Source: Trichosporon coremiiforme (taxonomy: Eukaryota > Basidiomycota > Tremellomycetes > Trichosporonales > Trichosporonaceae). From it: a stretch of DNA of 64,000 bases. Below, one piece after another: positions 1-64,000 of the stretch. A program made the position numbers and the translations under genes. The stretch covers positions 434,001-498,000 of the forward strand of contig BCJJ01000004.1 of the NCBI GenBank assembly GCA_039545355.1, read 5' to 3'. Each line of letters starts with the position of its first letter. Positions within the stretch are counted from its first letter, which is position 1. A model generated the notes under the pieces. That model had not been told where the DNA came from, did no database searches, and saw nothing but the letters and a program-made list of their open reading frames with translations.

Positions 1-3000
1 GCATCGTTACCACGCGCAGCGGATATACGTCGAGGGATCTCTCCGGGGCGGCTAGGAACGCCCTGTTTCGCGTTCTCTCTGCTTCGGATCGCCCGTTGAC
101 GCACTGATACTCGGGACACGCAGCGCGGTCGACTTCAAACCCCTCGAGCACCCGCGAAGGGCGAGGTTCCATGTCGGGACAGCCAGAATCGGCCAAGGCC
201 GTTGCGGAACGTCTTGATCTAGCACAGGCGGGATATGCGGGACGGGTGGTGCTAGCGATACCTGCCCGGAGACTTCAACGGGTCGTCCTGTGCCTCGCCA
301 CCCTGCTTCGTGTCCGTTCAGCTGACATGGGCGGGAACCAACAGCCTGGTCCCCCTGACCGAAGGTATTTCTCATCATCCTGTCACTTGGCGACTACAAA
401 CACGGCGGCCGCGGGAGGCAGGTCCCATTCTGTGGGTATTCCGTGGATGGCTGAAAGTCCGCTGATGCGACGAGCGGCCCGTCGTAGGACAAGGGGTGGC
501 AGCGCTTCTCACAACCACGAATGGATACAGTTGGCGCGCTGGCGACTGGGTGGGTGACTATCGCTTTTCTCCTTGCGAAGAGCAGGGCGCTCTCGCGTCT
601 GACAGCGACTCGAAGTGTTCCTGTGCGCTCCTCGATTTATCTCGATCTCTCCGGGTATTGGTCCTCACGCGGTTTTACCATGCACGCAGCTTCGCCGGGC
701 TGCAGAGCCCCCGGAACCGCCCAGGACTAGAATGGTCTCGCCAGCACAGACTGCCGAGGATACTCTATTTCGAAGCTGATCCTTGTCACTGCGTCGCACG
801 CTTGGGCAGTAGTGCAACGCTCGGAGGACCGCACTTTAACAGCAGATCTTTGCGATATGCAAGGGAGAAGGCATGGACTCCCCACCAGCCTGTACGGTGT
901 CGGCTCCTCTTCAACATTAGACTTCCTCGCCAGATGGGTCAGCTAAGGAGCCTTGATTGGTTCGGACCTCTCAAGCCACAGGACACGCTCTCTCCATACC
1001 ATCGGAACATGGGTGGACCACCGTGGCCCACTCTGCTCTCTGATCGCTCGCGCATGTCAGGAGCTCGGTGGCGCTCGGCAAGTCGGCCCCGTCAACAATC
1101 TGGATAGCATTGTCGATCTTTTCCCACCTGGCCGAGACTTTGTCGAGTTCTGTGAGCCACGACAGTACACCAGTGGCCACCCGTCACACCGTTCCGATAT
1201 CCCCCCGATGTCCTGTACCCATGGGGTATCACCAGCGACTCCCGGCTCCCGATCTCGATGGTCCTGTGTACCTCACAAATCACATCGGCCCGACCGATCT
1301 GTTCCCCCGGGACGAAGGCGCAGATTGGAGCCTGTTTGGCTGCCTCGTCAAGGTCTGAACCAATGAGGAGGTTCGAGCACGCTCGAGTGGTCCGCGACGA
1401 GAGGTAGCCGGCGATGGGGTAGGTCGTCCGTGGTGTTTGGACAACACCTCGGATAAGCGCAACTGTGACGACGGCGGGAATCCATTTCCAACCACAGGCT
1501 GAGCACGCTGGACAGCGAGCGCCGCACTCGCATCATCCGTGGAAAGCAGGTGCCGGCTCTGTCCGAGACGAGGGCACGCGGGCGTTGGTTTGCCTATCAA
1601 GCGACGCCGCCGCGCTACGGCCTGCTCCTCTCAAAAGGATCAGTATTACCCCCGAATGCTGGAGAGACGGACCGCTTCACTGTGCAGGTAGACGCTTATT
1701 CGTGTGGGAGCTATGGCATGGCAAAGGCTTGTGCCCCTGTAATCCCACGGCTGGTACACGTCTCGTGTCGTTGCGGCTGCTTTGGACACGGTGTGGGCCC
1801 GCTGCACACTAGTAACGTCACCTTCATGTATATTTGCGTCAGCCCCGACCGCGAAAGGCGCCTTCCTCTAGACGGGAACGTAAGGCGATCGTCCTGCTGC
1901 GGGCAAATCGTTTCGTGAGCAGGAAACATTAGCAAGCCTCGATAGAAGTTATGGTCTGATCTGTCCTTGCCATATGTTAGGGAGCTTCCCAGGATGCTGC
2001 GCAACGCGCTCCGCCCTCCTGAGGAAGAGTCCGCAAACGATTCGTTCAGCGCGCTGCACGACCCACTCATCTGCGAGACGATTAGTTTGGCGAGTGTCCG
2101 GCGTCGTTGGATGTACTCCAAGGGGTCTGAGGGGATTGCAAGCCACAGGAAGCGTGACGTTGCCAAGGCTGGCTTTGAACGAGGATCAAATGTGCTCAAG
2201 CGACCAATCCGACACCTCCCTGGCCCCCACCACCTGAAACGTCACTCACTGTCTGGAGCTGTCATGCTTCAACAGCTTGTTACGCGCGGCTATCTGGCGT
2301 AGCCAGGTTTGGAACGGTTAATTTCAGCCACAGAAAGTACCACAGCGAGGGGTCGGGCAACAGCCGTCAGTAATGTCATAGCGGCACGTCGACTGCTGTT
2401 GTCACCGCTCCCTTGAGCGCGTTTTTAATGCAAACGTTGCACGGATGCCTGCAGCGGAGACGATCGGTACGGCGGTCATGTCCGGGAACGTGTCTGCAGT
2501 TAGGTCCTCCAATCCTCCATCCATGTTGATGTTCCAGATGGCGACTGTGGTTGGCACACTGGGAAGTACGGAAGTAGCTGGGTACAGAGTCGCTCACTGC
2601 ACGTGATCGGCACGATTTGCCCACGCATCACATAAGACGACATCGTGGAGCGAAACAGGCGCGCGATCGAGAGAGGCGCACAAAATAGGCATGCCTCTTC
2701 CAACCCTCGGCGACCTGGTCCGGCATGTCATGCCAAGAGTCCGACTTGCCCGATCATCACGTGTTGCGTGACGGACCCTCGATCTACCCCAAACGCGCCA
2801 AGCTGCTCCACCCGCCCCATGCATGAGGATGCGTGACGGAGGTTACCATTGTTTGGATGAGGGTTGTCGGAGGGGTTTGAGGGAGGTGAAGGCGTCGCAA
2901 CGTAGATCAAAGCAATCACTGACCTCGCTCAACTCGGAAGGGAGATATCGGATCCTCGTCAGGTCACCGGACAGGGTCGGAATCGAGGCAGACGAGCTTC

Positions 3001-3439
3001 GCGAGGGGGAATCAATGACGATATGCTTCACCCGGTTCCTGCCTTTGATTCGGTCGCGGCCAGTCACGAGATCACGCGAGAGAGGCAGATCATGGCACCA
3101 GGTGCGGCCTGGCCCCCCTGCCCGCTCTGGCCTCTGGCCGCCTCGCCTGGAGCATTCATGGACCATCTGTGTTGTTGGGGATCTTATGACCGCGGTTAGC
3201 GAAGGGAACCAGGTGGAACGACGCGACCATACGATGCATATATCAATGAATGCACGACTGCGCTTCAAACAGCACCCTCGTTCCAACGCTATCGTTCGAC
3301 GCACCAATTCGTTCTCACACAGCACGCACGCTCACTCGCCCATTGACGCTTCGGCCGCAATCAAGTAACGCTAGCTTGACCCCCAACGTGCTATCAGCTT
3401 TGCCACCGACATTAGCCGTTCACCCTCTGCACGGCGATC
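1..3439. other. Gene-free region at window start
   Basis: No reading frame here shows a recognisable family, and the open frames (up to about 180 codons, on both strands) overlap one another without preference for a strand. The splice pattern typical of the rest of the window (GTRNGT, then CTGAC or CTAAC, then AG about 35 nt later) does not link any of them. No tandem repeat or terminal inverted repeat was noticed. It may be a long intergenic stretch or decayed sequence. Confidence 0.5.
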
Positions 3440-3445
3440 ATATAA
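3440..3445 (+). promoter_or_regulatory. TATA-like box of the small gene at 3566
   Basis: TATAAG lies 121 bp before the ATG at 3566, followed by a pyrimidine-rich and C-rich leader. Position and leader composition suit a fungal TATA promoter, but this is inference from spacing only. Confidence 0.35.
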
Positions 3446-3565
3446 GGCCCACCGTGTTCCTGACATCGATCCCCAACACTACATCGTCACGTCCACTTGG
3501 ACTCTGCGTCACCTGCATCCTCGCTACTTGAAGACCACTACTCTGGGAACTCGTCTGCACCCACG

Positions 3566-3802
3566 ATGTCGTCTCCCGCGTCCGCCATCTCGATCCCCCA
3601 GGCTGCCGGCCAGCAGCAACTGAGCCCTCCCCGCGGCCTCGCGACCACGCCGCCCTCGAGCCATCCGTCTCCGCACTTTGCGGACCTCGTACACTCGCTT
3701 TACAATGCGTACCGCATCCGCCGTGGCAGCGATTCTTCCTCCTCTCGTTCCGGACACGACACGCCCATCACGGAGCGTCCCGAGTTTGGACAGCACAACT
3801 GA
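3566..3802 (+). CDS. Small Ser/Pro-rich protein of unknown function (78 aa)
   Basis: An uninterrupted frame encodes 78 residues. The N-terminal half is rich in Ser, Pro and Gln; the middle carries a short, possibly helical segment (FADLVHSLYNAYRIRRG, about residues 41-57), followed by a Ser-rich, Arg-containing stretch and an acidic C-terminus. There is no signal peptide or membrane segment. A TATA-like element sits 121 bp upstream, and the gene stands alone between the empty region on its left and DRE2 about 950 bp to its right. I do not recognise the family. The mixed helix and phosphorylatable Ser/Pro/Arg composition would fit a small regulatory protein, but that is a guess; it could also be a chance frame in GC-rich DNA. 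Confidence 0.45.
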   Translation: MSSPASAISIPQAAGQQQLSPPRGLATTPPSSHPSPHFADLVHSLYNAYRIRRGSDSSSSRSGHDTPITERPEFGQHN

Positions 3803-4755
3803 GCTGGACAGGCGCTCGGACTTCATTGGTCCGACAAGACTATCGAGAACGTGCGCTGCAGCAGCTCCCCGCTTTCTTGTGCATGCTGCTAGCATCACAT
3901 CCATCCAGCGACTCCAGTCCTGAAACACACATGTGCACGGCCCCGTGGGAGCATGGTCTACTCGATCTTGGTTTACCCGCTCAAGTCGCCCCGCACGCCC
4001 CTCCGCACATCATAACACTATCGCTACGCCCCTCAACACCTCACTAGATAATCACGCTACTGTTGTAATACGCACACAATGAATTGATACGAAATGATGG
4101 ATGCTGTAGCTTGAATGCTGGGCTCGTGCTGAGAACTACCGACGTTGGGAGCATTGTTGATTCAAGGATCGGTCCCAGCGACAGATGCTATTCAAGAATA
4201 GACAGGAGCGTGCACACGATGAGGAGCCAGGGTTAAGTGATAGGGGCATGCTACAGCCAGGGGGCAAGCGGGGGGATCGGCGCTGTGTGTTTGAAGGTGA
4301 TTCTTCAACCGACTTCTCGAGACAGACCGAGCGTTGAATGAGCATCCAATACTTATTGGACAGCGTGATACAACGGTTAATCGCTCAAAAGCTGTCAGCT
4401 GACGGATGCTAGATGTTCCACATTGAGCGCGAGGCAGACTACGAAGGCGAATGTCGGTCAACCTCGTAGCTCGCAGGCTGGGCCACGGGCGTAACGTCGC
4501 TCCCGGCCATGCCCGAGCCGCCGGCTACGTTGGAAGGAATGAAGCCCATCACGTGATATGTGGGGGTGAGTGGTACGCAGGCCTATTGGGTCTTCCAAAT
4601 ACTGATGGCGCTATTAGCTCCAGCATCATACCGCACGCAAGCCAGGGTCAGCCCCAGGTTTGCCGCTGACTCAGATTGCAAGCTCGTCCACTCGTCGAAT
4701 TCAGCAGCTTTGATTTCGGCATCCGAGTCAGCTTCACTCAACCTACCTTTCCATC
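3803..4755. other. Intergenic region upstream of DRE2
   Basis: No supportable gene. It should hold the terminator of the small gene and the promoter of DRE2. The one motif of note is a perfect TCACGTGA E-box palindrome at 4549-4556, about 200 bp before the DRE2 start. Confidence 0.5.
4549..4556. promoter_or_regulatory. TCACGTGA E-box palindrome upstream of DRE2
   Basis: Perfect 8-bp palindrome with a CACGTG core, the type of site bound by bHLH factors such as fungal Cbf1. It lies 200 bp upstream of the DRE2 start codon. The same octamer occurs at 32226 and 45258 in other promoters of this window. Confidence 0.4.
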
Positions 4756-5660
4756 ATGGCCGTCACTGCGTCCCCCGCTACGCCTGCCCAGCAGCTCGTT
4801 ATCGGCTCTCTGGACCGCGCCGACCAGTACCAGCGTGTCCTGACTGAGCTCCAGTCCGCTGGCGCTTCAGTCACGGGCGAAATGGTCGACCGTCTTCTCG
4901 ACAATGGTGAGTCGCTCAAGCTAGGACCTACATGCTGACAAACGTAGCGGCCAAGTTCCCCGCAGGCGACCTCACCGTGCACCTCGTTCTCCCCTCCCCA
5001 ATCCCGGAGGCGCTCCTCAAGGCGATCCCCGCCAATACTGCTGTGCGAGTGTACGCCGAAACTGCTCCTGAGCTCGACGCCGCTGGCTACTCGAAGGGTG
5101 CCGAGCAGGCTACGTCGGGTGTTCTCGCCTACACTTCCCCCACAGCCGCTCCCGTCGCTTCTTCTTCCACTGTCCCGCTCGCCCGCCCTCTTCCGCTGAG
5201 GCGAAACAAGGCTGCCAAGGCAGCGATCTGGGCTCTGGACTCTCCGATGATGGAGGACGGTGGCCGCTCTCTTCTGACGCCCGAGGACAGGCAGCGACCC
5301 GAGTGCGTCTTCCCGGCCGAGGACGGCAAGCCTGTCAAGCGCCGAAGGGCATGCAAGGACTGCACGTGTGGTCTGGCTGAGCTCGAAGCCGAGGAGGAGG
5401 CGCGCACGCAGAGTGCGGTGAAGGAGGCACAGCAGTTCTTCCTCGAGGGCGACGACGACATCCCGGACCACATCAAGAATGCGACGATTGGCGTTGAGGG
5501 CGTGTGGCCGCAGGAGCGCCGCGCCGAGGCCAAGAAGACGAGCAGCTGCTCGAGCTGCTACCTTGGCGACGCCTTCCGCTGCGCGTCCTGCCCGTACCTC
5601 GGCCTGCCGCCGTTCAAGCCGGGAGAGAAGGTCGAGATCTCCATCGGCGATGACCTCTGA
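4756..5660 (+). CDS. DRE2: Fe-S cluster assembly protein Dre2 (anamorsin/CIAPIN1)
   Basis: Dre2 works with the diflavin reductase Tah18 to pass electrons into the cytosolic Fe-S cluster assembly (CIA) machinery; it also supports ribonucleotide reductase cofactor assembly. Exons 4756-4906 and 4948-5660 (intron 41 nt) give 287 aa. The N-terminal part is a degenerate methyltransferase-like domain. The C-terminal CIAPIN1 domain has both cluster motifs: CVFP followed by CKDCTC (about residues 170-189), and twin CSSC/CASC motifs (about 254-268) spaced as in the [4Fe-4S] site. The gene ends in an acidic tail. Length is normal for the family (yeast about 350, human 312). The start is the first ATG and gives the correct phase into exon 2. 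Very sure of the family. Confidence 0.96.
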
Positions 5661-5901
5661 GCTACCTATTGACCAAAACAATAACGATCAACCTGTTGTA
5701 CATTCTTGTTCCATTGAAGCCCGCCGGCTAGATTAGACTGTTCATGCCTGCCCATACTTGCAATGCCATTTCGTGAGCTGGGACGTGGCCCCCCCCTGTT
5801 CAAGGTTTCCCGGTGCGCTCCCGTTGCTTCCATCTGTTTCATGGTGTGGCGATATATTAAGATTGATCTTCGGCCGAAAGTCCACCTCCACCTGTGGTCG
5901 A

Positions 5902-5932
5902 AAGTCGTGGCCCGGGTTATGGGCCACGACTT
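5902..5932. repeat. Perfect 12-bp inverted repeat with 7-nt loop
   Basis: AAGTCGTGGCCC at 5902-5913 and GGGCCACGACTT at 5921-5932 are exact reverse complements with a 7-nt spacer. It lies 240 bp after the DRE2 stop and 308 bp before the next start, with no T-run. It could form a hairpin in RNA from either strand or be a dimeric protein-binding site. Confidence 0.7.
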
Positions 5933-6192
5933 GTGCCCGCCGTCTTTCGAAGTTAGTCGCTGGCCACTGAGGTGCGCAATATTAGTAAACCATACAGGTG
6001 CATAAACGACACATTGACCATCTGATGCTATCAGAAAGCCGACTTTCGGCAATGCAACCTGCTATATCTGGCCTGTCGATTTGGTGACTCGCCCATCTCC
6101 GAAATCGGTTGTACAGCCGACGACACGATGACCTCATGGTCGGTGTTCTGGGCCGAGACCTCCCAACATTGTTTGCACTACCACTTGCATGA

Positions 6193-6198
6193 TATAAA
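6193..6198 (+). promoter_or_regulatory. TATA box of the methyltransferase gene
   Basis: TATAAA lies 42 bp before the proposed ATG at 6240, so the mRNA leader would be very short. The sequence match is perfect; use as a promoter is inferred from position. Confidence 0.4.
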
Positions 6199-6239
6199 GC
6201 CTTCGTTCTGTTGACATTGCGTTCCCAGCAACAAGCAAC

Positions 6240-7243
6240 ATGGCACAGTTTGCAAAGTCAACTTTTGACGCGGCGGGGTACCTCGCTTCTAGACCGTAAG
6301 CTCTCACCCAAGCCGTGCTGACAACAGCACCTACCCCTCCCGCCTGTACGACGTAGTGTACGCGTACCACAAGGGAGGCTGGGGCCACGCCGTGGACCTC
6401 GGCTGCGGGCCTGGGTTCATGGCCTTGAACCTCGCCGAGCATTTCGACAAGGTGACCGGTCTCGACCCTTCGCCAAAGATGGTTCACGTCGGTTTGCAGT
6501 CACCTAGGAACAACATCACGTACGCCATCGGAGACGCTGAGAAGACTGGGCTGCCCGACCAGAGCGTGGACCTCGTCATTGCAGGCCAAGCGGCGCACTG
6601 GTTCGACCACGACAAGGCGTGGAAGGAGCTGAGGCGCGTGCTCAGACCCAAGGGTACTGTGGCTTACGTTGTAAGTCGATACGGAGCATGCGACGCTGAC
6701 AGCAAGGGATACGGTGAGGTCATGTTCCCCGGCCGGCCAGAACTGTCCACACTCATCTCGAGATACTCTGGCGGCGAGGACAGCATTGGTCCGTACTGGT
6801 CCCAGCCGGGTAGAGGGATCGTCGAAGGGTTACTCGATCGCGTGCCCTTCCCAGTCGATGCGGAGCCCGACGCCGAGCTCGTTGCTGAGCTGCCCGATCT
6901 CGACGGCCACGGCCATCCTAAGACAGACCATATCGCTGAACCTCCCGCCACAGGGATGGAGGGGTTCGACCCGTCCAGCACCGTCAGGATCAAGGCTGGA
7001 GACAGTGGGACGTGGTACCTGAAGAAGACGTGGGACCTTGCCCATCTCGAAGGATACTTGCGGAGCGCCAGTGCCGTTCACGCGTATCACGAAGCCAATC
7101 CTGATGACAAGGCAAAGAAGGGCAACGGAGAGAATGGCGACATTGTGGACCGCATCGTTCATAGGATTCGGCAAGGACTCGGGCAAGATGACCAGTTCGA
7201 GGTCGCTTGGCCGATGGTGCTGATGATGATCAGGAGATCGTAG
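6240..7243 (+). CDS. SAM-dependent methyltransferase, Tmt1/Crg1-like
   Basis: Class I methyltransferase resembling the yeast trans-aconitate methyltransferase family (Tmt1, Crg1), which methylates small carboxylic acids or detoxifies compounds. Exons 6240-6295, 6328-6670 and 6707-7243 give 311 aa; introns are 32 and 36 nt. The N-terminus has the family's Phe/Tyr-Ser-Arg-Pro-Tyr-Pro block (SRPTYPSRLYD), then motif I (VDLGCGPGFMA), the acidic loop GLDPS, motif II/III around IGDAEKTGLP and AGQAAHWFD. The second intron is a multiple of three without stops; I call it because removal gives the conserved AYVGYGEV join and because of its GTAAGT and CTGAC signals. A TATA box is 42 bp upstream. Substrate unknown. 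Confidence 0.88.
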
Positions 7244-7274
7244 TTTAACGTGTACATGTAAGGCTACAAGACAA

Positions 7275-10022
7275 CTAGAGATCAATCAAATCACCGTTAT
7301 CAATCTTGAGCGCGTCGATGGATGCCGCCAGGGCCACTTGCTCACTGTCTTCGGGTTTCCAGCAGACAAGCAGTTCACGCAGCTCAGGCGGAACGGTCCG
7401 TTTGGTGGACTGGTTCTTGCGGCGCTGCCTCAGCGGGGATGTGGTGTCGGCAGACTCCTTGTCGATTTCCTGCACGACATGTTTGAAGGACAGGAACAGC
7501 ACCTCCGCCTGCGCCAGAGTCGTGTCGAGATCAATCTGACGTCAGCAATGACACGAGGCCAGTAGCTCACCGTTCCGCTCAAGTCGTTGGCATACTTGAG
7601 CACCTCATCAAACTCGCTGAGATACCGCATGATGACGTCGCGGTGGCTCTGGAGAACAGCGAGGGCGACAAAGAGGACAAAGTTGTTCGAGTAGAAGTTT
7701 GTCCATAATACTTCCCACAGCTTGACAACATTCTCAAATGAGAACTCGCGTTTGAAGCTGATGAGGATCCATCGGAAGCAGAAGAACAGATTCAAGGACC
7801 CCGTCTTCTCCAGGTGCTCGTACAGTTCGGGGTCCATCAACTGGATCAGTTGCTGCAGAGTGCTCAGCTGCTTGCGCATGCCACTCTGGTCACGGAGAAA
7901 GTTGGACTCCTGAGCGTCAGCTGTAGCTCTGAAAGGACGCCTCACCATGATACGCATTACTCCGCACAGACCCCAGAAAGCATCGGCTTCATTCGCTTCG
8001 GCGACAAAGTAGATGGGACTGAGCAGGTCGGACATGCCTGACGTAAGCTAGATGCGGTTCGGGATACTCACCCTGGACGTAGCCAAGCTCAGGGGCATGC
8101 ACATGATAGGTCATGAGAATCCGGCGAAGCGCAGAGACGTGGGCTGCAAGTCAGCGACAAGCGGGAGAACAAACGTACGGTTCAACGCGGCGTGACCCCC
8201 TTCCTCTTCCTTGTCGTTGCCCTCCCCCCACAGACTCGTTCCCGCTCCACCTGCCTCCTTTTCCTCGTTCCCCAAGTATTCCGGCTCGACTGCGTAAAGC
8301 TCATGGTTCCGATCTGTTCGTCGGCAATCAACCTGTCCGCGTTAGTCTGTGCCGCTTCAATTCTACTCACGTCAATGCGGTGCCACTCTTCGCGCCAGTC
8401 TGGTGGTGTATCACCCTTGCGCGCTCGGTCCTGCCATCCCGTGAGGAGCTTATAGTACTCTGAGCGCTTCTCGCGCAGAACCTTCTCACGGGCAGCACCT
8501 CGTTTGTCCGAGTCTCCAGACGAGTCGCCCACATTCCAAGGCACGACTCCAAGAAGCACCTCCCATCCTTGCCGGCGTGCTGGAGACTGGGAAGGCTCAT
8601 CCGAGAAGCCTCGCCGGAAGATTTCGCCGCGGACAAACTCTTCGTCCATGTCTCCAGCGACGAATGCCTGCCAGTCGGGAACAGTGATGGGGTGGTGCGG
8701 ATCCCTTGTCGGCTTTGGGGCCGGCTGCTTGGACCGCGACACTAGAGAGAACACGCCGAGGTCAGTGAGGTCGTCCTCACTTTGGCCGGCTTGTCCCGCC
8801 TGCGCCGCCAGCTCGCTACGACGGGAGCGTTCGCCTTCTTCGGCAACAACACGCGCCCATCGTGCCAGATAAAGTCGCGCAGCTTCAAACTCTGTGGCCA
8901 CGTCTGGGCTGCGTTCGGAACCGAACTTTGGTCGCAAGGAGCTCTCCCACTCTCCGGGAGCGTTCACGAGCGTGCGGAAAGCCGGAGGAAGATGAGGGAC
9001 GACAGGCTTGGCTAGAGGATGGTTCAGGACGTTCTGGGCGGCGTGCCTGGCAATGTTAGTGACGTTGGACAATCCGACCAGTAACGAGTCCCTTGGCGAC
9101 GACTGGTTCATGGCCTGGAGACTTGGGTACTGCAGGTGTGGCGCTTGCGGTGGGTATGAAACCGGAGTGGAGTCGCGATTGGCTGCTTCCTCGTAGCCGG
9201 CTTCATGAACCTCTCTGTCGGCCTTGCTAGGGTTCACCAGCCAGAGTTCCTCTCCGCTGCCATTCATTACCAAACGCGAGCGGATGACGGTGGCGTGCTG
9301 CCGGAGGACGGCAAGGAAAGGCGGGAAACCCCAGGGTGGAGTCGGAGGATCAGAGGAGCGAGGTGTCGTGACAAGCGGTGTTTGGTCGTCATGGAAGAAG
9401 AGAGTGGGCAGGGATACACCGCCGGCGAGGTTGAATGTCACCGAACCGTACCAATGCTGGAGGCTAGGCTGCACGTCAGCGATCAGCTGTTCGCCATTGC
9501 ACTCACCGGATAGACTAGCAAGCTGTAGAGATCGGTCACAGGAATTGAAAAGGCGTACTTTTCTCCCCGAGGAGCTGGAAGCGATACAAACACGAACCCT
9601 GCTGTCAGCGTTACTCGGACACCCAACGTACCATCTTTCTCGGCTGCAGCCCCGTTCGGTCGCTCCTCCACACGCTTGTAGTTGCGCTGGTCCTCTTCAG
9701 ACATTCGCATGAAGAGCTCATCGGGGACCCACACCACGAGCACCTCCTTGCCACTCGCAGAGTTGGAGCCGGAACTTTCAGGAACACGGGGGACATTCTT
9801 ATCAACCTCCACCAGTCCGAGGAGTCCGGAGATGTTGTCACGTCGCAGCTGCGTGGGGTGTATCGCGACATGGGACTTGCAGTATATTAAACGCGCCTTG
9901 CGCTCTTGAGAGTAGCTGGGGACATGCTCAAAGCTGTCGGTCGACTCACGCCTCTGGGAGTTAACGTAAAGTTGGGTGGCGACAACCTGGTCACGACCTA
10001 CCGGTCGGTCGGTCCTCGTCAT
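7275..10022 (-). CDS. GYP7: Rab GTPase-activating protein Gyp7 (TBC1D15/17 type)
   Basis: Stimulates GTP hydrolysis by Rab7/Ypt7-type GTPases in late endosome and vacuole traffic. Eight exons: 10022-9632, 9601-9507, 9468-8371, 8332-8179, 8143-8072, 8037-7946, 7909-7571 and 7535-7275, giving 833 aa, a normal Gyp7 length. The N-terminal domain (DUF3548-like) contains LIYCKSHVAIHPTQ and DLYSLLVYPPSLQHWYGS. The TBC domain has the arginine-finger block IDVDCRRTDRN (about residue 527) and the glutamine finger GYVQGMSD (about 600), followed by NFLRDQSGM. Introns are 30-38 nt; those of 30 and 36 nt (9602-9631 and 7910-7945) lack stops but their removal restores family alignment. The exact start is uncertain; I took the first ATG before LIYCK. 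Divergent from SEC24, 288 bp apart. Confidence 0.92.
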
Positions 10023-10310
10023 GGTGTGAGTTACGCTTATAGGACCAGCGAGTCTGGTATTCTGATGCGAGTTTCTCGTCCAGTCTTCTGCAGGCGGGAG
10101 GGCTTAAGTGACTGAAGCAAACGCACAATGGGGACGCGGACGAGGTCTAGGCGAGTGCGCGTCGTCCGGAGTACGGTCGCCGATCATGACGTTGGTAGCC
10201 GGGACCTTAAGTCGACCTCCCGTTTAAATGTTGGCGCAAGTGATCCCAAGGTCGCGCGTTCGACGTGTTCACTGTCTTTAGCATCGACATCGCACCCGTC
10301 GTCGCCAGGC

Positions 10311-13300
10311 ATGCCCCCCAGGTCGCGCTACGCCGTCGATCCCTCCCTCACGGCTCAGGCCAACCCGTCCCAGCAGTGGGGCCAACCGCAGCCGCCGCAC
10401 CACCAGCAAGACCCCACGTTTGCCCCTGGCTTTGGTCAAGCCTCGCCTCCTCCTCAGCAGTACGGCCAGCAGTCCGAGTACCAGCAACCATACGTGAACC
10501 CGAAGGGTCCGCAGCTGCACAATGTTCCCGACGACAGGCACCGTGCCGCTCCGACAGGTCCGTACGCTCCTACTGGACAGCTCCAGCAGCCGCAGCCGGC
10601 GCCGGCGCCGGCACCTCAGCCGCACCAGTACAACTACCCCCCTCAGAACCACATCCCGCCCCCTCCCCATGCAGCTGGTCCGACGTTGACCGGTCCCCGT
10701 GTCCGCATCGATCCGTCGCAAGTTCCGGATCCTATCGAGGCGCAAGAACTGGACCAGAATCTCTACGACGATGAGGATTTCCAGAGTTGCGATACCAAGG
10801 GACTCATTCCTCTCGCCGTAACGGACTATCGCGGTATCGACCAAGGTATGTTTTATTGACAGGCAAGTCGTTGACAAAAGGCAACTCGCTCCCGCGCCAT
10901 CTGCGTACGACACTCCCAACCATCCCCTCAACTTCCCAGCTGCTCGACACTACTGGATTGCCTTTCGGTCTTGTTGTGCAGCCGTTCGCTCCCCTTCGCT
11001 ACGACGAGGCGCCTGTTCCTCTGGTCACAAACTGGGTCGCCGGGGAAAGCGCGTTCGATGCTCCTCCCCCAGCTTCGGGCGACGAGGAGCCTGGACCGCC
11101 GCGTTGCGACAAGTGCCGCGGGTACATCAACCCTTGGGTTCGCTTCACTCAAGGCGGCCACCGCTGGCAGTGCAACCTCTGTGGGCATGAGACGAATGTT
11201 CCCTCTGCCTACTTTTCGCCGCTCACCCCTATGGGACAGCGTCTCGACCACAACGAGCGCCCCGAGCTGCAGTGTGGCACCATCGACTTTCCCGTCCCTC
11301 GCGAGTACTGGGCCGAGCAGCCAAAGGGTTCGCTCCTCGATGCGGACGACGCGAGCCTGGCCAACCTGGCTGCCGCCGGAGACGCTCTCGCCACGACTGG
11401 GCATGACTTGCTGGGAGCCCTGCAGTCCAGCCTTGGCCAGACGCCGACGCGAGGACCGACACCTACGCCCAGCCACAACAGCAAGAATCAGAATCAGCAG
11501 GACCAGCGCCGTCTGCGTCGCCCGATGCCTCTTGGCCGCGTCTTTGTCGTTGATGTGTCCGCGGCAAGCGTCCAGAAGGGCATTGTGCGAGAAGTCTGCG
11601 AGGGTATCCGCAGATCTCTGTATGGAGAGGAGGACGAGGACGAGGACGAGGTCATCGGCAAAGGCGAACGCGTCGCCTTCGTAACCGTCGGACAGACTGT
11701 CGGGTTCTGGAACATTGGGGCGGCGTTATCTCAGCCTCAGCTGCTTGTTGTCTCCGACCTCGACGACATGTTCTGCCCCATTGTTGGAGGATTCCTGGCC
11801 GACCCGACGGCGTCGCGGACACAGATCGAAAGTCTGCTCACCATGATCCCCAACACCTACGAATCCCAGCCCGACGGAATGCAGTGCGCCATTGGTTCTG
11901 CTCTGAAGGGAGCTCTGGATGGTATCCGTGGAGTGGGCGGACAGATCAACATGTTCCTCTCCGGACTGCCTGTGCTTGGCCCTGGACACCTCAAGGCTCG
12001 CGACGACCCTTCGTTGGCGGGAACGGACAAGGAAAAGACCCTCTTCACGCCAACAGACGACTTTTGGCGGAAGCTTGCGGACGAAATGGCCGAGAGCGGC
12101 GTCGGGGTCAACTCGTTCGTGTTCCCGGACCAGTCGATGGACCTCGCGAATGTGGGTTTTGTCTCTGCCGTCTCTGGCGGCGAGACCTTTTTCCACCCCA
12201 AGTTCCAGCCGGTGCGGGATCGCAACACCCTGCAAGCGGAGCTGCAGCGTGTCATTTGCAGCGAGGTCGCTTACAATGCGACCGTGCGTATCCGTTGCTC
12301 CAACGGTCTGCGCGTCGCAGAGTACGGCGGCAACTTTTTGCAGCGCTCGCTCACCGACATTGAGTTTGGCACCATGGACCCGAACCGCGCATTCACTGCC
12401 ACGGTCAAGCACGAGGGACACCGGCTCGACGACCGCCAGACGTCTTACATCCAGGTCGCCACGCTGTACACGTCGGCTAATGGCGATCGCCGAGTTCGTC
12501 TCCTCAACCTCGCGCTGCCCGTGTCCAGCATGGTTGGCAACGTTTTCCGTTTCGCCGACTTTGATGCTGTCGTCTCTATCATTTACAAGGCCGCGGTCAG
12601 TGAGCTGCCGCATCGCAAGCTGCGCGATATCCGTCGCTTGACGATCGAGCGTGCGAATCGCATTCTCCTAAACTACCGCAAGCACTGCGCTCCCGCCGTG
12701 CAGGCTGGCCAGCTCATCCTCCCCGAGGGCTTCAAGTTGCTGCCTCTCTACACGCTGTGCATGATCAAGTCGAAGCCGCTCAAGGGCGGAAATGTCGTGC
12801 CCGATGTGCGCGTGCACTACATGCGGGCAGCAAAGAGCGCTTCCGTTGCGGCCGTCATGACGCTTCTGTACCCTCGCATTCTCGCCATCCACGACCTGGC
12901 CGACTCGTTTGGCTTCCCCGGTCCCAATGGCCGTCTTCGTATTCCGCGATTCCAGCGTGCCAGCTACGCCTACATGGTTGCTGAGGGAGCGTACCTGCTC
13001 ACGAACGGCGAGATTGCCATGCTGTGGTTCGGTGGCGCAGTGTCGCCGCAAATTCTGGACGACCTGTATGGCGTCCAGTCACTCGAGGACGTTGACACGC
13101 GCATCACCCGGTTGCCCAAGCTCCCCACACTGCTGTCGACGCAGGTTCGCAACATTCTCACCCACCTGGAGCGCCTGACAGGGCACACTCTGCCAGTACT
13201 GATTGTGAGACAGGACCGCGACGGTCTCGAGATCGAGTACGCGAACCAGCTGGTTGAGGACAGCAACAACGATGCGCTGAGCTACACCGACTTTTTGATG

Positions 13301-13369
13301 AGCGCGCACAAGGCCATCACGAATGAGATCCAAGGCAAGAGTGACGGGTGGAAGGCTCCTTGGCATTAA
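10311..13369 (+). CDS. SEC24: COPII coat cargo-binding subunit Sec24
   Basis: Sec24 pairs with Sec23 on the endoplasmic reticulum membrane and selects cargo for COPII vesicles. Exons 10311-10845 and 10881-13369 (intron 35 nt) give 1007 aa, within the usual 880-1100 range. The first 150 residues are Pro/Gln-rich, as in other Sec24 proteins. A zinc-ribbon (CDKC ... CNLC, about 254-277) is followed by the trunk domain with its acidic insert (EEDEDEDE), the beta-sandwich and helical regions, and the C-terminal gelsolin-like domain ending near residue 1000. The join GIDQGNSLPRHLR across the intron matches the family. An in-frame upstream ATG at 10128 exists, but the low-complexity N-terminus is better explained from 10311. 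Shares its upstream region with GYP7, another trafficking gene. Confidence 0.97.
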
Positions 13370-13970
13370 ACATCGATTTGGGTATAAGATGCATTTTCGC
13401 TTCGTTCACTGTTGCGTGTCAGGGATGGTGTCGTAGGTGGTGGCGGGGCGTAAGCAGGCACGCTGATGTCAGTCCAGGTATGTCTTTGTTTATCAAATGG
13501 GGGGCGCAGCTGCAGGCGCTGCAGGCGCTGTGGCCATGGGCGTGGGTACGTGGCCCAGTGGAGACAGCGCCTTCATTGTCGCTCCGCCGCCGCCGACTTG
13601 CGCCCTTTCGACCTTGACGTCCTTCACGTAGCACCCCCCCTCCCCGTGACCCGCGCCGGATGGTTGGACTGTATCGCTTTTGAGAACATAAAGACGCTGC
13701 GGGCCGGGCCACTGGGCTTACCGGGTCTGCGGCTGAGGCGCTACACGATTAGACAGGAATAATGCCACCGCCCGTCCTTCGCAGTGTGCACAGACACGCC
13801 ATGGCGCCGCATACCCACGCCTCGTTCGCAGGGCGCTACGTATCACCCCGGAACTCACCTGCTCTCAGATCCGACAGCAAGCGAGCCATCGGGACCGGCA
13901 TGATCATCTGATGGCCATCTCCGTCATCTGCACAAACCTCTTTTACGACCTTTCTTCAACAAACAAAACA
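13370..13970. other. Short interval between SEC24 and a membrane-protein gene
   Basis: GC-rich stretch that includes the SEC24 3' end, short GCAGGCGCT direct repeats near 13513-13530, and the doubtful minus-strand gene listed separately. No other gene could be supported. Confidence 0.4.
13493..13907 (-). CDS. Possible small gene of unresolved exon structure
   Basis: A minus-strand ATG at 13907 (or 13901) opens MIMPVPMARLLSDLRA and runs into a consensus donor GTGAGT. About 120 nt further, TCTAAT then GTGTAG looks like a branch site and acceptor. Downstream, one frame reads YVKDVKVERAQ, a Gly-rich stretch, then KALSPLGHVPTPMATAP and an Ala/Pro tail, stopping at 13493. I could not join these parts in one consistent phase, and all three frames are open in this GC-rich DNA. 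It may be a real short mitochondrial-type or hypothetical protein, or only chance coding potential. It would converge on SEC24 (124 bp apart) and diverge from the gene at 13971 (63 bp). Confidence 0.25.
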
Positions 13971-14910
13971 ATGATGCTGGCCATCATCCTTCCACTCCTT
14001 TCATCGCTTCTGAGGGCCTTGGGTGCCCCTGTCGGTGAGTGCTGCCAGTACGTCCACGCTGACCGCAGAGCCGTCACCTTCGCCATCGCCAGTTCCCGAC
14101 GTAGTCGCGCGGCACGACCGGAAGCGTCCCGGCGTCATTATCGGCGCGGTGGTGGGCAGCGTTGTGGGCGCGTTCATCATCGTGTTTGCGATTTTCTGGT
14201 GGCGAGGCAAAGGCTGCCTGGACAGGACACGACCGGTAACGCCTTCGCCGCCGGAATCGCCGCGTGAGAGCACGCACTCGCAGCGCAGCCAGCAAAGTCG
14301 CATCATTGGCCGCGTCACACACGAAGAAGGGTGGCACCATTTGCCCAATCCTACCGTGCCCGGCGCTGCTTCAGGTGCACCGTCAATCAGGTCTGCGAGA
14401 GAGAACGAAGTGAAGGACGGGGCCAGCTCCACTTCTGTGCACTCTGCTCTGTCATCGCCGAGGAAGAACGAGAATAGACTGCCGTATATCAAGGCATCGA
14501 GCCCCCCGCCCCCGTCTTCCCCACCAGAGAGCGCTTGGAAGATCTCCAGACCCCGTTCGGCGAACAGTTTCCGATCCGCGACGAGTTCGCCAGTCAAGGA
14601 GCCGTACATCCGAGTCTCGTCCGAGACGGGGCGCGAGACCAGGGAACGACAAGTTAGCCTGCAGGAGCGCCTTGAGCAGCGGGAGCGCACGGTTTCAGGT
14701 TTAACGGACCACAAAGAGGACCTCGAGCCGGCGAGCATGAACGGCAACCGCAAACCCAGTTTCCCCATGATGCTGAAGAACAGCTCGAAAGTGTCCCTGG
14801 GCGCTAGCTCGTACGTCACGACCCAGGAGAGGCTGCGGAACCAGGACGAGGCCGAGGAAGCGCGAGACTGGACACGGGGCATGAAGCCCCTCGACGTCGA
14901 TCGTCTGTAG
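13971..14910 (+). CDS. Single-pass membrane protein with long cytosolic tail, unknown function
   Basis: Exons 13971-14034 and 14069-14910 (intron 34 nt) give 301 aa. The first 19 residues form a hydrophobic signal sequence (LAIILPLLSSLL), followed by a short Ser/Pro extracellular stalk, then one membrane helix (VIIGAVVGSVVGAFIIVFAI, about 38-57) with a Gly-rich small-xxx-small pattern like Mid2-type fungal sensors, and a WWRGKG stop-transfer. The tail of about 240 residues is Ser/Pro/Arg/Glu-rich, probably disordered, and ends with a short charged helix containing GMKPLDVDRL. An in-frame ATG at 13911 would add 20 residues, but 13971 places the signal at the N-terminus. No known domain is recognised; a cell-surface sensor or plasma-membrane adaptor is possible. 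Confidence 0.75.
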
Positions 14911-14964
14911 CCTGTTATTATTAATATCTGCATCTATTCTAATCCTATAATGTCATCGGCTCGT

Positions 14965-16275
14965 CTAGAACAGGAAGACCTGGTCCTCAAGCTTCGAGAC
15001 GGTACGAGGGGCGGGGTAGCCCAGCTCCTTGAGATGGCCCTTCATGGCGGTCATCATGGGAGGGGGGCCACAAAGGAGGACCTTGGAGCCCGAAGAGACA
15101 CCGGCCTTGTGCATGCGCTCCTTGATCATGTCCTGCGAGACAAAGCCGACACCGTGCGACCACGTCTCGGGAGGGTTGTTGAGAGTGTACTGCGGTCAGA
15201 ATGGCAATATTGAAGACACTCACGTAAAGCTTGAAGCGGTTGTTCGAGTCAGCGGAGAGGCGCTCAAGTTCCTCGCGCAGGACTGCAAGTCAGCTAATGG
15301 ACAGCGCTCAGTACTCACGAATGTCTCCCTCGTCAACGTTGGCGTAGATGAGCTCAATCTCAGTCTTGTCGGAGGGGTCCATGACGGAGCTCTTGATGAT
15401 CTGGTACATCGGAGTGATACCGGTGCCACCGGCAATCATGAGGAGGTGGGGCGAGAGGTCCTTGGTGTAGTTGAACTTGCCCTTGGGACCCTTGACCATG
15501 ATGCTGTCACCCTCATTAAGCTTGGAGAGGTACTTGGAAATGTTGCCCTGCTCGTACGCCTTGACGACCAGCTCGAAAAAGCCCTTGTCGTTGTCAAGCG
15601 AGGTCGGGGTGTAGGAGCGCATGACCTGCTTGCCGTCGATGTTGGCCATGATCGAGATGTGCTGGCCGATCGGCAGGCCGAGGCTGGCGGTCGGGGAGGG
15701 GAGCGCGAAGCGGTACCTGGGGTCAGTGGATATGAGCGATAAGATGTGCGGATAAACTTGGTAATCCCGTGGTGTCATGTAACATCGGTCCGAGATGCTT
15801 CCCTCAACCGAACCACGCATCTTCTGCACGTTGGAAAGGTGCGTGTTGAGGAGAATCACCTTCTGGAAGGACCGGGAGTGGTAAGGAAAGACCTAATATC
15901 GACCGGAATCCTCGGCCCCGGCAGTGAAACCCCCTCGGACGGGCCACAACGAAGACACTGGAGGGAACGGCCCGCTCATGCGAACATTGGATGCTTGCGA
16001 AAGCAACGCACGAAGCACATCGTTCACGACAGGTAGACCGTGCCCGGGGCGCAGAGTAGCAATCAGAGCACACAAATGAAGCAAACTCACCTGTAAGTGT
16101 TCTTAGAGAGCTGAGTCTTCTTGGCGAGCTTGAAGGGGCGGAACTCGACGGGATCGAGGACAGGCTTCTCCTTTTTCTTGCCCGCGAGCAGGATGAGGGC
16201 GAGGAGGATGACGCCGAGGGCAATGGCGATCTCCTTGGCGTGAGGCTGAAGCTTCTGGGCGAGGTCGGCAGTCAT
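14965..16275 (-). CDS. CBR1: NADH-cytochrome b5 reductase
   Basis: FAD enzyme that passes electrons from NADH to cytochrome b5 for sterol and fatty-acid desaturation and diphthamide synthesis. Exons 16275-16091, 15716-15319, 15282-15224 and 15189-14965 give 288 aa, the usual size. The N-terminus has a membrane anchor ([14 protein letters not shown], about 18-31). The FAD site MRSYTPTS, the NADH-binding [12 protein letters not shown] and the C-terminal CGPPPMM are all intact, and the chain ends in Phe as in the family. The first intron is 374 nt, about ten times the local norm; the last 140 nt before its acceptor are open in frame with the downstream exon, so an alternative N-terminus is possible. 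Divergent from CDS1 (341 bp apart). Confidence 0.95.
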
Positions 16276-16616
16276 AGTGAGGCAATTGATTACACAGAAA
16301 AGAAAGAGAAGAGTGAAGAAGACGTGAAAGGTGTCGATAAATATCGGATGACCCGGACAACTCTGACGCGCATTGCCGTATCGCCCGAGCTGGACCGCGC
16401 CTGAACTTTGGGGCAATCGTGGGCGATCGTGAGCGCGGTTGACTTTGAGTTTACGTAAACATTACCTCGTGGGAGCCACGCGCTATTACGCTTTCGCGAC
16501 TTCGCGCTTGTTCATCGTGGACCAGACGTTACGCACGCCAGTCAGCGACTTTCGATTCATCCAACCACTCATCACTCTTTCATAAATTCAGAACGTTTGA
16601 GCACACGACCGCAGCC

Positions 16617-18565
16617 ATGCCGTCGTTTACCCAGCGCAATATGTTCGATGTCCTCGACATTGAGGACGGACCCGAATACGAGGAAGTCGTCGAAGAGTAT
16701 GTTTATCATAACCGTGCCACGCTAACCTGTAGAATTCCGGAAGAGCCCCAACCGGCTGCTACGGAATCCGCGCCCGTGTCAAAGTCTGCCAAAAAGCGTG
16801 CCGCTCGTGCTGCTCGCCTCGCTGCTGAGGCCGAGGAGAAGAAGGCCCTCGAGTCCACCGCCAATGGCAAGTCGTCGTCCAATAGCACCAAGGCAGTCGC
16901 TGCTCCTGCAGATGCAAAGTCGCAGCCTGCGCCAGCTGTGAAGGCTGAGACTAAGGTTGCCTCGTCGGAAACCACCAATGCACCCGCTACTTCTGCAAAG
17001 GTGGATCAGACGCCTGCTCCCTTAAAGCAGAGCTCCTCGCCCCCGACGTCAGCCTTCAAGCCTGATCTCCCCGCCGATCTCCCCACCCGCACCGCGGAGG
17101 AACTCCCTGCCAACCGCAAGCGCAAGACACCGGTGGACTTCAGCCCGTCCGGCCCTGGCAGTGCCCTGACGCCGACGAGCCCCAGCAAGAACTCGGTCAA
17201 GTTTGAGGACGGCGTTGTCCCCGGCGAGGGTGCTGAGGGCGAGAAGACGATCGCTGTGAAGGCGGCTACCGAGGTCGTCGCTCCTCCCAAGAAGCAGAAC
17301 TTTATCGAGCGCACCGTCTGGACGTTCATCATGATTTTCGGTTTCATCGGTTAGTTGCACATGACGCACGCGCTCACCACAGGCCTCTTGTGCATGGGAC
17401 ATCCGTACATGATCGTGCTCGTTCTGATTTGTCAAGCGCTTGTTTACAAGGAGGTCACTGCCCTCTTTGACCTCCGTGACCACGGCATCACTCCCGAGGG
17501 AGGCAACGTCAAAGACCCCTGGAGCAAGACTCTGAACTGGTGAGCTCCAAGATGAGCAATGCTAACTCTGCAGGTACTTCTTCGTTGTCACCAACTACTT
17601 CCTCTACGGCGAGTCGATCATCTATTACTTCAAGCACATCGTCTTTGTCGATGCCTACTTTATCCCCTTTGCCAAGAACCACCGCTTCATCAGCTTCATG
17701 CTGTACGTGCTCGGCTTTGTCGGCTTCGTTGCCAACCTCAAGCGCCAGTCCCTCCGCCAGCAGTTTGCCCTCTTCTGCTGGGTTCACATCACTCTCCTTC
17801 TCGTCGTGGTTTCCAGGTGAGTTGCTGGAAGCAGGCAGAGCTGACCACAGCCACTTTATTGTCAACAACATCCTCGAGGGCCTCATCTGGTTCTTCGTCC
17901 CCGCCTCTCTTGTGATCTGCAACGACGTCATGGCTTATGTGTGTGGCAAACTGTTCGGTCGCACGCCTCTGATCAAGCTTTCGCCAAAGAAGACTGTCGA
18001 GGGCTTTGTCGGTGCCTTCATTCTCACTCTTCTCTTCAGTCTTGCGTGGGGATCCTTCTTCATGCGCTTCCCGTACATGATCTGCCCCGCCAAGGACCTC
18101 GGCGTCAACGCCCTGTCGAACATTTCCTGCAAGCTCAATCCCGTCTTTGTCTGGCGCAACTTTGAGTTCACGGGTGCCTTCCGCACCCTGTTGACCACTA
18201 TTCTTGGTCGTGAGCCTCCCGCCATCCCCTATGTGCCGTATCAGCTTCACCTCCTCGTCATGGCCACCTTTGCCTCTCTCATCGCTCCTTTCGGTGGCTT
18301 CTTCGCCTCGGGTTTCAAGCGTGCCTTCAACATCAAGGACTTTGGTCACTCCATCCCCGGTCACGGCGGCATGACCGACCGCATGGACTGCCAATTCCTG
18401 ATGGGTATCTTCGCCTACGTCTACTACTCGTCGCTCATCCGTATCCAGAACGTCACTGTGGGATCCATTATCCAAACTGTGGTCACTTCTCTTACGCTCG
18501 ATGAGCAGGTCACCCTCATGGGTGACCTCAAGCGCTACCTCGCTGGCCAGGGTGTCACCGCTTAG
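16617..18565 (+). CDS. CDS1: Phosphatidate cytidylyltransferase (CDP-diacylglycerol synthase)
   Basis: Makes CDP-diacylglycerol from phosphatidic acid and CTP in the endoplasmic reticulum, the precursor of phosphatidylinositol and phosphatidylserine. Exons 16617-16696, 16733-17349, 17383-17539, 17574-17816 and 17851-18565 give 603 aa; introns are 33-36 nt. An unusually long, low-complexity, Ala/Lys/Ser-rich cytosolic N-terminus of about 225 residues precedes the multi-pass membrane domain. The family signature is complete near the C-terminus: SGFKRAFNIKDFG followed by PGHGGMTDRMD. The chain then ends with a short Leu-rich segment, as in yeast Cds1. CDS1 and AUR1 further right both belong to inositol-lipid synthesis, though they are not adjacent. 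Strong identification. Confidence 0.96.
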
Positions 18566-18712
18566 GGATTAGATATCTGGTAAAACCTTTGCATGCATGG
18601 AATCGATCCGATTTTTGTGGCATCCGTAAAACGTGCAGATGGTAGACGGAAGCATTTGGTATTGCGTCGTTACATCATCGCCGTTGCACTCAGCATTCGA
18701 CCATCGCTCATC

Positions 18713-19102
18713 ATGTCGGCCAAGCCTACTCTCGCCCAAGTGCAAGCGCTCTATAACGCGACCCGTCAGGCGTCGCAGCGCTACGCTTCTTACAACTTCC
18801 GCAAGTACTTCCTGCAGCACACGGACGAGACCTTCGCCCCCGCATTGGCACTCCTCGGTGACAAGACCACAACGCCGCCCGAGGCACTTAAGGCTGCTGG
18901 CGCTGCGGCGCAGGCGGCGCAGAACGGCTACGGCGCGCCGCACAATCTGCCGGATCTCGTGAACGACAACGGCGTTCTGAAGGAGGACAAACTCGAGAAC
19001 TGGTGGAAGCTCGCCCAGAACGAGTTTGGCCCCATCGAGCGCCAGGGACAGATCAGCGAAATGTACAAGGGAACTCAGAGGCTTGTCGTCGAGAACGAGT
19101 AG
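18713..19102 (+). CDS. ISD11: LYR-family protein, Isd11-like cofactor of cysteine desulfurase
   Basis: Isd11 (LYRM4) stabilises the mitochondrial cysteine desulfurase Nfs1 and binds acyl carrier protein; it is needed for Fe-S cluster synthesis. The single exon encodes 129 aa. The first helix reads QALYNATRQASQRYASYNFR, matching the Isd11 pattern LYR...SYN(F/Y)R except that the third motif residue is Asn instead of Arg/Lys. The C-terminal part IERQGQISEMYKG...LVVEN corresponds to the IxRQxxIxxLY...LIIEN end of human Isd11. Between them lies an insert of about 45 residues, Ala/Gly-rich, which makes it longer than the usual 90 aa. It starts 147 bp after the CDS1 stop on the same strand. The family is likely; the Asn variant should be noted. 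Confidence 0.8.
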   Translation: MSAKPTLAQVQALYNATRQASQRYASYNFRKYFLQHTDETFAPALALLGDKTTTPPEALKAAGAAAQAAQNGYGAPHNLPDLVNDNGVLKEDKLENWWKLAQNEFGPIERQGQISEMYKGTQRLVVENE

Positions 19103-19947
19103 GAGTCGTTTGTGACATGGTAGTCGGACTTGGATGTACATGTTGCATGTATCAGAGAAGAACAGAGGGAGGTAAGGTGCGGCAACGAACACAGGTCAGC
19201 TTGCTCCATGTTAAGAATTGATGGCTCGGCATGCTCGGACGGGACGGGGGCGATGATAAATAATGGCCCCGGGTGACCGGCGCTGTGTGCCTGCTGGGAT
19301 CGGCAATGTAGGCTGCGTTCAAAGTGCGGATCGGGGACTGACGAGCGGATCAATGGCCCGCCTGGCTCCAGCTGATTGTTGATATGGGTTACTGGTGTAC
19401 ACCACCTGTAACCCCGCATCGGCCCCATCGACCGCATCGACGCCTCGAGGCTCCAGTGGTCGATGTATGAAGCGCTGAAGGGAAATGAACGTGGAATCGA
19501 ACGCATCCGCGGGCCCTATGACGTTAATGTTGCATGCATTGCACGTGCGGGCATGGATTTGGGCGGGAGAACGCTGACTGATGCATGGGAGCGCTATACT
19601 GTCAAGCATTACGTCGCCGACACACGCTTGCTGACTATGATTACCGCGGCAGGGTCGGGATCGGGGAAGACGAGAGCGAGCCTTTCGGTGTCCGGGCCGG
19701 CGCATGGCCACCAAGGAGTGGAGCGGAGGCATATCTCCGCCTGTTCTGGAATGACGTGCGGCGGCTGCCAGGTCGCCAGGGGAGGGCAGACATGGCGGGA
19801 GAAACGACTCACACCCGGGATTTCTCAGCGAATGGCCCACACCCCGGCCCCCCAAAATCAGGCTCGGCACCTTCTCTCTCATCTCCATCCCCTTCCTCTC
19901 CTCTTTAAAGTGAGCAATAGGTCTTTTCTTGACAGCTAACCACCAGC
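19103..19947. other. Upstream region of TKL1
   Basis: About 845 bp without a supportable gene between ISD11 and TKL1. The last 90 bp before the TKL1 start are rich in pyrimidine runs (CTCTCTCATCTCCATCCC and similar), as expected of the leader of a highly expressed fungal gene. Confidence 0.5.
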
Positions 19948-22222
19948 ATGTCTTCCTTCTCTGACATTGACACAAAGGCCGTCAAGTGAGTTTTCGACAT
20001 CGGTCTCTTTTGCCATGACCTTCCATGCCGTCTGCCCGCCTGGAAACTAACTGTGCAGCACCATCCGTACCCTTGCGGCGGATGTTGTCGCCAAGGTAAG
20101 TCGATACGATGAGTACAGTGCTGACGTCCAGGCCAACTCTGGTCACCCCGGTGCCCCCATGGTGAGCAGATTCGATTATTCCGCACAGGGAAAGTTCACT
20201 AACACCCCAAGGGTATGGCCCCCGTTGCCTACGTCCTCTGGACCAAGTTCATGAACTACAACCCCAGGGACCCCAAGTGGTACAACCGTGACCGCTTCGT
20301 CCTCTCCAACGGCCACGCGTAAGTTGCAGTAGACGACTTTTCTGACGTGCTCCAGTTGTGCCCTCCAGTACGTTCTCCTCCATCTGACTGGCTACGACGT
20401 CTCGATGGAGGACCTCAAGTCCTTCCGTCAGCTCGACTCCAAGACTCCCGGCCACCCCGAGGTCGACCACACTCCCGGAATCGAGGTCACCACCGGTCCC
20501 CTCGGCCAGGGTATCTCGAACGCTGTCGGTCTCGCCATCGCCCAGGCTCACCAGGGCGCTGTCTTCAACAAGGACGGCTTCGACCTTATCAGCAACAAGA
20601 CCTACGTCTTCCTCGGTGACGGCTGTCTCCAGGAGGGTGTCGCCTCCGAGGCGTGCTCGCTCGCTGGCCACCTCCAGCTCAACAACCTGATCGCCATCTG
20701 GGACGACAACCGCATCACCATCGACGGTGACACCGACGTCTCGTTCACCGAGGATGTCGAGGGCCGCTTCCGTGCTTACGGCTGGGACGTTCTCCACGTC
20801 GAGGCCGGTGACACTGACCTCGACGCCATCTCGGGTGCCATTGCCCAGGCTCGTGACAACCAGACCAAGCCCACCATCATCAATCTCCGCACCACCATTG
20901 GCTACGGTTCGCTCAAGCAGGGCGGCCACGATGTTCACGGCTCTCCTCTCAAGGCCGACGACATCAAGCAGCTCAAGGAGAAGTGGGGCTTCAACCCCGA
21001 CGAGAGCTTCGTCATCCCCGATGACGTCCAGGCTGTCTTTGACAAGGTTCGCGAGAAGGGCGAGAAGAAGGAGAGTGACTGGAACGCCCTCTTCAAGAAG
21101 TACGAGGACAAGTACCCCCAGGACGCCGCCGAGCTCCTCCGTCGTGTCTCTGGCCGCCTTCCCGAGGGATGGGAGAAGCACCTCCCCACCTACACCCCCG
21201 ACCAGCCCGCCATTGCGTCGCGCAAGCTCTCCGAGACTGTGCTCAACGCCATCGCCCCTGTCATCCCCGAGCTCATCGGTGGTTCGGCCGACCTTACCGG
21301 CTCCAACCTCACCCGCTGGAAGGGCGCCGAGGACTTCCAGCCTCCTTCGACCGGTCTCGGTTCGTACAAGGGTCGCTACATCCGCTACGGTGTTCGTGAG
21401 CACGGTATGGTCGCCATCTCGAACGGTATCGCCGCCTACGGTGGCCTGATCCCCTTCGACGCCACCTTCCTCAACTTTGTTTCGTACGCCGCTGGTGCTG
21501 TCCGTCTCTCCGCGCTCTCCAAGCTGCGCGTCATCAACATTGCTACCCACGACTCGATTGGTCTCGGTGAGGACGGCCCCACCCACCAGCCGGTCGAGAC
21601 CGCCGCCTGGCTCCGTGCCACTCCCAACATGCAGTTCTGGCGCCCTGCCGACGGTAACGAGACCTCCGCCTCGTACTACTCGGCCCTCGCCTCTGCTCAC
21701 ACCCCCTCCACCCTGGCTCTCTCGCGCCAGAACCTCCCCCAGCTCAAGGGTTCGTCCGTCGAGAAGGCCCGCAAGGGCGGTTACGTCCTCGAGGAGGAGG
21801 ACAAGGCCGACATCACCCTGGTCTCGACCGGTTCCGAGGTCTCCATCGTCGTCGACGCCGCCAAGATTCTCCGCGAGAAGGGTCTCAAGGTCCGCATCTC
21901 GTCGCTCCCTTGCTTCGAGGTCTTCGACGAGCAGTCCAAGGAGTACCGCCTCTCGGTCCTCCCCTCGGGCGCTCCCATCATGTCCGTCGAGGCTTACAAC
22001 ACCCTCCCCTGGTACAAGTACGCCCAGGAGACTGTTGGCCTCCGCGCTTGGGGTGCCTCGGCTCCCTACCAGGATGCTTACAAGAAGTTCGGTCTCACCC
22101 CGGAGGGCATCGCCGAGAACGCCCAGAAGGTCGTCGAGTTCTACAAGAAGCGCGGCGGTGACATCTTCTCGCCCGTTGACACCGCCCTCAACTACAACAC
22201 CGAGCTCGAGTACAGATCTTAG
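19948..22222 (+). CDS. TKL1: Transketolase
   Basis: Thiamine diphosphate enzyme of the non-oxidative pentose phosphate pathway that moves two-carbon units between ketose and aldose phosphates. Exons 19948-19985, 20059-20095, 20132-20161, 20212-20318 and 20356-22222 give 692 aa (yeast Tkl1 680). Four introns crowd into the first 70 codons, and the third exon is only 30 nt. Seen in order: [18 protein letters not shown], the thiamine motif GDGCLQEG...[10 protein letters not shown], the pyrimidine domain with [20 protein letters not shown], and a full C-terminal domain. Codon use is strongly C-ending (CTC, GGT/GGC, AAG, ATC), typical of a highly expressed gene; this explains the long spurious antisense frame over it. 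Certain. Confidence 0.98.
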
Positions 22223-22289
22223 AAAGAATAAGGATTTATACAAAACTTGTAGATGCTATGCATCATATTTCCCATATGTGACGCGCCGC

Positions 22290-22295
22290 CACGTG
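22290..22295. promoter_or_regulatory. CACGTG E-box before the mitoribosomal gene
   Basis: CACGTG within GCCACGTGCC, 118 bp upstream of the bS18 start and 68 bp after the TKL1 stop. A match to the bHLH core only. Confidence 0.25.
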
Positions 22296-22412
22296 CCATT
22301 TCATAGGCGCATTCAGAATTCGCCCGCCTAACCTCCACCTCCCGAAAAAAGTCCAGGGCGGCGGATCACTTTCACCAGCCGACTCCTCACCGTCAACTCA
22401 ACGACCACGACC

Positions 22413-23020
22413 ATGGCCTCGATTTTCCGCTCCCGCGCGTTCCACACCTCTGCCCGGGTCGCGTCCGAGGACACGCGCAAGGCGACGTCGGACTTTCTCG
22501 CGCGCCTGACCGCTGGACGCAACTCGGGTGCCGCCTCCGCCGCCAGCACGAACAGCGCCGCGCGTTCCATGATCGACTCTGTGGGTCTGCGCGACGTCAC
22601 AGACGAGACGAGGAGACCGTTCCTTCCTGCAAAGGTGTGCCGGACAGTCCGAGCAACTTGCTGACAAGCCAGATCACCCAGCCGCACAACTTCACCTCGA
22701 AGGATCTCTACCCCGAATCTGAATTCAGGACGAAGCGTCCGCTGCTCGGCCCGCCGCGCAAGATTGCCAAGCAGATTGACCCCTTCTTCCTCCGCGGCGA
22801 GAACCCCATGGACCACATCAACAACCCCCTCATGTCGTACGCCTTCCTCAACCCTCTCGGCATGATCAAGGGCCGTAACCTGACCGGTCTCACATGGAAG
22901 AGCCAACGCCGCGTCGGCAAGATGATCCGCCGTGCTCGTCACATGGGCATCATCCCCAAGTGGTCTGCTCAGCCGCGGCCTGGAGGACTCGGCGACCGCG
23001 ACTTTGTGCGCCGCACGTAG
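22413..23020 (+). CDS. RSM18: Mitochondrial small-subunit ribosomal protein bS18m
   Basis: Component of the mitochondrial ribosome small subunit. Exons 22413-22634 and 22673-23020 (intron 38 nt) give 189 aa. Residues 1-20 look like a mitochondrial presequence (ASIFRSRAFHTSARVAS, with the typical RAFHTSA cleavage context). The bS18 core is at the C-terminus: DPFFLRGENPMDHINNP, then TGLTWKSQRRVGKMIRRAR, which is the RNA-binding helix, and MGIIPKW. The intervening region is Ala/Ser-rich. The length matches fungal Rsm18-type proteins, which carry an N-terminal extension relative to bacterial S18. Tail-to-tail with AUR1, 55 bp apart. Confidence 0.92.
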
Positions 23021-23075
23021 CGTAAACATCAAACTAGGCTAGACGTTATCATTGTATGCATCTCATTCGTCGTTA

Positions 23076-24391
23076 TTACTGCGCTTCGGCTGAGCGACGC
23101 TCCTCGCCCAGCACCTGGGTCTCACCCCAGCTAACGGAGCGCTTGGTTCTCGGCGCACCAGAAGGGGGTCCAAGGCTGCCCTCAATCCCGCTCTCCTCGT
23201 CGCCGGGGGGCATACCCTCACTCTCCTCCAAGCGGCGAATCTCCTCGTCAAAGTCGACGTCGTTTCCACCACCATTGTTGAGCATTTCGTACTCGGCGCT
23301 GTTAGGCCACTTGATGTTGTCGCTGTCCTTGAACTCGGCGGGCATGAACAGGTAGAACACAAGCACGCTAAGGCAGGCGCCCCCGGTAAGGTCGACCAGG
23401 TAGTGGTGCGACAAATACATGGTGGCCCACCAGAGAATGCCAACATACGTCCAGTACACCGGCTTCAGGAACGGGAAAAAGTGCGCGAGGAAGAGAGCCT
23501 CCATGACAGCGCTTCCAGAGTGGAGCGAGGGAAAGGCGCCAAAGACGAGCGGCGCCGAACCAAAGGCGTTGGTGTATCCGGAAGAATGAAAGACGCGGTC
23601 GATACGCAAAAGGCCACCAGGAGAACCTTTCATCGAGTAGTCTGCAGGCGTTAAGCCGTGGATGATTTCGTACCCTGCTGTCAGAACATGCCCCGTCTCG
23701 TTCACTTACAAGGCGCTGCACAGGGAAGGAGAATCTGCGTAATGACACCAAACAGGTTCATGAAGCCGAAAGCCTTGCCCCAGTACTGGACGGAACCCTT
23801 CGGGCCAAACAGCCACAGCAGAACTGCGACAACAAAGGGAAGTGCAAAGTGAAGGACACCGTACGGAATCCACGCGAGAACATCCAAAAGGGGGTGCGTC
23901 AGGCGCGTTTGCAGGTCGGAGATGTTGGCGCCATAAAGAACAGACTCGAGGGCGGGCAGGAGCGCGACGTGGATAGCGGGTCTTGAGTCCGTCGGGATGT
24001 AGCGGGCAGAGAAGAAGAGAAGCACCCAAGTGAAGATGGGCGCCGCAGGCCAAATCAGCTGGTTCGTAATGGGAAACGAGCATGCCAGGACGAAGACGGC
24101 CGGGATCAGCAAAGACCACAGAAAGGTAGGAGTGGTCATGATCCAGATCGCATAGATCCAGACCGCAAGCATGATGCCCAGCTGCGCCAGACGAGCTGGC
24201 GTCGCCTGCCATGATCGTACACGCGCCCAAACATCGCGAGGGTCTCGTGACAGTTCCAAGCGCTGCACGCCGGCTGTCAAAGCCAGCTTAATCGGAGTGA
24301 CGATCTGCCATGATCCAGTTGAAGACTTGGGGAACGAGCGCCGGCGAACCAGTTGGGCGATAGGAGCCGCGATGATCTGGGGAATAGGCAT
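23076..24391 (-). CDS. AUR1: Inositol phosphorylceramide synthase catalytic subunit Aur1
   Basis: Golgi enzyme that transfers phosphoinositol from phosphatidylinositol to phytoceramide; fungus-specific and the target of aureobasidin A. Exons 24391-23710 and 23674-23076 give 426 aa. Several membrane helices precede the PAP2-like active site: WYEIIHGLTPADYSM, GSPGGLLRID, VFGAFPSLHSG and MYLSHHYLVDL, which hold the conserved His and Asp residues. The 35-nt intron splits the Trp codon of WYE exactly as needed. The C-terminal 90 residues are acidic and cytosolic. 175 bp separate its start from the POP1 stop, so the promoter is compact. Certain. Confidence 0.96.
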
Positions 24392-24566
24392 GTCGCGGCA
24401 ACCTTTATTGACAGTAGCAAAATCCCACTTGTGGTCTCACCGATGAGCAGTGAGGATGGACCGATGCTCGTCAGCTTGAACCGCGCTCCACGGATGTATT
24501 TTGGTGACCAAGCTTCACGTGTCAAAGGGCCCATACACAGGCACGGGCGCAACCTAACATGCATTA

Positions 24567-27024
24567 CTATGGAGTCTGCACAAGCCGGAGAGCAGCAATG
24601 CGACATGTGAGACTATTCCGATTGCGGACCAGCACGATCGCGCAGGGCGACTGTGGATCTTGCATACGTAGCAGATCCAGGTAGGCGGAGACAGGGATCG
24701 TTGCAAGACCATGGCCCTTGCCACGGGTGAGGGAAATGTTTCCTGTCGAAACGAAGCCGATGGGTTTATTCCACTCCTCCCTTAACTGCATTTTGTCAGC
24801 CTTGTCACCCGAGTATACTCACCTCCTCTGCAGAGAACCAGTCGGGGTCCACTTTGTCGAGTGCTTGTAACCACTTGGAACGCTCCTCAGCGCTCATTTT
24901 GTATATCATGGCCATGTCCGACGGAGAACCACGCCCCAGGACATCGACTTGAACGTGGCAGAGACAAGACTGGAAAAGGGACGCAGCATCCTCGTCTGGA
25001 ATGGGATGCATCCCCCTCCGGCGACGGAACGTGTTGATCGCGGCCAGCAGAGAGACAGCAGGATCCTCGGAATGCGCCAGACGTTCAAGAATGTGGCCCA
25101 GAGCTGATTCCAGAAGCCACAGATCTAGCATCGTGCCGTTTGGGTTGATAAGCTCGTTCCAGTCCGGCTTGAAAGGATGGCCCACATTGAGAGCGGAGAA
25201 ATCGGTGCGCTTTCCCGGGGGTTTTCTGAGCCACCGCCGCTCTGCTTCCTTCGCCTGGGCATTCTCGTGATCTTTGGCGGCCAAGCACACGGAGCCGTAG
25301 TGCTCCGGGAAGGATGGAACTCCTGCCTCTCGATGCCGAACTTCTGATTCAGAGATGCCCACGAGCTTTGCCCCGCAATAGGCGAATGAAGGCAGGAGTG
25401 CCATGGACCAACCCTTGGGGAACACAACAGAAAACCCATGAAACGTGGCTTTCCGTTCCTCAATTGTTCCCACCTGCCTCTTGATTAGCATGACTGGAAT
25501 GTAGTCATCTCTCTCAGTAGGCGCCAGTCTCTGCCCGGGGATTCCGGACTGCCGCCGTCGTTCGTCAAGCTCGGATTTCGTAAATGTAGGCTTCGAAAGC
25601 TGCAGACGACAATCTCTTGCCCATAGCTGCGGCGTGGGGCCATGAGATACTCCCCGGGTTGTGGTATACTGGTGGCACGGCGGGAATCTTGAGGCGCGCG
25701 TAAGCGGATCACTCACTCTCGTCAACTTACGACAGACGGGGGTCAACAGCGGTAAAACTGAGCGTCAGGCCGTTTGGCACCGCAGCCGCATCGCCAGTGA
25801 GGGCACTAATGATTGCCTGGCGGTTCTCGTCCGACTCGGATGAGCTGAAAGGGAGTGACCGAAGGATTGTGCTTCCGGACAGAGGACCCATTATATCGAA
25901 AGACTCTAGCTCTGTCCGCAGATCTCTCCGCTGAACTAATGGGCAGGCCAAGGCCGCCCAGGTCTCCTGAAAGATCGAGGGGTGAACCCGAACCCAGACT
26001 GTTGCCCGCCCAGATTGTGACGGTAACCAAAGCAGTTCTGCCGGCCCGATCAGACAGCGAGGAAACTGGCCCGGGGCATAGAGGTTGACATGTGCAGAAT
26101 GAGAGCCCTCTTCAAACCTGTCACATTCAGCTCTGCCGTAAGCGGCCGACTCACCTTGTACCAGCGAAAGGGGTCGCGCCCACCAGCGATCCCAACAGTT
26201 CCAGCACAGGCTCACGGGTAGACTCGAGCTCGATCACCCCGAAATAACTGGTATCTTGGAAGCATACACGACGGCGAGCAGCGCGATAGGAAGAGCGAAA
26301 CGACTTGAGTGTAGGCGTTCGAGGCAGACGGTAACCCCACTTGTTCGTCATGTGGAAGCGCTTCGCATGGAACATGTGGGTTGCAAGCCAAGCTTTTCCA
26401 CGCTGCCGAAGACGCAACTGTTGAGTTCTGCTTAGACCTTTGGAGTTGCCGCGCGCACGCAGTTTCGCTTTTCGCCTCTGCAGCTTCACAATGTTGTCGC
26501 CAGGATCGATCTAAAGTCAGACGCGCACTGGGCCCCGGACTCACCTCGGCAGCCGCTCGCTCTTTCAGATACTTTGGTACTCGACGAGGGTTGTGACTCG
26601 CGGCCCTTCTCCTCAAGTGTCGTGGAAGCGATTGAAAAGCGCGGGATGTGTTGCTGGCTCTTGAACGTCAGATTGCGCGTGGCTAGAAACTCACGCTGCT
26701 GTCTTGGCGGCTGATTGAAGCGCAGCTACCTCGAGAGCTCGAGCCTGGCGATCAGCACATCCTAGTAGCGGTTATCCTACCTCTGCAAAACGCTCGACCT
26801 GTACAGCACCCGGGAGATTGCTGTGAACTCGTAGTTAGTGAGTGGTCTTCGGCAGTCCCCTTACCTTGTACAACGTCGTGCAAGCCGCGCAACACCGCCT
26901 TCTCCTTGCCCTTGCCAGCCCGTTTAAGCTGCTCGTTGATGCGGAGAATTTCCACGGTCTTTGATATCGGCTTGCCTGGACGAGGTCTGCTTCCCGCAGA
27001 CGCGTTCTTTGGTGTCGGCTTCAT
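24567..27024 (-). CDS. POP1: RNase P/RNase MRP subunit Pop1
   Basis: Largest protein subunit of RNase P (tRNA 5' maturation) and RNase MRP (rRNA processing). Eight exons: 27024-26865, 26827-26781, 26744-26695, 26659-26545, 26510-26155, 26117-25731, 25687-24823 and 24785-24567, giving 732 aa. The N-terminal Pop1 domain has RAFQSLPRHLRRRAASHNPR (one of the family's best signatures), then KLRARG, WLATHMFHAKRFHM and WGYRLP. The central POPLD domain contains RDDYIPVMLIKR and the glycine/proline block GFSVVFPKGWSM; the C-terminal domain has FVSTGNISLTRGKGHG. Introns are 34-43 nt. Length is near that of fission yeast Pop1. Divergent from RIT1 with only 107 bp between start codons, so the two very likely share one promoter. 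Confidence 0.94.
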
Positions 27025-27131
27025 CGTGATTGTCGAGTGTATGAGGTCAACATTTTTGTTTTGGCTCGTGCCTGAGAAACTTTGGGCACCTCCACTTTGG
27101 ATCGACGTTACTGTTATCCACCGCACTCATC

Positions 27132-28844
27132 ATGAGTGACCTGAAAGCCGTGAAGAAGCATGCGGCGCAGCATGACTTGTTCAACCGCATACACTCGATA
27201 GCATCAGACGAACAGTTTGTTCGCAACGTGACCGAGCGGTGGTTCAATGGGAGGTTCAAGGTAGTCGGTAAGTTGAGTTGCTCTGTAGAAGCTTACGCCT
27301 TAGCCAACCAGCGCTGCGGGACATGGTACTGCAACCCATCTGTAAGACGAGGATGACATTGGCTTCTGACGATTCAGAACAGCTCAAATGTCTACGCGTA
27401 TTTCAAGTCTACCGATGGACACACCTTGGTGAGCTGAACTGTGAGGCGGACTCTGATCTACCCCAGAATTGGGACTTCAACTTGCGGAGGTCAAACTTGC
27501 CTCTGGCAGAGTGGGCGGAGCAGAACGGAGGGTCAGTGAGCTTTAGACGTCATCTAACCCCAGGTTTATTCTTGTCGACTCGACAAGGCGAGGAAAGGTG
27601 TGTTGTGTGTCGTTACATCTACTGACACCAGCGCATGCCTGATGGCCTGTCAAAGACAGTTCCGATCTGGTGCAGCGTTGTCAACCGAGCCATCGCCCTG
27701 CGTCATGGCTTGGATGATTGGGACGAGGGCATTTATCTGCCAGCTATTATATCACCATCGGAGCGCTCCCAGATCGAAGCGAAACTGGACGATTGGGCGG
27801 ACAAGCTTGAAGTGCGACCACATCGTTGTAGTGCTGACAGCAGGAATCGGTTTTGCCTTTGCCCGACTTGAGAAAGCCTTTGCGGCCCTTCTTTATTCAT
27901 CCTGCAACTAGCAGGCCCCCTGAAATCCCTTCAGATCCACCCTACACGCCCATTATCTGTCTTTCAGCCTCTCGCTGGGTGAACGGCGATGATGGTCGAG
28001 GAGATGTGGTGCCGACCGCAACGCGTCTGGGTAGCGGGCTATTTACTCGGACTGTGGCATTCGAATATGTTCCCGGCGCCGGTGATGACGACGAGCTATG
28101 GGGCAGGGTGAGTGAGGCGAAATGACTTGTGCTGACAACCAGGGACTGAAGCCCGCTCTCTACCACACGCACAAGTCGGAGCTACTGTCCGCTGGAAGGG
28201 ATGAGCTACCGGCGATTGTTGATGACCTCGTCCAGGAACAGAACCTCAATGCGCCTCTGCTGGCTCTGGATCTGGAGAAAGTCACGGCGCCAGATATGTG
28301 GACGCTGGCCACTCAGGTTGACGAAGCGATCGCTCTCGACCTTGGCCAGACGTTGCAGACTGGCAAGCGTCGCTTCGAGGCGCCACCGACCTGGGTCACC
28401 GTTCGGGTGGCCGAGGTGTCAAAGTCGTACAAGGGCCCTCGGATTGTTCCTCTCTCGGCGGGAGAGCATCCAGAGGCCCTCTTTGCGATCCCATGCCCCA
28501 GAGCGGAGCCGAAGGCTTACATTGCAGCTCTACGTGAACTCCACTCGTACGTCGCTGCATCCTCGGGGGCCACCCTCCTTGCTATCGCGACGGAAAGCGA
28601 CTTGGTCGCTGAGACACGCCGCCCCCTGACACGCGCTGCCAGACTTGATCCTGCGGCATTGTGCGAAGCTCGGAAAGTGATCATACCCGTCGCTGTCACC
28701 TTGATGTGCTGCAGTGACGACGGCGTTGACAAGAGCGTAATCGCCTCCGAACTCCACCGCCTCGTGGCTCTCTGGCCAAACGGGAACCCGCCTCGAGCTG
28801 CTCTGAAACGCGTAAATGACTTTTTTATGAGTGAACAATACTAA
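27132..28844 (+). CDS. RIT1: Initiator tRNA 2'-O-ribosyl phosphate transferase Rit1
   Basis: Rit1 adds a phosphoribosyl group to A64 of initiator tRNA-Met, blocking its binding by elongation factor; known from fungi and plants. Eight exons: 27132-27267, 27304-27341, 27378-27428, 27467-27531, 27564-27597, 27632-27811, 27844-28107 and 28143-28844, giving 489 aa. After splicing the chain reads NQRCGTWYCNPS, YFKSTDGHTLNWDFNLRR, then DSTRRGKRMPDGLSKTVP and IWCSVVNRA, all strongly conserved in the family. The C-terminal half is the dual-specificity phosphatase-like domain, with a Cys-Cys-Ser-Asp-Asp segment in place of a normal P-loop. Seven introns of 32-38 nt lie in the first half. Divergent from POP1 and tail-to-tail with VAC8, only 14 bp apart. 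Confidence 0.95.
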
Positions 28845-28858
28845 ATATGTGACATAGT

Positions 28859-30908
28859 TTACTGCCCTCGTAAGGCCTGGTGAACACTGGCCCTCAGGGC
28901 CGCGTGATCCTCCTCACCGTCTTCACTTTGCTGAGCACCTTGCTTCTCTTCACCTTCACCATCAACCAGCTCCAGAATGCGCTTCGCAAGCCCGTAAATC
29001 TCTCCCTCTCCGTCCTCAAACATGCCCTCGTCGTCGAATTCGTCATCCGAATGGGTTAGCTTAGGCTGGCCCTGCTGAGGCGAGGGTGCGGAATCGGCAA
29101 GCTGGCGGATTGAAGAGATGAGGATCGTAGAGTTGCGAATGTTGCTTGTCAGCTGGGGGTCCTTAGCCTCCAGCAACTGCACGATCGTCCACACGGCAAT
29201 GTGCTGAAAGGTCGTGTCCGCGCTGCTGAGGAATCGAACGAGGTAGGCGTGGAGTCCTCCGTCGGGCTTGTTCCACACAGCGTTGAATGGGGCATAATCC
29301 TCGGCGGCCTTGCTAGAGAGGTTGCCAAGAGCGGCGGCACTATTGCCCTGTACTTCGACGCTGGGCGAATTGGTGAGAGGAATGAGAACCTCGCAGATGC
29401 CCATCTCCAGGAGCTGGGGCTTGAGGTTGTCTGCGGTCAGTTGCTGCTGAACGTGGTGACTCACCGCTGAGTGCAAGAACCGCAACGCAGGCGGTCATCT
29501 CGCTCTGCACGGCAAGCGGGACTTGCAGGACCAGTTCTTGGATGCGATCGACGGCTCCCGCTTCGACAATGGCGCCCTTGTTACTCTCACTGCTGGCCGC
29601 AAGGTTGCGCAGCGTCGAGATGGCATGGCACTGCACCTCTTCGTTCTCGTCAAACGACAAAAGGCCGATGAGCGGCTGGAGGAAGCCAGCCTCAATGATG
29701 GGCGACTCATTCGCGGGGTGGATCGACACGTTGCGCACACACGCCGCAGCCGAGAGAACAAGTGGGAGATAAGAGGAGTGCAGAAGACGAAGCAGGGGCT
29801 TCAGACCGTCGGCCTTGACAATCTCAACCTGGTACTTTTCTGATAGGATTAGTTTGATTCGTTAACAGGACTCACCATCGCTCGCGAGATTCCTCAGTGC
29901 GAGCGCCGCCTGGCACTGAACCTTGAGACTCTGGCTGTCCATCAAAGCCACGAGACTCTGCACGAGTTTGGGCTCTGTCATGGCGAGCTTTTTACGGTTG
30001 GTTGCTGCTGTCAGAGACGGCAATAATCACCAAAACATACAGTCCACGGCAATGTTGCTCAGAGCAGTTGTGCAATAGTATTGAACATCGGTGTCGGGTG
30101 AGTTGAGGAGACTAACCAGCACAGGAATCGCTCCCGCATTGACTAGCTGTTGCCTGTTCTCATCTGAAAAAAAAGTCAGCAGGTCACAAGTCGCTGCACG
30201 CACCGGAGTGGGTCATGTTGAGAAGAGCTCCAGTAGCGTTACGCTGAACACGCATGTCCTTGGATTTGGCCAGACGCGTCAGCGGGACGAGAGCGCCAGA
30301 CTTGGCGATGGCAGTTTTGTTTTCGTCTAGAGAATCAGCACGGACCTCCGCAAAGAAAACTCACCATGAGTAGCCAGGTTGGTGACACATCCGACGGCAT
30401 TGCACTGAACTTCAACGTTGGGGCTCAGCATTTGTCGGATCAACGGCTCAAGGCCCCCCAGGGAGACGATGAGCAGCTTGTTCTCGGCTGCGTGTCAGCG
30501 CGCGCCTCTCGTGCGCTCTCACCATTGACGGCCAGATTGCCAAGCGCGGCGCTCGCAGCACGCTGGACTTCACTGTCGTGGCTGGTTAACAGATAAAGGA
30601 CGGGGTCCAGGGTGTCACGGCCAACTTCATGAACCTCCTTCTCCGTGATCTCTGCAAAAGCTAACGCAGCCGAACGTTGGAGGTCGACGTTATCGGAAAA
30701 GGAAAGAGTGGTGAGAGCCGCAAGGGGCGAGCCTTGGAAGAAGTTTGTCGTGCTCCGGTCTAGGGTCAGTACCTCGAACAAATGGGGCATGCTCACTTTC
30801 CAGGTACTGCAGGAGGTCCGCAACAGCCTCGCGTTCGTTCTCGAGCAAGAGGGGCTCGTAGTTGTTCTTGCGGCGCTGGCCGCAGCATGTACTGCAGACA
30901 CCACCCAT
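28859..30908 (-). CDS. VAC8: Vacuolar armadillo-repeat protein Vac8
   Basis: Lipid-anchored vacuole-membrane scaffold for vacuole inheritance, nucleus-vacuole junctions and autophagy. Eight exons: 30908-30797, 30759-30523, 30487-30365, 30326-30204, 30163-30041, 30004-29876, 29839-29465 and 29430-28859, giving 597 aa (yeast Vac8 578). The N-terminus [10 protein letters not shown] has Gly2 for myristoylation and Cys5, Cys8, Cys9 for palmitoylation. About 11-12 armadillo repeats follow, each with the VQ(C/R)(N/Q)A..AL.NL(A/S) helix; the exons of 123 nt match single 41-residue repeats, and every intron sits in the same codon phase. The tail has an acidic segment. A textbook Vac8. Confidence 0.97.
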
Positions 30909-31345
30909 ATTGAGTTGGGGGACAACGGGGAAGGCGTGCTCGGTCGAGATGCGTTTGGGTCGAGCGAGGGCGCGTACGGGGGATGCCAGGGGGTGGCGGA
31001 AGTGGTTGAAGGGTCAAAGGTAGCACTCGGAGAGCGACGCCGAGAAGCGTCGTGTGATGATGGTGGCCAGTAACACAGACTAGGACGGAGTGATTGGGAC
31101 AGGGAAAGGGAGACGCGCTTAGGGAGGGTGTTGTGGATTGAACGATGGATCGAGGTGGACGGCTGATACGGCCAGGCCGTGTGTGATGCATGATGGCGCT
31201 GACAGGAGCGGGGCCTAAACGACACCTGCCGGCCATCGTGCCGTGACCCTGTTGTCATCGATGGACGACCGGCGGAGGCAAATACCCCGGGTGGCGTCAC
31301 AAGCGTTTCAATAACAAACTCTCACTCAACGTCTCGTCACTCATA
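30909..31345. other. Divergent promoter region VAC8 / MMTAG gene
   Basis: 437 bp between two divergent start codons. No gene and no clear motif beyond GC-rich sequence were noticed. Confidence 0.45.
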
Positions 31346-32147
31346 ATGTACGACGGACCCGTCAGAGGAGGTGAGTGTGGAAGTAGTGCGACGCACTGAC
31401 ACTACAGGCAGCCGTGGAGGTCAAGGCGACTTTCGGTTCGTACGCCGCTGCTTCCCAATGCTAATCATTGCAGGTGGGAAGACGTAAAGAACTCCAAGCA
31501 CAGGGGTACGTTCAAACGCGAAGCTTATCTGACTGGGTAGAAAACTATCTCGGTGCAACCGTCAACGCACCAGTCGGGCGATGGCAGAACAATCGGGATG
31601 TGCACTGGTACTCACGCGACGTTGACAACTCTTCCGACGCGCGCAAAGAGGAGATCCGGCAATTAAAGGAGCAAGAGGAAGCAGCCTTGGCCGCCGCTCT
31701 TGGCTTTGCCCCGACAAAGACTCCTGGAGAGGGATCTGGCGCCAATAGCATCCCGGTTGGTGACGACGCCAAGGAGAGGAGACGATTGGAGAAGGCGTAA
31801 GTGGCCACGTTTTAGCGCTCGCTGACGCCAGGCAACGAAAAGAGGAACGAGCTCAGAAGCGACATGAGAGGCAGCTGCGTCGCGACGAGCGCTCGGAAGT
31901 CAGAAGGGGGCGCAAGAGTCATTTGGATTCTGGAGACGTTAGGGTTAGAGAACGCAGCCCCCGCGAGAGGCGGATGAGCCGCAAAGACGGAGAACCGAGT
32001 CGCTCGGTGCGTAGCCATCGACACGACCACCGCCGTCATCGAGAGTCGCGCTCTCCAATGCATCGAACCAGGAGTCGATCACCACGAACTCGAGAAGACA
32101 GGACCATCGAAACCAACGAGCATTGGATTGTAGACGACGATGCGTGA
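31346..32147 (+). CDS. MMTAG-domain protein (multiple myeloma tumor-associated protein 2 homologue)
   Basis: Member of the conserved eukaryotic MMTAG2/C1orf35 family, RNA-associated nuclear proteins of unclear role. Five exons: 31346-31370, 31408-31435, 31474-31505, 31541-31796 and 31832-32147, giving 218 aa. The first three exons are micro-exons of 25, 28 and 32 nt that together encode MYDGPVRGGSRGGQGDF and WEDVKNSKHR; exon 4 continues with ENYLGATVNAPVGRWQ, the family hallmark, then WYSRD and an AALGFAP block. The C-terminus is Arg/Ser/Glu-rich with RS and HR pairs, as in splicing-related proteins, and ends with an acidic WIVDDDA tail. The micro-exon joins all restore the family sequence, which supports the model. 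Confidence 0.9.
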
Positions 32148-32221
32148 TATGTAATGCACTTCTATTGTGATCGAATCTAGGGCACCTGGTCAAGTCCTGC
32201 CAAAAACACGTCGACGTCATC

Positions 32222-32237
32222 AGCATCACGTGATGCT
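32222..32237. promoter_or_regulatory. Perfect 16-bp palindrome with TCACGTGA core
   Basis: AGCATCACGTGATGCT is a complete palindrome containing the E-box octamer TCACGTGA (32226-32233). It lies between the MMTAG gene and SVF1, 88 bp before the SVF1 start. A half CRE (GACGTCAT) sits 8 bp to its left. Extended dyad symmetry suggests a homodimer site, probably of a bHLH factor. Confidence 0.5.
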
Positions 32238-32324
32238 CCTCGCTCGGACCCACACGCGAACCCACGTCCTTTCCTCCTCTGATGATTCTCTCCAACAACT
32301 CATCACACACACATTTAGTGAATA

Positions 32325-33812
32325 ATGTCTTGGTTCCAGTAGGTTTATCGCATGGGTGTACCTAACTTTAGCGGCAAAGACTCAAAGGCCAAATCGGGCG
32401 CTGACCACGGTTCGCATCACCAGAATCTCTGGCCCGTGACGTCCTACAACAGCGGCTACGGACAGCTCACTGACAAGGACACTGAGGTGAGCGCTACTCG
32501 TAACTTGGCTAACCGTCAGTGGTCCTGCGTTAGCAACAAGGGTTTCCAGACCGAGACTCAGACTTGGTACTCGGTTCTGGCCGATGGAAGCATTCTCATG
32601 GTTCAGGTCATCTGGAGCTACCTCGGTGTGTTCCTTATTCCTGCCACGGCCCAGATGACCTTCAAGCTGTTCAACCCGACGACCAAGACGACTACCTGGA
32701 AGTCGGTCAATGTCTCCAACTTCAAGCACGACGGCCGCAACTGCAAGTCTGACTCTTTCGTGAGAGGGATCAGAGTTGGCAACTTCTAACCTTTCCAGGA
32801 GATTAAGCACTCGGGTTCTGCTGGTGGCGAGGAGTCATACCACATTACCGCCAACCTCGACAAGAACGTCCAGATTGACACTGTCTGGACTAGGCCGGCC
32901 TCCGCTCCGGGCTGCAAGTACGGCACGGGCGAGGACGGTGGCTTCTCTTACTTCGGCAAGGAGAAGACTGAGGAGAAGCGCGACGCCCTTGTCGTCCAGT
33001 AAGGCCCTTTACGCTTCGCGGTGCTGATCCCGTAGCCGCTTCCATCCTCTCGTCGTTTCCAGTGGCCACATTGTCATTGACGGCAAGGCCATTGACGCCG
33101 CTGGTAACGCCATGTTTGTGGATGCCATTCAGGGTGGTATGCGCCCCAACCTTGTGAGTCCGATTCTACCCATGGGCACTAATCAGCAGATCGCTTCGAA
33201 CTGGAACTTTGCCTTTTTCACGTCGGGTGGGGGCGAGCCCGAGTCCGAGCTCGGAAGCGTCCGCGCGATCCAGATGGAGTTTGAGACCACCGTACGTTTT
33301 TGGCCTTCACTTGGACTGACCTATAGGACGATTACGGCCCCGCCGGAAAGGGCTCGGGACACGTCAAGGTTAACGTCGGCGTGATCTACGCCTCCAACCT
33401 GTCGGCGCCACTGCTCGTCGTTGGTCAGACTCACACACCTCAGCCTACCTCCGTGTTCCCTGTTCCCAACCAGGACGTCTCCACTGCTACCCACCTGAAC
33501 ACTTACAAGGATGACACCGGTTACATGGCTCCGAAGGGACTGGCTTTTGTTTTCGGGGGTGTGCGCGAGGACAACAAGGCACCCGCCAAGGCGGAGCTTG
33601 TCGTTGACGACGTTACCAAGGGCTTCATCGAAAAGGTCGATGTGCTTGCGGAGATTCCCTATGTCATTCGCAAGGGGTACGCCGCCATCTCTGGCACGAA
33701 GCCCTTCATCTTCCAGTACCACAACCCGGCCACGCTCCAGGTTGACCTCGGCGACAAGAATGTCCCCGTCAAGGGATGGGTGTACACCGAAGCTTCCTTT
33801 ATTTCGCAGTAG
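32325..33812 (+). CDS. SVF1: Survival factor Svf1 (ceramide transfer family)
   Basis: Svf1 family proteins promote survival under oxidative stress in yeast and have been linked to ceramide transport from the endoplasmic reticulum to the Golgi. Seven exons: 32325-32338, 32372-32486, 32520-32759, 32799-32998, 33063-33153, 33190-33291 and 33327-33812, giving 415 aa. The first exon has only 14 nt and encodes MSWF plus part of a codon. The double lipocalin-like fold is recognised from QTETQTWYSV, FNPTTKTTTWKS, the Trp-rich NWNFAFFTSG and the C-terminal GYAAISGTKPFIFQY. Introns are 33-39 nt except one of 64 nt. An ATG inside intron 1 (32352) gives an alternative start, but the spliced MSWFHG start fits the family better. 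A 16-bp E-box palindrome lies upstream. Confidence 0.9.
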
Positions 33813-34040
33813 AATATCTCTTTAATCGTACTCTTTTAATTATTTTGATCTAGCGCAGGTACATGCATTGAAGTGAACCCAACATGCTAAACATGGCGCT
33901 GTCGGCTCCGGCGGCCGACGTCGCTGCCATTTGGTTCCGCTCATCAAGGGCTCGTGAGCCCTTGCACGGCCTCATCGTCATCGTTGATCTACCCATCCCA
34001 ACGACGTTTCAGCTCTGAACACTGTACCCCAGTCATCGCG

Positions 34041-35593
34041 ATGAAGGGCTTCACGAAGGCTTTGCAGCGGTAAGTTGTTGCCTCGACGACCAGTCTGACC
34101 TCCAGGACTCCGCACAACATCACCAGCCGCATCGGCATGTCGAAGAGTAAGGTGGACTGTGACGACATCGACTAACACTGTCAGAGTCGACAGACGCCGA
34201 GTACAACGATTGGTAAGCGGCCAGCAAAGACTCACGCTGACAGCAGGGAGCGCAAGTTTGCGGCGGTCGAGTCGGCTTGCCAGAAGATGCACAAGGATGC
34301 GGTCGTGTTCCGCGACGGTGTCAACTGTGAGGACCCAACTGTGCTAGGGCTAACTTTAGCGCTGCTGAACTCGGGATCGAGCTTTGGCTCGTCATTGTCA
34401 ACACTCTTTCAGCCCCTCGGCGCCGAGTACAACTTGGCTTCCAAGTTCCCCAACTCTGAGCTCACTGTGAAGAACATCGCCGTGTACCAGCGTCTGATGG
34501 AGGAGCTCCAAGGTGCGTTGTCAGGACTGTGTGCGCTGACAACGTAGAAACACTTGCGCCCGAGCTGGATCTGATCGACTCCCGCATCGTTGAGCCGAGT
34601 AAGGAGCTCGTCGAAATTTGCAAGAAAATCCGCAAGACGTGCACCAAGCGTGACCACAAGCTGGTCGACTATGACCGCCACAACAACAGCCTGAACAAGC
34701 TTCGCGGCAAGAAGGAGAAGAGCTTGAGTGACGAAAAGAACCTCTTCAAGGTGAATACGGCCAGTTTGCATTAGCTGAAAAGCAGGTTGAACAGCAGTTT
34801 GAAGTGGCGTCGGGCGAGTATGAGCATTATAACAACCTGCTCAAAGAGGAGTTGCCTCAGTTCCTTGAACTCGCCTCGAGGTTCATCGACCCGTTGTTTC
34901 ACTCGTTCTACTACATGCAGCTGAACGTTTACTACATCATGCTTGAGAAGCTCCAGTCCTTTGCCGACGGAAAGTACGACTTGGAAAGGCGTGACATTGA
35001 AGACATCTATCTCGAGCAGCGCGGCGACGCTGCAGAGCAACTGGACGAGCTTCGCATCACTCAGCGCACAGCTTCGACCGGTGAGTCATCAAACCGAATG
35101 GGAACTGATCAGTTAGCCAAGATTCTTCAGCAAGCTCGTACGAACGGGGGAGTGTCACGCACTGCTTCGCATTCATCAAAGGCAGATCTTGACCGGAAAG
35201 CATCGTCGTCGTCGTACTCCAAGGGCGGTCTTGACCGCAAAGTGTCGTCTGGATCGTATGCCGGCCGATCTCCAGAGCCTGCGGCTCCTCCCCCTTACAG
35301 CCCTTCGTCGGGGGCGTCTGTCGTTGGGAAGAAGGCGCCGCCCCCTCCCCCTCCTCTGAAGCCCAAGCCCGGTGCTGCCCCGAAGCAGTACTGCACGGCC
35401 ATTTTTGACTATGAAGCCCAGGTATGTCGTGGACCAGAGTATTGTTAACAATCAGGCTGAGGGTGACCTGTCCTTCAGCGCCGGTGACAGGATCGAGATT
35501 GTTGAGCGCACAGACTCGGCCGAGGACTGGTGGACTGGCCGTCTGAACGGCAAGCAAGGCATCTTCCCCGGCAACTACACCCAGACCGATTGA
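34041..35593 (+). CDS. RVS167: BAR-SH3 amphiphysin-like protein Rvs167/Hob1
   Basis: Membrane-bending amphiphysin that acts with Rvs161 in the scission step of actin-dependent endocytosis. Nine exons: 34041-34069, 34106-34146, 34185-34212, 34247-34326, 34360-34512, 34548-34750, 34786-35080, 35117-35421 and 35456-35593, giving 423 aa. The N-terminal BAR domain starts [10 protein letters not shown] and continues with THNI-like [10 protein letters not shown], DFxxxE-type helices and the long coiled coil (about 20-260). A Ser/Pro linker with [12 protein letters not shown] precedes the SH3 domain (about 365-423), which has ALYDY-type [17 protein letters not shown] and GIFPGNY. The 36-nt intron at 35081-35116 has no stop and may be retained. 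Four short exons crowd the 5' end. Confidence 0.95.
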
Positions 35594-35706
35594 ACACAGT
35601 GTTGTAGTAGCTACCTCGATGAGAGAATTTATTTACATATCGTTCCAACTACATATATCGAGTTTACTTGAATGCCGTGTCGAGGAGTGCCTGGCTGTCA
35701 GCGATG

Positions 35707-36891
35707 CTATAAGGCAGCGAGGGTCACGTAGGGGTCTTCCTTCTCGCCAGCGCCCTGCGCGGTCAGCTGGGTCTACTACCGCGCCCACCTCTTGCAACGG
35801 CCACAGCTCGTGGCTACGCAGTTCCTGGTTTGCCTGCGGTATCAGTGCCTGCGAAGAAAGGAGACTTGCAAGTTGCTTCTGAAGAATCTCGTTCTGTGTT
35901 GAGAGCCTCTCCACTTCCTGGTCGTCAGTATCGATCGCCACGACCCATACCGAGCGGATATGCTGAATTTCACGTGCCAGCTCCAGGTCGGTCTGCGGCC
36001 CTTTCTGAGGTCAGCGGATTCTCATGGACTTGCGCATCACCTCGTGGCGGAGCTCCTCGATCTGCGATTTGAGAGCACTGTTGTGGAAACGAAGCTCCTT
36101 CATCTTTCCTTGAAGATTCAAAAGTTCCGACTGCAGTGAGCATTTGCAGGCTGGTGTCCTTATACCTCTTTCAAGTCCAGGGTTTCCGACAGGCTGCTTC
36201 TGCCCTGCGGTTCACGGTATTCGTTGAGCTGTGGCTATTAGAGGTGCCTCTCAGTTCGGGACCTACACGTCGCGTCAGAGCAAACTTCGATTCTTGTTCC
36301 CCCTTCAGTTGGAGCTCAAGAACGTTCATCTTTTGCTGCTGAGCAGCTTTCTCTCCCTCTAGGATGGACAGCAGCTTACTGGCTTTCTCAGACGCGTTGT
36401 GCCAGTATTTCGCGTTTTCTTCGGACGTGTTCTTCAGCTTTTCCAACCTGTTCACCTCTGTAAGGAGGAAACTAATCTGCTTTGCCGCGTCAGGCTCAAA
36501 GCAGTCACCCGTGGGCACTGGAGCGTTGTGTTCCGCATGGTATTCAGTCTGCATGTGAGTGGCGGGAGACAGTCATCACGTACAGCTTGACTCTGGCTGC
36601 GACGGTCAGTGCACGTTTCCCCCAGCAACTCACGGCAGAGGATAGACTGAGTCGCCCGCGTACAGCGCATGCGATTGAGGTCGCGGCTGTGCCAGAGTTG
36701 TGTGCGCGTATTGACCTTGATTCTGCACCGCCATGGCTACCTGTGTCAGCCCTCCGGCTCACAAAGTACTCACAAGTACTCGAGGGCGGAACTGAAGTCA
36801 AGGTTGTGACAAAGGCCATGCTCAGTCGAGCTTTTGCGGCGAGATCCGCATAGTAGCGGTCCCGCTGCTGCCTGCGCTGTTGTTCGGACAT
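35707..36891 (-). CDS. Coiled-coil protein of unknown function
   Basis: Nine exons: 36891-36774, 36736-36634, 36596-36584, 36548-36267, 36228-36166, 36130-36041, 36004-35951, 35917-35789 and 35754-35707, giving 299 aa. The third exon is a 13-nt micro-exon. The N-terminus is MSEQQRRQQRDRYYADLAAK, followed by a polar Gln/Ser-rich linker. From about residue 95 a coiled coil dominates, in three blocks: ISFLLTEVNRLEKLKNTSEE, QQKMNVLELQLKGEQESK and EVERLSTQNEILQKQLASL. No enzyme motif, zinc site, signal or membrane segment is seen. Heptad-rich sequence with a short acidic C-terminus suggests a structural adaptor (cytoskeletal, kinetochore or Golgi), but I cannot name it. Every intron is 33-38 nt with a clear branch site, so the gene is probably real. 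Confidence 0.72.
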
Positions 36892-37041
36892 TCGCTGGTA
36901 GAGAAGGTGAAGGTGAAAACAATGCCAAAGGCGACGTGTGCGTGAACAGCTCAGTAACAGGAGCAAGGGCGCGAGGGGCTGATCACACAAACTGCGCCCC
37001 GCATGCATCAGCGTGCATTGATACTACTACAAAAGTTCAGG

Positions 37042-38535
37042 TCACCGTCTTTTCCAGTCACCACTGTTATCGGCTCCATCGGAAGACATCCAGCTCGCAG
37101 CTCTCGACATGGCGCTAGGACGACGCGTTTGGATGGATGAAGGGATGACGTCCTTCTCTGCTCCTGTCACTCTGACCACCTCGCGCTGGGCGCGATTGGC
37201 AATCCGGAGCGCAAACGCCGCCACGGTCCACACTCCACCTACAGGTTAGTTAGCTGCGTGGGGGGTAGGAGACACTCACCGACGACACCGACGAGTCGGA
37301 TAAGGAATTGATAGAGCGTCGTAGTGCGTTCACGGATCGTGACAGACATAGGTTCCAGCTCGTACTTGAAGAAGATGCCAGGGACACCCCCTCCGTGGGG
37401 GAAGCTGCGGACATAATCGGTCACAGCATACTGTGAACGTCAGCATCGTAGGCAGTACGACGCACCTGTGAAGTCGTGAGCCATCGGCGACTGGCGTCGA
37501 TGTACGTCGTGGGCACAACCCGCAGGTAATACTGGAAAGCCGTGAAAGCTCGCTGTCAGTCTTCAATCCGAACTCGCTTCTCACGTTCATCCGTTGTCTC
37601 CAAGCTCATGTCCAGCGGCTGGGAAATGGCCGGAAAGTACGGTCCAAACGAGAATTCGTGGATGACGTGCGAAAGATTCATCACTGTAGAGGTCAGTTGA
37701 ACGTCTCCAAACTGTCTCACGATGATGATCGGTATGCTCCCTTGCCCTGTAACCATGTCCGAGGGTGGTAATGTGAAGGTTTGCGGCCACCTTGCGCACC
37801 TGTACACTGCCATACACACGGCATGCTGGGCCGTCGTGCACTCTGTTGTGCGTCGGCCGGAAATCGGCGTGACGGCTCGGAGATGTTCTGGAGAAAAGAG
37901 CTCGGAGTCCTGAAAGCGACTTGCGCTGGTTCGGTGTAGAGCGGCGTGACTCTGAGATCATCTTGGCGGCCCCAACGGGCTTGGCGGAAGCTTCCAGTCT
38001 AGAACCGTTAACGAGCTGCACTGTCTGTCACTCACTTCTTGGTCACTGCCTTTCCGGTGTCGAATACCGTGCCTTCCTTTGCGAACTCCTTGTCCAAGTG
38101 AATGCGGTCTCCGACGCCGTCGCGCAAATCGATGGAAAGATCTTTCCGAATGAGCACAGTCGCACAGGACTACTCACATCTGCATGGCATAGCCACCGTC
38201 ACATCGACATTGAGCTGAAGGTCGCTCTCGATGGTAGGGTCGACTTTGACCGACAGACTGGTACTGCCGTAGAGGTATTCGCCCAAGTCATTCTGTTGTC
38301 AGATGTTATGAGGGCTGTCTCTTACTAGGACGAGAAGGAAGATGACAAAGCCCACAAGCGCGGTCAAGACCCCTCCACGACGAGACCTGATGGTGTAGGA
38401 TGACTGGACTTTCGGGAAAGCGTCAAAGCTCTTGATAGGGGCGAGCTTGTCGAGCTCCTCCAAGATACTGTTGCCTTCGCTCCGATCTCGGTTGTTGTCA
38501 TTTAGATGATGGTGGTCAAGATGTGGCTCGAACAT
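37042..38535 (-). CDS. ERV41: COPII vesicle cargo receptor Erv41 (ERGIC2 homologue)
   Basis: Erv41 forms a complex with Erv46 that cycles between endoplasmic reticulum and Golgi and retrieves proteins. Eight exons: 38535-38326, 38292-38178, 38141-38036, 37998-37721, 37683-37585, 37548-37466, 37430-37280 and 37238-37042, giving 412 aa (yeast 352). The N-terminal cytosolic part has LDKLAPIKSFDAFPKVQSSY, then a membrane helix (GGVLTALVGFVIFLLVL), a lumenal domain with LQLNVDVTVAMPC, ACRVYGSVQVRKVAANLHIT, LMNLSHVIHEFSFGPYFP and YYLRVVPTTY, and a second membrane helix near the C-terminus (GVVGGVWTVAAFALRIANR). Cys residues of the lumenal domain are kept. An insert of about 50 residues (around SRRSTPNQRKSLSG) is unusual. 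All joins are in phase. Confidence 0.94.
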
Positions 38536-38729
38536 GACGAGTGACGTGAGTGTGCAGTACCAAAATGGTGGTTAATTTCAGGCGCCTGAACGCCGTGACG
38601 AAACGTGTCCGTTGGTTTCGAAACGTGTCTCCAGGGACTATGGACGTGCCTGACCTCTTGCTTTCATATGGGGTTCATCTCTAATGCTGATGCACGTCTA
38701 CTTATTACAAAAATGCGTCACTGGATTGC

Positions 38730-40330
38730 TTAGTAGCTCAGAGTCTCTACCAATTTGTCGAATACACGGATCACGTCTGGCTGGTAGAACTTTTCGTATG
38801 CGAGGGGCACGGGTACGCTGAAAGGGTCAGTGTTGCCGGTTGAAAATGGACTTACTCCCAGCCACTGACAAGGCCGATGGGGGCCTCCAAATACTCGAAC
38901 GCGCGACGGCCAACTTCACCAGCCAAGTTGTTGCCAACACCACCACTCTTACCTGCCTCGTGAACCACGACGAGACGGCCAGTCTTGCGGACAGCGTCGG
39001 TAATTTCGCCGATAGGCAGAGGGTTGATCGTACGAAGGTCAATCAGCTGGATTGACGGAGCGGGATGAGGGGGACGAAGCTTCTCGGGAAGATACTGGAC
39101 CAGACTAGGCGGCGGGTTTGTCAGTAGCTCAATAGCGCGGACTGCTGTCAGCTTAGGCGAACACGACACGTACGGGTTGTGTAGAGAGGGGTTCCATAGG
39201 AGACAACAGTGAGGTCGGTACCCGGACGGATCTCATCTGTAGGGCCCAGAGGCAGAGTAAAGTCATCAACAGGAACTTCCTCAACTGACAGTCAGCGCAG
39301 TTCTCAGCTGTTGCTACTAACCTGCCGCGCGGTAGAGAACCTTGGGCTCAAAGATGATTGTGGGGTTGGGGTCCCTGATAGCACCGAGGAGAAGGCCCTT
39401 GGCTTGGATCGGCGAGCGAACGACGGCAACCTTGAGACCCGCAGCTCCGAGGAAAAAGCCCTCGGGGCTCTGCGAGTGGTAAAGACCGCCGTGACCAACA
39501 CTCATGGACGGGGCACGAACGGTGAAGGAGCCTCCCGGAAGTGGGTAGGATCCACCGCTGGCGTAATGCTGCTTGGCGGCTTCATTGACGAGTTGGTCAA
39601 ACGCAGGGAAGATCTGCCACGTTAGACAGCAAAAATATCAATAACTCACATAGTCACCAAACTGGATCTCTGCGATCGCAGTAGATCCAACGCTGGCCAA
39701 CCCGATTCCGAAGCCTGCGATACCTTGCTCCGTCAAGGGGGTGTTGAACACGCGCTTCGAGCCTTTCATCAGTCATCGCTGCAACGTTGCGCTCACCAAA
39801 CTCTTCCGCAAGACCCATGGTACAGCGGCTGCCAGTCAGCTAGACATCCGAGTTCCGACTTACAAAACGCCATGGGCCTTTACGTCTTCTCCAAACACGA
39901 AGGATCGCGGGTTTGAGATAAGCGCCGTCCTGTCGTTAGCAACGCTACGTCAATGGCAACTTACCGCAGCGCGTCACGGATAGCCTGGTGAAGATTCATC
40001 TTGCGGGTCTCACGCCCCTTGCCCGTGGGTCCACGAAGGCCATGGCCATCAGCAAATACGAGACCTTCGGTGGCGAGAGCCAGAGTTGTCAGCGCGCCCC
40101 ACACGGCTGGTCAATACCTCTTCCTTTGTCGACTTGAGAAGGTTGCTAGCACCTAGGGAAGGCTCGACGTCCTGAGAAGGCGGGCTGGGAGCTGATCGTG
40201 CAGCGACGCCGTCCCTAGGAACCCGAGATTGAGACGGGTCGTCCAAAGACGTTTGAAAGCGGCGCTGGAGTCCTCCCTCGAGTCGGGACGCGAAGGAAGG
40301 ACGAGCCGTCACCCGAGTTACGCTGAGCAT
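38730..40330 (-). CDS. BCKDHB: Branched-chain alpha-keto acid dehydrogenase E1 beta subunit
   Basis: Beta subunit of the mitochondrial E1 decarboxylase for the keto acids of Leu, Ile and Val. Nine exons: 40330-40153, 40106-39965, 39929-39864, 39828-39797, 39762-39650, 39613-39322, 39284-39174, 39141-38856 and 38817-38730, giving 435 aa. The N-terminus is a likely mitochondrial presequence (Arg/Ser-rich, no acids). Core motifs: [86 protein letters not shown] and LVVVHEAG. The C-terminus is [19 protein letters not shown] 46-nt first intron with a GTGCTA donor is the least certain join, and an ATG twelve nt upstream is an alternative start. Makes the window's first leucine-breakdown gene; HMG-CoA lyase is the second. 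Confidence 0.94.
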
Positions 40331-41412
40331 GGACGCACGCATTCTAGGCCAGTGTCTGGTGATTGGTGTCAAGTTGGAAGAAAGGAGTTATACAGCTGTA
40401 CGATGCCTTGTGCTGTTGAGTGCCGAGCCATCATCTCGAGGTCCGGTGCACCGGCGGACATGTCAAGTTCCGGACCGATGCGTCAGATCGCAGGACGCCG
40501 AGAGGTGCAGTGCCTTTGTTAACCGACCCCGCAACTGCTCTTATCATTCCCTGATTGCGCCCAGCGCATCATTTTTCCACGTAAATACGCATAACACGTG
40601 ATCACTGTGAACCGCCCACCACCGTGCCCACCACGTTTAGGATGCAGAGCGCTGCATATGCTTCGCAGCTGCCAACTGCTACAGAGCTTGATCAAGCTTG
40701 CGGGTCGCCGCAGGATCTGCCAGACTGTGGCCTGAGTAAAAGGGCCAGAGGGATGTTCATGTAGACGGACGCCTGTGTGTATATGCTGAGAAACGTGGGG
40801 CCGCGGATGCGGGGCCGACTGTGGGTAGAGGCTGCATGCCATCCTGGTTGACAAGTCTCATCCCATTCCTGCGAAGGCTGGTGAGCGCCGATCGACAGCG
40901 GTATGGCTATGATGTAGGGATTTGCAGGTGGACGGGAGCGATGTGTGGGCCGTGTGGGGCGTGTACGCCATCAGGTGCATCAGGTGCGTGCACCGTTGTT
41001 CCAATGAGATCAATATTCCAATGACATAGAAAATTGCCGTTTCCGGAAATTGGCCCTATAATCACGGATGGTTAGAGACGTCACTCGGCTCAATGCTGCA
41101 GACCACCAAGGTCCAGAGCAAGGAGATCGACTTAGGCTTATCCACCCATCCACCACCGTTCTTGCCCCATCGCTATCTCTCGCACCCTCTCGTTGCTCCT
41201 CGGCCATCCATCCACCGACACGCCCCGCTCCACGGACTGCAAGCGCATCGTCTGCATTCAATTCGGCTTGCGTCCTGTTGATCCCCGATCACAGCCGCCC
41301 TTCCGCTCTCTCCACTCATTGCCCCTGATCCGATTCCCAGCCTCTTCCAGTTCTATGATTGCTTGACTGCACTCCTCCTAGCCAACAACCGCGCCCAAGC
41401 ATCACCTTCGCA
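40331..41412. other. Long divergent promoter BCKDHB / PKA1
   Basis: About 1.08 kb without a supportable gene. It contains an E-box-like ACACGTGA at 40594-40601, the short direct repeat CATCAGGTG (twice near 40970-40985), and a C- and T-rich stretch from 41150 that probably is the PKA1 leader. Long upstream regions are common for signalling kinases. Confidence 0.45.
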
Positions 41413-43308
41413 ATGTTCGCTCGCGTCTCGGACAAGTTCCATAACAGAAAGCAGCAGGCATCGCCTCTGAAGAGCCCACAGAGCCCTCCTGCCAATGCCG
41501 TCTCCCCCGGTTCAGCCGTCTCACCTACAAGCTCGACTACTCTTCCCCAGAGCATTAACCAGGGCGCTGCTCTGTCACCAGCTGCGACACAAACCGTAAC
41601 ACAATCTGTTGCGCCTCCGCAGCATGGTGCTGGCACCTCCGCGTCGGGCCCACCCCAGCCCGGCATGGAGGGTCTCGAGAGGTACGTACTTTGCGGTAGA
41701 GGTGTCTGACATCGAGTCACCAGCTTGCCGCAGACTCGAGCATGGCTTCGTCCCCAGCTGCTGCTGGCTCTATGAACGCGCAGTCGGGTCAGCCTTATGA
41801 GGTTAACCGCACCATGAGTATTGAGATGGCCGACGTCTCAAACCTCTCGCTACAGACGCCGACTGAAACTCGCCAGGGTAGTGTCGAGGAGGAACGCATG
41901 CGGGAGAAAGCCAGGTCGGCTCAAGAGCAGGTGGGTTGCTGAAAGCTCGTGGCTGACGTATCAGTCTGTTCAAGCCCAGGCGAACCTTCATCACGCCACC
42001 CAGCAGGCACGTGTTGCCGCTATCAATGCAGCTGCTACTCAGGCAGCTCTAGACACAGCGACTAACCCAACTACGGGGTCCAAGACACCAGTGTCAGGAA
42101 GAGGCCAGGCTCTCCGCAAGACGGCCGGACGCTATGCTCTGGGAGATTTCCACATTGAGAGGACGTAAGTCCAAGATGTATGGCTGGCGGCTGATGGGCT
42201 TCAGGCTTGGTACAGGTTCTTTCGGACGTGTTCACTTGGTTCGCTCCAAGCACAACAGCAGATTCTACGCGATCAAAGTCCTCAACAAGGAAAAGGTCGT
42301 CAAGATGAAGCAAGTTGAGCACACCAACTCGGAGAGAGAAATGCTGGTGCGGGTACGACACCCGTTCCTGGTCAATCTCTGGGGAACGTTCCAGGACGTC
42401 AACAACCTGTACATGGTGATGGACTTTGTGGCTGGTGGCGAGCTCTTCAGTCTGTTGCGAAAGAGTCAAGTGAGTACTTGTATACGCTCGCACTAACATG
42501 AAGCGGTTCCCCAACTCCGTCGCAAAGTTTTATGCCGCCGAAGTTGCCCTTGCGCTCGATTACCTTCATTCCCTCGACATTATCTATCGAGACCTTAAAC
42601 CCGAGAATATTCTTCTTGGAGCGGACGGGCACGTAAAGGTCACTGATTTCGGTTTCGCCAAACACGTTCCAGACATCACTTGGACGCTGTGCGGTACTCC
42701 TGACTACCGTACGTTCAGAGTCTCCCGTCTGTCCTGACACTACAGTGGCGCCTGAAGTCGTCCAGTCCAAGGGTTACAATAAGAGTGTGGACTGGTATGC
42801 CCTTGGTGTCCTGATCTTCGAGATGCTTGTGAGTGCAATGATGGCTGGGTGATGCTGACACGAAGGCTGGCTATCCTCCGTTTTTCACCGAGGATGGTAA
42901 CCCCATGAAGCTGTATGAAAAGGTAAACCACCCTCAATCCCAACACTGACGCGCCAGATCATCGCCGGAAAGGTGAGGTATCCCACTTATTTCGACGCCC
43001 TCGCGAAAGAACTCCTCAAGAACTTGCTCGTGGGAGATCTCACGAAGCGCTACGGCAACTTGCGTGCGGGCTCGGCCGACATCTTTGCGCATGGATGGTT
43101 TGCCGAGGTGGACTGGGACAAGCTCTACAGGAGAGAGATTCCGGCGCCCTACGTGCCCAAGATCGAAGGTGAAGGCGATGCCAGTCAGTGAGTGTCAACG
43201 CTACGGCTTTCCCCTAACCTCAGATTTGACCGTTACCAAGAGGCGGACGTCTCCACCTACGGAAAGCCTGGGCAAAGCCAATACGACCACCTCTTTGCAG
43301 ACTTCTAA
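41413..43308 (+). CDS. PKA1: cAMP-dependent protein kinase catalytic subunit
   Basis: AGC-family Ser/Thr kinase, effector of cAMP signalling. Nine exons: 41413-41685, 41724-41930, 41965-42164, 42205-42469, 42504-42708, 42746-42828, 42866-42922, 42958-43187 and 43224-43308, giving 534 aa. The first 215 residues are low complexity (Ser, Pro, Gln, Ala). The kinase domain starts [15 protein letters not shown] (about 222-236), with the catalytic Lys in [21 protein letters not shown], activation loop [14 protein letters not shown] and [14 protein letters not shown]. The C-tail ends with the hydrophobic motif FADF as the last residues, typical of PKA and not PKC or S6K. Intron 1 uses the second of two overlapping donors (GTACGTACTT) to keep the phase. 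Very sure. Confidence 0.96.
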
Positions 43309-43446
43309 GGTTCCAGATTGTATAGTTTCGTCTCGTTTATCACAGCCACAATGCATTCCCGTCTGTCACATTGAGCGACGGACCCTAAATATCGGTGACT
43401 TGTTTAGACCCTGGTTCGTCTTGCGTCGTTCACAACACCACCTAAC

Positions 43447-44705
43447 ATGTCCGATTCCGAAGCGCTTTACGATGACAGTGCTCCAAGGAAGAACCTGTCT
43501 ACGCTAGGAGCAGATAATCACACGTTCCCCCCCTTCTATGCGTGCTATCTTTTGAAATCTAACGCCAAACCCGGGTCTCAGAGAACATATGTGAGTGAGA
43601 CGGGTGAGCTGCGCGCTGACTGGCAGGTAGGCTCGTCGCCTGATCCACCTCGCCGCCTTCGGCAGCATAACGGCGAGATTACACAAGGCGCGTGGAAGAC
43701 CTCTCTTCATAGGCCATGGGTATGCTGCAGGCGCTTGGCCAGGTACTGACAAACCTCAGGAGGAGCAGATGATCGTCTATGGGTGGGCAGGCACCAGCAT
43801 GGCCCTGCTAACTTTACAGGTTTCCGAGTAAGCTGACCGCCCTGCAAGTAAGCGTCAATGTACCTTAAGAGGTTTCTAAACCCAGTTCGAATGGGCATGG
43901 CAGCATCCCGAGCTTTCGAGACACTTGCGGCTGGATGAAGCCAGCTTCAAGCCGCTGTTCTCAAAGGACAGCAAGAGGAATCAAGTGGAGAGGAAAGTGA
44001 TGTAGGTGTTGCCGCTGCTTTGCTAGACGCTGATGGCGTGCCAGTGTCGCCCTCGCACTTTTGCGATCACACCCGTTTCGTTCTTGGCCCCTTCACGTCA
44101 AGTGCTTTCGCGAGGATGTCCACCGTGCTTTCACGGGTCTCGCTCGGCCCGACCTTGACCCAGGATCGTTCAAAAGTACACCTGCGGCTGTGGTTGCGGG
44201 TGTCCAAGGATTGGCCAGACTTGACCCACGTGTGCAAATCACTTTCAGCCCCTCTGGGTATTCCGCGTCGTTCCATCGTAAGAGTAGACGTACCAAAAAG
44301 ACAGAGAGCGACGGCACCAGTTCCGATGAAGACCGTCTTGATCTGAAGGACAGCAGGTTCCGAGGGGGGGAGCGCACTCAAGGCAAGTGGAGGCGTCTCC
44401 AACAACCCCCAATGTGTGCTCTGTGTGCCGTAGAGGTTGACGTCACGGTACGTGCACTAACTGGATCGTGCTGTTGACCTGAATCTCAGGATCCCTTGTC
44501 CGTTGCACTTTGTCCTTCCTCGAATCTCGACTGTCTGTGCGTCACCCACTTGAAGTGTTTGGCTCAGTCGGCTCGGAAGCCAGGAGAGTCGGCAGTCCTG
44601 CTGCCCCGGGCGGTTCAGTGCCCAGAGTGTGGATCAACATCAGAATGGGGAGAGGTCGTTCGGAGCTGCTTCGGGTGGCACGAGACCACCGCTATGGCAC
44701 AGTAG
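43447..44705 (+). CDS. SLX1: Structure-specific endonuclease catalytic subunit Slx1
   Basis: Slx1 cleaves branched DNA (replication forks, 5' flaps, Holliday junctions) when bound to Slx4. Seven exons: 43447-43590, 43627-43719, 43760-43782, 43820-43847, 43886-44001, 44045-44447 and 44490-44705, giving 340 aa. The GIY-YIG nuclease domain contains [59 protein letters not shown]; the linker has [10 protein letters not shown]. The C-terminal RING/PHD-like zinc finger, spliced from the last two exons, has [17 protein letters not shown] and CPEC in the C4HC3 arrangement. Two micro-exons of 23 and 28 nt fall inside the nuclease domain. Tail-to-tail with DPH3 (62 bp). I do not see SLX4 in this window. 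Confidence 0.95.
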
Positions 44706-44767
44706 CCGCGGGAGCCTAATAATTGCATCAACAGAGTTATATGTACAAACAGATGTATACACCAAGG

Positions 44768-45171
44768 TCATGACGAGTTGCGTTCACTCTCTGAAACGGA
44801 AACCTTCTCCAAAGCTGAGGCCAGATCGCGGTCCACAGCAACTTTGTCAACGTTCTGCACACCGGAGGGAGAGGAGGGAGCGGTGGTGGCCGGCGTCTCG
44901 GCCTCTGCACCATCCTCCTCATCAGACGTTTCATAGTCTTCCCAGTCGAGCTGTGGTTCATCAGCAACGTAGCTAAGGTGCAACTCACGTAGTCGTATAT
45001 CACGCGCACGATCAAGCTGCAACTCGGGCAGGTGGCAATCTCCTCCCCATCGCGCAGTTGCCCCTTCGAGATCTCGAACCGGTCACCGCAAGGACACGGG
45101 TAGTGAAAGACCTTTGCGTCTTCATCCCAAGTGAAGTCTTCGATCTCGAGCTCGTCGTAATATGAAACCAT
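44768..45171 (-). CDS. DPH3: Diphthamide biosynthesis protein 3 (Kti11), CSL zinc finger
   Basis: Small Fe/Zn protein that donates electrons to Dph1-Dph2 in the first step of diphthamide synthesis on elongation factor 2, and also supports Elongator-dependent tRNA modification. Exons 45171-44989 and 44950-44768 give 121 aa. The CSL domain is complete: [18 protein letters not shown] (first Cys pair), then [19 protein letters not shown] (second Cys pair). Yeast Dph3 has 82 residues; here the second exon adds about 50 residues, acidic at first ([17 protein letters not shown]) and Ser/Thr/Pro-rich later. Divergent from GLC3 with an E-box between the two start codons. In other fungi cytochrome b5 reductase Cbr1 is the reductase for Dph3; CBR1 also lies in this window, though 29 kb away. 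Confidence 0.93.
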
Positions 45172-45257
45172 GTCGTTGAGGGTAGCGGGAACAATAGCAA
45201 CGGCAACCAGTTCGTCGATTGAAAAAACAGACCTGACCGCGTGTGGCCATTACCGCA

Positions 45258-45265
45258 TCACGTGA
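45258..45265. promoter_or_regulatory. TCACGTGA E-box in the DPH3/GLC3 divergent promoter
   Basis: Perfect TCACGTGA octamer 87 bp before the DPH3 start and 123 bp before the GLC3 start. The third exact copy of this octamer in upstream regions of the window. Confidence 0.45.
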
Positions 45266-45387
45266 CTGCGGGTCCCCGGACTTCCAAAGGGTGGGGATCG
45301 ACATCCGATGACATCGTACATAAGGCGGGCAGCTTCACACCCGCTGTCCCTTATCCCCAAAACTATCTCCCTCTTCCAGCATCGGTC

Positions 45388-48020
45388 ATGTCTCTGCAAA
45401 CATCCAAAGCGGTAGCCATGCCTGAAGACGGTTAGTGCTCCCTCTCTGCTCCTTTGCTAATGTTCAGGTACCGGTGTCGTTCAAGTTGACCCATGGTAGG
45501 TCGTGTTGACATCGCGAGAACTGATGACAGGCTTGAGCCGTATTCTGGGCCTCTTCGGGAACGATACTCAGCATATCAGAAGGCCCTGCAGTTCATTGAC
45601 ACTCATGAGGGTGGTATGGACCGCTTCACTCAAGGCCACAAGAGGATGGGCTTCCAAATCGACGACAAGAACGGCGTAACGTATCGCGAGTGGGCTGCCG
45701 GTGCCGTGTCAGCCAGGCTGATCGGCGATTTCAGTGAGCGACGTGGCCATCCACATAACCCCTGCTGACCTGCAGACAACTGGTCACACTCTGCCAACCC
45801 CATGACCAAGAATGAGTTTGGGGTTTGGGAATGCTACGTACCTCCCACCGCCGATGGCAAGTGTGCCATCCCCCACGATTCCATGGTCAAGATCTCAATG
45901 ACCACTGCCGATGGAGAGTCTATTGACCGACTCCCTGCCTGGATCACTCGTGTGACCCAGGATTTGGACGTCTCCCCCGTGTATGATGCCAGGTTCTGGA
46001 ACCCGCCCACAAATGACCGTTACGAATTCAAGAATGGTCACTCTACCAATTCGGTCGAGGGCCTCAAGATTTATGAAGCGCACGGTAAGTCACGAGCTTT
46101 GTCATTCGTCTTGACTCTGTCACAGTGGGAATCTCGAGCCCCGAGAAGCGCGTGACTACGTACAAGGAGTTTGAAAGAGACGTTTTGCCTCGCATCAAAG
46201 CCCTTGGTTACAACACCATTCAGATGTAAGAGTTTGAGTATTTCGTGACCGCTGATAACCAGGATGGCGATCATGGAGCACGCTTACTACGCATGTACGG
46301 TTGACTGCGTGAATGTTGCTGACACTAGCGTTTGGCTACCAGGTCACCAGCTTTTTCGCGGCGTCCTCGCGCTACGGTTTGTGTGACAAGCCTGGATTAT
46401 ACTAACGATATACAGGCACCCCGGAAGATTTGAAGAGTCTCATCGACACTGCTCATGGCCTGGGGATCACCGTGCTCCTCGATGTTGTGCACTCCCACGC
46501 GTGCAAGAACGTTTTGGATGGGTTAGTGAAACGTGCCGCGAGCTTATGCTGAGCATGCAGACTGAACATGTTTGACGGAACGGACCACCTGTACTTCCAT
46601 GAAGGTAGCCGTGGCCGACACGATCTCTGGGACTCCCGCCTCTTCAACTATGGCCATCCGGAAGTCCAACGTTTCCTCCTTTCTAACCTCCGCTTCTGGA
46701 TGGACGAATACAACTTTGACGGCTTCCGCTTCGACGGCGTTACGAGCATGATGTACAAGCACCATGGCATGGGTTTCGGGTTTTCCGGTACGGCACCGAT
46801 GGTGAATGGCCGTTGACATCAGGTGACTACCACGAGTACTTTGGAGACTCCGTTGATCTCGAGGCGATGGTCTACCTCATGCTGGTTCGTGATGTTGTCC
46901 CGACGTTTGCTGACCGTGTTCAGGCCAACAAGATGATCCATGACCTGTATCCCAACGCAGTCACCATTGCAGAGGATGTGTCTGGAATGCCCACGCTCTG
47001 TCGACCTGTAGACGAGGGTGGCGTCGGGTTCGACTACCGCTTGTCCATGGCCATCCCCGACATGTGGATCAAGATTCTTAAGGAAAAGCAGGACGAAGAG
47101 TGGGACATTGGCAATATTGTTCATACCCTCACCAACCGTCGCCACTTGGAACGCAGCGTCTCGTACGCCGAGAGTCACGACCAAGCGTTGGTCGGGGACA
47201 AAACGCTAGCGTTCTGGCTCATGGACAAGGAGATGTGTAAGATGCGGCGGTTTGGTAGAGCTGACAGCAGACGACTACATGTCTGACCTCTCGCCTCTGA
47301 CGCCTATCATTGATCGCGGCATTGCTCTCCACAAAATGATCAGGTGAATACGACCCGCCACACGGTGATGCTGATTCGTAAAGGTTCCTCGTTCACTCAC
47401 TGGGGGGTGAGGCCTATCTGAATTTCGAAGGCAACGAGTTTGGACACCCCGAGTAGGTGGACGCGGGAGACTTTAATGCTGAGAATGACAGGTGGATGGA
47501 CTTCCCCCGTGCGGGCAACGGCAACTCTTTCGACCACGCCCGTCGCCAGTTCAATTTGGTGGATGACCACCTGCTCCGCTACAAGTACCTCAACGCCTTT
47601 GATGCAGAGATGAACACTCTCGAGAGCAAGTACAGCTGGCTCAGTGCCCCCCAGGTAAATAGAATGCGGATGGCAAAAGTTGCTGACACTGCAGGCGTTT
47701 GTGTCCCTCAAACATGAAGGCGACAAGGTCATTGTTTTTGAACGCGCAGGCTTGCTTTTCATCTTCAATTGTGAGGAGTCAGTTGTTACTTCAAGCTAAT
47801 TCCAGTCCACCCCAGCCAGTCGTTCAGCGATTACCGCGTTGGCGTCGACGCCCCGGGCAAGTACCACATCGTCCTGAACAGTGACGAGAAGAGGTTCGGA
47901 GGACATGATCGCGTTGATAACAGTGGCGAGTACTTCACTACACCCATGGAGTGGAACGGTCGCAAGAACTGGCTGCAGGTCTATATCCCTGCGCGCACAG
48001 TCCTGGTGCTGGGGCTTTGA
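45388..48020 (+). CDS. GLC3: 1,4-alpha-glucan (glycogen) branching enzyme
   Basis: GH13 enzyme that moves alpha-1,4 glucan segments into alpha-1,6 branches during glycogen synthesis. Fifteen exons: 45388-45430, 45468-45495, 45531-45733, 45776-46084, 46126-46225, 46263-46294, 46329-46376, 46416-46521, 46561-46787, 46823-47236, 47271-47343, 47384-47452, 47492-47654, 47695-47770 and 47806-48020; 701 aa (yeast Glc3 704). The CBM48 domain has [19 protein letters not shown]. Catalytic motifs: [20 protein letters not shown] (nucleophile Asp), AEDVSGMP (acid/base Glu) and [28 protein letters not shown] and the C-terminal beta domain follow. All fourteen introns are 34-42 nt. It is the most fragmented gene here, yet all phases close. 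Confidence 0.97.
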
Positions 48021-48129
48021 TGTTCCGTTCTCGATACGTTTCCGTAAGAATGCAAAGCGTGGTGGTTGTTTTTTTCAAGTTCAGCTTGATTGGCAAGAGG
48101 TTCGGCGTTTGCCGATGGTCGTTTGTGTG

Positions 48130-48145
48130 TATAAAGCTGACGTCG
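48130..48145 (+). promoter_or_regulatory. TATA box with adjacent CRE-like site
   Basis: TATAAA at 48130-48135 is followed two bases later by TGACGTCG (48138-48145), one base from the ATF/CREB site TGACGTCA. They lie 79 bp before the methyltransferase start at 48214, followed by a CT-rich leader. Confidence 0.4.
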
Positions 48146-48213
48146 CGTAACAACTCCACTCTTCTCTCTGTTCTCTCAGCATCCATCCCCTTTAACACCA
48201 ATCACTCTCCGGC

Positions 48214-49129
48214 ATGCCTTTACTTGAGACCCTGAACGGCCTGATAGATCCGCTCTTGTTTCTCGGCCTCTCCTTGTCGTATCTCCCGTCGACGATCTCT
48301 CAAGTCATCCGTGACCGGCGAGTCCTATCCTGGGATGACTTTCAATTTCTGTGGTTTGGCAACTTTTGGCAAACCGTCGGTCCCATGGTGAGAGAAGGAG
48401 CAGAACGTCGCGTAGTCCCACTTCTCCAGGGACGCGTACGTCTGGGCACCGCAATCCCTCCTGATGGCGACAGTCGTGGCCTGCCTCCGGGTGTGGGGGG
48501 AACCGTCATAGAGGTCGGCCCTGGAAGTGGCATGTGGGTGAGCATCTTCAGCGACCAGTATGCGACTCTTCCAGACGAGACCGACAAACCCATCCCGGGC
48601 AAAAGGACAAGAGTCGAGAGGGTATTTGGCATAGAGCCCAACGCGACCCATCACGCCGCTTTGCAGAGCAGGATCTCTGATGCCGGACTGGAAGGAAGGT
48701 ACACCATTGTTCCTGTCGGGATCGAAGACATTGGGACAACCGGATTGATATCAAAGGGCTCAGTCGATGCCATCGTGACAGTCCTTTGCCTATGCTCAAT
48801 TCCGGAGCCCGAGAAGAATATACGTGAACTCTACGACTACCTCAAACCTGGCGGGCGGTGGTTCGTGTATGAGCACGTCAAGTGCTATGCCTCGCAGGGA
48901 ATTTTCATGGAGTGGTACCAAAGTTTGTCCCCCACTCGTGCAACCGCTAACCGCAGAACTTCTGAATGTTGCCTGGCCCTTGTGCTTGGGAGGTTGTCAA
49001 CTGTGTCGTAACACAGGCAAGTCGCTTCGAGCTGCCGGCCCATGGAAGGAGATCGATCTGGCCATGCCGACTGACACTCCTTGGTGGTCAAACACCCCTC
49101 ACACGTACGGTATAATGACCAAGCCCTGA
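48214..49129 (+). CDS. SAM-dependent methyltransferase, METTL7-like
   Basis: Exons 48214-48922 and 48957-49129 (intron 34 nt with a rare GTTTGT donor) give 293 aa. An N-terminal hydrophobic stretch (IDPLLFLGLSLSYLPSTI) could anchor it to a membrane. Motif I is VIEVGPGSGMWVSIF, motif II lies around FGIEPNATHHAAL, motif III around IVTVLCLCSIPEPEKNI, and the post-motif is LKPGGRWFVYEH. The second exon supplies the METTL7-type end: WPLCLGGCQLCRNTGK, then GPWKEIDL and an HTYGIMTKP terminus. Human METTL7A/B are membrane-associated thiol methyltransferases; similarity is in architecture, so the substrate here is not known. A TATA and CRE-like pair precedes it. Confidence 0.85.
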
Positions 49130-49530
49130 AGACACACGTCTTCAAGCGCTGGCTCCGAAATGCATGCCTCAGATGTACATAGCAAGGTGGAGAGATAATC
49201 GTGACGGACCCAGCTCCGGTCTAGCCAGGAGTAATGAAGGCAATAATAAAGTGCGGCCGTGGGAAACTCGGCGCGGGCCTCAGCCACGGGGTTGAAATCA
49301 CCCGTGGGAAACTCGAAGCGGAGTCAGATGGATCGGACACTCCATGCTATCCATTGGGTCACGACGCTCAGGAAGGCTTCTTTGACTTGACAAATGGTAC
49401 CATCAAACGAATATCGACGTCACAGACTCGAGGACGCTACCCCAGATTGATCAGTTTGCGCTCATTTTTTTTACACATCTCAGAAAAAGGTGATCTTCAC
49501 GGGATTGCCGTGTCGAAGGCAGGGAATCTG

Positions 49531-49552
49531 GCCTCAGTGGCGCCTCAGTGGC
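49531..49552. repeat. Tandem duplication, 2 x 11 bp
   Basis: GCCTCAGTGGC is repeated exactly twice in tandem. Confidence 0.7.
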
Positions 49553-49801
49553 GCGTTCGCGGTGCCATTCCTATACGTCGGAACTTGACTGCATCATAAT
49601 TTGCCCTTCACGCCCAGTCTTCTACTTGCGCCGGGTTTAGCGGCGCCGTCCACAATGCATACGAAGTCTGAGTTGTGTAGGCCGGACTCACCATTTGAGA
49701 GTTCAGTACATCGCAAATCCGTCTCGCCTTCTGTGGTTGTCGAAGTGGGTGGAGATGTGCTCCGACCATTGCAACGATACACGCAATTCTAGCAGGTGAA
49801 C

Positions 49802-49839
49802 CACCTGTCCCCGCCCAACTCACCTGTCCCCGCCCAACT
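49802..49839. repeat. Tandem duplication, 2 x 19 bp
   Basis: CACCTGTCCCCGCCCAACT occurs twice without interruption, followed by a partial third start (CACCT). The unit includes CACCTG, an E-box, so the array could present repeated binding sites; simple slippage is equally possible. Confidence 0.75.
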
Positions 49840-51447
49840 CACCTCTCTCACCTTCAGAGTTCCACTGCCTTTGGAGAGGACCCGGGAGGACTGGATGACA
49901 TTGTGCGATCGACAGCGAAATTATTGACCTCATACGGAACAGGGAATACAGACCCCAAACTGGTTACAGACCCTGGAGGCTCTCCGCGACGCTGGTCTGC
50001 GGGCACTGGGACGCCCAGGTGGGGTAGTCCGTCCGGTAGGTGGCATCGCCGTCAATGGCTACTTGCTTTGGACCCGGGACCATGAGGTGCATCGATAGGG
50101 CTTCTTAAAAGGGGTTTTCGGATGATGACGCGAGTTGCACCTACGAGGCAGACGGAAGTGGTCGGGAACGGGGGCAACGTGTTTAAAAGTTTTACTGTCT
50201 CGGCCTGTTTAGTAGTGTCCCATTTCGCGCGATATGCCCAGGAAACGTCCTGAAGCCGCGAGAAACTTTACAATCGGACGTTACTGTGCAACCGGCACCC
50301 GCTTGGGACATGTAGCCTGTGGGCTCCAGAACTCCTGGTTTGCCTCAAATTGATTAACCTGCTCAAGCTCGGAGACGTCATTCCAAGCACCTTGCGCGGC
50401 TCACCAGTTCTTTTAGACCAAAGGTTCAGCTCCCTTCAGGCCCGGCAGAGAACAGAAAAAGCCTCGCAAACTCTAGCTTCCGGCCGCGTAGGAGCTCGTG
50501 GGTTCCGTTAAGTACTGGGGTTAGGGAGGCTCAGCGCATGTGACAATATGATTCAGCAGGGCATGAGGCTTTGGGAGGAGGACACATCAGGTAAGTTGCT
50601 GTACGTGAAGCTGCAGCGCGCTTCATCATCAGGCCGTATCTGTACCGTGTCACGCCTCGCGGAATTCACTGGAACGACCAATTTGGGTTTGGTAGCATGG
50701 ATCAGCCTGATTGGTAACCTGAACAGAGTACGGTCACGTTTAAGCTACTCAAGCCAATGCTGGTTACGGCTTTAAGTTGCTTGTCTGGATTCACGTCCAT
50801 GAAATGTCATGCAAGCGGCCTAAACTCATGCGAAATAGATTGCTCCGAGTAGCATTTGTGTAGAAAGGAGACCTACGGCTGTCGCAATGGCCGAGCACTG
50901 GTCCCCTGTGGTTTCAAGTCTAGGTCGAGAGGCACTCGCCCATAACGAACTATCTTCTAGCCTCGCATCGTTCTTGGTCATTTGGTACGCTGTCGACTCT
51001 TCTTCGCCATTCAGCACTCTGTCTTGCCGCAGACTTCAAGGAGCGTCCCAAAACGCGGTCGGGCTTGGCCGCCGTCCCGCTAGTTTTGCGATCTCAAATA
51101 GTTGCCTCACGTGGTGTAGCTCACAATCAGACTCGGCGGAAGCCGCCAGCATGATGGCAGTTTTCTGTTCCCACCAGCGATCTTCTGGTGAAAGTTGGAA
51201 GAACGCCCACGATCTGCATGTTCTGAGCGCCCATGATCCCCAAGTGCGGAATCGCAGGAAGTCATCCGCCGTATTCATCCTTCCCACGGCCGCAAGCCTG
51301 GGTCATGTGAAGAGTTTTGATCGCATCACATTGAGACTGCGCAAGGGAGACGTTATGACCCAGCATTCGATGGGAGTGGAATTCTGGATCCAACCTTCCA
51401 TGGTCAAAAAGAATTCAATTGCTGGGAAGCTTATAACAGTGGGATGA

Positions 51448-51904
51448 CACCTCCGAGACCTGCGCATAGAATGATCACCCACACTCAGAATTCTGTCCGC
51501 GCAGGGTTGGAGGAGGCCACTCGCAGTGTCAAGCTTTCCCACGGCGGTGGCTCATAATTCTATCCGCGAAGTGTCGCAGGGAGCCTCTCGCAGTTTCAAG
51601 CTTTCCCACGGTGATCTGGGATCTGGAGCTCCCACCGTGGGAAAGCTTGGGGGTGCAAGAGGGCACCTCCGAGGTCCGCGCATAGAACCGACACCCACCA
51701 CTTGTGGGAAAGCTTGAAACTTCAAGAGGCTTCTTCTGACCACTTGCGGACAGATTCCTGAGCCACCATTAACTGTGAAGGGCACCTCCGAGCCCCGCGC
51801 ATCGCATGGACGCCCACCACCGTTGGGAAACTTTGAAACAACGAGAGGAGATGTCTCCAACCCGTCGTGGTCGAATGTCTGAGGTGTTACCGTGGGAATG
51901 CTTG
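51448..51904. repeat. Cluster of short direct and inverted repeats
   Basis: The core CAAGCTTTCCCACGG appears at 51530-51544 and 51597-51613 (plus) and inverted at 51633-51649 and 51704-51716, with degenerate inverted copies near 51821-51835 and 51889-51904. The 51597 and 51633 copies form a perfect 17-bp inverted repeat with a 19-nt spacer, and the similarity extends outward as an imperfect repeat with arms of about 55 bp. A second motif, CACCTCCGAG followed by a CCGCGCAT-like block, appears at 51448, 51664 and 51783. The units alternate in orientation, which suggests a small foldback element or an array grown from one. No target-site duplication was identified. Confidence 0.75.
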
Positions 51905-52291
51905 TCACCTTAGAGCAATTGGGGAAACTGGTCTTTGGTGGACGTTTGCACGGCCGCTGCTCCAATTCATCGCGACGGATAAGATATCGGTCCCATTTTT
52001 TTTCCTCATGGGTCGCCTCCGGCCACCGTGCCCTTCCTCAGACAATTCAGGCCCTGCCAAGTCGCTTGCTTGGGTGCATGCAGCAGCACTTTTGTTAGTT
52101 GTCACTGTAAGGGAAGGGATCGATTGGGACGGACGAGTGTACCCTGCGTTCGTTCATGTACTGGAGAGCACAAGGAAACGAGGGTGGCATCGTTGGCACA
52201 TTGGAGTGATTCGCAGTCTACGATCACAGCCATACTGGCTATGTTCATGTTGGCATCGCTTCATTTCCCAGGCCAACTCGCGTAACTGCAT

Positions 52292-53275
52292 ATGTTCGCT
52301 CTCCATCAGCTGCGAGAACGATCCCCAAGCATTTATTCTTTAAGAGATGCTGCCGCATTTCCAGCCCTGCGAAGTCGCAACTTCTGGTGCATCCAACGTC
52401 ACCAAGCAACCGGTATGTTTAAAGAGGGAAGTCGACTTGAGGCTTATTACAGCCCATCACTACGATCTGCGTCTCCACCTCGACGGGCAACTCGTCTCAT
52501 GGGCCATCCCCAAGGGGGTTTTGGGGCTCACTGGGCAAGAACGAGAGCACCTCGCGGTGGAAACACCGCTCCATCATTTGAGCGATGCCGTCAGAGAAGG
52601 TCCGGAAGGCCGGCCAGGCAGTGGCAGGGGCACCCGTGAGTTTGCCAGGGATTACATCGCGCTCATGTGCCTTCAGTATTGTGGGATGTAGGAAGATACA
52701 CGGTATTAGACACGAGTGAAGAGGCGACCCCCGAGCCTGATGAGGAGCACAGGTGGGTTTGTGGATACCGCGAATGGCCTTTGACGTCGCCGCAGTTCCG
52801 GGGCCTTCGAAGAGGAGAAGTTAAGGTGGGCAATGACTCAAATCTACGGCGGCCAGAGGCAAGCGTTCCGCTTCGTCCTTCACAGTGGCAAGAAGGTGAG
52901 CAAAGGGCCTCAGAATGGAAACTGAGACCAGATCACGGACAATTGTAAGCGCGTTGCGGGGTTGCGGGGCGAGTGTAGACAATGAGATACCTGATAGAAT
53001 AGCGCACCAACTGACGGCAGCCTACCTGTTGGTCTTGCCAAGAGATAGAAAGCCAAAGTACAGGAGTGACGGGTCCCAAGTGAGGGACTGGCTGTTGACG
53101 TTACCGACTGGGAGCAACGGCTATTCATGGGGGAAAGACGGGGAAGAAGGTCATCTGGGACTGAGCGTCAAGAGTGAGTCATCAAAGCCGGATGAGCACA
53201 TCGAACACGACCACTGGGCTGATCTTATCTTGCACAGGTGGGCGGTCGTTTGCCGAAATTTGTAGTTCCCCATAG
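52292..53275 (+). CDS. LigD-type 3'-phosphoesterase domain protein
   Basis: In bacterial DNA ligase D this domain trims 3' ribonucleotides and 3' phosphates at breaks during end joining; stand-alone versions occur in archaea and some fungi. Seven exons: 52292-52412, 52453-52635, 52677-52825, 52857-52895, 52932-52944, 52979-53173 and 53238-53275, giving 245 aa. Visible family sequence: WCIQRHQATAHHYDLRLHLD (the His, His, Asp and Arg of the active site), LVSWAIPKG, REHLAVETPLHHL, LWDVGRYTVLD, RQAFRFVLHSGKK, DWLLTLP and a C-terminal SVKSGRSFAEI. The fifth exon is a 13-nt micro-exon. The N-terminus before FWCIQ is poorly conserved and the true start could lie upstream. No ligase or polymerase domain is present. 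HMG-CoA lyase begins 218 bp downstream. Confidence 0.85.
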
Positions 53276-53493
53276 GTCGCAGTGTAATCTGTCCCTGGTT
53301 GGAAGCCAAGTGTCCGATGTCGGAGGCAAGATCCGGACATTTCAGCGGTCGGCTCTCGGCCTAGCCGAGTTCGGTCTGTCAGCAGCTAGCCGGCATTCGG
53401 CCTTGTGCTGGCACTTCGTGAGGTACTTGTTTGCTGTCCACTCTCCTTCTTTCACACATCGCACAAGTCATCCCCATCGCCACCATTCAGACA

Positions 53494-54709
53494 ATGCTTC
53501 CTGCTCTTCGTGTCACGACCGGAAGACATGTCTTTGTTGGCGCTAGAAACAGCGTCCTCGCGTCGAGAGGGCTGCGTCTTCTGAGCACAGCCGTCAACCC
53601 GTCTGGAGACAATTTCGTGAGGTACGTTGGCTAGTTTGGCATGCAGCTGATCATCGCACAGAATCGTGGAGGTTGCGCCCCGCGACGGGCTGCAGAACAT
53701 CCCTCCCCCAGCTATTCCTACCGCAGTTAAGAAAGAGCTGGTTGAGCGGCTCCTTGACAGTGGTCTCCGAACAGTGGAAGTGGGCAGCTTTGTCCGTCCG
53801 GATCGCGTTCCTCAGATGGCAGATACACCGCAACTGTTACCTTCACTTCCATTTCTGAATGCGAAGGTTGAGGGGGAGCCGATTCATTACCCCGTCTTGG
53901 TGCCGAACATGAGGGGTCTGGAAGGGCTGCTCGCTTTGGAGGAGAAGGAGGAGTCGTCACGCAGCGGCGTGCCTCTTACGAATGAAGTGGCGGTCTTCGT
54001 ATCGGCCACGGAGGTATGTCTCAAAGCATCTATTGTGTTGACAGCAGCCTTTCTCTATGGCCAACAACAACGCTACAGTGGAGAAGGTTCTGAGCGGTCT
54101 TCCCAGCGTCATTGAAAAGGCCACTGCTAAGGGCTACCGAGTTCGCGGCTACGTATCCTGCGTGATGACGGACCCCTATGCGGGGCCAACCGCCCCTCAA
54201 GATGTCGTGAAGGTAGCGCAAAGGCTTCTCGATATGGGATGCTACGAGGTGTCGCTAGGGGACACTACTGGGGAGGGAAACCCCAAGGCCTGGGTCGCTC
54301 TGTGGCAAGCTCTCATCGATGCTGGAGTACCCGTTGAGAAGATGGCCGTGAGTCCGCAATGTTCGGGGTGTATTGGGCTGACAATGACTAGGCCCACTGC
54401 CATGACACATTCTCCATGGCTCTTCCGAGCATCCTTGCGCTTCTTCCGCTGGGGCTGCGCATCGTTGATTCGTCCCTCGCCGGTCTTGGAGGTTGCCCTT
54501 ACTCGCCGGGTGCTACTGGGAATGTCGCCACTGAGGACGTCGTCTACGCTTTGCATAAGCTCGGATTCCAGACTGGTGTTGACCTCGACAAGCTCGTAGA
54601 ATCAGGCAACTGGCTCAGTGAGACGATCAAGGTCAAGAATGAGAGCAAGGTCGGCCGCGCTATCGGTGCTCGTCAAGCTCTGCGCAAGGCCAAGGCAGCT
54701 AAGATGTAG
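53494..54709 (+). CDS. HMGCL: Hydroxymethylglutaryl-CoA lyase
   Basis: Mitochondrial enzyme that splits HMG-CoA to acetyl-CoA and acetoacetate, the last step of leucine degradation. Exons 53494-53621, 53662-54013, 54048-54347 and 54392-54709 give 365 aa. Residues 1-38 form a mitochondrial presequence rich in Arg and Ser. The TIM barrel starts VEVAPRDGLQN, with the metal-binding Asp. VEVGSFVRPDRVPQM, PVLVPNMRGL, GYVSCVMTDPYAGPTAP, VSLGDTTGEGNP and AHCHDTFSMA follow, and the catalytic Cys lies in GLGGCPYSPGATGNVATEDV. A short insert (EEKEESSRSGVPLT) is unusual. The length is normal once the presequence is counted. Together with the E1 beta subunit at 38.7-40.3 kb it makes two leucine-catabolism genes in this window. 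Confidence 0.96.
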
Positions 54710-54738
54710 AGGTCGTTTTCGGAAGTAATGCATATCCT

Positions 54739-55721
54739 TCATCGCCTTGGAGCGGTTGCACTACCGCGAAGGCGGACGTAGTGAACATTCCAGCCCTCAT
54801 TGCCTACATCAGCCGACGAGGGTTTCATCCCGAGACCAGGCAAAGCGTCGCACCAATAATTGTCGGGGCGACAGCTCTCAACGACTTCCTGCATCATGGC
54901 ATTTGCCTCTTTGTCAGGAAACTCGGCAAAAAAGGTGTTGCGAGCAAACGTCTTGAGCCAGCCGAAGAGATCTGTAGTGAGAGGGGTCGGCCGCTGGTGG
55001 AGTTCAACGTCACACGGGTCCATGCCGTGGTGTTTAAGCAGCTACGACGTTTAGCGCTTACGTGTAGGATCCGCTTACCGCAGAGTACTGTTCCGCAGTC
55101 GGAAAGTACCAAGGATCAGCTTTTGCTGGATCGTAGCCACGTCGACGAAGACAGTCATGTAAAGCACCGCGCACCCCAACGCTGAAATCAGCAGTGGCAA
55201 CGCTCGCTTGAAAACTCACGTGTTCTGGAAGCCACCAAACTCGAAGACTACTCGGCCGCCAGGCTTGAGCAGCCACTTAATTGTCTCAACAACACCACCT
55301 GGGTTCGTTTTGCACCAGTGGAATGTTGCAGATGAGAACACCGCGTCGAACCTGCCCTTTAGGGAAGCGTCCAGAGTGGTGTAATCTTGAATGTCACCTT
55401 GAGCGTACCCGATGCCCGCGGTGTTGCCATTCCTCCTTGCAAAGGAAAGCTGATGATCAGCTTGAGCTTGTCTGATAGGTAACGCACCATGTCATGACTG
55501 GAGTCCACGCCCCAAACCTCACCGTCGTCCACCAACGCCTTGATCTTCTCTGTTAACTGGCCGGTACCACAGCCCAAATCCACAATGCTTTCCCCCTTCT
55601 GCGCGTTGAGCAAATGGAGGATGGGAGCTGTGTTCTTGTCCGAGTAAACAAACGAGGCGTGCTCGTTGTAGTTCTGGGATGTGTGGTTAGCCAGAGCGGG
55701 TTGGGCAGTCGGTGAGGTCAT
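54739..55721 (-). CDS. SAM-dependent methyltransferase, trans-aconitate methyltransferase-like
   Basis: Exons 55721-55488, 55449-55220, 55181-55079 and 55041-54739 give 289 aa. Motif I VDLGCGTGQLTEKI, then WGVDSSHDML (acidic loop), AQGDIQDYTTL, AVFSSATFHW and LKPGGRVVFEFGGF are the pattern of bacterial and fungal trans-aconitate 2-methyltransferases and related small-acid methyltransferases. The C-terminal half (PWYFPTAEQYSALL, WLKTFARNTFFAEF) fits the same family. The first intron is 38 nt with a GTGCGT donor and rescues the MLSFARRNG helix. It converges on HMGCL with 29 bp between stops. It is not a close copy of the methyltransferase at 6240. The substrate cannot be told from sequence. Confidence 0.9.
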
Positions 55722-55945
55722 GGTGGGCTGTGTGCGGCCAGAGAGCCTGGTCCGGACGTTTTATCTACGACGAGTCAAAGTGGCTGGGCTGATCTTCGGC
55801 CGAACGGCTTCGGGTGGTCGGGCCCGACAAACCAGTCGGTATCACTGCTATCCCACGGTGGAGCCTCGCCCCCTGTCCTCTGACGTCGCCGACGATGTTG
55901 CGTATCGCGTCAACCTCTCCCACCCTCTCACTCAACACACCCGCA

Positions 55946-56663
55946 ATGTCGTCGCTTGCCAACTGTATTTTTTGCAAGATTGTTAAGGGTCAGTGGACGG
56001 CATCTTTGTGTAATCATAGGTCGTGCTCGTCGTGAGCAGAATGCAGACTAACAACAGGCGAGATCCCTTGCTTCAAGCTTCTCGAGTCTGACACAGCTCT
56101 CGCTTTCATGGACATTGGCCCTATTGCTCGTGGTCACTGTCTTGTCATCCCCAAGTGTTGGTATCCAGTTTTGCTGCATGCTGATGCCAGACCACGCTGC
56201 CAAGCTCACGGATCTGCCCGACGACCAGATGGGAGACATCCTCCCCATGGCGAAGAAGCTTGCCACAGCCTCCGGTGTTGAGAACTATAACATCCTGCAG
56301 GTATGTTCTGCAGCCCAGGTAGCGGATTGTTCGCAGACAGGCTGCTCAGCCGCGCAGGTCGCCGAAATATTCCATGTCTTCCATGGTGTACCGCCGTCAA
56401 AAACCCTCCACTAACTCGCTAGAACAATGGTCGCATTGCCCACCAGGAGGTGGACCACGTTCATTTCCACATGATTCCGAAGCCAGACGCCAGTGACAAG
56501 GCCGGTCTTGTCGTCGGTTGGCCTGGTATGTTACCTATGATGAGTAATGCTGACCGCCAGTCCAAGGTGTTCGTAACAGACACTCGGGTTACACTGCTGA
56601 CATCATCAGCTTTCGAAGGACGATATCGCTGCTGCCTACGAAGAGCTCAAGAAAAAGCTGTAA
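55946..56663 (+). CDS. HNT1: HIT-family nucleotide hydrolase (Hint/Hnt1)
   Basis: Histidine-triad protein that hydrolyses adenosine phosphoramidates or similar AMP conjugates. Six exons: 55946-55988, 56058-56156, 56191-56300, 56423-56525, 56561-56568 and 56610-56663, giving 138 aa. The N-terminus has the zinc-type CIFCKIVKGEIP, then ALAFMDIGPIARGHCLVIPK, and the triad EVDHVHFHMIPKP with the nucleophilic His in HVHFH. Exon 5 has only 8 nt; its use (donor GTTCGT) is needed to reach the LSKDDIAAAYEELKKKL tail. Intron 3 is 122 nt, three times the local norm, and intron 1 is 69 nt. The gene diverges from the methyltransferase on its left (224 bp apart). Confidence 0.93.
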
Positions 56664-57275
56664 TGCTACAGTCCAGTTTCAGAAATGCAATACGTCAAAG
56701 TCAGATTCCGCGAGCATTCGCGTTCAGAGAGGTTTTGCAAGCGGCTGATCCAGAAGGCTGGGTCACTGGACGGCAAGCGACTCCAGAGCGACTCCGGCCG
56801 CTCGGGTTATCCAAGCCCCGCGGCGTCAAAGGACACAAGAGCTGTTCACGGCGACGTGCTCTTGTACAATCACCTATCTCCTTGAATCATTTGCATTGAT
56901 CTATCTGCGTGATGTTCCGCGATCTAATTACGCCCGGCCCACAGACAGCAGTCAGAACAGGGCGTACTCAAGACCCGGAAAAATCGCTCTCTACACATTT
57001 CCCAAGGACCCACAGATGGGCTCCTGGGCGAGAGACAGCCATGCCAAGGGATGAACACAGCGTCGTCGTCTGGTGTATTGCTTTGAAAGACTTGGTCCAG
57101 TGCACTTTCCAGATAAATACTGCCCAGAGCCGCCCGTCGGTATTAGCGGTCATTAGACCTTTGTGGCATGAGACCCCGGTGGAGGTTTCTGACGTAACCG
57201 ACTGGTTGAGTGTGTAATAGCAATCGGCCATCACCCTCTGGGTACTATCCACATCCTCGATATCCAACACTCGGC
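56664..57275. other. Intergenic region HNT1 to DDI1
   Basis: 612 bp without a supportable gene; presumably the HNT1 terminator and the DDI1 promoter. No strong motif was noticed. Confidence 0.45.
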
Positions 57276-58797
57276 ATGAGACTCACTATAATAGCTCCAG
57301 AGAGCATTTATGATCAAGAGGTAGACCCTTGTATGGTGGTGCGCGACGTCAAAGCTCTCATTGAGGCCGAGGTAAGCGGCGAAACGCAGCGGTCACTGAC
57401 GTGCAGGCTGCCGTGCCCGCGTCCGATCAGACTCTGTCTACCGATGCCGGTGTAGCTCTTTCAGAGGAAGACAAAACACTGTCGAGCTATGGTTTGAATG
57501 GCGAAAGTGCTACACTCTTCCTTACTTTCCGGTGCGTGACTTCGTCCATTGCATCCCTGATGACAGTGATCCTCGGCCGTTGCCATCCAGTTCCAACACC
57601 CCGAACCAGGGGCAGGGTGTTTCGGTCTCCAGTGACGCGGACTTTGAAAGGATGAGGCTGCAGGCTCTGGGAGATCCTCGACTCATGGCTCAATTGCGCC
57701 AGGTGGGTCGTGTTCCTGCTGCAGTCACTGACAGTTGAGGCAAATCCCGAGTTCGCTTCCGCGATCCAGGCCGGAGGATCGCGTTTCAAGGAGATCATCA
57801 GACGACAGGAATCAACAATGCGCGCAGCGGCCGAGGAGAAAGAACGGCAGATAGAGGTGAACCGGCCTCTACGGCGCAAGGCTGACGACTCAGTTGCTCA
57901 ATGCAGACCCTTACGATATCGAGGTTGGTCCAACAAGCTTGAATAGGCTGACCATAAAGGCGCAGAAGAAGATCGAAGAGGCGATTCGAATGGAAGCCGT
58001 GCTGGAGAACATGCAACACGCTATGGAGTTCTCAGTACGTGATCACCCTTGCGTGCGAGCTAATCTGTTAGCCGGAATCATTCGGGCACGTTACAATGCT
58101 TTACATCAACGTGGAGGTCAATGGTCACCCTGTCAAAGCCTTCGTCGATTCTGGTGCCCAGACGACGATCAGTGAGCACTGGTGGTGATGTTAATCCTAG
58201 CTAACATCAGTATCGCCTGAGTGTGCTGAAGCGTGCGGTATTATGCGTCTCCTTGACAAGAGGTTTTCCGGCGTAGCCCAAGGAGTCGGGACCGCCAAGA
58301 TCCTTGGCCGTATCCACTCCGCTCAAATAAAGCTCGGTGACATGTTCCTACCGGTAGCGTTTTCTGTGTTGGAGGGCCAATCTGTCGACTTACTTTTTGG
58401 TTTGGACATGCTCAAGCGCCACCAGGCGTGCATCGACCTTTCTACCAACACTCTGCGCATCGCAAAAACGGAGATTCCGTTCCTGTCGGAGCATGAGCTT
58501 CCGGAGCAGGCGAGGACGCGCGCTCCCGAAGCAGGGCCTTCATCGGCGGCGGGCAGCGTTCCCGCTCAGCCTTCGTCATCCGCCCATGGTTCTAACGCCG
58601 CCTCTTCGGGAACGGCGGCGTCCAGTGGCTCCAGCAGTTCCGCCAACGCCCGTGACATAGAGACAGTGAGTTGCGTACCACGCTCATGTACTGATTCCTA
58701 GCTCGTCGGACTTGGCGCTTCGCCTGACCAAGCTGCTCAGCTCCTCGCCGCCGCCGGTGGGAACGTAGACATGGCCGCATCAATGCTCTTCAGCTGA
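57276..58797 (+). CDS. DDI1: Ubiquitin receptor and aspartyl protease Ddi1
   Basis: Cytosolic shuttle and protease that cleaves heavily ubiquitinated proteins and helps in DNA-damage and proteasome-stress responses. Nine exons: 57276-57371, 57407-57531, 57567-57706, 57735-57856, 57894-57923, 57960-58034, 58072-58171, 58211-58665 and 58702-58797, giving 412 aa. An N-terminal ubiquitin-like domain ([10 protein letters not shown]...) is followed by a helical domain ([25 protein letters not shown]) and the dimeric protease domain with the active site [21 protein letters not shown] and [17 protein letters not shown] Ser/Ala/Pro linker leads to a C-terminal UBA domain ([20 protein letters not shown]). 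The protease is a cellular gene shared by all eukaryotes, not a viral insertion. Intron 3 (28 nt) is the least certain. Confidence 0.95.
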
Positions 58798-59096
58798 GCC
58801 AGGTTCAGAAGTCGTGGACTGCCTACGTGTTTTTCCACGATCTTGTGTACCTTGCTCATGGCGACGGATGTGTTTATGACTCGTGACACTTTGTGTTGGC
58901 GACTATGCCTAGGATAGAATTTACATTTGCAGAGGCCTGTTGTGTTGGTTGAGCTTCGATGCAATGTGTGTTGATCAGTATTCACTATGGGATTCATTTA
59001 CATGTCCGCGACCTCTTAACGGATACAACAAGTGAGGTCAGGCGGAGGTATACCGTAAATGCACAACAAGGATTTGGTGATAATGAACCTGGCGTT

Positions 59097-60596
59097 CTAC
59101 TCTTCTTCCTCCCACTGTTCCCCTGCCTCCCCAGCTAGATCTTCATACACGACGCAGAACGACCTATGGTCGCACAGAGCCACCGTCTTTCCATCGGGTG
59201 CCCAAACTGCGTTATTAGGATGGAATTGACGTCCTGAGCATTAGTCCTCCTCTCCGGTCACCACACGTACCTTCTGGAATCTGTACGCCTTGCACACCAT
59301 GCACATCCCAAAAGTACACCACGGAACTCCCGTTCACAACGAGGAGTCGGTTTGTCGTCGGGCAAATGCGGATGTCATTGATATGCCTGTTGAACAACAC
59401 GGACGTTCTGTGAGATATATCCGGAGAGGCAGCAGACGGCTCAGGAAGGAAATCGTACACATGCAGCGCACATCCTTGGGTGAAGTACATGAGTTTGCCA
59501 TCATTGCTGAAGCCAAGTTGCTCAACTTCTGCACTCCCAATGTTGTGCGGGGCGACCACATGTTGAACTGAGATCGACTTAGCATACGTCGCGAAGATTG
59601 CACAGGTAAGGACTTACAATGAACCACCTCTTCAGAATTGGATACTCTTGACTCGACAAGTGCGCCGTTCTCAAATCCCCTCACAACCAAGATTGGTTGC
59701 CAGCTTTCAGATTCAAGAACGCGAACAGCCCCGTCGTAACCGCCGACTGCTAGGTGCCGACCGTTAGGCGACCAAGACACCTGTTTAACTCCCGAGACGG
59801 AGGAGGGTCGCCGATATTCTCCGACCTTCGTTCCAACAGGAGAGTACACCAGTACGCTATACTACGATGGTAAGCGGCTGCGAAGCCAAGTTGCGCTCAC
59901 GCAGAGTTTCCAGTCGGCGACCGCGATCCATTTGCCGCAGGGGCTCCAGGTGAGGCATTCGGCCTCCGTCACATGTGCCGGAAAGTGCTGCAATGAGCAG
60001 AAATCAGACCTTGTCACTCACCTGAACAAGAGAGGCGTTGTCGTAAATTGCAAGGAACTCCTTGCCCGAGTGACTCTCTGGAACCACGATATATCGAGAG
60101 TCCGGAGAGAACGCGTGCTTCGCTCACTGTCAGTAGCGAACTTGGAGCCTTACTAACAAGATTGGACCTGTTGCACCAGCTTTGCAATTCCCTGATCCAC
60201 ACGATACATCGATAGCGACTGCGGTCAATTCAGAATCACGTGTGAACATACCGCGTCGGACCAGATGAGGACATCATCGACACCCCATGCGGCTTCCGTA
60301 TGAGGACCGTCAATACGGGCTATCGGACTTGGGCAGGACAAATCAAGTACCCATGTGCAACTTGAAGACTTGGACGATGCCAGAAGTCGAGATCCGTTAC
60401 TTGACCACTTGATGTCGTCAATGACGAACGCACTCGAAACCTCCTCCGCAACACACTCCCAATGCCGTACGGCCTGCAGAGTCTTGGCAGAGCGCACCAA
60501 CAGCGTGCTCCCTGTCGCAGTGGCAATAAACGTTGATCCAGGGGAATAAGCTATCGCGGAGGCGCTATTGATGACCGAGAACTGGAACGTCTCCAT
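59097..60596 (-). CDS. WRAP73: WD-repeat protein WRAP73 (Wdr8)
   Basis: WRAP73 acts with SSX2IP/Msd1 at microtubule organising centres: it anchors minus ends and targets a kinesin-14 to the spindle pole. Seven exons: 60596-60252, 60218-60158, 60122-60022, 59987-59901, 59861-59618, 59567-59271 and 59233-59097, giving 423 aa (human 460). WD-type blades are seen at the N-terminus (AYSPGSTFIATATGSTLLV, DDIKWSSNGSRLLASSK), in the middle (HAFSPDSRYIVVPES, LTWSPCGKWIAVADW, VSWSPNGRHLAVGGYDG) and at the C-terminus (HPNNAVWAPDGKTVALCDH), followed by an acidic tail. Exon joins restore the family order; one intron (50 nt) uses the acceptor after GATCTCAG. Converges with DDI1, 299 bp apart. Confidence 0.92.
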
Positions 60597-60808
60597 GATG
60601 TGAATGATAGTTATTGTTGTTCTTGGGAGTGATCGACGCACAAACAAGTCATTCGCGGTTTACGTAACCGGGCACGTGCCACTCTTGCCAGATGCCGAAT
60701 TGCCGTTCGCACCACCTGGTCAGGCCTTCACGACTTCGAAAGACTCTTATATCGCCATCCACGAACTCATTTCATCCTCGTACTCCTCTCGTGCATGCCT
60801 GTCTCGAC

Positions 60809-61848
60809 ATGGCGGCGAGCAGGGTATCACTACAGCAAGCCTCGGACCACTCTTCATGGGAGAGTAAGCTAGAGGCGGCCGAGGTTTCAAAGAGGTGAGT
60901 CCCTTCCCACGCACTGTTATAGCTCTTCTTCCGGATGAGACAATCTGCAAGTGGGAATCTCTCCTAAACCATTTGAGGACACCCCTTTATATTTGCACCT
61001 CTGAACCCTCTTTTCGATTCGCCTAATTCTGGTAGCAGAAGCTGACGTGACAGTGATCTCAATGCCCTGGTATTTGACTACCTGGTGGTTGAGGGATTTT
61101 CGGATGCAGCTGTTGAATTCGCCAGGGAGACTGGGATCCCGACTACAATCGACCAGGACATGATTCAGGAACGTATGGAGATCCGGCAGGCTGTCGAAGA
61201 CGGACGTGTGGAGGAAGCAGTGCGTCGCGTGAACGAGCTGGACCCCGAGGTGAGTTGCAACGCTCTGGTTTCCCCAATGATTAGAAAACTTCATGCACCA
61301 CGCTTAGCCGGCTTCGGCAAGGCCATGCGGAAAAACCGAACTTATCACAGACCTGATATGAGGGGAAACCAGATCTTGAGCGTAATGTGACGACGCTGAC
61401 TTGATAGATCCTTGATACGAATCCTCCGCTCTTATTTCACCTGTTCCTCCTTCGTCTGATCGAGCTCATCCGAGAGGACAAGGTTGACGAAGCGCTGCAG
61501 TTCGCTACACTCGAGCTGGCCCCAAGAGGCGCCCAGAATCCCGAGTTCTTGGCAGACCTCGAGAAGACCATGGCCCTGTTGGCGTTCCCTCATCTTGCTC
61601 GCGACGATCATCCCGCTGACCCTGCGTTCACCTCGATCACCCAGTTAATGAAACGCACACAACGGGTCAAGGTGGCAAAGGAGCTTAACGCTGCAATTTT
61701 GGAGAGCCAGGGGCAAGGCATGGAAACCAAGCTGGGTGGCCTTGTGCGTCTGATGTTATGGGGTGAGGAGCGCCTCAACAAGGCTGGCATCGGAGTCAAT
61801 GACGATCGCGGCCGCCAGTGGGCGGACATTGTACTTAACGATGCGTAA
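60809..61848 (+). CDS. GID8: GID/CTLH E3 ligase subunit Gid8 (TWA1)
   Basis: Scaffold subunit of the GID/CTLH ubiquitin ligase, which in yeast degrades gluconeogenic enzymes. Exons 60809-60894, 61054-61249 and 61408-61848 give 240 aa (human GID8 228). The order is LisH (ALVFDYLVVEGFSDAAVEFA, about 33-52), CTLH (QAVEDGRVEEAVRRVNELDP) and CRA (LFHLFLLRLIELIREDKVDE, EKTMALLAFP, LNAAILESQ). Each of the two introns is about 158 nt, four times longer than almost all others in the window. Intron 2 carries a candidate C/D snoRNA listed separately. GID8 is divergent from WRAP73 (212 bp apart). Confidence 0.95.
61265..61372 (+). ncRNA. Candidate intronic C/D box snoRNA (U25/snR56-like)
   Basis: Inside GID8 intron 2. 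A perfect 11-bp terminal stem pairs CTGGTTTCCCC (61265-61275) with GGGGAAACCAG (61362-61372). A C box (ATGATTA, 61277-61283) stands one base inside the left arm and a D box (ATGA, 61358-61361) touches the right arm. Both boxes differ from consensus (RTGATGA, CTGA) at the two positions that pair in the kink-turn, so G-C becomes U-A. Upstream of the D box, 61344-61355 (ATCACAGACCTG) is complementary over 12 nt to CAGGUCUGUGAU, which I recall as a universal 18S rRNA sequence. The fifth base before the D box faces the first G of CAGG, the site methylated under U25 or snR56 guidance in human and yeast (from memory). No clear D'/C' pair was seen. Confidence 0.72.
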
Positions 61849-62202
61849 CACGACCTTCCGAGGCTGCGCTGTAGTGTGTTGTGTTTTTGTATCATGTAGA
61901 AGTTGTCCATAGTATTCTGTCCTATGTCAGGCGTAACGCAGTGAACCAAAGCTCTTCCGCGCGCCCTACTTGCTTCTGCTTGTTCGTCCACAGTAATGCA
62001 CACAGTCGATGCGATCCAGAGCAAGTGTGTCGTCATGGTGTGCCAAGAGCCATGATTCGTGCCTGGTCACGCACGGTTCGGCAAGTGCTTGCCCGGCGAA
62101 CGGCGCTCGCCGGGATCTGAACGTTACCTTCAGCTTGCTTGAGTGAGGGAGACATTTGTCGCTTGACACTTCACTCTACACCTCAGTCAAAGCGCTACGC
62201 CA
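61849..62202. other. Intergenic region GID8 to TANGO2
   Basis: 354 bp, no gene seen. Contains the inverted pair CTTGCCCGGCGAACGGCG / CGCTCGCCGGG near 62090-62115, a weak hairpin. Confidence 0.4.
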
Positions 62203-63196
62203 ATGTGCATTGTGTTCTTCACACTGGGACATCCAGGATACAGGCTGTGAGCAATCTCTTCCAGTCCTAACTAACGGGAAGAATCCTAGCAGCTAACCGC
62301 GACGAGTTCCTTGATCGGCCAACGTCGCCGGCCAAATGGCATGACTTCGACGGCGCGGCGCCCGAAGAGCAAGTACTTAGCGGGCGAGACCTCGGCACTG
62401 CAGAGAAAGGGACATGGCTGGGGATCACAAAGGATCTGAGAGTTGGGACAGTGTAAGTCCTGGCACGATCCCATAGGTCACTGAGCCACAGAACGAACAT
62501 TCGCTTCCCAATTGTTGCGGCTCCTCCGGATCCCCCCTCTCGAGGCATGCTTCTCAAGACCTTCTTGTCCGCTTCACCGGAGGAGAAGGTTCCTGTCTCA
62601 GACTTTCTCAAAGGCATCACAGCCGAAAGTTACGTTGGCTTCAACCTACTCCTGTTCGATCTTCAACGGAAGAATGTGCAGGTCGGATATCTCAGCAATC
62701 GCCCGGAACCGACCCAGTTAACACCCAGCGAATGGTCTTGTCAAGGCATCTCCAACTCCCCTTGGGATCAGCCCTATCCGAAGGTGACAGAAGGTGAAGA
62801 TCGCATGACCCAGACACTCGAGGCTTGGAGTGCGCAGGGGGGTGATGAGGATGACCTTGTGGCGAGGATGATGGATCTTCTTTCGTGAGTGCATCACGTC
62901 ATGGGCCAAGATCTGACACACTTAGACCAGCACCGCCCGTGACCTCGGCGAAAGACTTATTCAGAGCGACTCGTGTGCGACCAGTGATTATCGGCTCCGA
63001 CCCCAGCGCACCGCCGGCCGACAGTCAATCGAACGGGGGTCGATGGTATGGCACACGCGTCTCTACAGTTATCGTTGTTCGGGATGATGGCCACGTTATT
63101 TTCGTCGAGAGGGACATTGCACTTCTCAACCAGTCCGGTCAGGTGCAGCGAGGGGACGGAGAACGCCGGGTCACTTTTCAAGGAAGCATCTTGTAG
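62203..63196 (+). CDS. TANGO2: TANGO2/NRDE family protein
   Basis: Member of the Ser/Thr/Asn-Arg-Asp-Glu (NRDE) family. Human TANGO2 deficiency causes metabolic crises; proposed roles are in mitochondrial, heme or acyl-CoA handling, none settled. Exons 62203-62246, 62282-62452, 62492-62884 and 62926-63196 give 292 aa. The N-terminus MCIVFF places Cys2 as the possible N-terminal nucleophile after Met removal, as in NTN-type hydrolases. LILAANRDEFLDRPTSPA (the NRDE motif), GRDLGTAEKGTWLGIT and NIRFP follow, then SRGMLLKTFL and the C-terminal GTRVSTVIVVRDDG and FVERDI. Acceptor 62281 is chosen over one 8 nt later because it gives the LILAANRDEF join. Normal length (human 276). Confidence 0.93.
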
Positions 63197-63351
63197 CGCG
63201 CAGGGCGGAGTACCAGCCAGAACATCATCAGGTCGACCGCTTCACAAAGTCTTCCAGTGAGATGTCAGCTAAGGTGTGGAGTCGTTCCCAACGTAGTCTA
63301 ATGTATCGTATAAGTATGCATCACCCCCCACTACGAGCCCAAAGTCACAAC

Positions 63352-63840
63352 CTAGATGAGGCCGATCTGAGAAGTCAGCGCTGCTGAATCGCCGGCGGGT
63401 ATGGTCCACGGTCATGCCTACCTTGTTGGCGACCTCAAGGGCGTCGTAGTCGGCAGTGAGGCGAACGTAGGCCTTCTTCTTGCCGTCGGGCCTGATGAGG
63501 GTGTTGATCTTGGCAGCCTCAACGTCGTAGAGCTTCTTAACCGCGTCCTTGATGTTGCGCTTGTTGGCACGGAGGTCAACAATGAAAACAAGGGTGTTGT
63601 GGTCCTCAATCTTCTTCATGGCAGACTCGGTGCTGACGGGGAACTGGATAGTGCGGAACTGGTCCATGCGGGGAAGGTGAGGGATCGACTTGCGGGGGTA
63701 CTTGGGGGCACGAGCAAGACGGAGAGTGTTGGGGCGGTGGAAGGTGGCCGAGGTGCGGACCTTCTTCGTCGCGTGAGACTGGGTGCCCTTGAGGGCAGCC
63801 TTCTTGGCCGCGCGGGCCTTGGCCTCCTGGGTCTTGCCGC
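63352..63840 (-). CDS. RPL25: Large-subunit ribosomal protein uL23 (5' end outside window)
   Basis: Cytosolic ribosomal protein near the peptide exit tunnel that also contacts the signal recognition particle. Seen exons: 63840-63422 and 63366-63352 (intron 55 nt). The coding part starts after an acceptor (CTGAC then TTGCAG) with the second and third bases of a Gly codon: [79 protein letters not shown], then VANKIGLI, with KIGLI encoded by the last exon. No ATG compatible with this phase and a donor exists between 63841 and 64000, so the first exon must lie beyond the window, after a first intron longer than 160 nt. A frame beginning MELLL just upstream is intron read-through. Confidence 0.93.
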
Positions 63841-64000
63841 CTGCAATGGTCAGCAATAGTTCCATCAAGATGAGAATGTCGTGATCGGAAGGGCGTCGGC
63901 GGCTGTGATTTGTGACGAAGATTGCAACCCAACGCAGCTTCCCTCGTATTCCTTGCTTCCCAAGCGTGCGAGCTCTCTACTTCCGTTCAGTCCTGGCACA

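What the first reader, a model, noticed from the sequence alone, without database searches (positions are those of the whole stretch)
61265..61372. Intronic C/D snoRNA in GID8 with a compensatory C/D box change
Seen: an exact 11-bp terminal stem, AUGAUUA one base inside it, AUGA directly before its 3' arm, and a 12-nt guide AUCACAGACCUG ending two bases before the AUGA. Known: in the C/D kink-turn the sixth base of box C (G in RUGAUGA) pairs with the first base of box D (C in CUGA). Here they are U and A, so pairing is kept although both boxes leave the consensus. The fifth base upstream of the D box faces the 18S G that U25 (human) and snR56 (yeast) guide. Standard searches requiring CUGA would miss it. 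Inference: GID8 is a snoRNA host gene.
Basis: partly seen in the sequence, partly recalled or inferred. Interest (0 to 1): 0.85.

Follow-up and report, generated by a model that had tools for sequence, protein, structure and literature searches.

The report
Intronic snoRNA with swapped C/D pair
An intron of the GID8 gene of a fungus holds a small RNA that very probably directs chemical marking of two spots on the ribosome; its two recognition boxes both differ from the usual letters in a way that still lets them pair, a variant already described in other organisms.

Summary
It lies in intron 2 of GID8. A second GID8 copy in the same assembly carries the element with 1 difference in 108 bases, while fourfold sites of the two genes differ at 49 of 114 and the rest of the intron at 16 of 50. 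So it is almost certainly a working box C/D snoRNA, probably with two 18S targets; the searches made found no other U25-type gene in the assembly. The box change is not new: AUGAUU/AUGA with the same compensatory logic is published for cryptophyte nucleomorph snoRNAs, one predicted to guide the same U25 site; the Rfam consensus of C. elegans CeN56 shows it too. Apparently new are the host gene and the two-guide combination. Expression and methylation are untested.

The parts
60809..60894 (+). GID8 exon 1 (ATG at 60809)
   Evidence: spliced frame open for 240 aa
61054..61249 (+). GID8 exon 2 (LisH and start of CTLH)
   Evidence: Pfam LisH 2.1e-09; splice sites
61408..61848 (+). GID8 exon 3 (CTLH)
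   Evidence: Pfam CTLH 4.4e-22; chains named GID8 homolog, best 2.7e-41
61250..61407 (+). GID8 intron 2, 158 nt, the snoRNA host; likely branch site CTGAC 61396-61400
   Evidence: GTGAGT...TAG boundaries; branch site inferred by eye
61265..61275 (+). 5' arm of 11-bp terminal stem
61277..61283 (+). box C, AUGAUUA (U at position 6 instead of G)
61292..61301 (+). D' guide CAUGCACCAC, 10 Watson-Crick + 1 G.U with 18S, C61298 opposite G equivalent to yeast G1271
   Evidence: same letters as the guide in the Rfam snoZ221_snoR21b consensus
61303..61306 (+). D' box CUUA (degenerate)
   Evidence: position by N+5 register; inferred
61307..61318 (+). apical hairpin GCCG-GCUU-CGGC between D' and C'
   Evidence: fold
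61325..61331 (+). candidate C' box AUGCGGA
   Evidence: 5 of 7 to RUGAUGA, by eye; inferred
61344..61355 (+). D guide AUCACAGACCUG, 12 Watson-Crick + 1 G.U with 18S; C61353 opposite G equivalent to yeast G1428
61358..61361 (+). box D, AUGA (A at position 1 instead of C)
61362..61372 (+). 3' arm of terminal stem
61260..61264 (+). 5' side of predicted outer stem extension, pairs with 61379-61383
   Evidence: folds of both copies
61379..61383 (+). 3' side of predicted outer stem extension; changed in the other copy but still predicted to pair

Best explanation
A functional box C/D snoRNA, roughly 61265-61372, released from GID8 intron 2. After splicing and debranching the terminal stem brings AUGAUUA and AUGA together as a kink-turn in which the usual G6-C1 pair is replaced by U6-A1; Snu13, Nop58, Nop56 and Nop1 assemble and protect it. 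The D guide then directs 2'-O-methylation of the 18S G equivalent to yeast G1428 (human G1490), and the D' guide, with a weak D' box, that of the G equivalent to yeast G1271 (human G1328). Shown: anatomy, complementarity and register, conservation between two gene copies, host gene. Inferred: transcription, processing, protein binding, methylation, and use of the D' guide (less certain than the D guide).
For: Only C/D motif of its kind in the window; 1 of 300 shuffles has one with a stem of 8 or more. Against one outside 18S (from L026), the D guide scores -22.3 kcal/mol at its site and -13.6 at the next distinct site; the D' guide -19.9 and -14.8. Both sites are given as 100% methylated in yeast, Gm1271 by snR40 and Gm1428 by snR56 (PMC5199042 passages), with human and plant equivalents (PMC8817022 table). 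The second copy at G000:C2:1636429-1636536 differs at 1 of 108 bases against 49 of 114 fourfold sites and 16 of 50 in the rest of the intron. The one change is G-C to G.U in the stem. AUGA gives the U25/snR56 register and abuts the stem; the CUGA inside the guide does neither. The same boxes occur in GtNM-R12-14, found by inspection of nucleomorph small-RNA loci (PMC6461891 passages), and in the Rfam ceN56 consensus, an RNA reduced on depletion of C/D snoRNPs (PMC2442092 passages).
Against: No RNA-level data. No Rfam family reaches its gathering score anywhere in the window. The best Rfam match here, RF00300 at 19.8 of 44 bits, is at noise level: E 2.4 in 9 kb, another place in the genome scores higher (22 bits) and 13 of 14 prokaryote controls also give sub-threshold matches. 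The species' own intact 18S was not found, so pairing was tested on other eukaryotes' 18S plus one decayed fragment. Dinucleotide shuffles of the interior give a 12-nt match somewhere in 18S in 129 of 20000 and two stretches of 10 or more in 102 of 20000, so complementarity alone would not suffice; position and register carry weight. D' box CUUA lacks one sheared pair. A mismatch sits at guide position -2. Only two gene copies, from one genome, were compared, and the boxes are identical in both, so the box pair itself is not shown to covary.
Confidence: 0.92

Rival explanations
1. The true box D is the literal CUGA at 61353-61356, so the boxes are only half unusual and the target is five bases away.
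For: CUGA is present five bases before AUGA.
Against: It would leave five unpaired bases before the stem, would mispair with box C (U6 against C1), would swallow the last three guide bases, and would aim at a G not among the yeast 18S ribose methylations listed around this site in the table passage seen.
Confidence: 0.04
2. A structured intronic element that controls splicing or expression of GID8, not a snoRNA.
For: It is conserved, stably folded and inside an intron.
Against: It would have to acquire by chance C/D boxes in canonical geometry plus two guides aimed in register at two widely methylated 18S sites.
Confidence: 0.03
3. The near-identity of the two copies reflects a short gene-conversion tract, not selection, so conservation proves nothing.
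For: Gene conversion is discussed for Trichosporonales hybrids (PMC8550739 passages).
Against: The near-identical tract closely matches the snoRNA (61257-61372, with divergence resuming on both sides); conversion has no reason to respect these borders. The other near-identical tract seen in this gene is a separate block in intron 1. Conversion would not remove the other evidence.
Confidence: 0.05
4. A real C/D snoRNA that uses only the D guide; the D' complementarity is incidental.
For: D' box CUUA lacks a sheared pair and no clean C' box was seen by eye; the Rfam RF00300 match that shares this guide is at noise level.
Against: 10-nt pairing in exact register to a conserved methylated G, with the same 11 letters as the plant snoZ221/R21b consensus. 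Non-canonical C'/D' motifs are the rule in yeast, with only 2 of 43 matching consensus (PMC8413462 passages).
Confidence: 0.2

Closest known systems
snR56 (yeast) / U25 SNORD25 (human) / AtsnoR19
   Same: Guides the equivalent 18S G (PMC8817022 table). That the -5 register is the same in human U25 rests on its sequence as I recall it.
   Different: Rfam SNORD25 has no match at E up to 10 in this genome; non-consensus boxes; second 18S guide; GID8 host.
GtNM-R12 (Guillardia theta nucleomorph)
   Same: AUGAUU/AUGA compensatory boxes and a D guide predicted for the human G1490 / Arabidopsis G1431 site (PMC6461891 passages).
   Different: Cryptophyte nucleomorph; its authors saw no readily apparent homology to animal or plant snoRNAs; the G1271 site is not among its listed targets.
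snR40 / U32-type guides and AtsnoR21 (Rfam snoZ221_snoR21b)
   Same: D' guide UCAUGCACCAC is identical over 11 letters to the Rfam consensus; AtsnoR21's target is the equivalent of yeast G1271.
   Different: Only 19.8 of 44 bits, not above noise; here D' is CUUA, and the D half guides another site.
CeN56 (C. elegans, Rfam RF01643)
   Same: Consensus shows aUGAUua next to a CC stem and AUGA next to GG; reduced expression on C/D snoRNP depletion (PMC2442092 passages).
   Different: 15.7 of 60 bits only; no evidence of common descent or target.
Neurospora Nc CD19 and CD41
   Same: Fungal, intronic guides for the snR56 site (PMC2780460 passages).
   Different: Guide before D'; CD41's other guide aims at 26S; box letters not seen.

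Membership tests
box C/D snoRNA (class) | Kink-turn core: two sheared G.A pairs and a pair between C position 6 and D position 1 | tested here: met
   By sequence only: UGA of box C and UGA of box D present; U6-A1 can pair. Three-dimensional folding not tested.
box C/D snoRNA (class) | Literal consensus RUGAUGA and CUGA (usual letters; not defining, since AUGAUU/AUGA RNAs are published as C/D snoRNAs) | tested here: not met
   AUGAUUA and AUGA; precedent PMC6461891 passages.
box C/D snoRNA (class) | Terminal stem directly flanking the boxes | tested here: met
   11 exact pairs, one base before C and none after D.
box C/D snoRNA (class) | Guide with the fifth base upstream of D opposite the modified nucleotide | tested here: met
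   C61353 opposite the first G of CAGGUC; numbering check gave 159 bases as expected for U1269 to G1428, on a yeast stretch recalled from memory. That the nucleotide is modified in this species was not testable.
box C/D snoRNA (class) | Stable RNA bound by Snu13, Nop56, Nop58, fibrillarin | not testable with these tools
   No RNA or protein-binding data.
Rfam SNORD25 (RF00054) | Score above the curated cut-off | tested here: not met
   0 matches at E up to 10 in the own genome, 66 of 675 candidates scored; not over the cut-off in the window either. Works like U25; not filed in its Rfam family.
Rfam snoZ221_snoR21b (RF00300) | Score above the curated cut-off | tested here: not met
   19.8 of 44 bits.
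snR56/U25 functional class | Methylates the 18S G1428 equivalent | not testable with these tools
   Pairing only.
snR40/AtsnoR21 functional class | Methylates the 18S G1271 equivalent | not testable with these tools
   Pairing only; D' box degenerate.

The most novel reading that the evidence does not exclude
One RNA is the fungus's sole guide for two widely methylated Gs of 18S rRNA (equivalents of yeast G1271 and G1428) that separate RNAs guide in the species whose tables were seen. And the U-A kink-turn pair is not a neutral oddity but a recurrent, selected form of U25-site guides, since it appears with a D guide for this same site both here and in a cryptophyte nucleomorph, either by convergence or as an old alternative lineage of the guide.
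Probability: 0.15. Interest if true: 0.55.

Novelty: new member of a known kind. Interest (0 to 1): 0.36.

Why it matters
It adds a host gene outside the ribosome-biogenesis set (GID8, a subunit of the GID/CTLH ubiquitin ligase), shows that curated RNA models can miss a probable guide with paired box changes, and supplies a natural fungal case for testing whether the C6-D1 pair matters by pairing or by identity. It suggests snoRNA scans should accept G-C to U-A swaps in the C/D core. The mechanism itself is established.

Tried and rejected
Rejected: CUGA at 61353 as box D (wrong geometry and register).

Not found: a second U25-type or G1271-type gene. The 12-base guide occurs 11 times (7 forward, 4 reverse; reversed-pattern control 1 and 1): 2 are the GID8 copies, 1 is the complement of the rDNA fragment, and none of the other 8 has NTGA two bases on. 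ACAGACCTGNNNTGA has 6 exact hits, 2 of them the GID8 copies. With one mismatch allowed there are 142 hits (79+63) against 179 (81+98) for the reversed control, so chance level; only the 30 with loci were examined. ATGCACCANNNTGA has 11 exact hits against 3 for the control; all 11 were examined. A C/D scan (box C NTGATGA or NTGATTA, D 45-170 bases on, C6-D1 paired, stem of 5 or more) over these 41 loci plus 5 RF00300 loci found only the two GID8 copies. RF00054 gave 0 matches at E up to 10 while 12 of 14 prokaryote controls gave sub-threshold ones. Guides with more mismatches or other D' letters are not excluded.

Led nowhere: an intact own 18S (searches found only a decayed fragment; the covariance search never ran); relatives of the snoRNA in viral contigs (one search gave one hit, L017, printed with no C/D feature apparent by eye; none); a target for the intron 1 block. 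Kuhn 2002 and the fungal snoRNAome paper are not held, so whether this RNA is already catalogued there is unknown. Paper searches for GID8 with snoRNA (3 papers, listing only) and Trichosporon with snoRNA (7 papers; passages of two) showed no report of it.

Considered: that shared boxes with ceN56 or GtNM-R12 mean common descent; nothing here tests it.

Corrected on re-check: feature bounds were off by one or two bases; one search recounts them, and its numbers are used here.

Full report
What is there. The sequence at 61265-61372 is as described. With flanks the element folds at -42.8 kcal/mol, z about -4.2, 0 of 200 shuffles as stable; the second copy at -38.8, z -2.75, 2 of 200.

Chance. 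A scan for RTGATNA within two bases of a stem arm, NTGA directly before the complementary arm, 50-180 bases apart, both strands, found one hit in the window at minimum stems of 5, 6, 7, 8 and 11 bp, namely this one. Over 300 dinucleotide shuffles the mean number of hits was 0.39, 0.11 and 0.003 for stems of 5, 6 and 8, with at least one hit in 96, 30 and 1 of them. The 86-base interior matches one outside 18S over 12, 10 and 8 bases; shuffles of the interior reach 12 in 129 of 20000 and two stretches of at least 10 in 102 of 20000. What makes the pairing persuasive is that both long stretches also sit in register before D-type boxes and both aim at known methylated Gs.

Targets. The species' intact rDNA was not found: two pattern searches gave only a decayed 18S fragment near a telomere-like contig end, in which the 12-base D target is intact. 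I therefore used ten rDNA-bearing records of other, unidentified eukaryotes. The 12-base D target is in 9 of 10 and the 10-base D' target in 8 of 10; 8 of the ten were fetched with a word containing the D target and 2 with a word containing the D' target, so this shows that the targets are conserved, not independent hits. With AUGA as box D, C61353 faces the first G of CAGGUC; with CUUA as D', C61298 faces the second G of the GUGG in GUGGUGCAUG. On a yeast stretch recalled from memory the distance from the U two bases 5' of the latter to the former is 159, exactly 1428 minus 1269. Published tables give Gm1271 to snR40 and Gm1428 to snR56 in yeast, U232A and U25 in human, AtsnoR21 and AtsnoR19 in Arabidopsis, CD37 and CD1 in Dictyostelium (PMC8817022, PMC5199042; passages). 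Entamoeba likewise lists two RNAs (PMC3542256 passages). In those species the two sites have separate guides.

Conservation. A second GID8 gene lies on another contig of the same 42-Mb assembly. Between the copies the snoRNA differs at 1 of 108 positions, exon 2 at 25 of 196, exon 3 at 67 of 441, and intron 2 outside the snoRNA at 16 of 50: 2 of 15 upstream, where the 8 bases next to the stem are identical, and 14 of 35 downstream. Fourfold degenerate sites differ at 49 of 114 and amino acids at 5 of 241 positions including the stop. The probability of at most one change in 108 is 3.7e-25 at the fourfold rate and 4.2e-17 at the rate of the rest of the intron, treating sites as independent. The single change turns a G-C stem pair into G.U, and a predicted outer stem is retained with changed letters on its 3' side. 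This is strong evidence of constraint but not of covariation at the boxes, which are identical in both copies.

Uniqueness. A DNA search finds only the two copies. SNORD25 has no match at E up to 10 (66 of 675 candidates scored). The nine-base guide with an N-TGA box occurs exactly 6 times, 2 of them these copies; no other locus of the 46 scanned has C/D anatomy as defined. This does not exclude a diverged second guide. The Rfam RF00300 match, which shares the D' guide, should not be leaned on: genome-wide its best hit (22 bits) lies elsewhere, one of the two GID8 copies is listed second at 19.8 bits, and the window's own copy is not in that capped list (51 of 1549 candidates scored).

Host. 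Exons 60809-60894, 61054-61249 and 61408-61848 encode a LisH-CTLH protein whose best solved-structure matches are chains named GID8 homolog, 2.7e-41 and 7e-41.

Mechanism of the box change. In a C/D kink-turn box C position 6 pairs with box D position 1 (stated for these boxes in PMC6461891; otherwise general knowledge). PMC6461891 (passages) describes GtNM-R12-14 with AUGAUU and AUGA, calls the two substitutions compensatory, and reports that Kuhn et al. 2002 recovered L7 binding by changing both positions (that paper I did not see). GtNM-R12 is there predicted to guide, by its D guide, the human G1490 site, the same as here. The Rfam consensus of ceN56 shows the same letters and CeN56 has reduced expression after depletion of C/D snoRNPs (PMC2442092 passages). 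AUGA box D alone is reported in a small fraction of Dictyostelium and 2 of 41 Entamoeba snoRNAs (passages). The 4b:4n pair is one of the elements that tune kink-turn folding (PMC5689011, first of five parts of the text); equating it with C6-D1 is my reading. A published caution for D' boxes: in yeast U18 a D' box without a 5' C goes with methylation of two neighbouring nucleotides (PMC5389607 passages), so a box without a 5' C, like AUGA here, could also affect which base is marked. The variant is thus known and probably workable.

Verdict. A real, almost certainly functional C/D snoRNA of a known kind, with an already described box variant, a host gene for which the paper searches made showed no precedent, and a two-target combination not seen in the tables read. 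Untested: expression, processing, methylation.

Noticed in passing
60935-61003 (GID8 intron 1): A second near-identical block between the two GID8 copies (68 of 71 aligned columns, against 58 of 95 for the rest of the intron). It ends in CUGA and has GGAUGA near its start, but no terminal stem by eye, no unusual folding (z 0.85 and -0.14), no convincing rRNA match in ten outside records and only these two copies found in the genome. Possibly another small RNA or a regulatory element.
   Followed up: partly
61321-61328: GGCCAUGC in the snoRNA pairs over 8 bases with 18S GCAUGGCC, overlapping the D' target; it could be an accessory guide or chance.
   Followed up: partly
L002 1688-1835 (G000:C2, about 1.7 kb from the contig end): A decayed 18S rRNA fragment near a contig end made of TTAGGG/TTAGGGGG-like repeats, the only 18S piece found by the two pattern searches made in this assembly.
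   Followed up: partly
G000 whole assembly: 42.0 Mb with a second GID8 locus at 43% fourfold divergence: possibly a hybrid with two subgenomes (inferred from this one gene pair and the size), which would be useful for pairwise conservation scans of introns.
   Followed up: partly
Rfam RF01643 (ceN56): The shown parts of the ceN56 consensus read as a C/D snoRNA with the AUGAUUA/AUGA pair, although Rfam lists it only as sRNA (PMC2442092 passages).
   Followed up: partly
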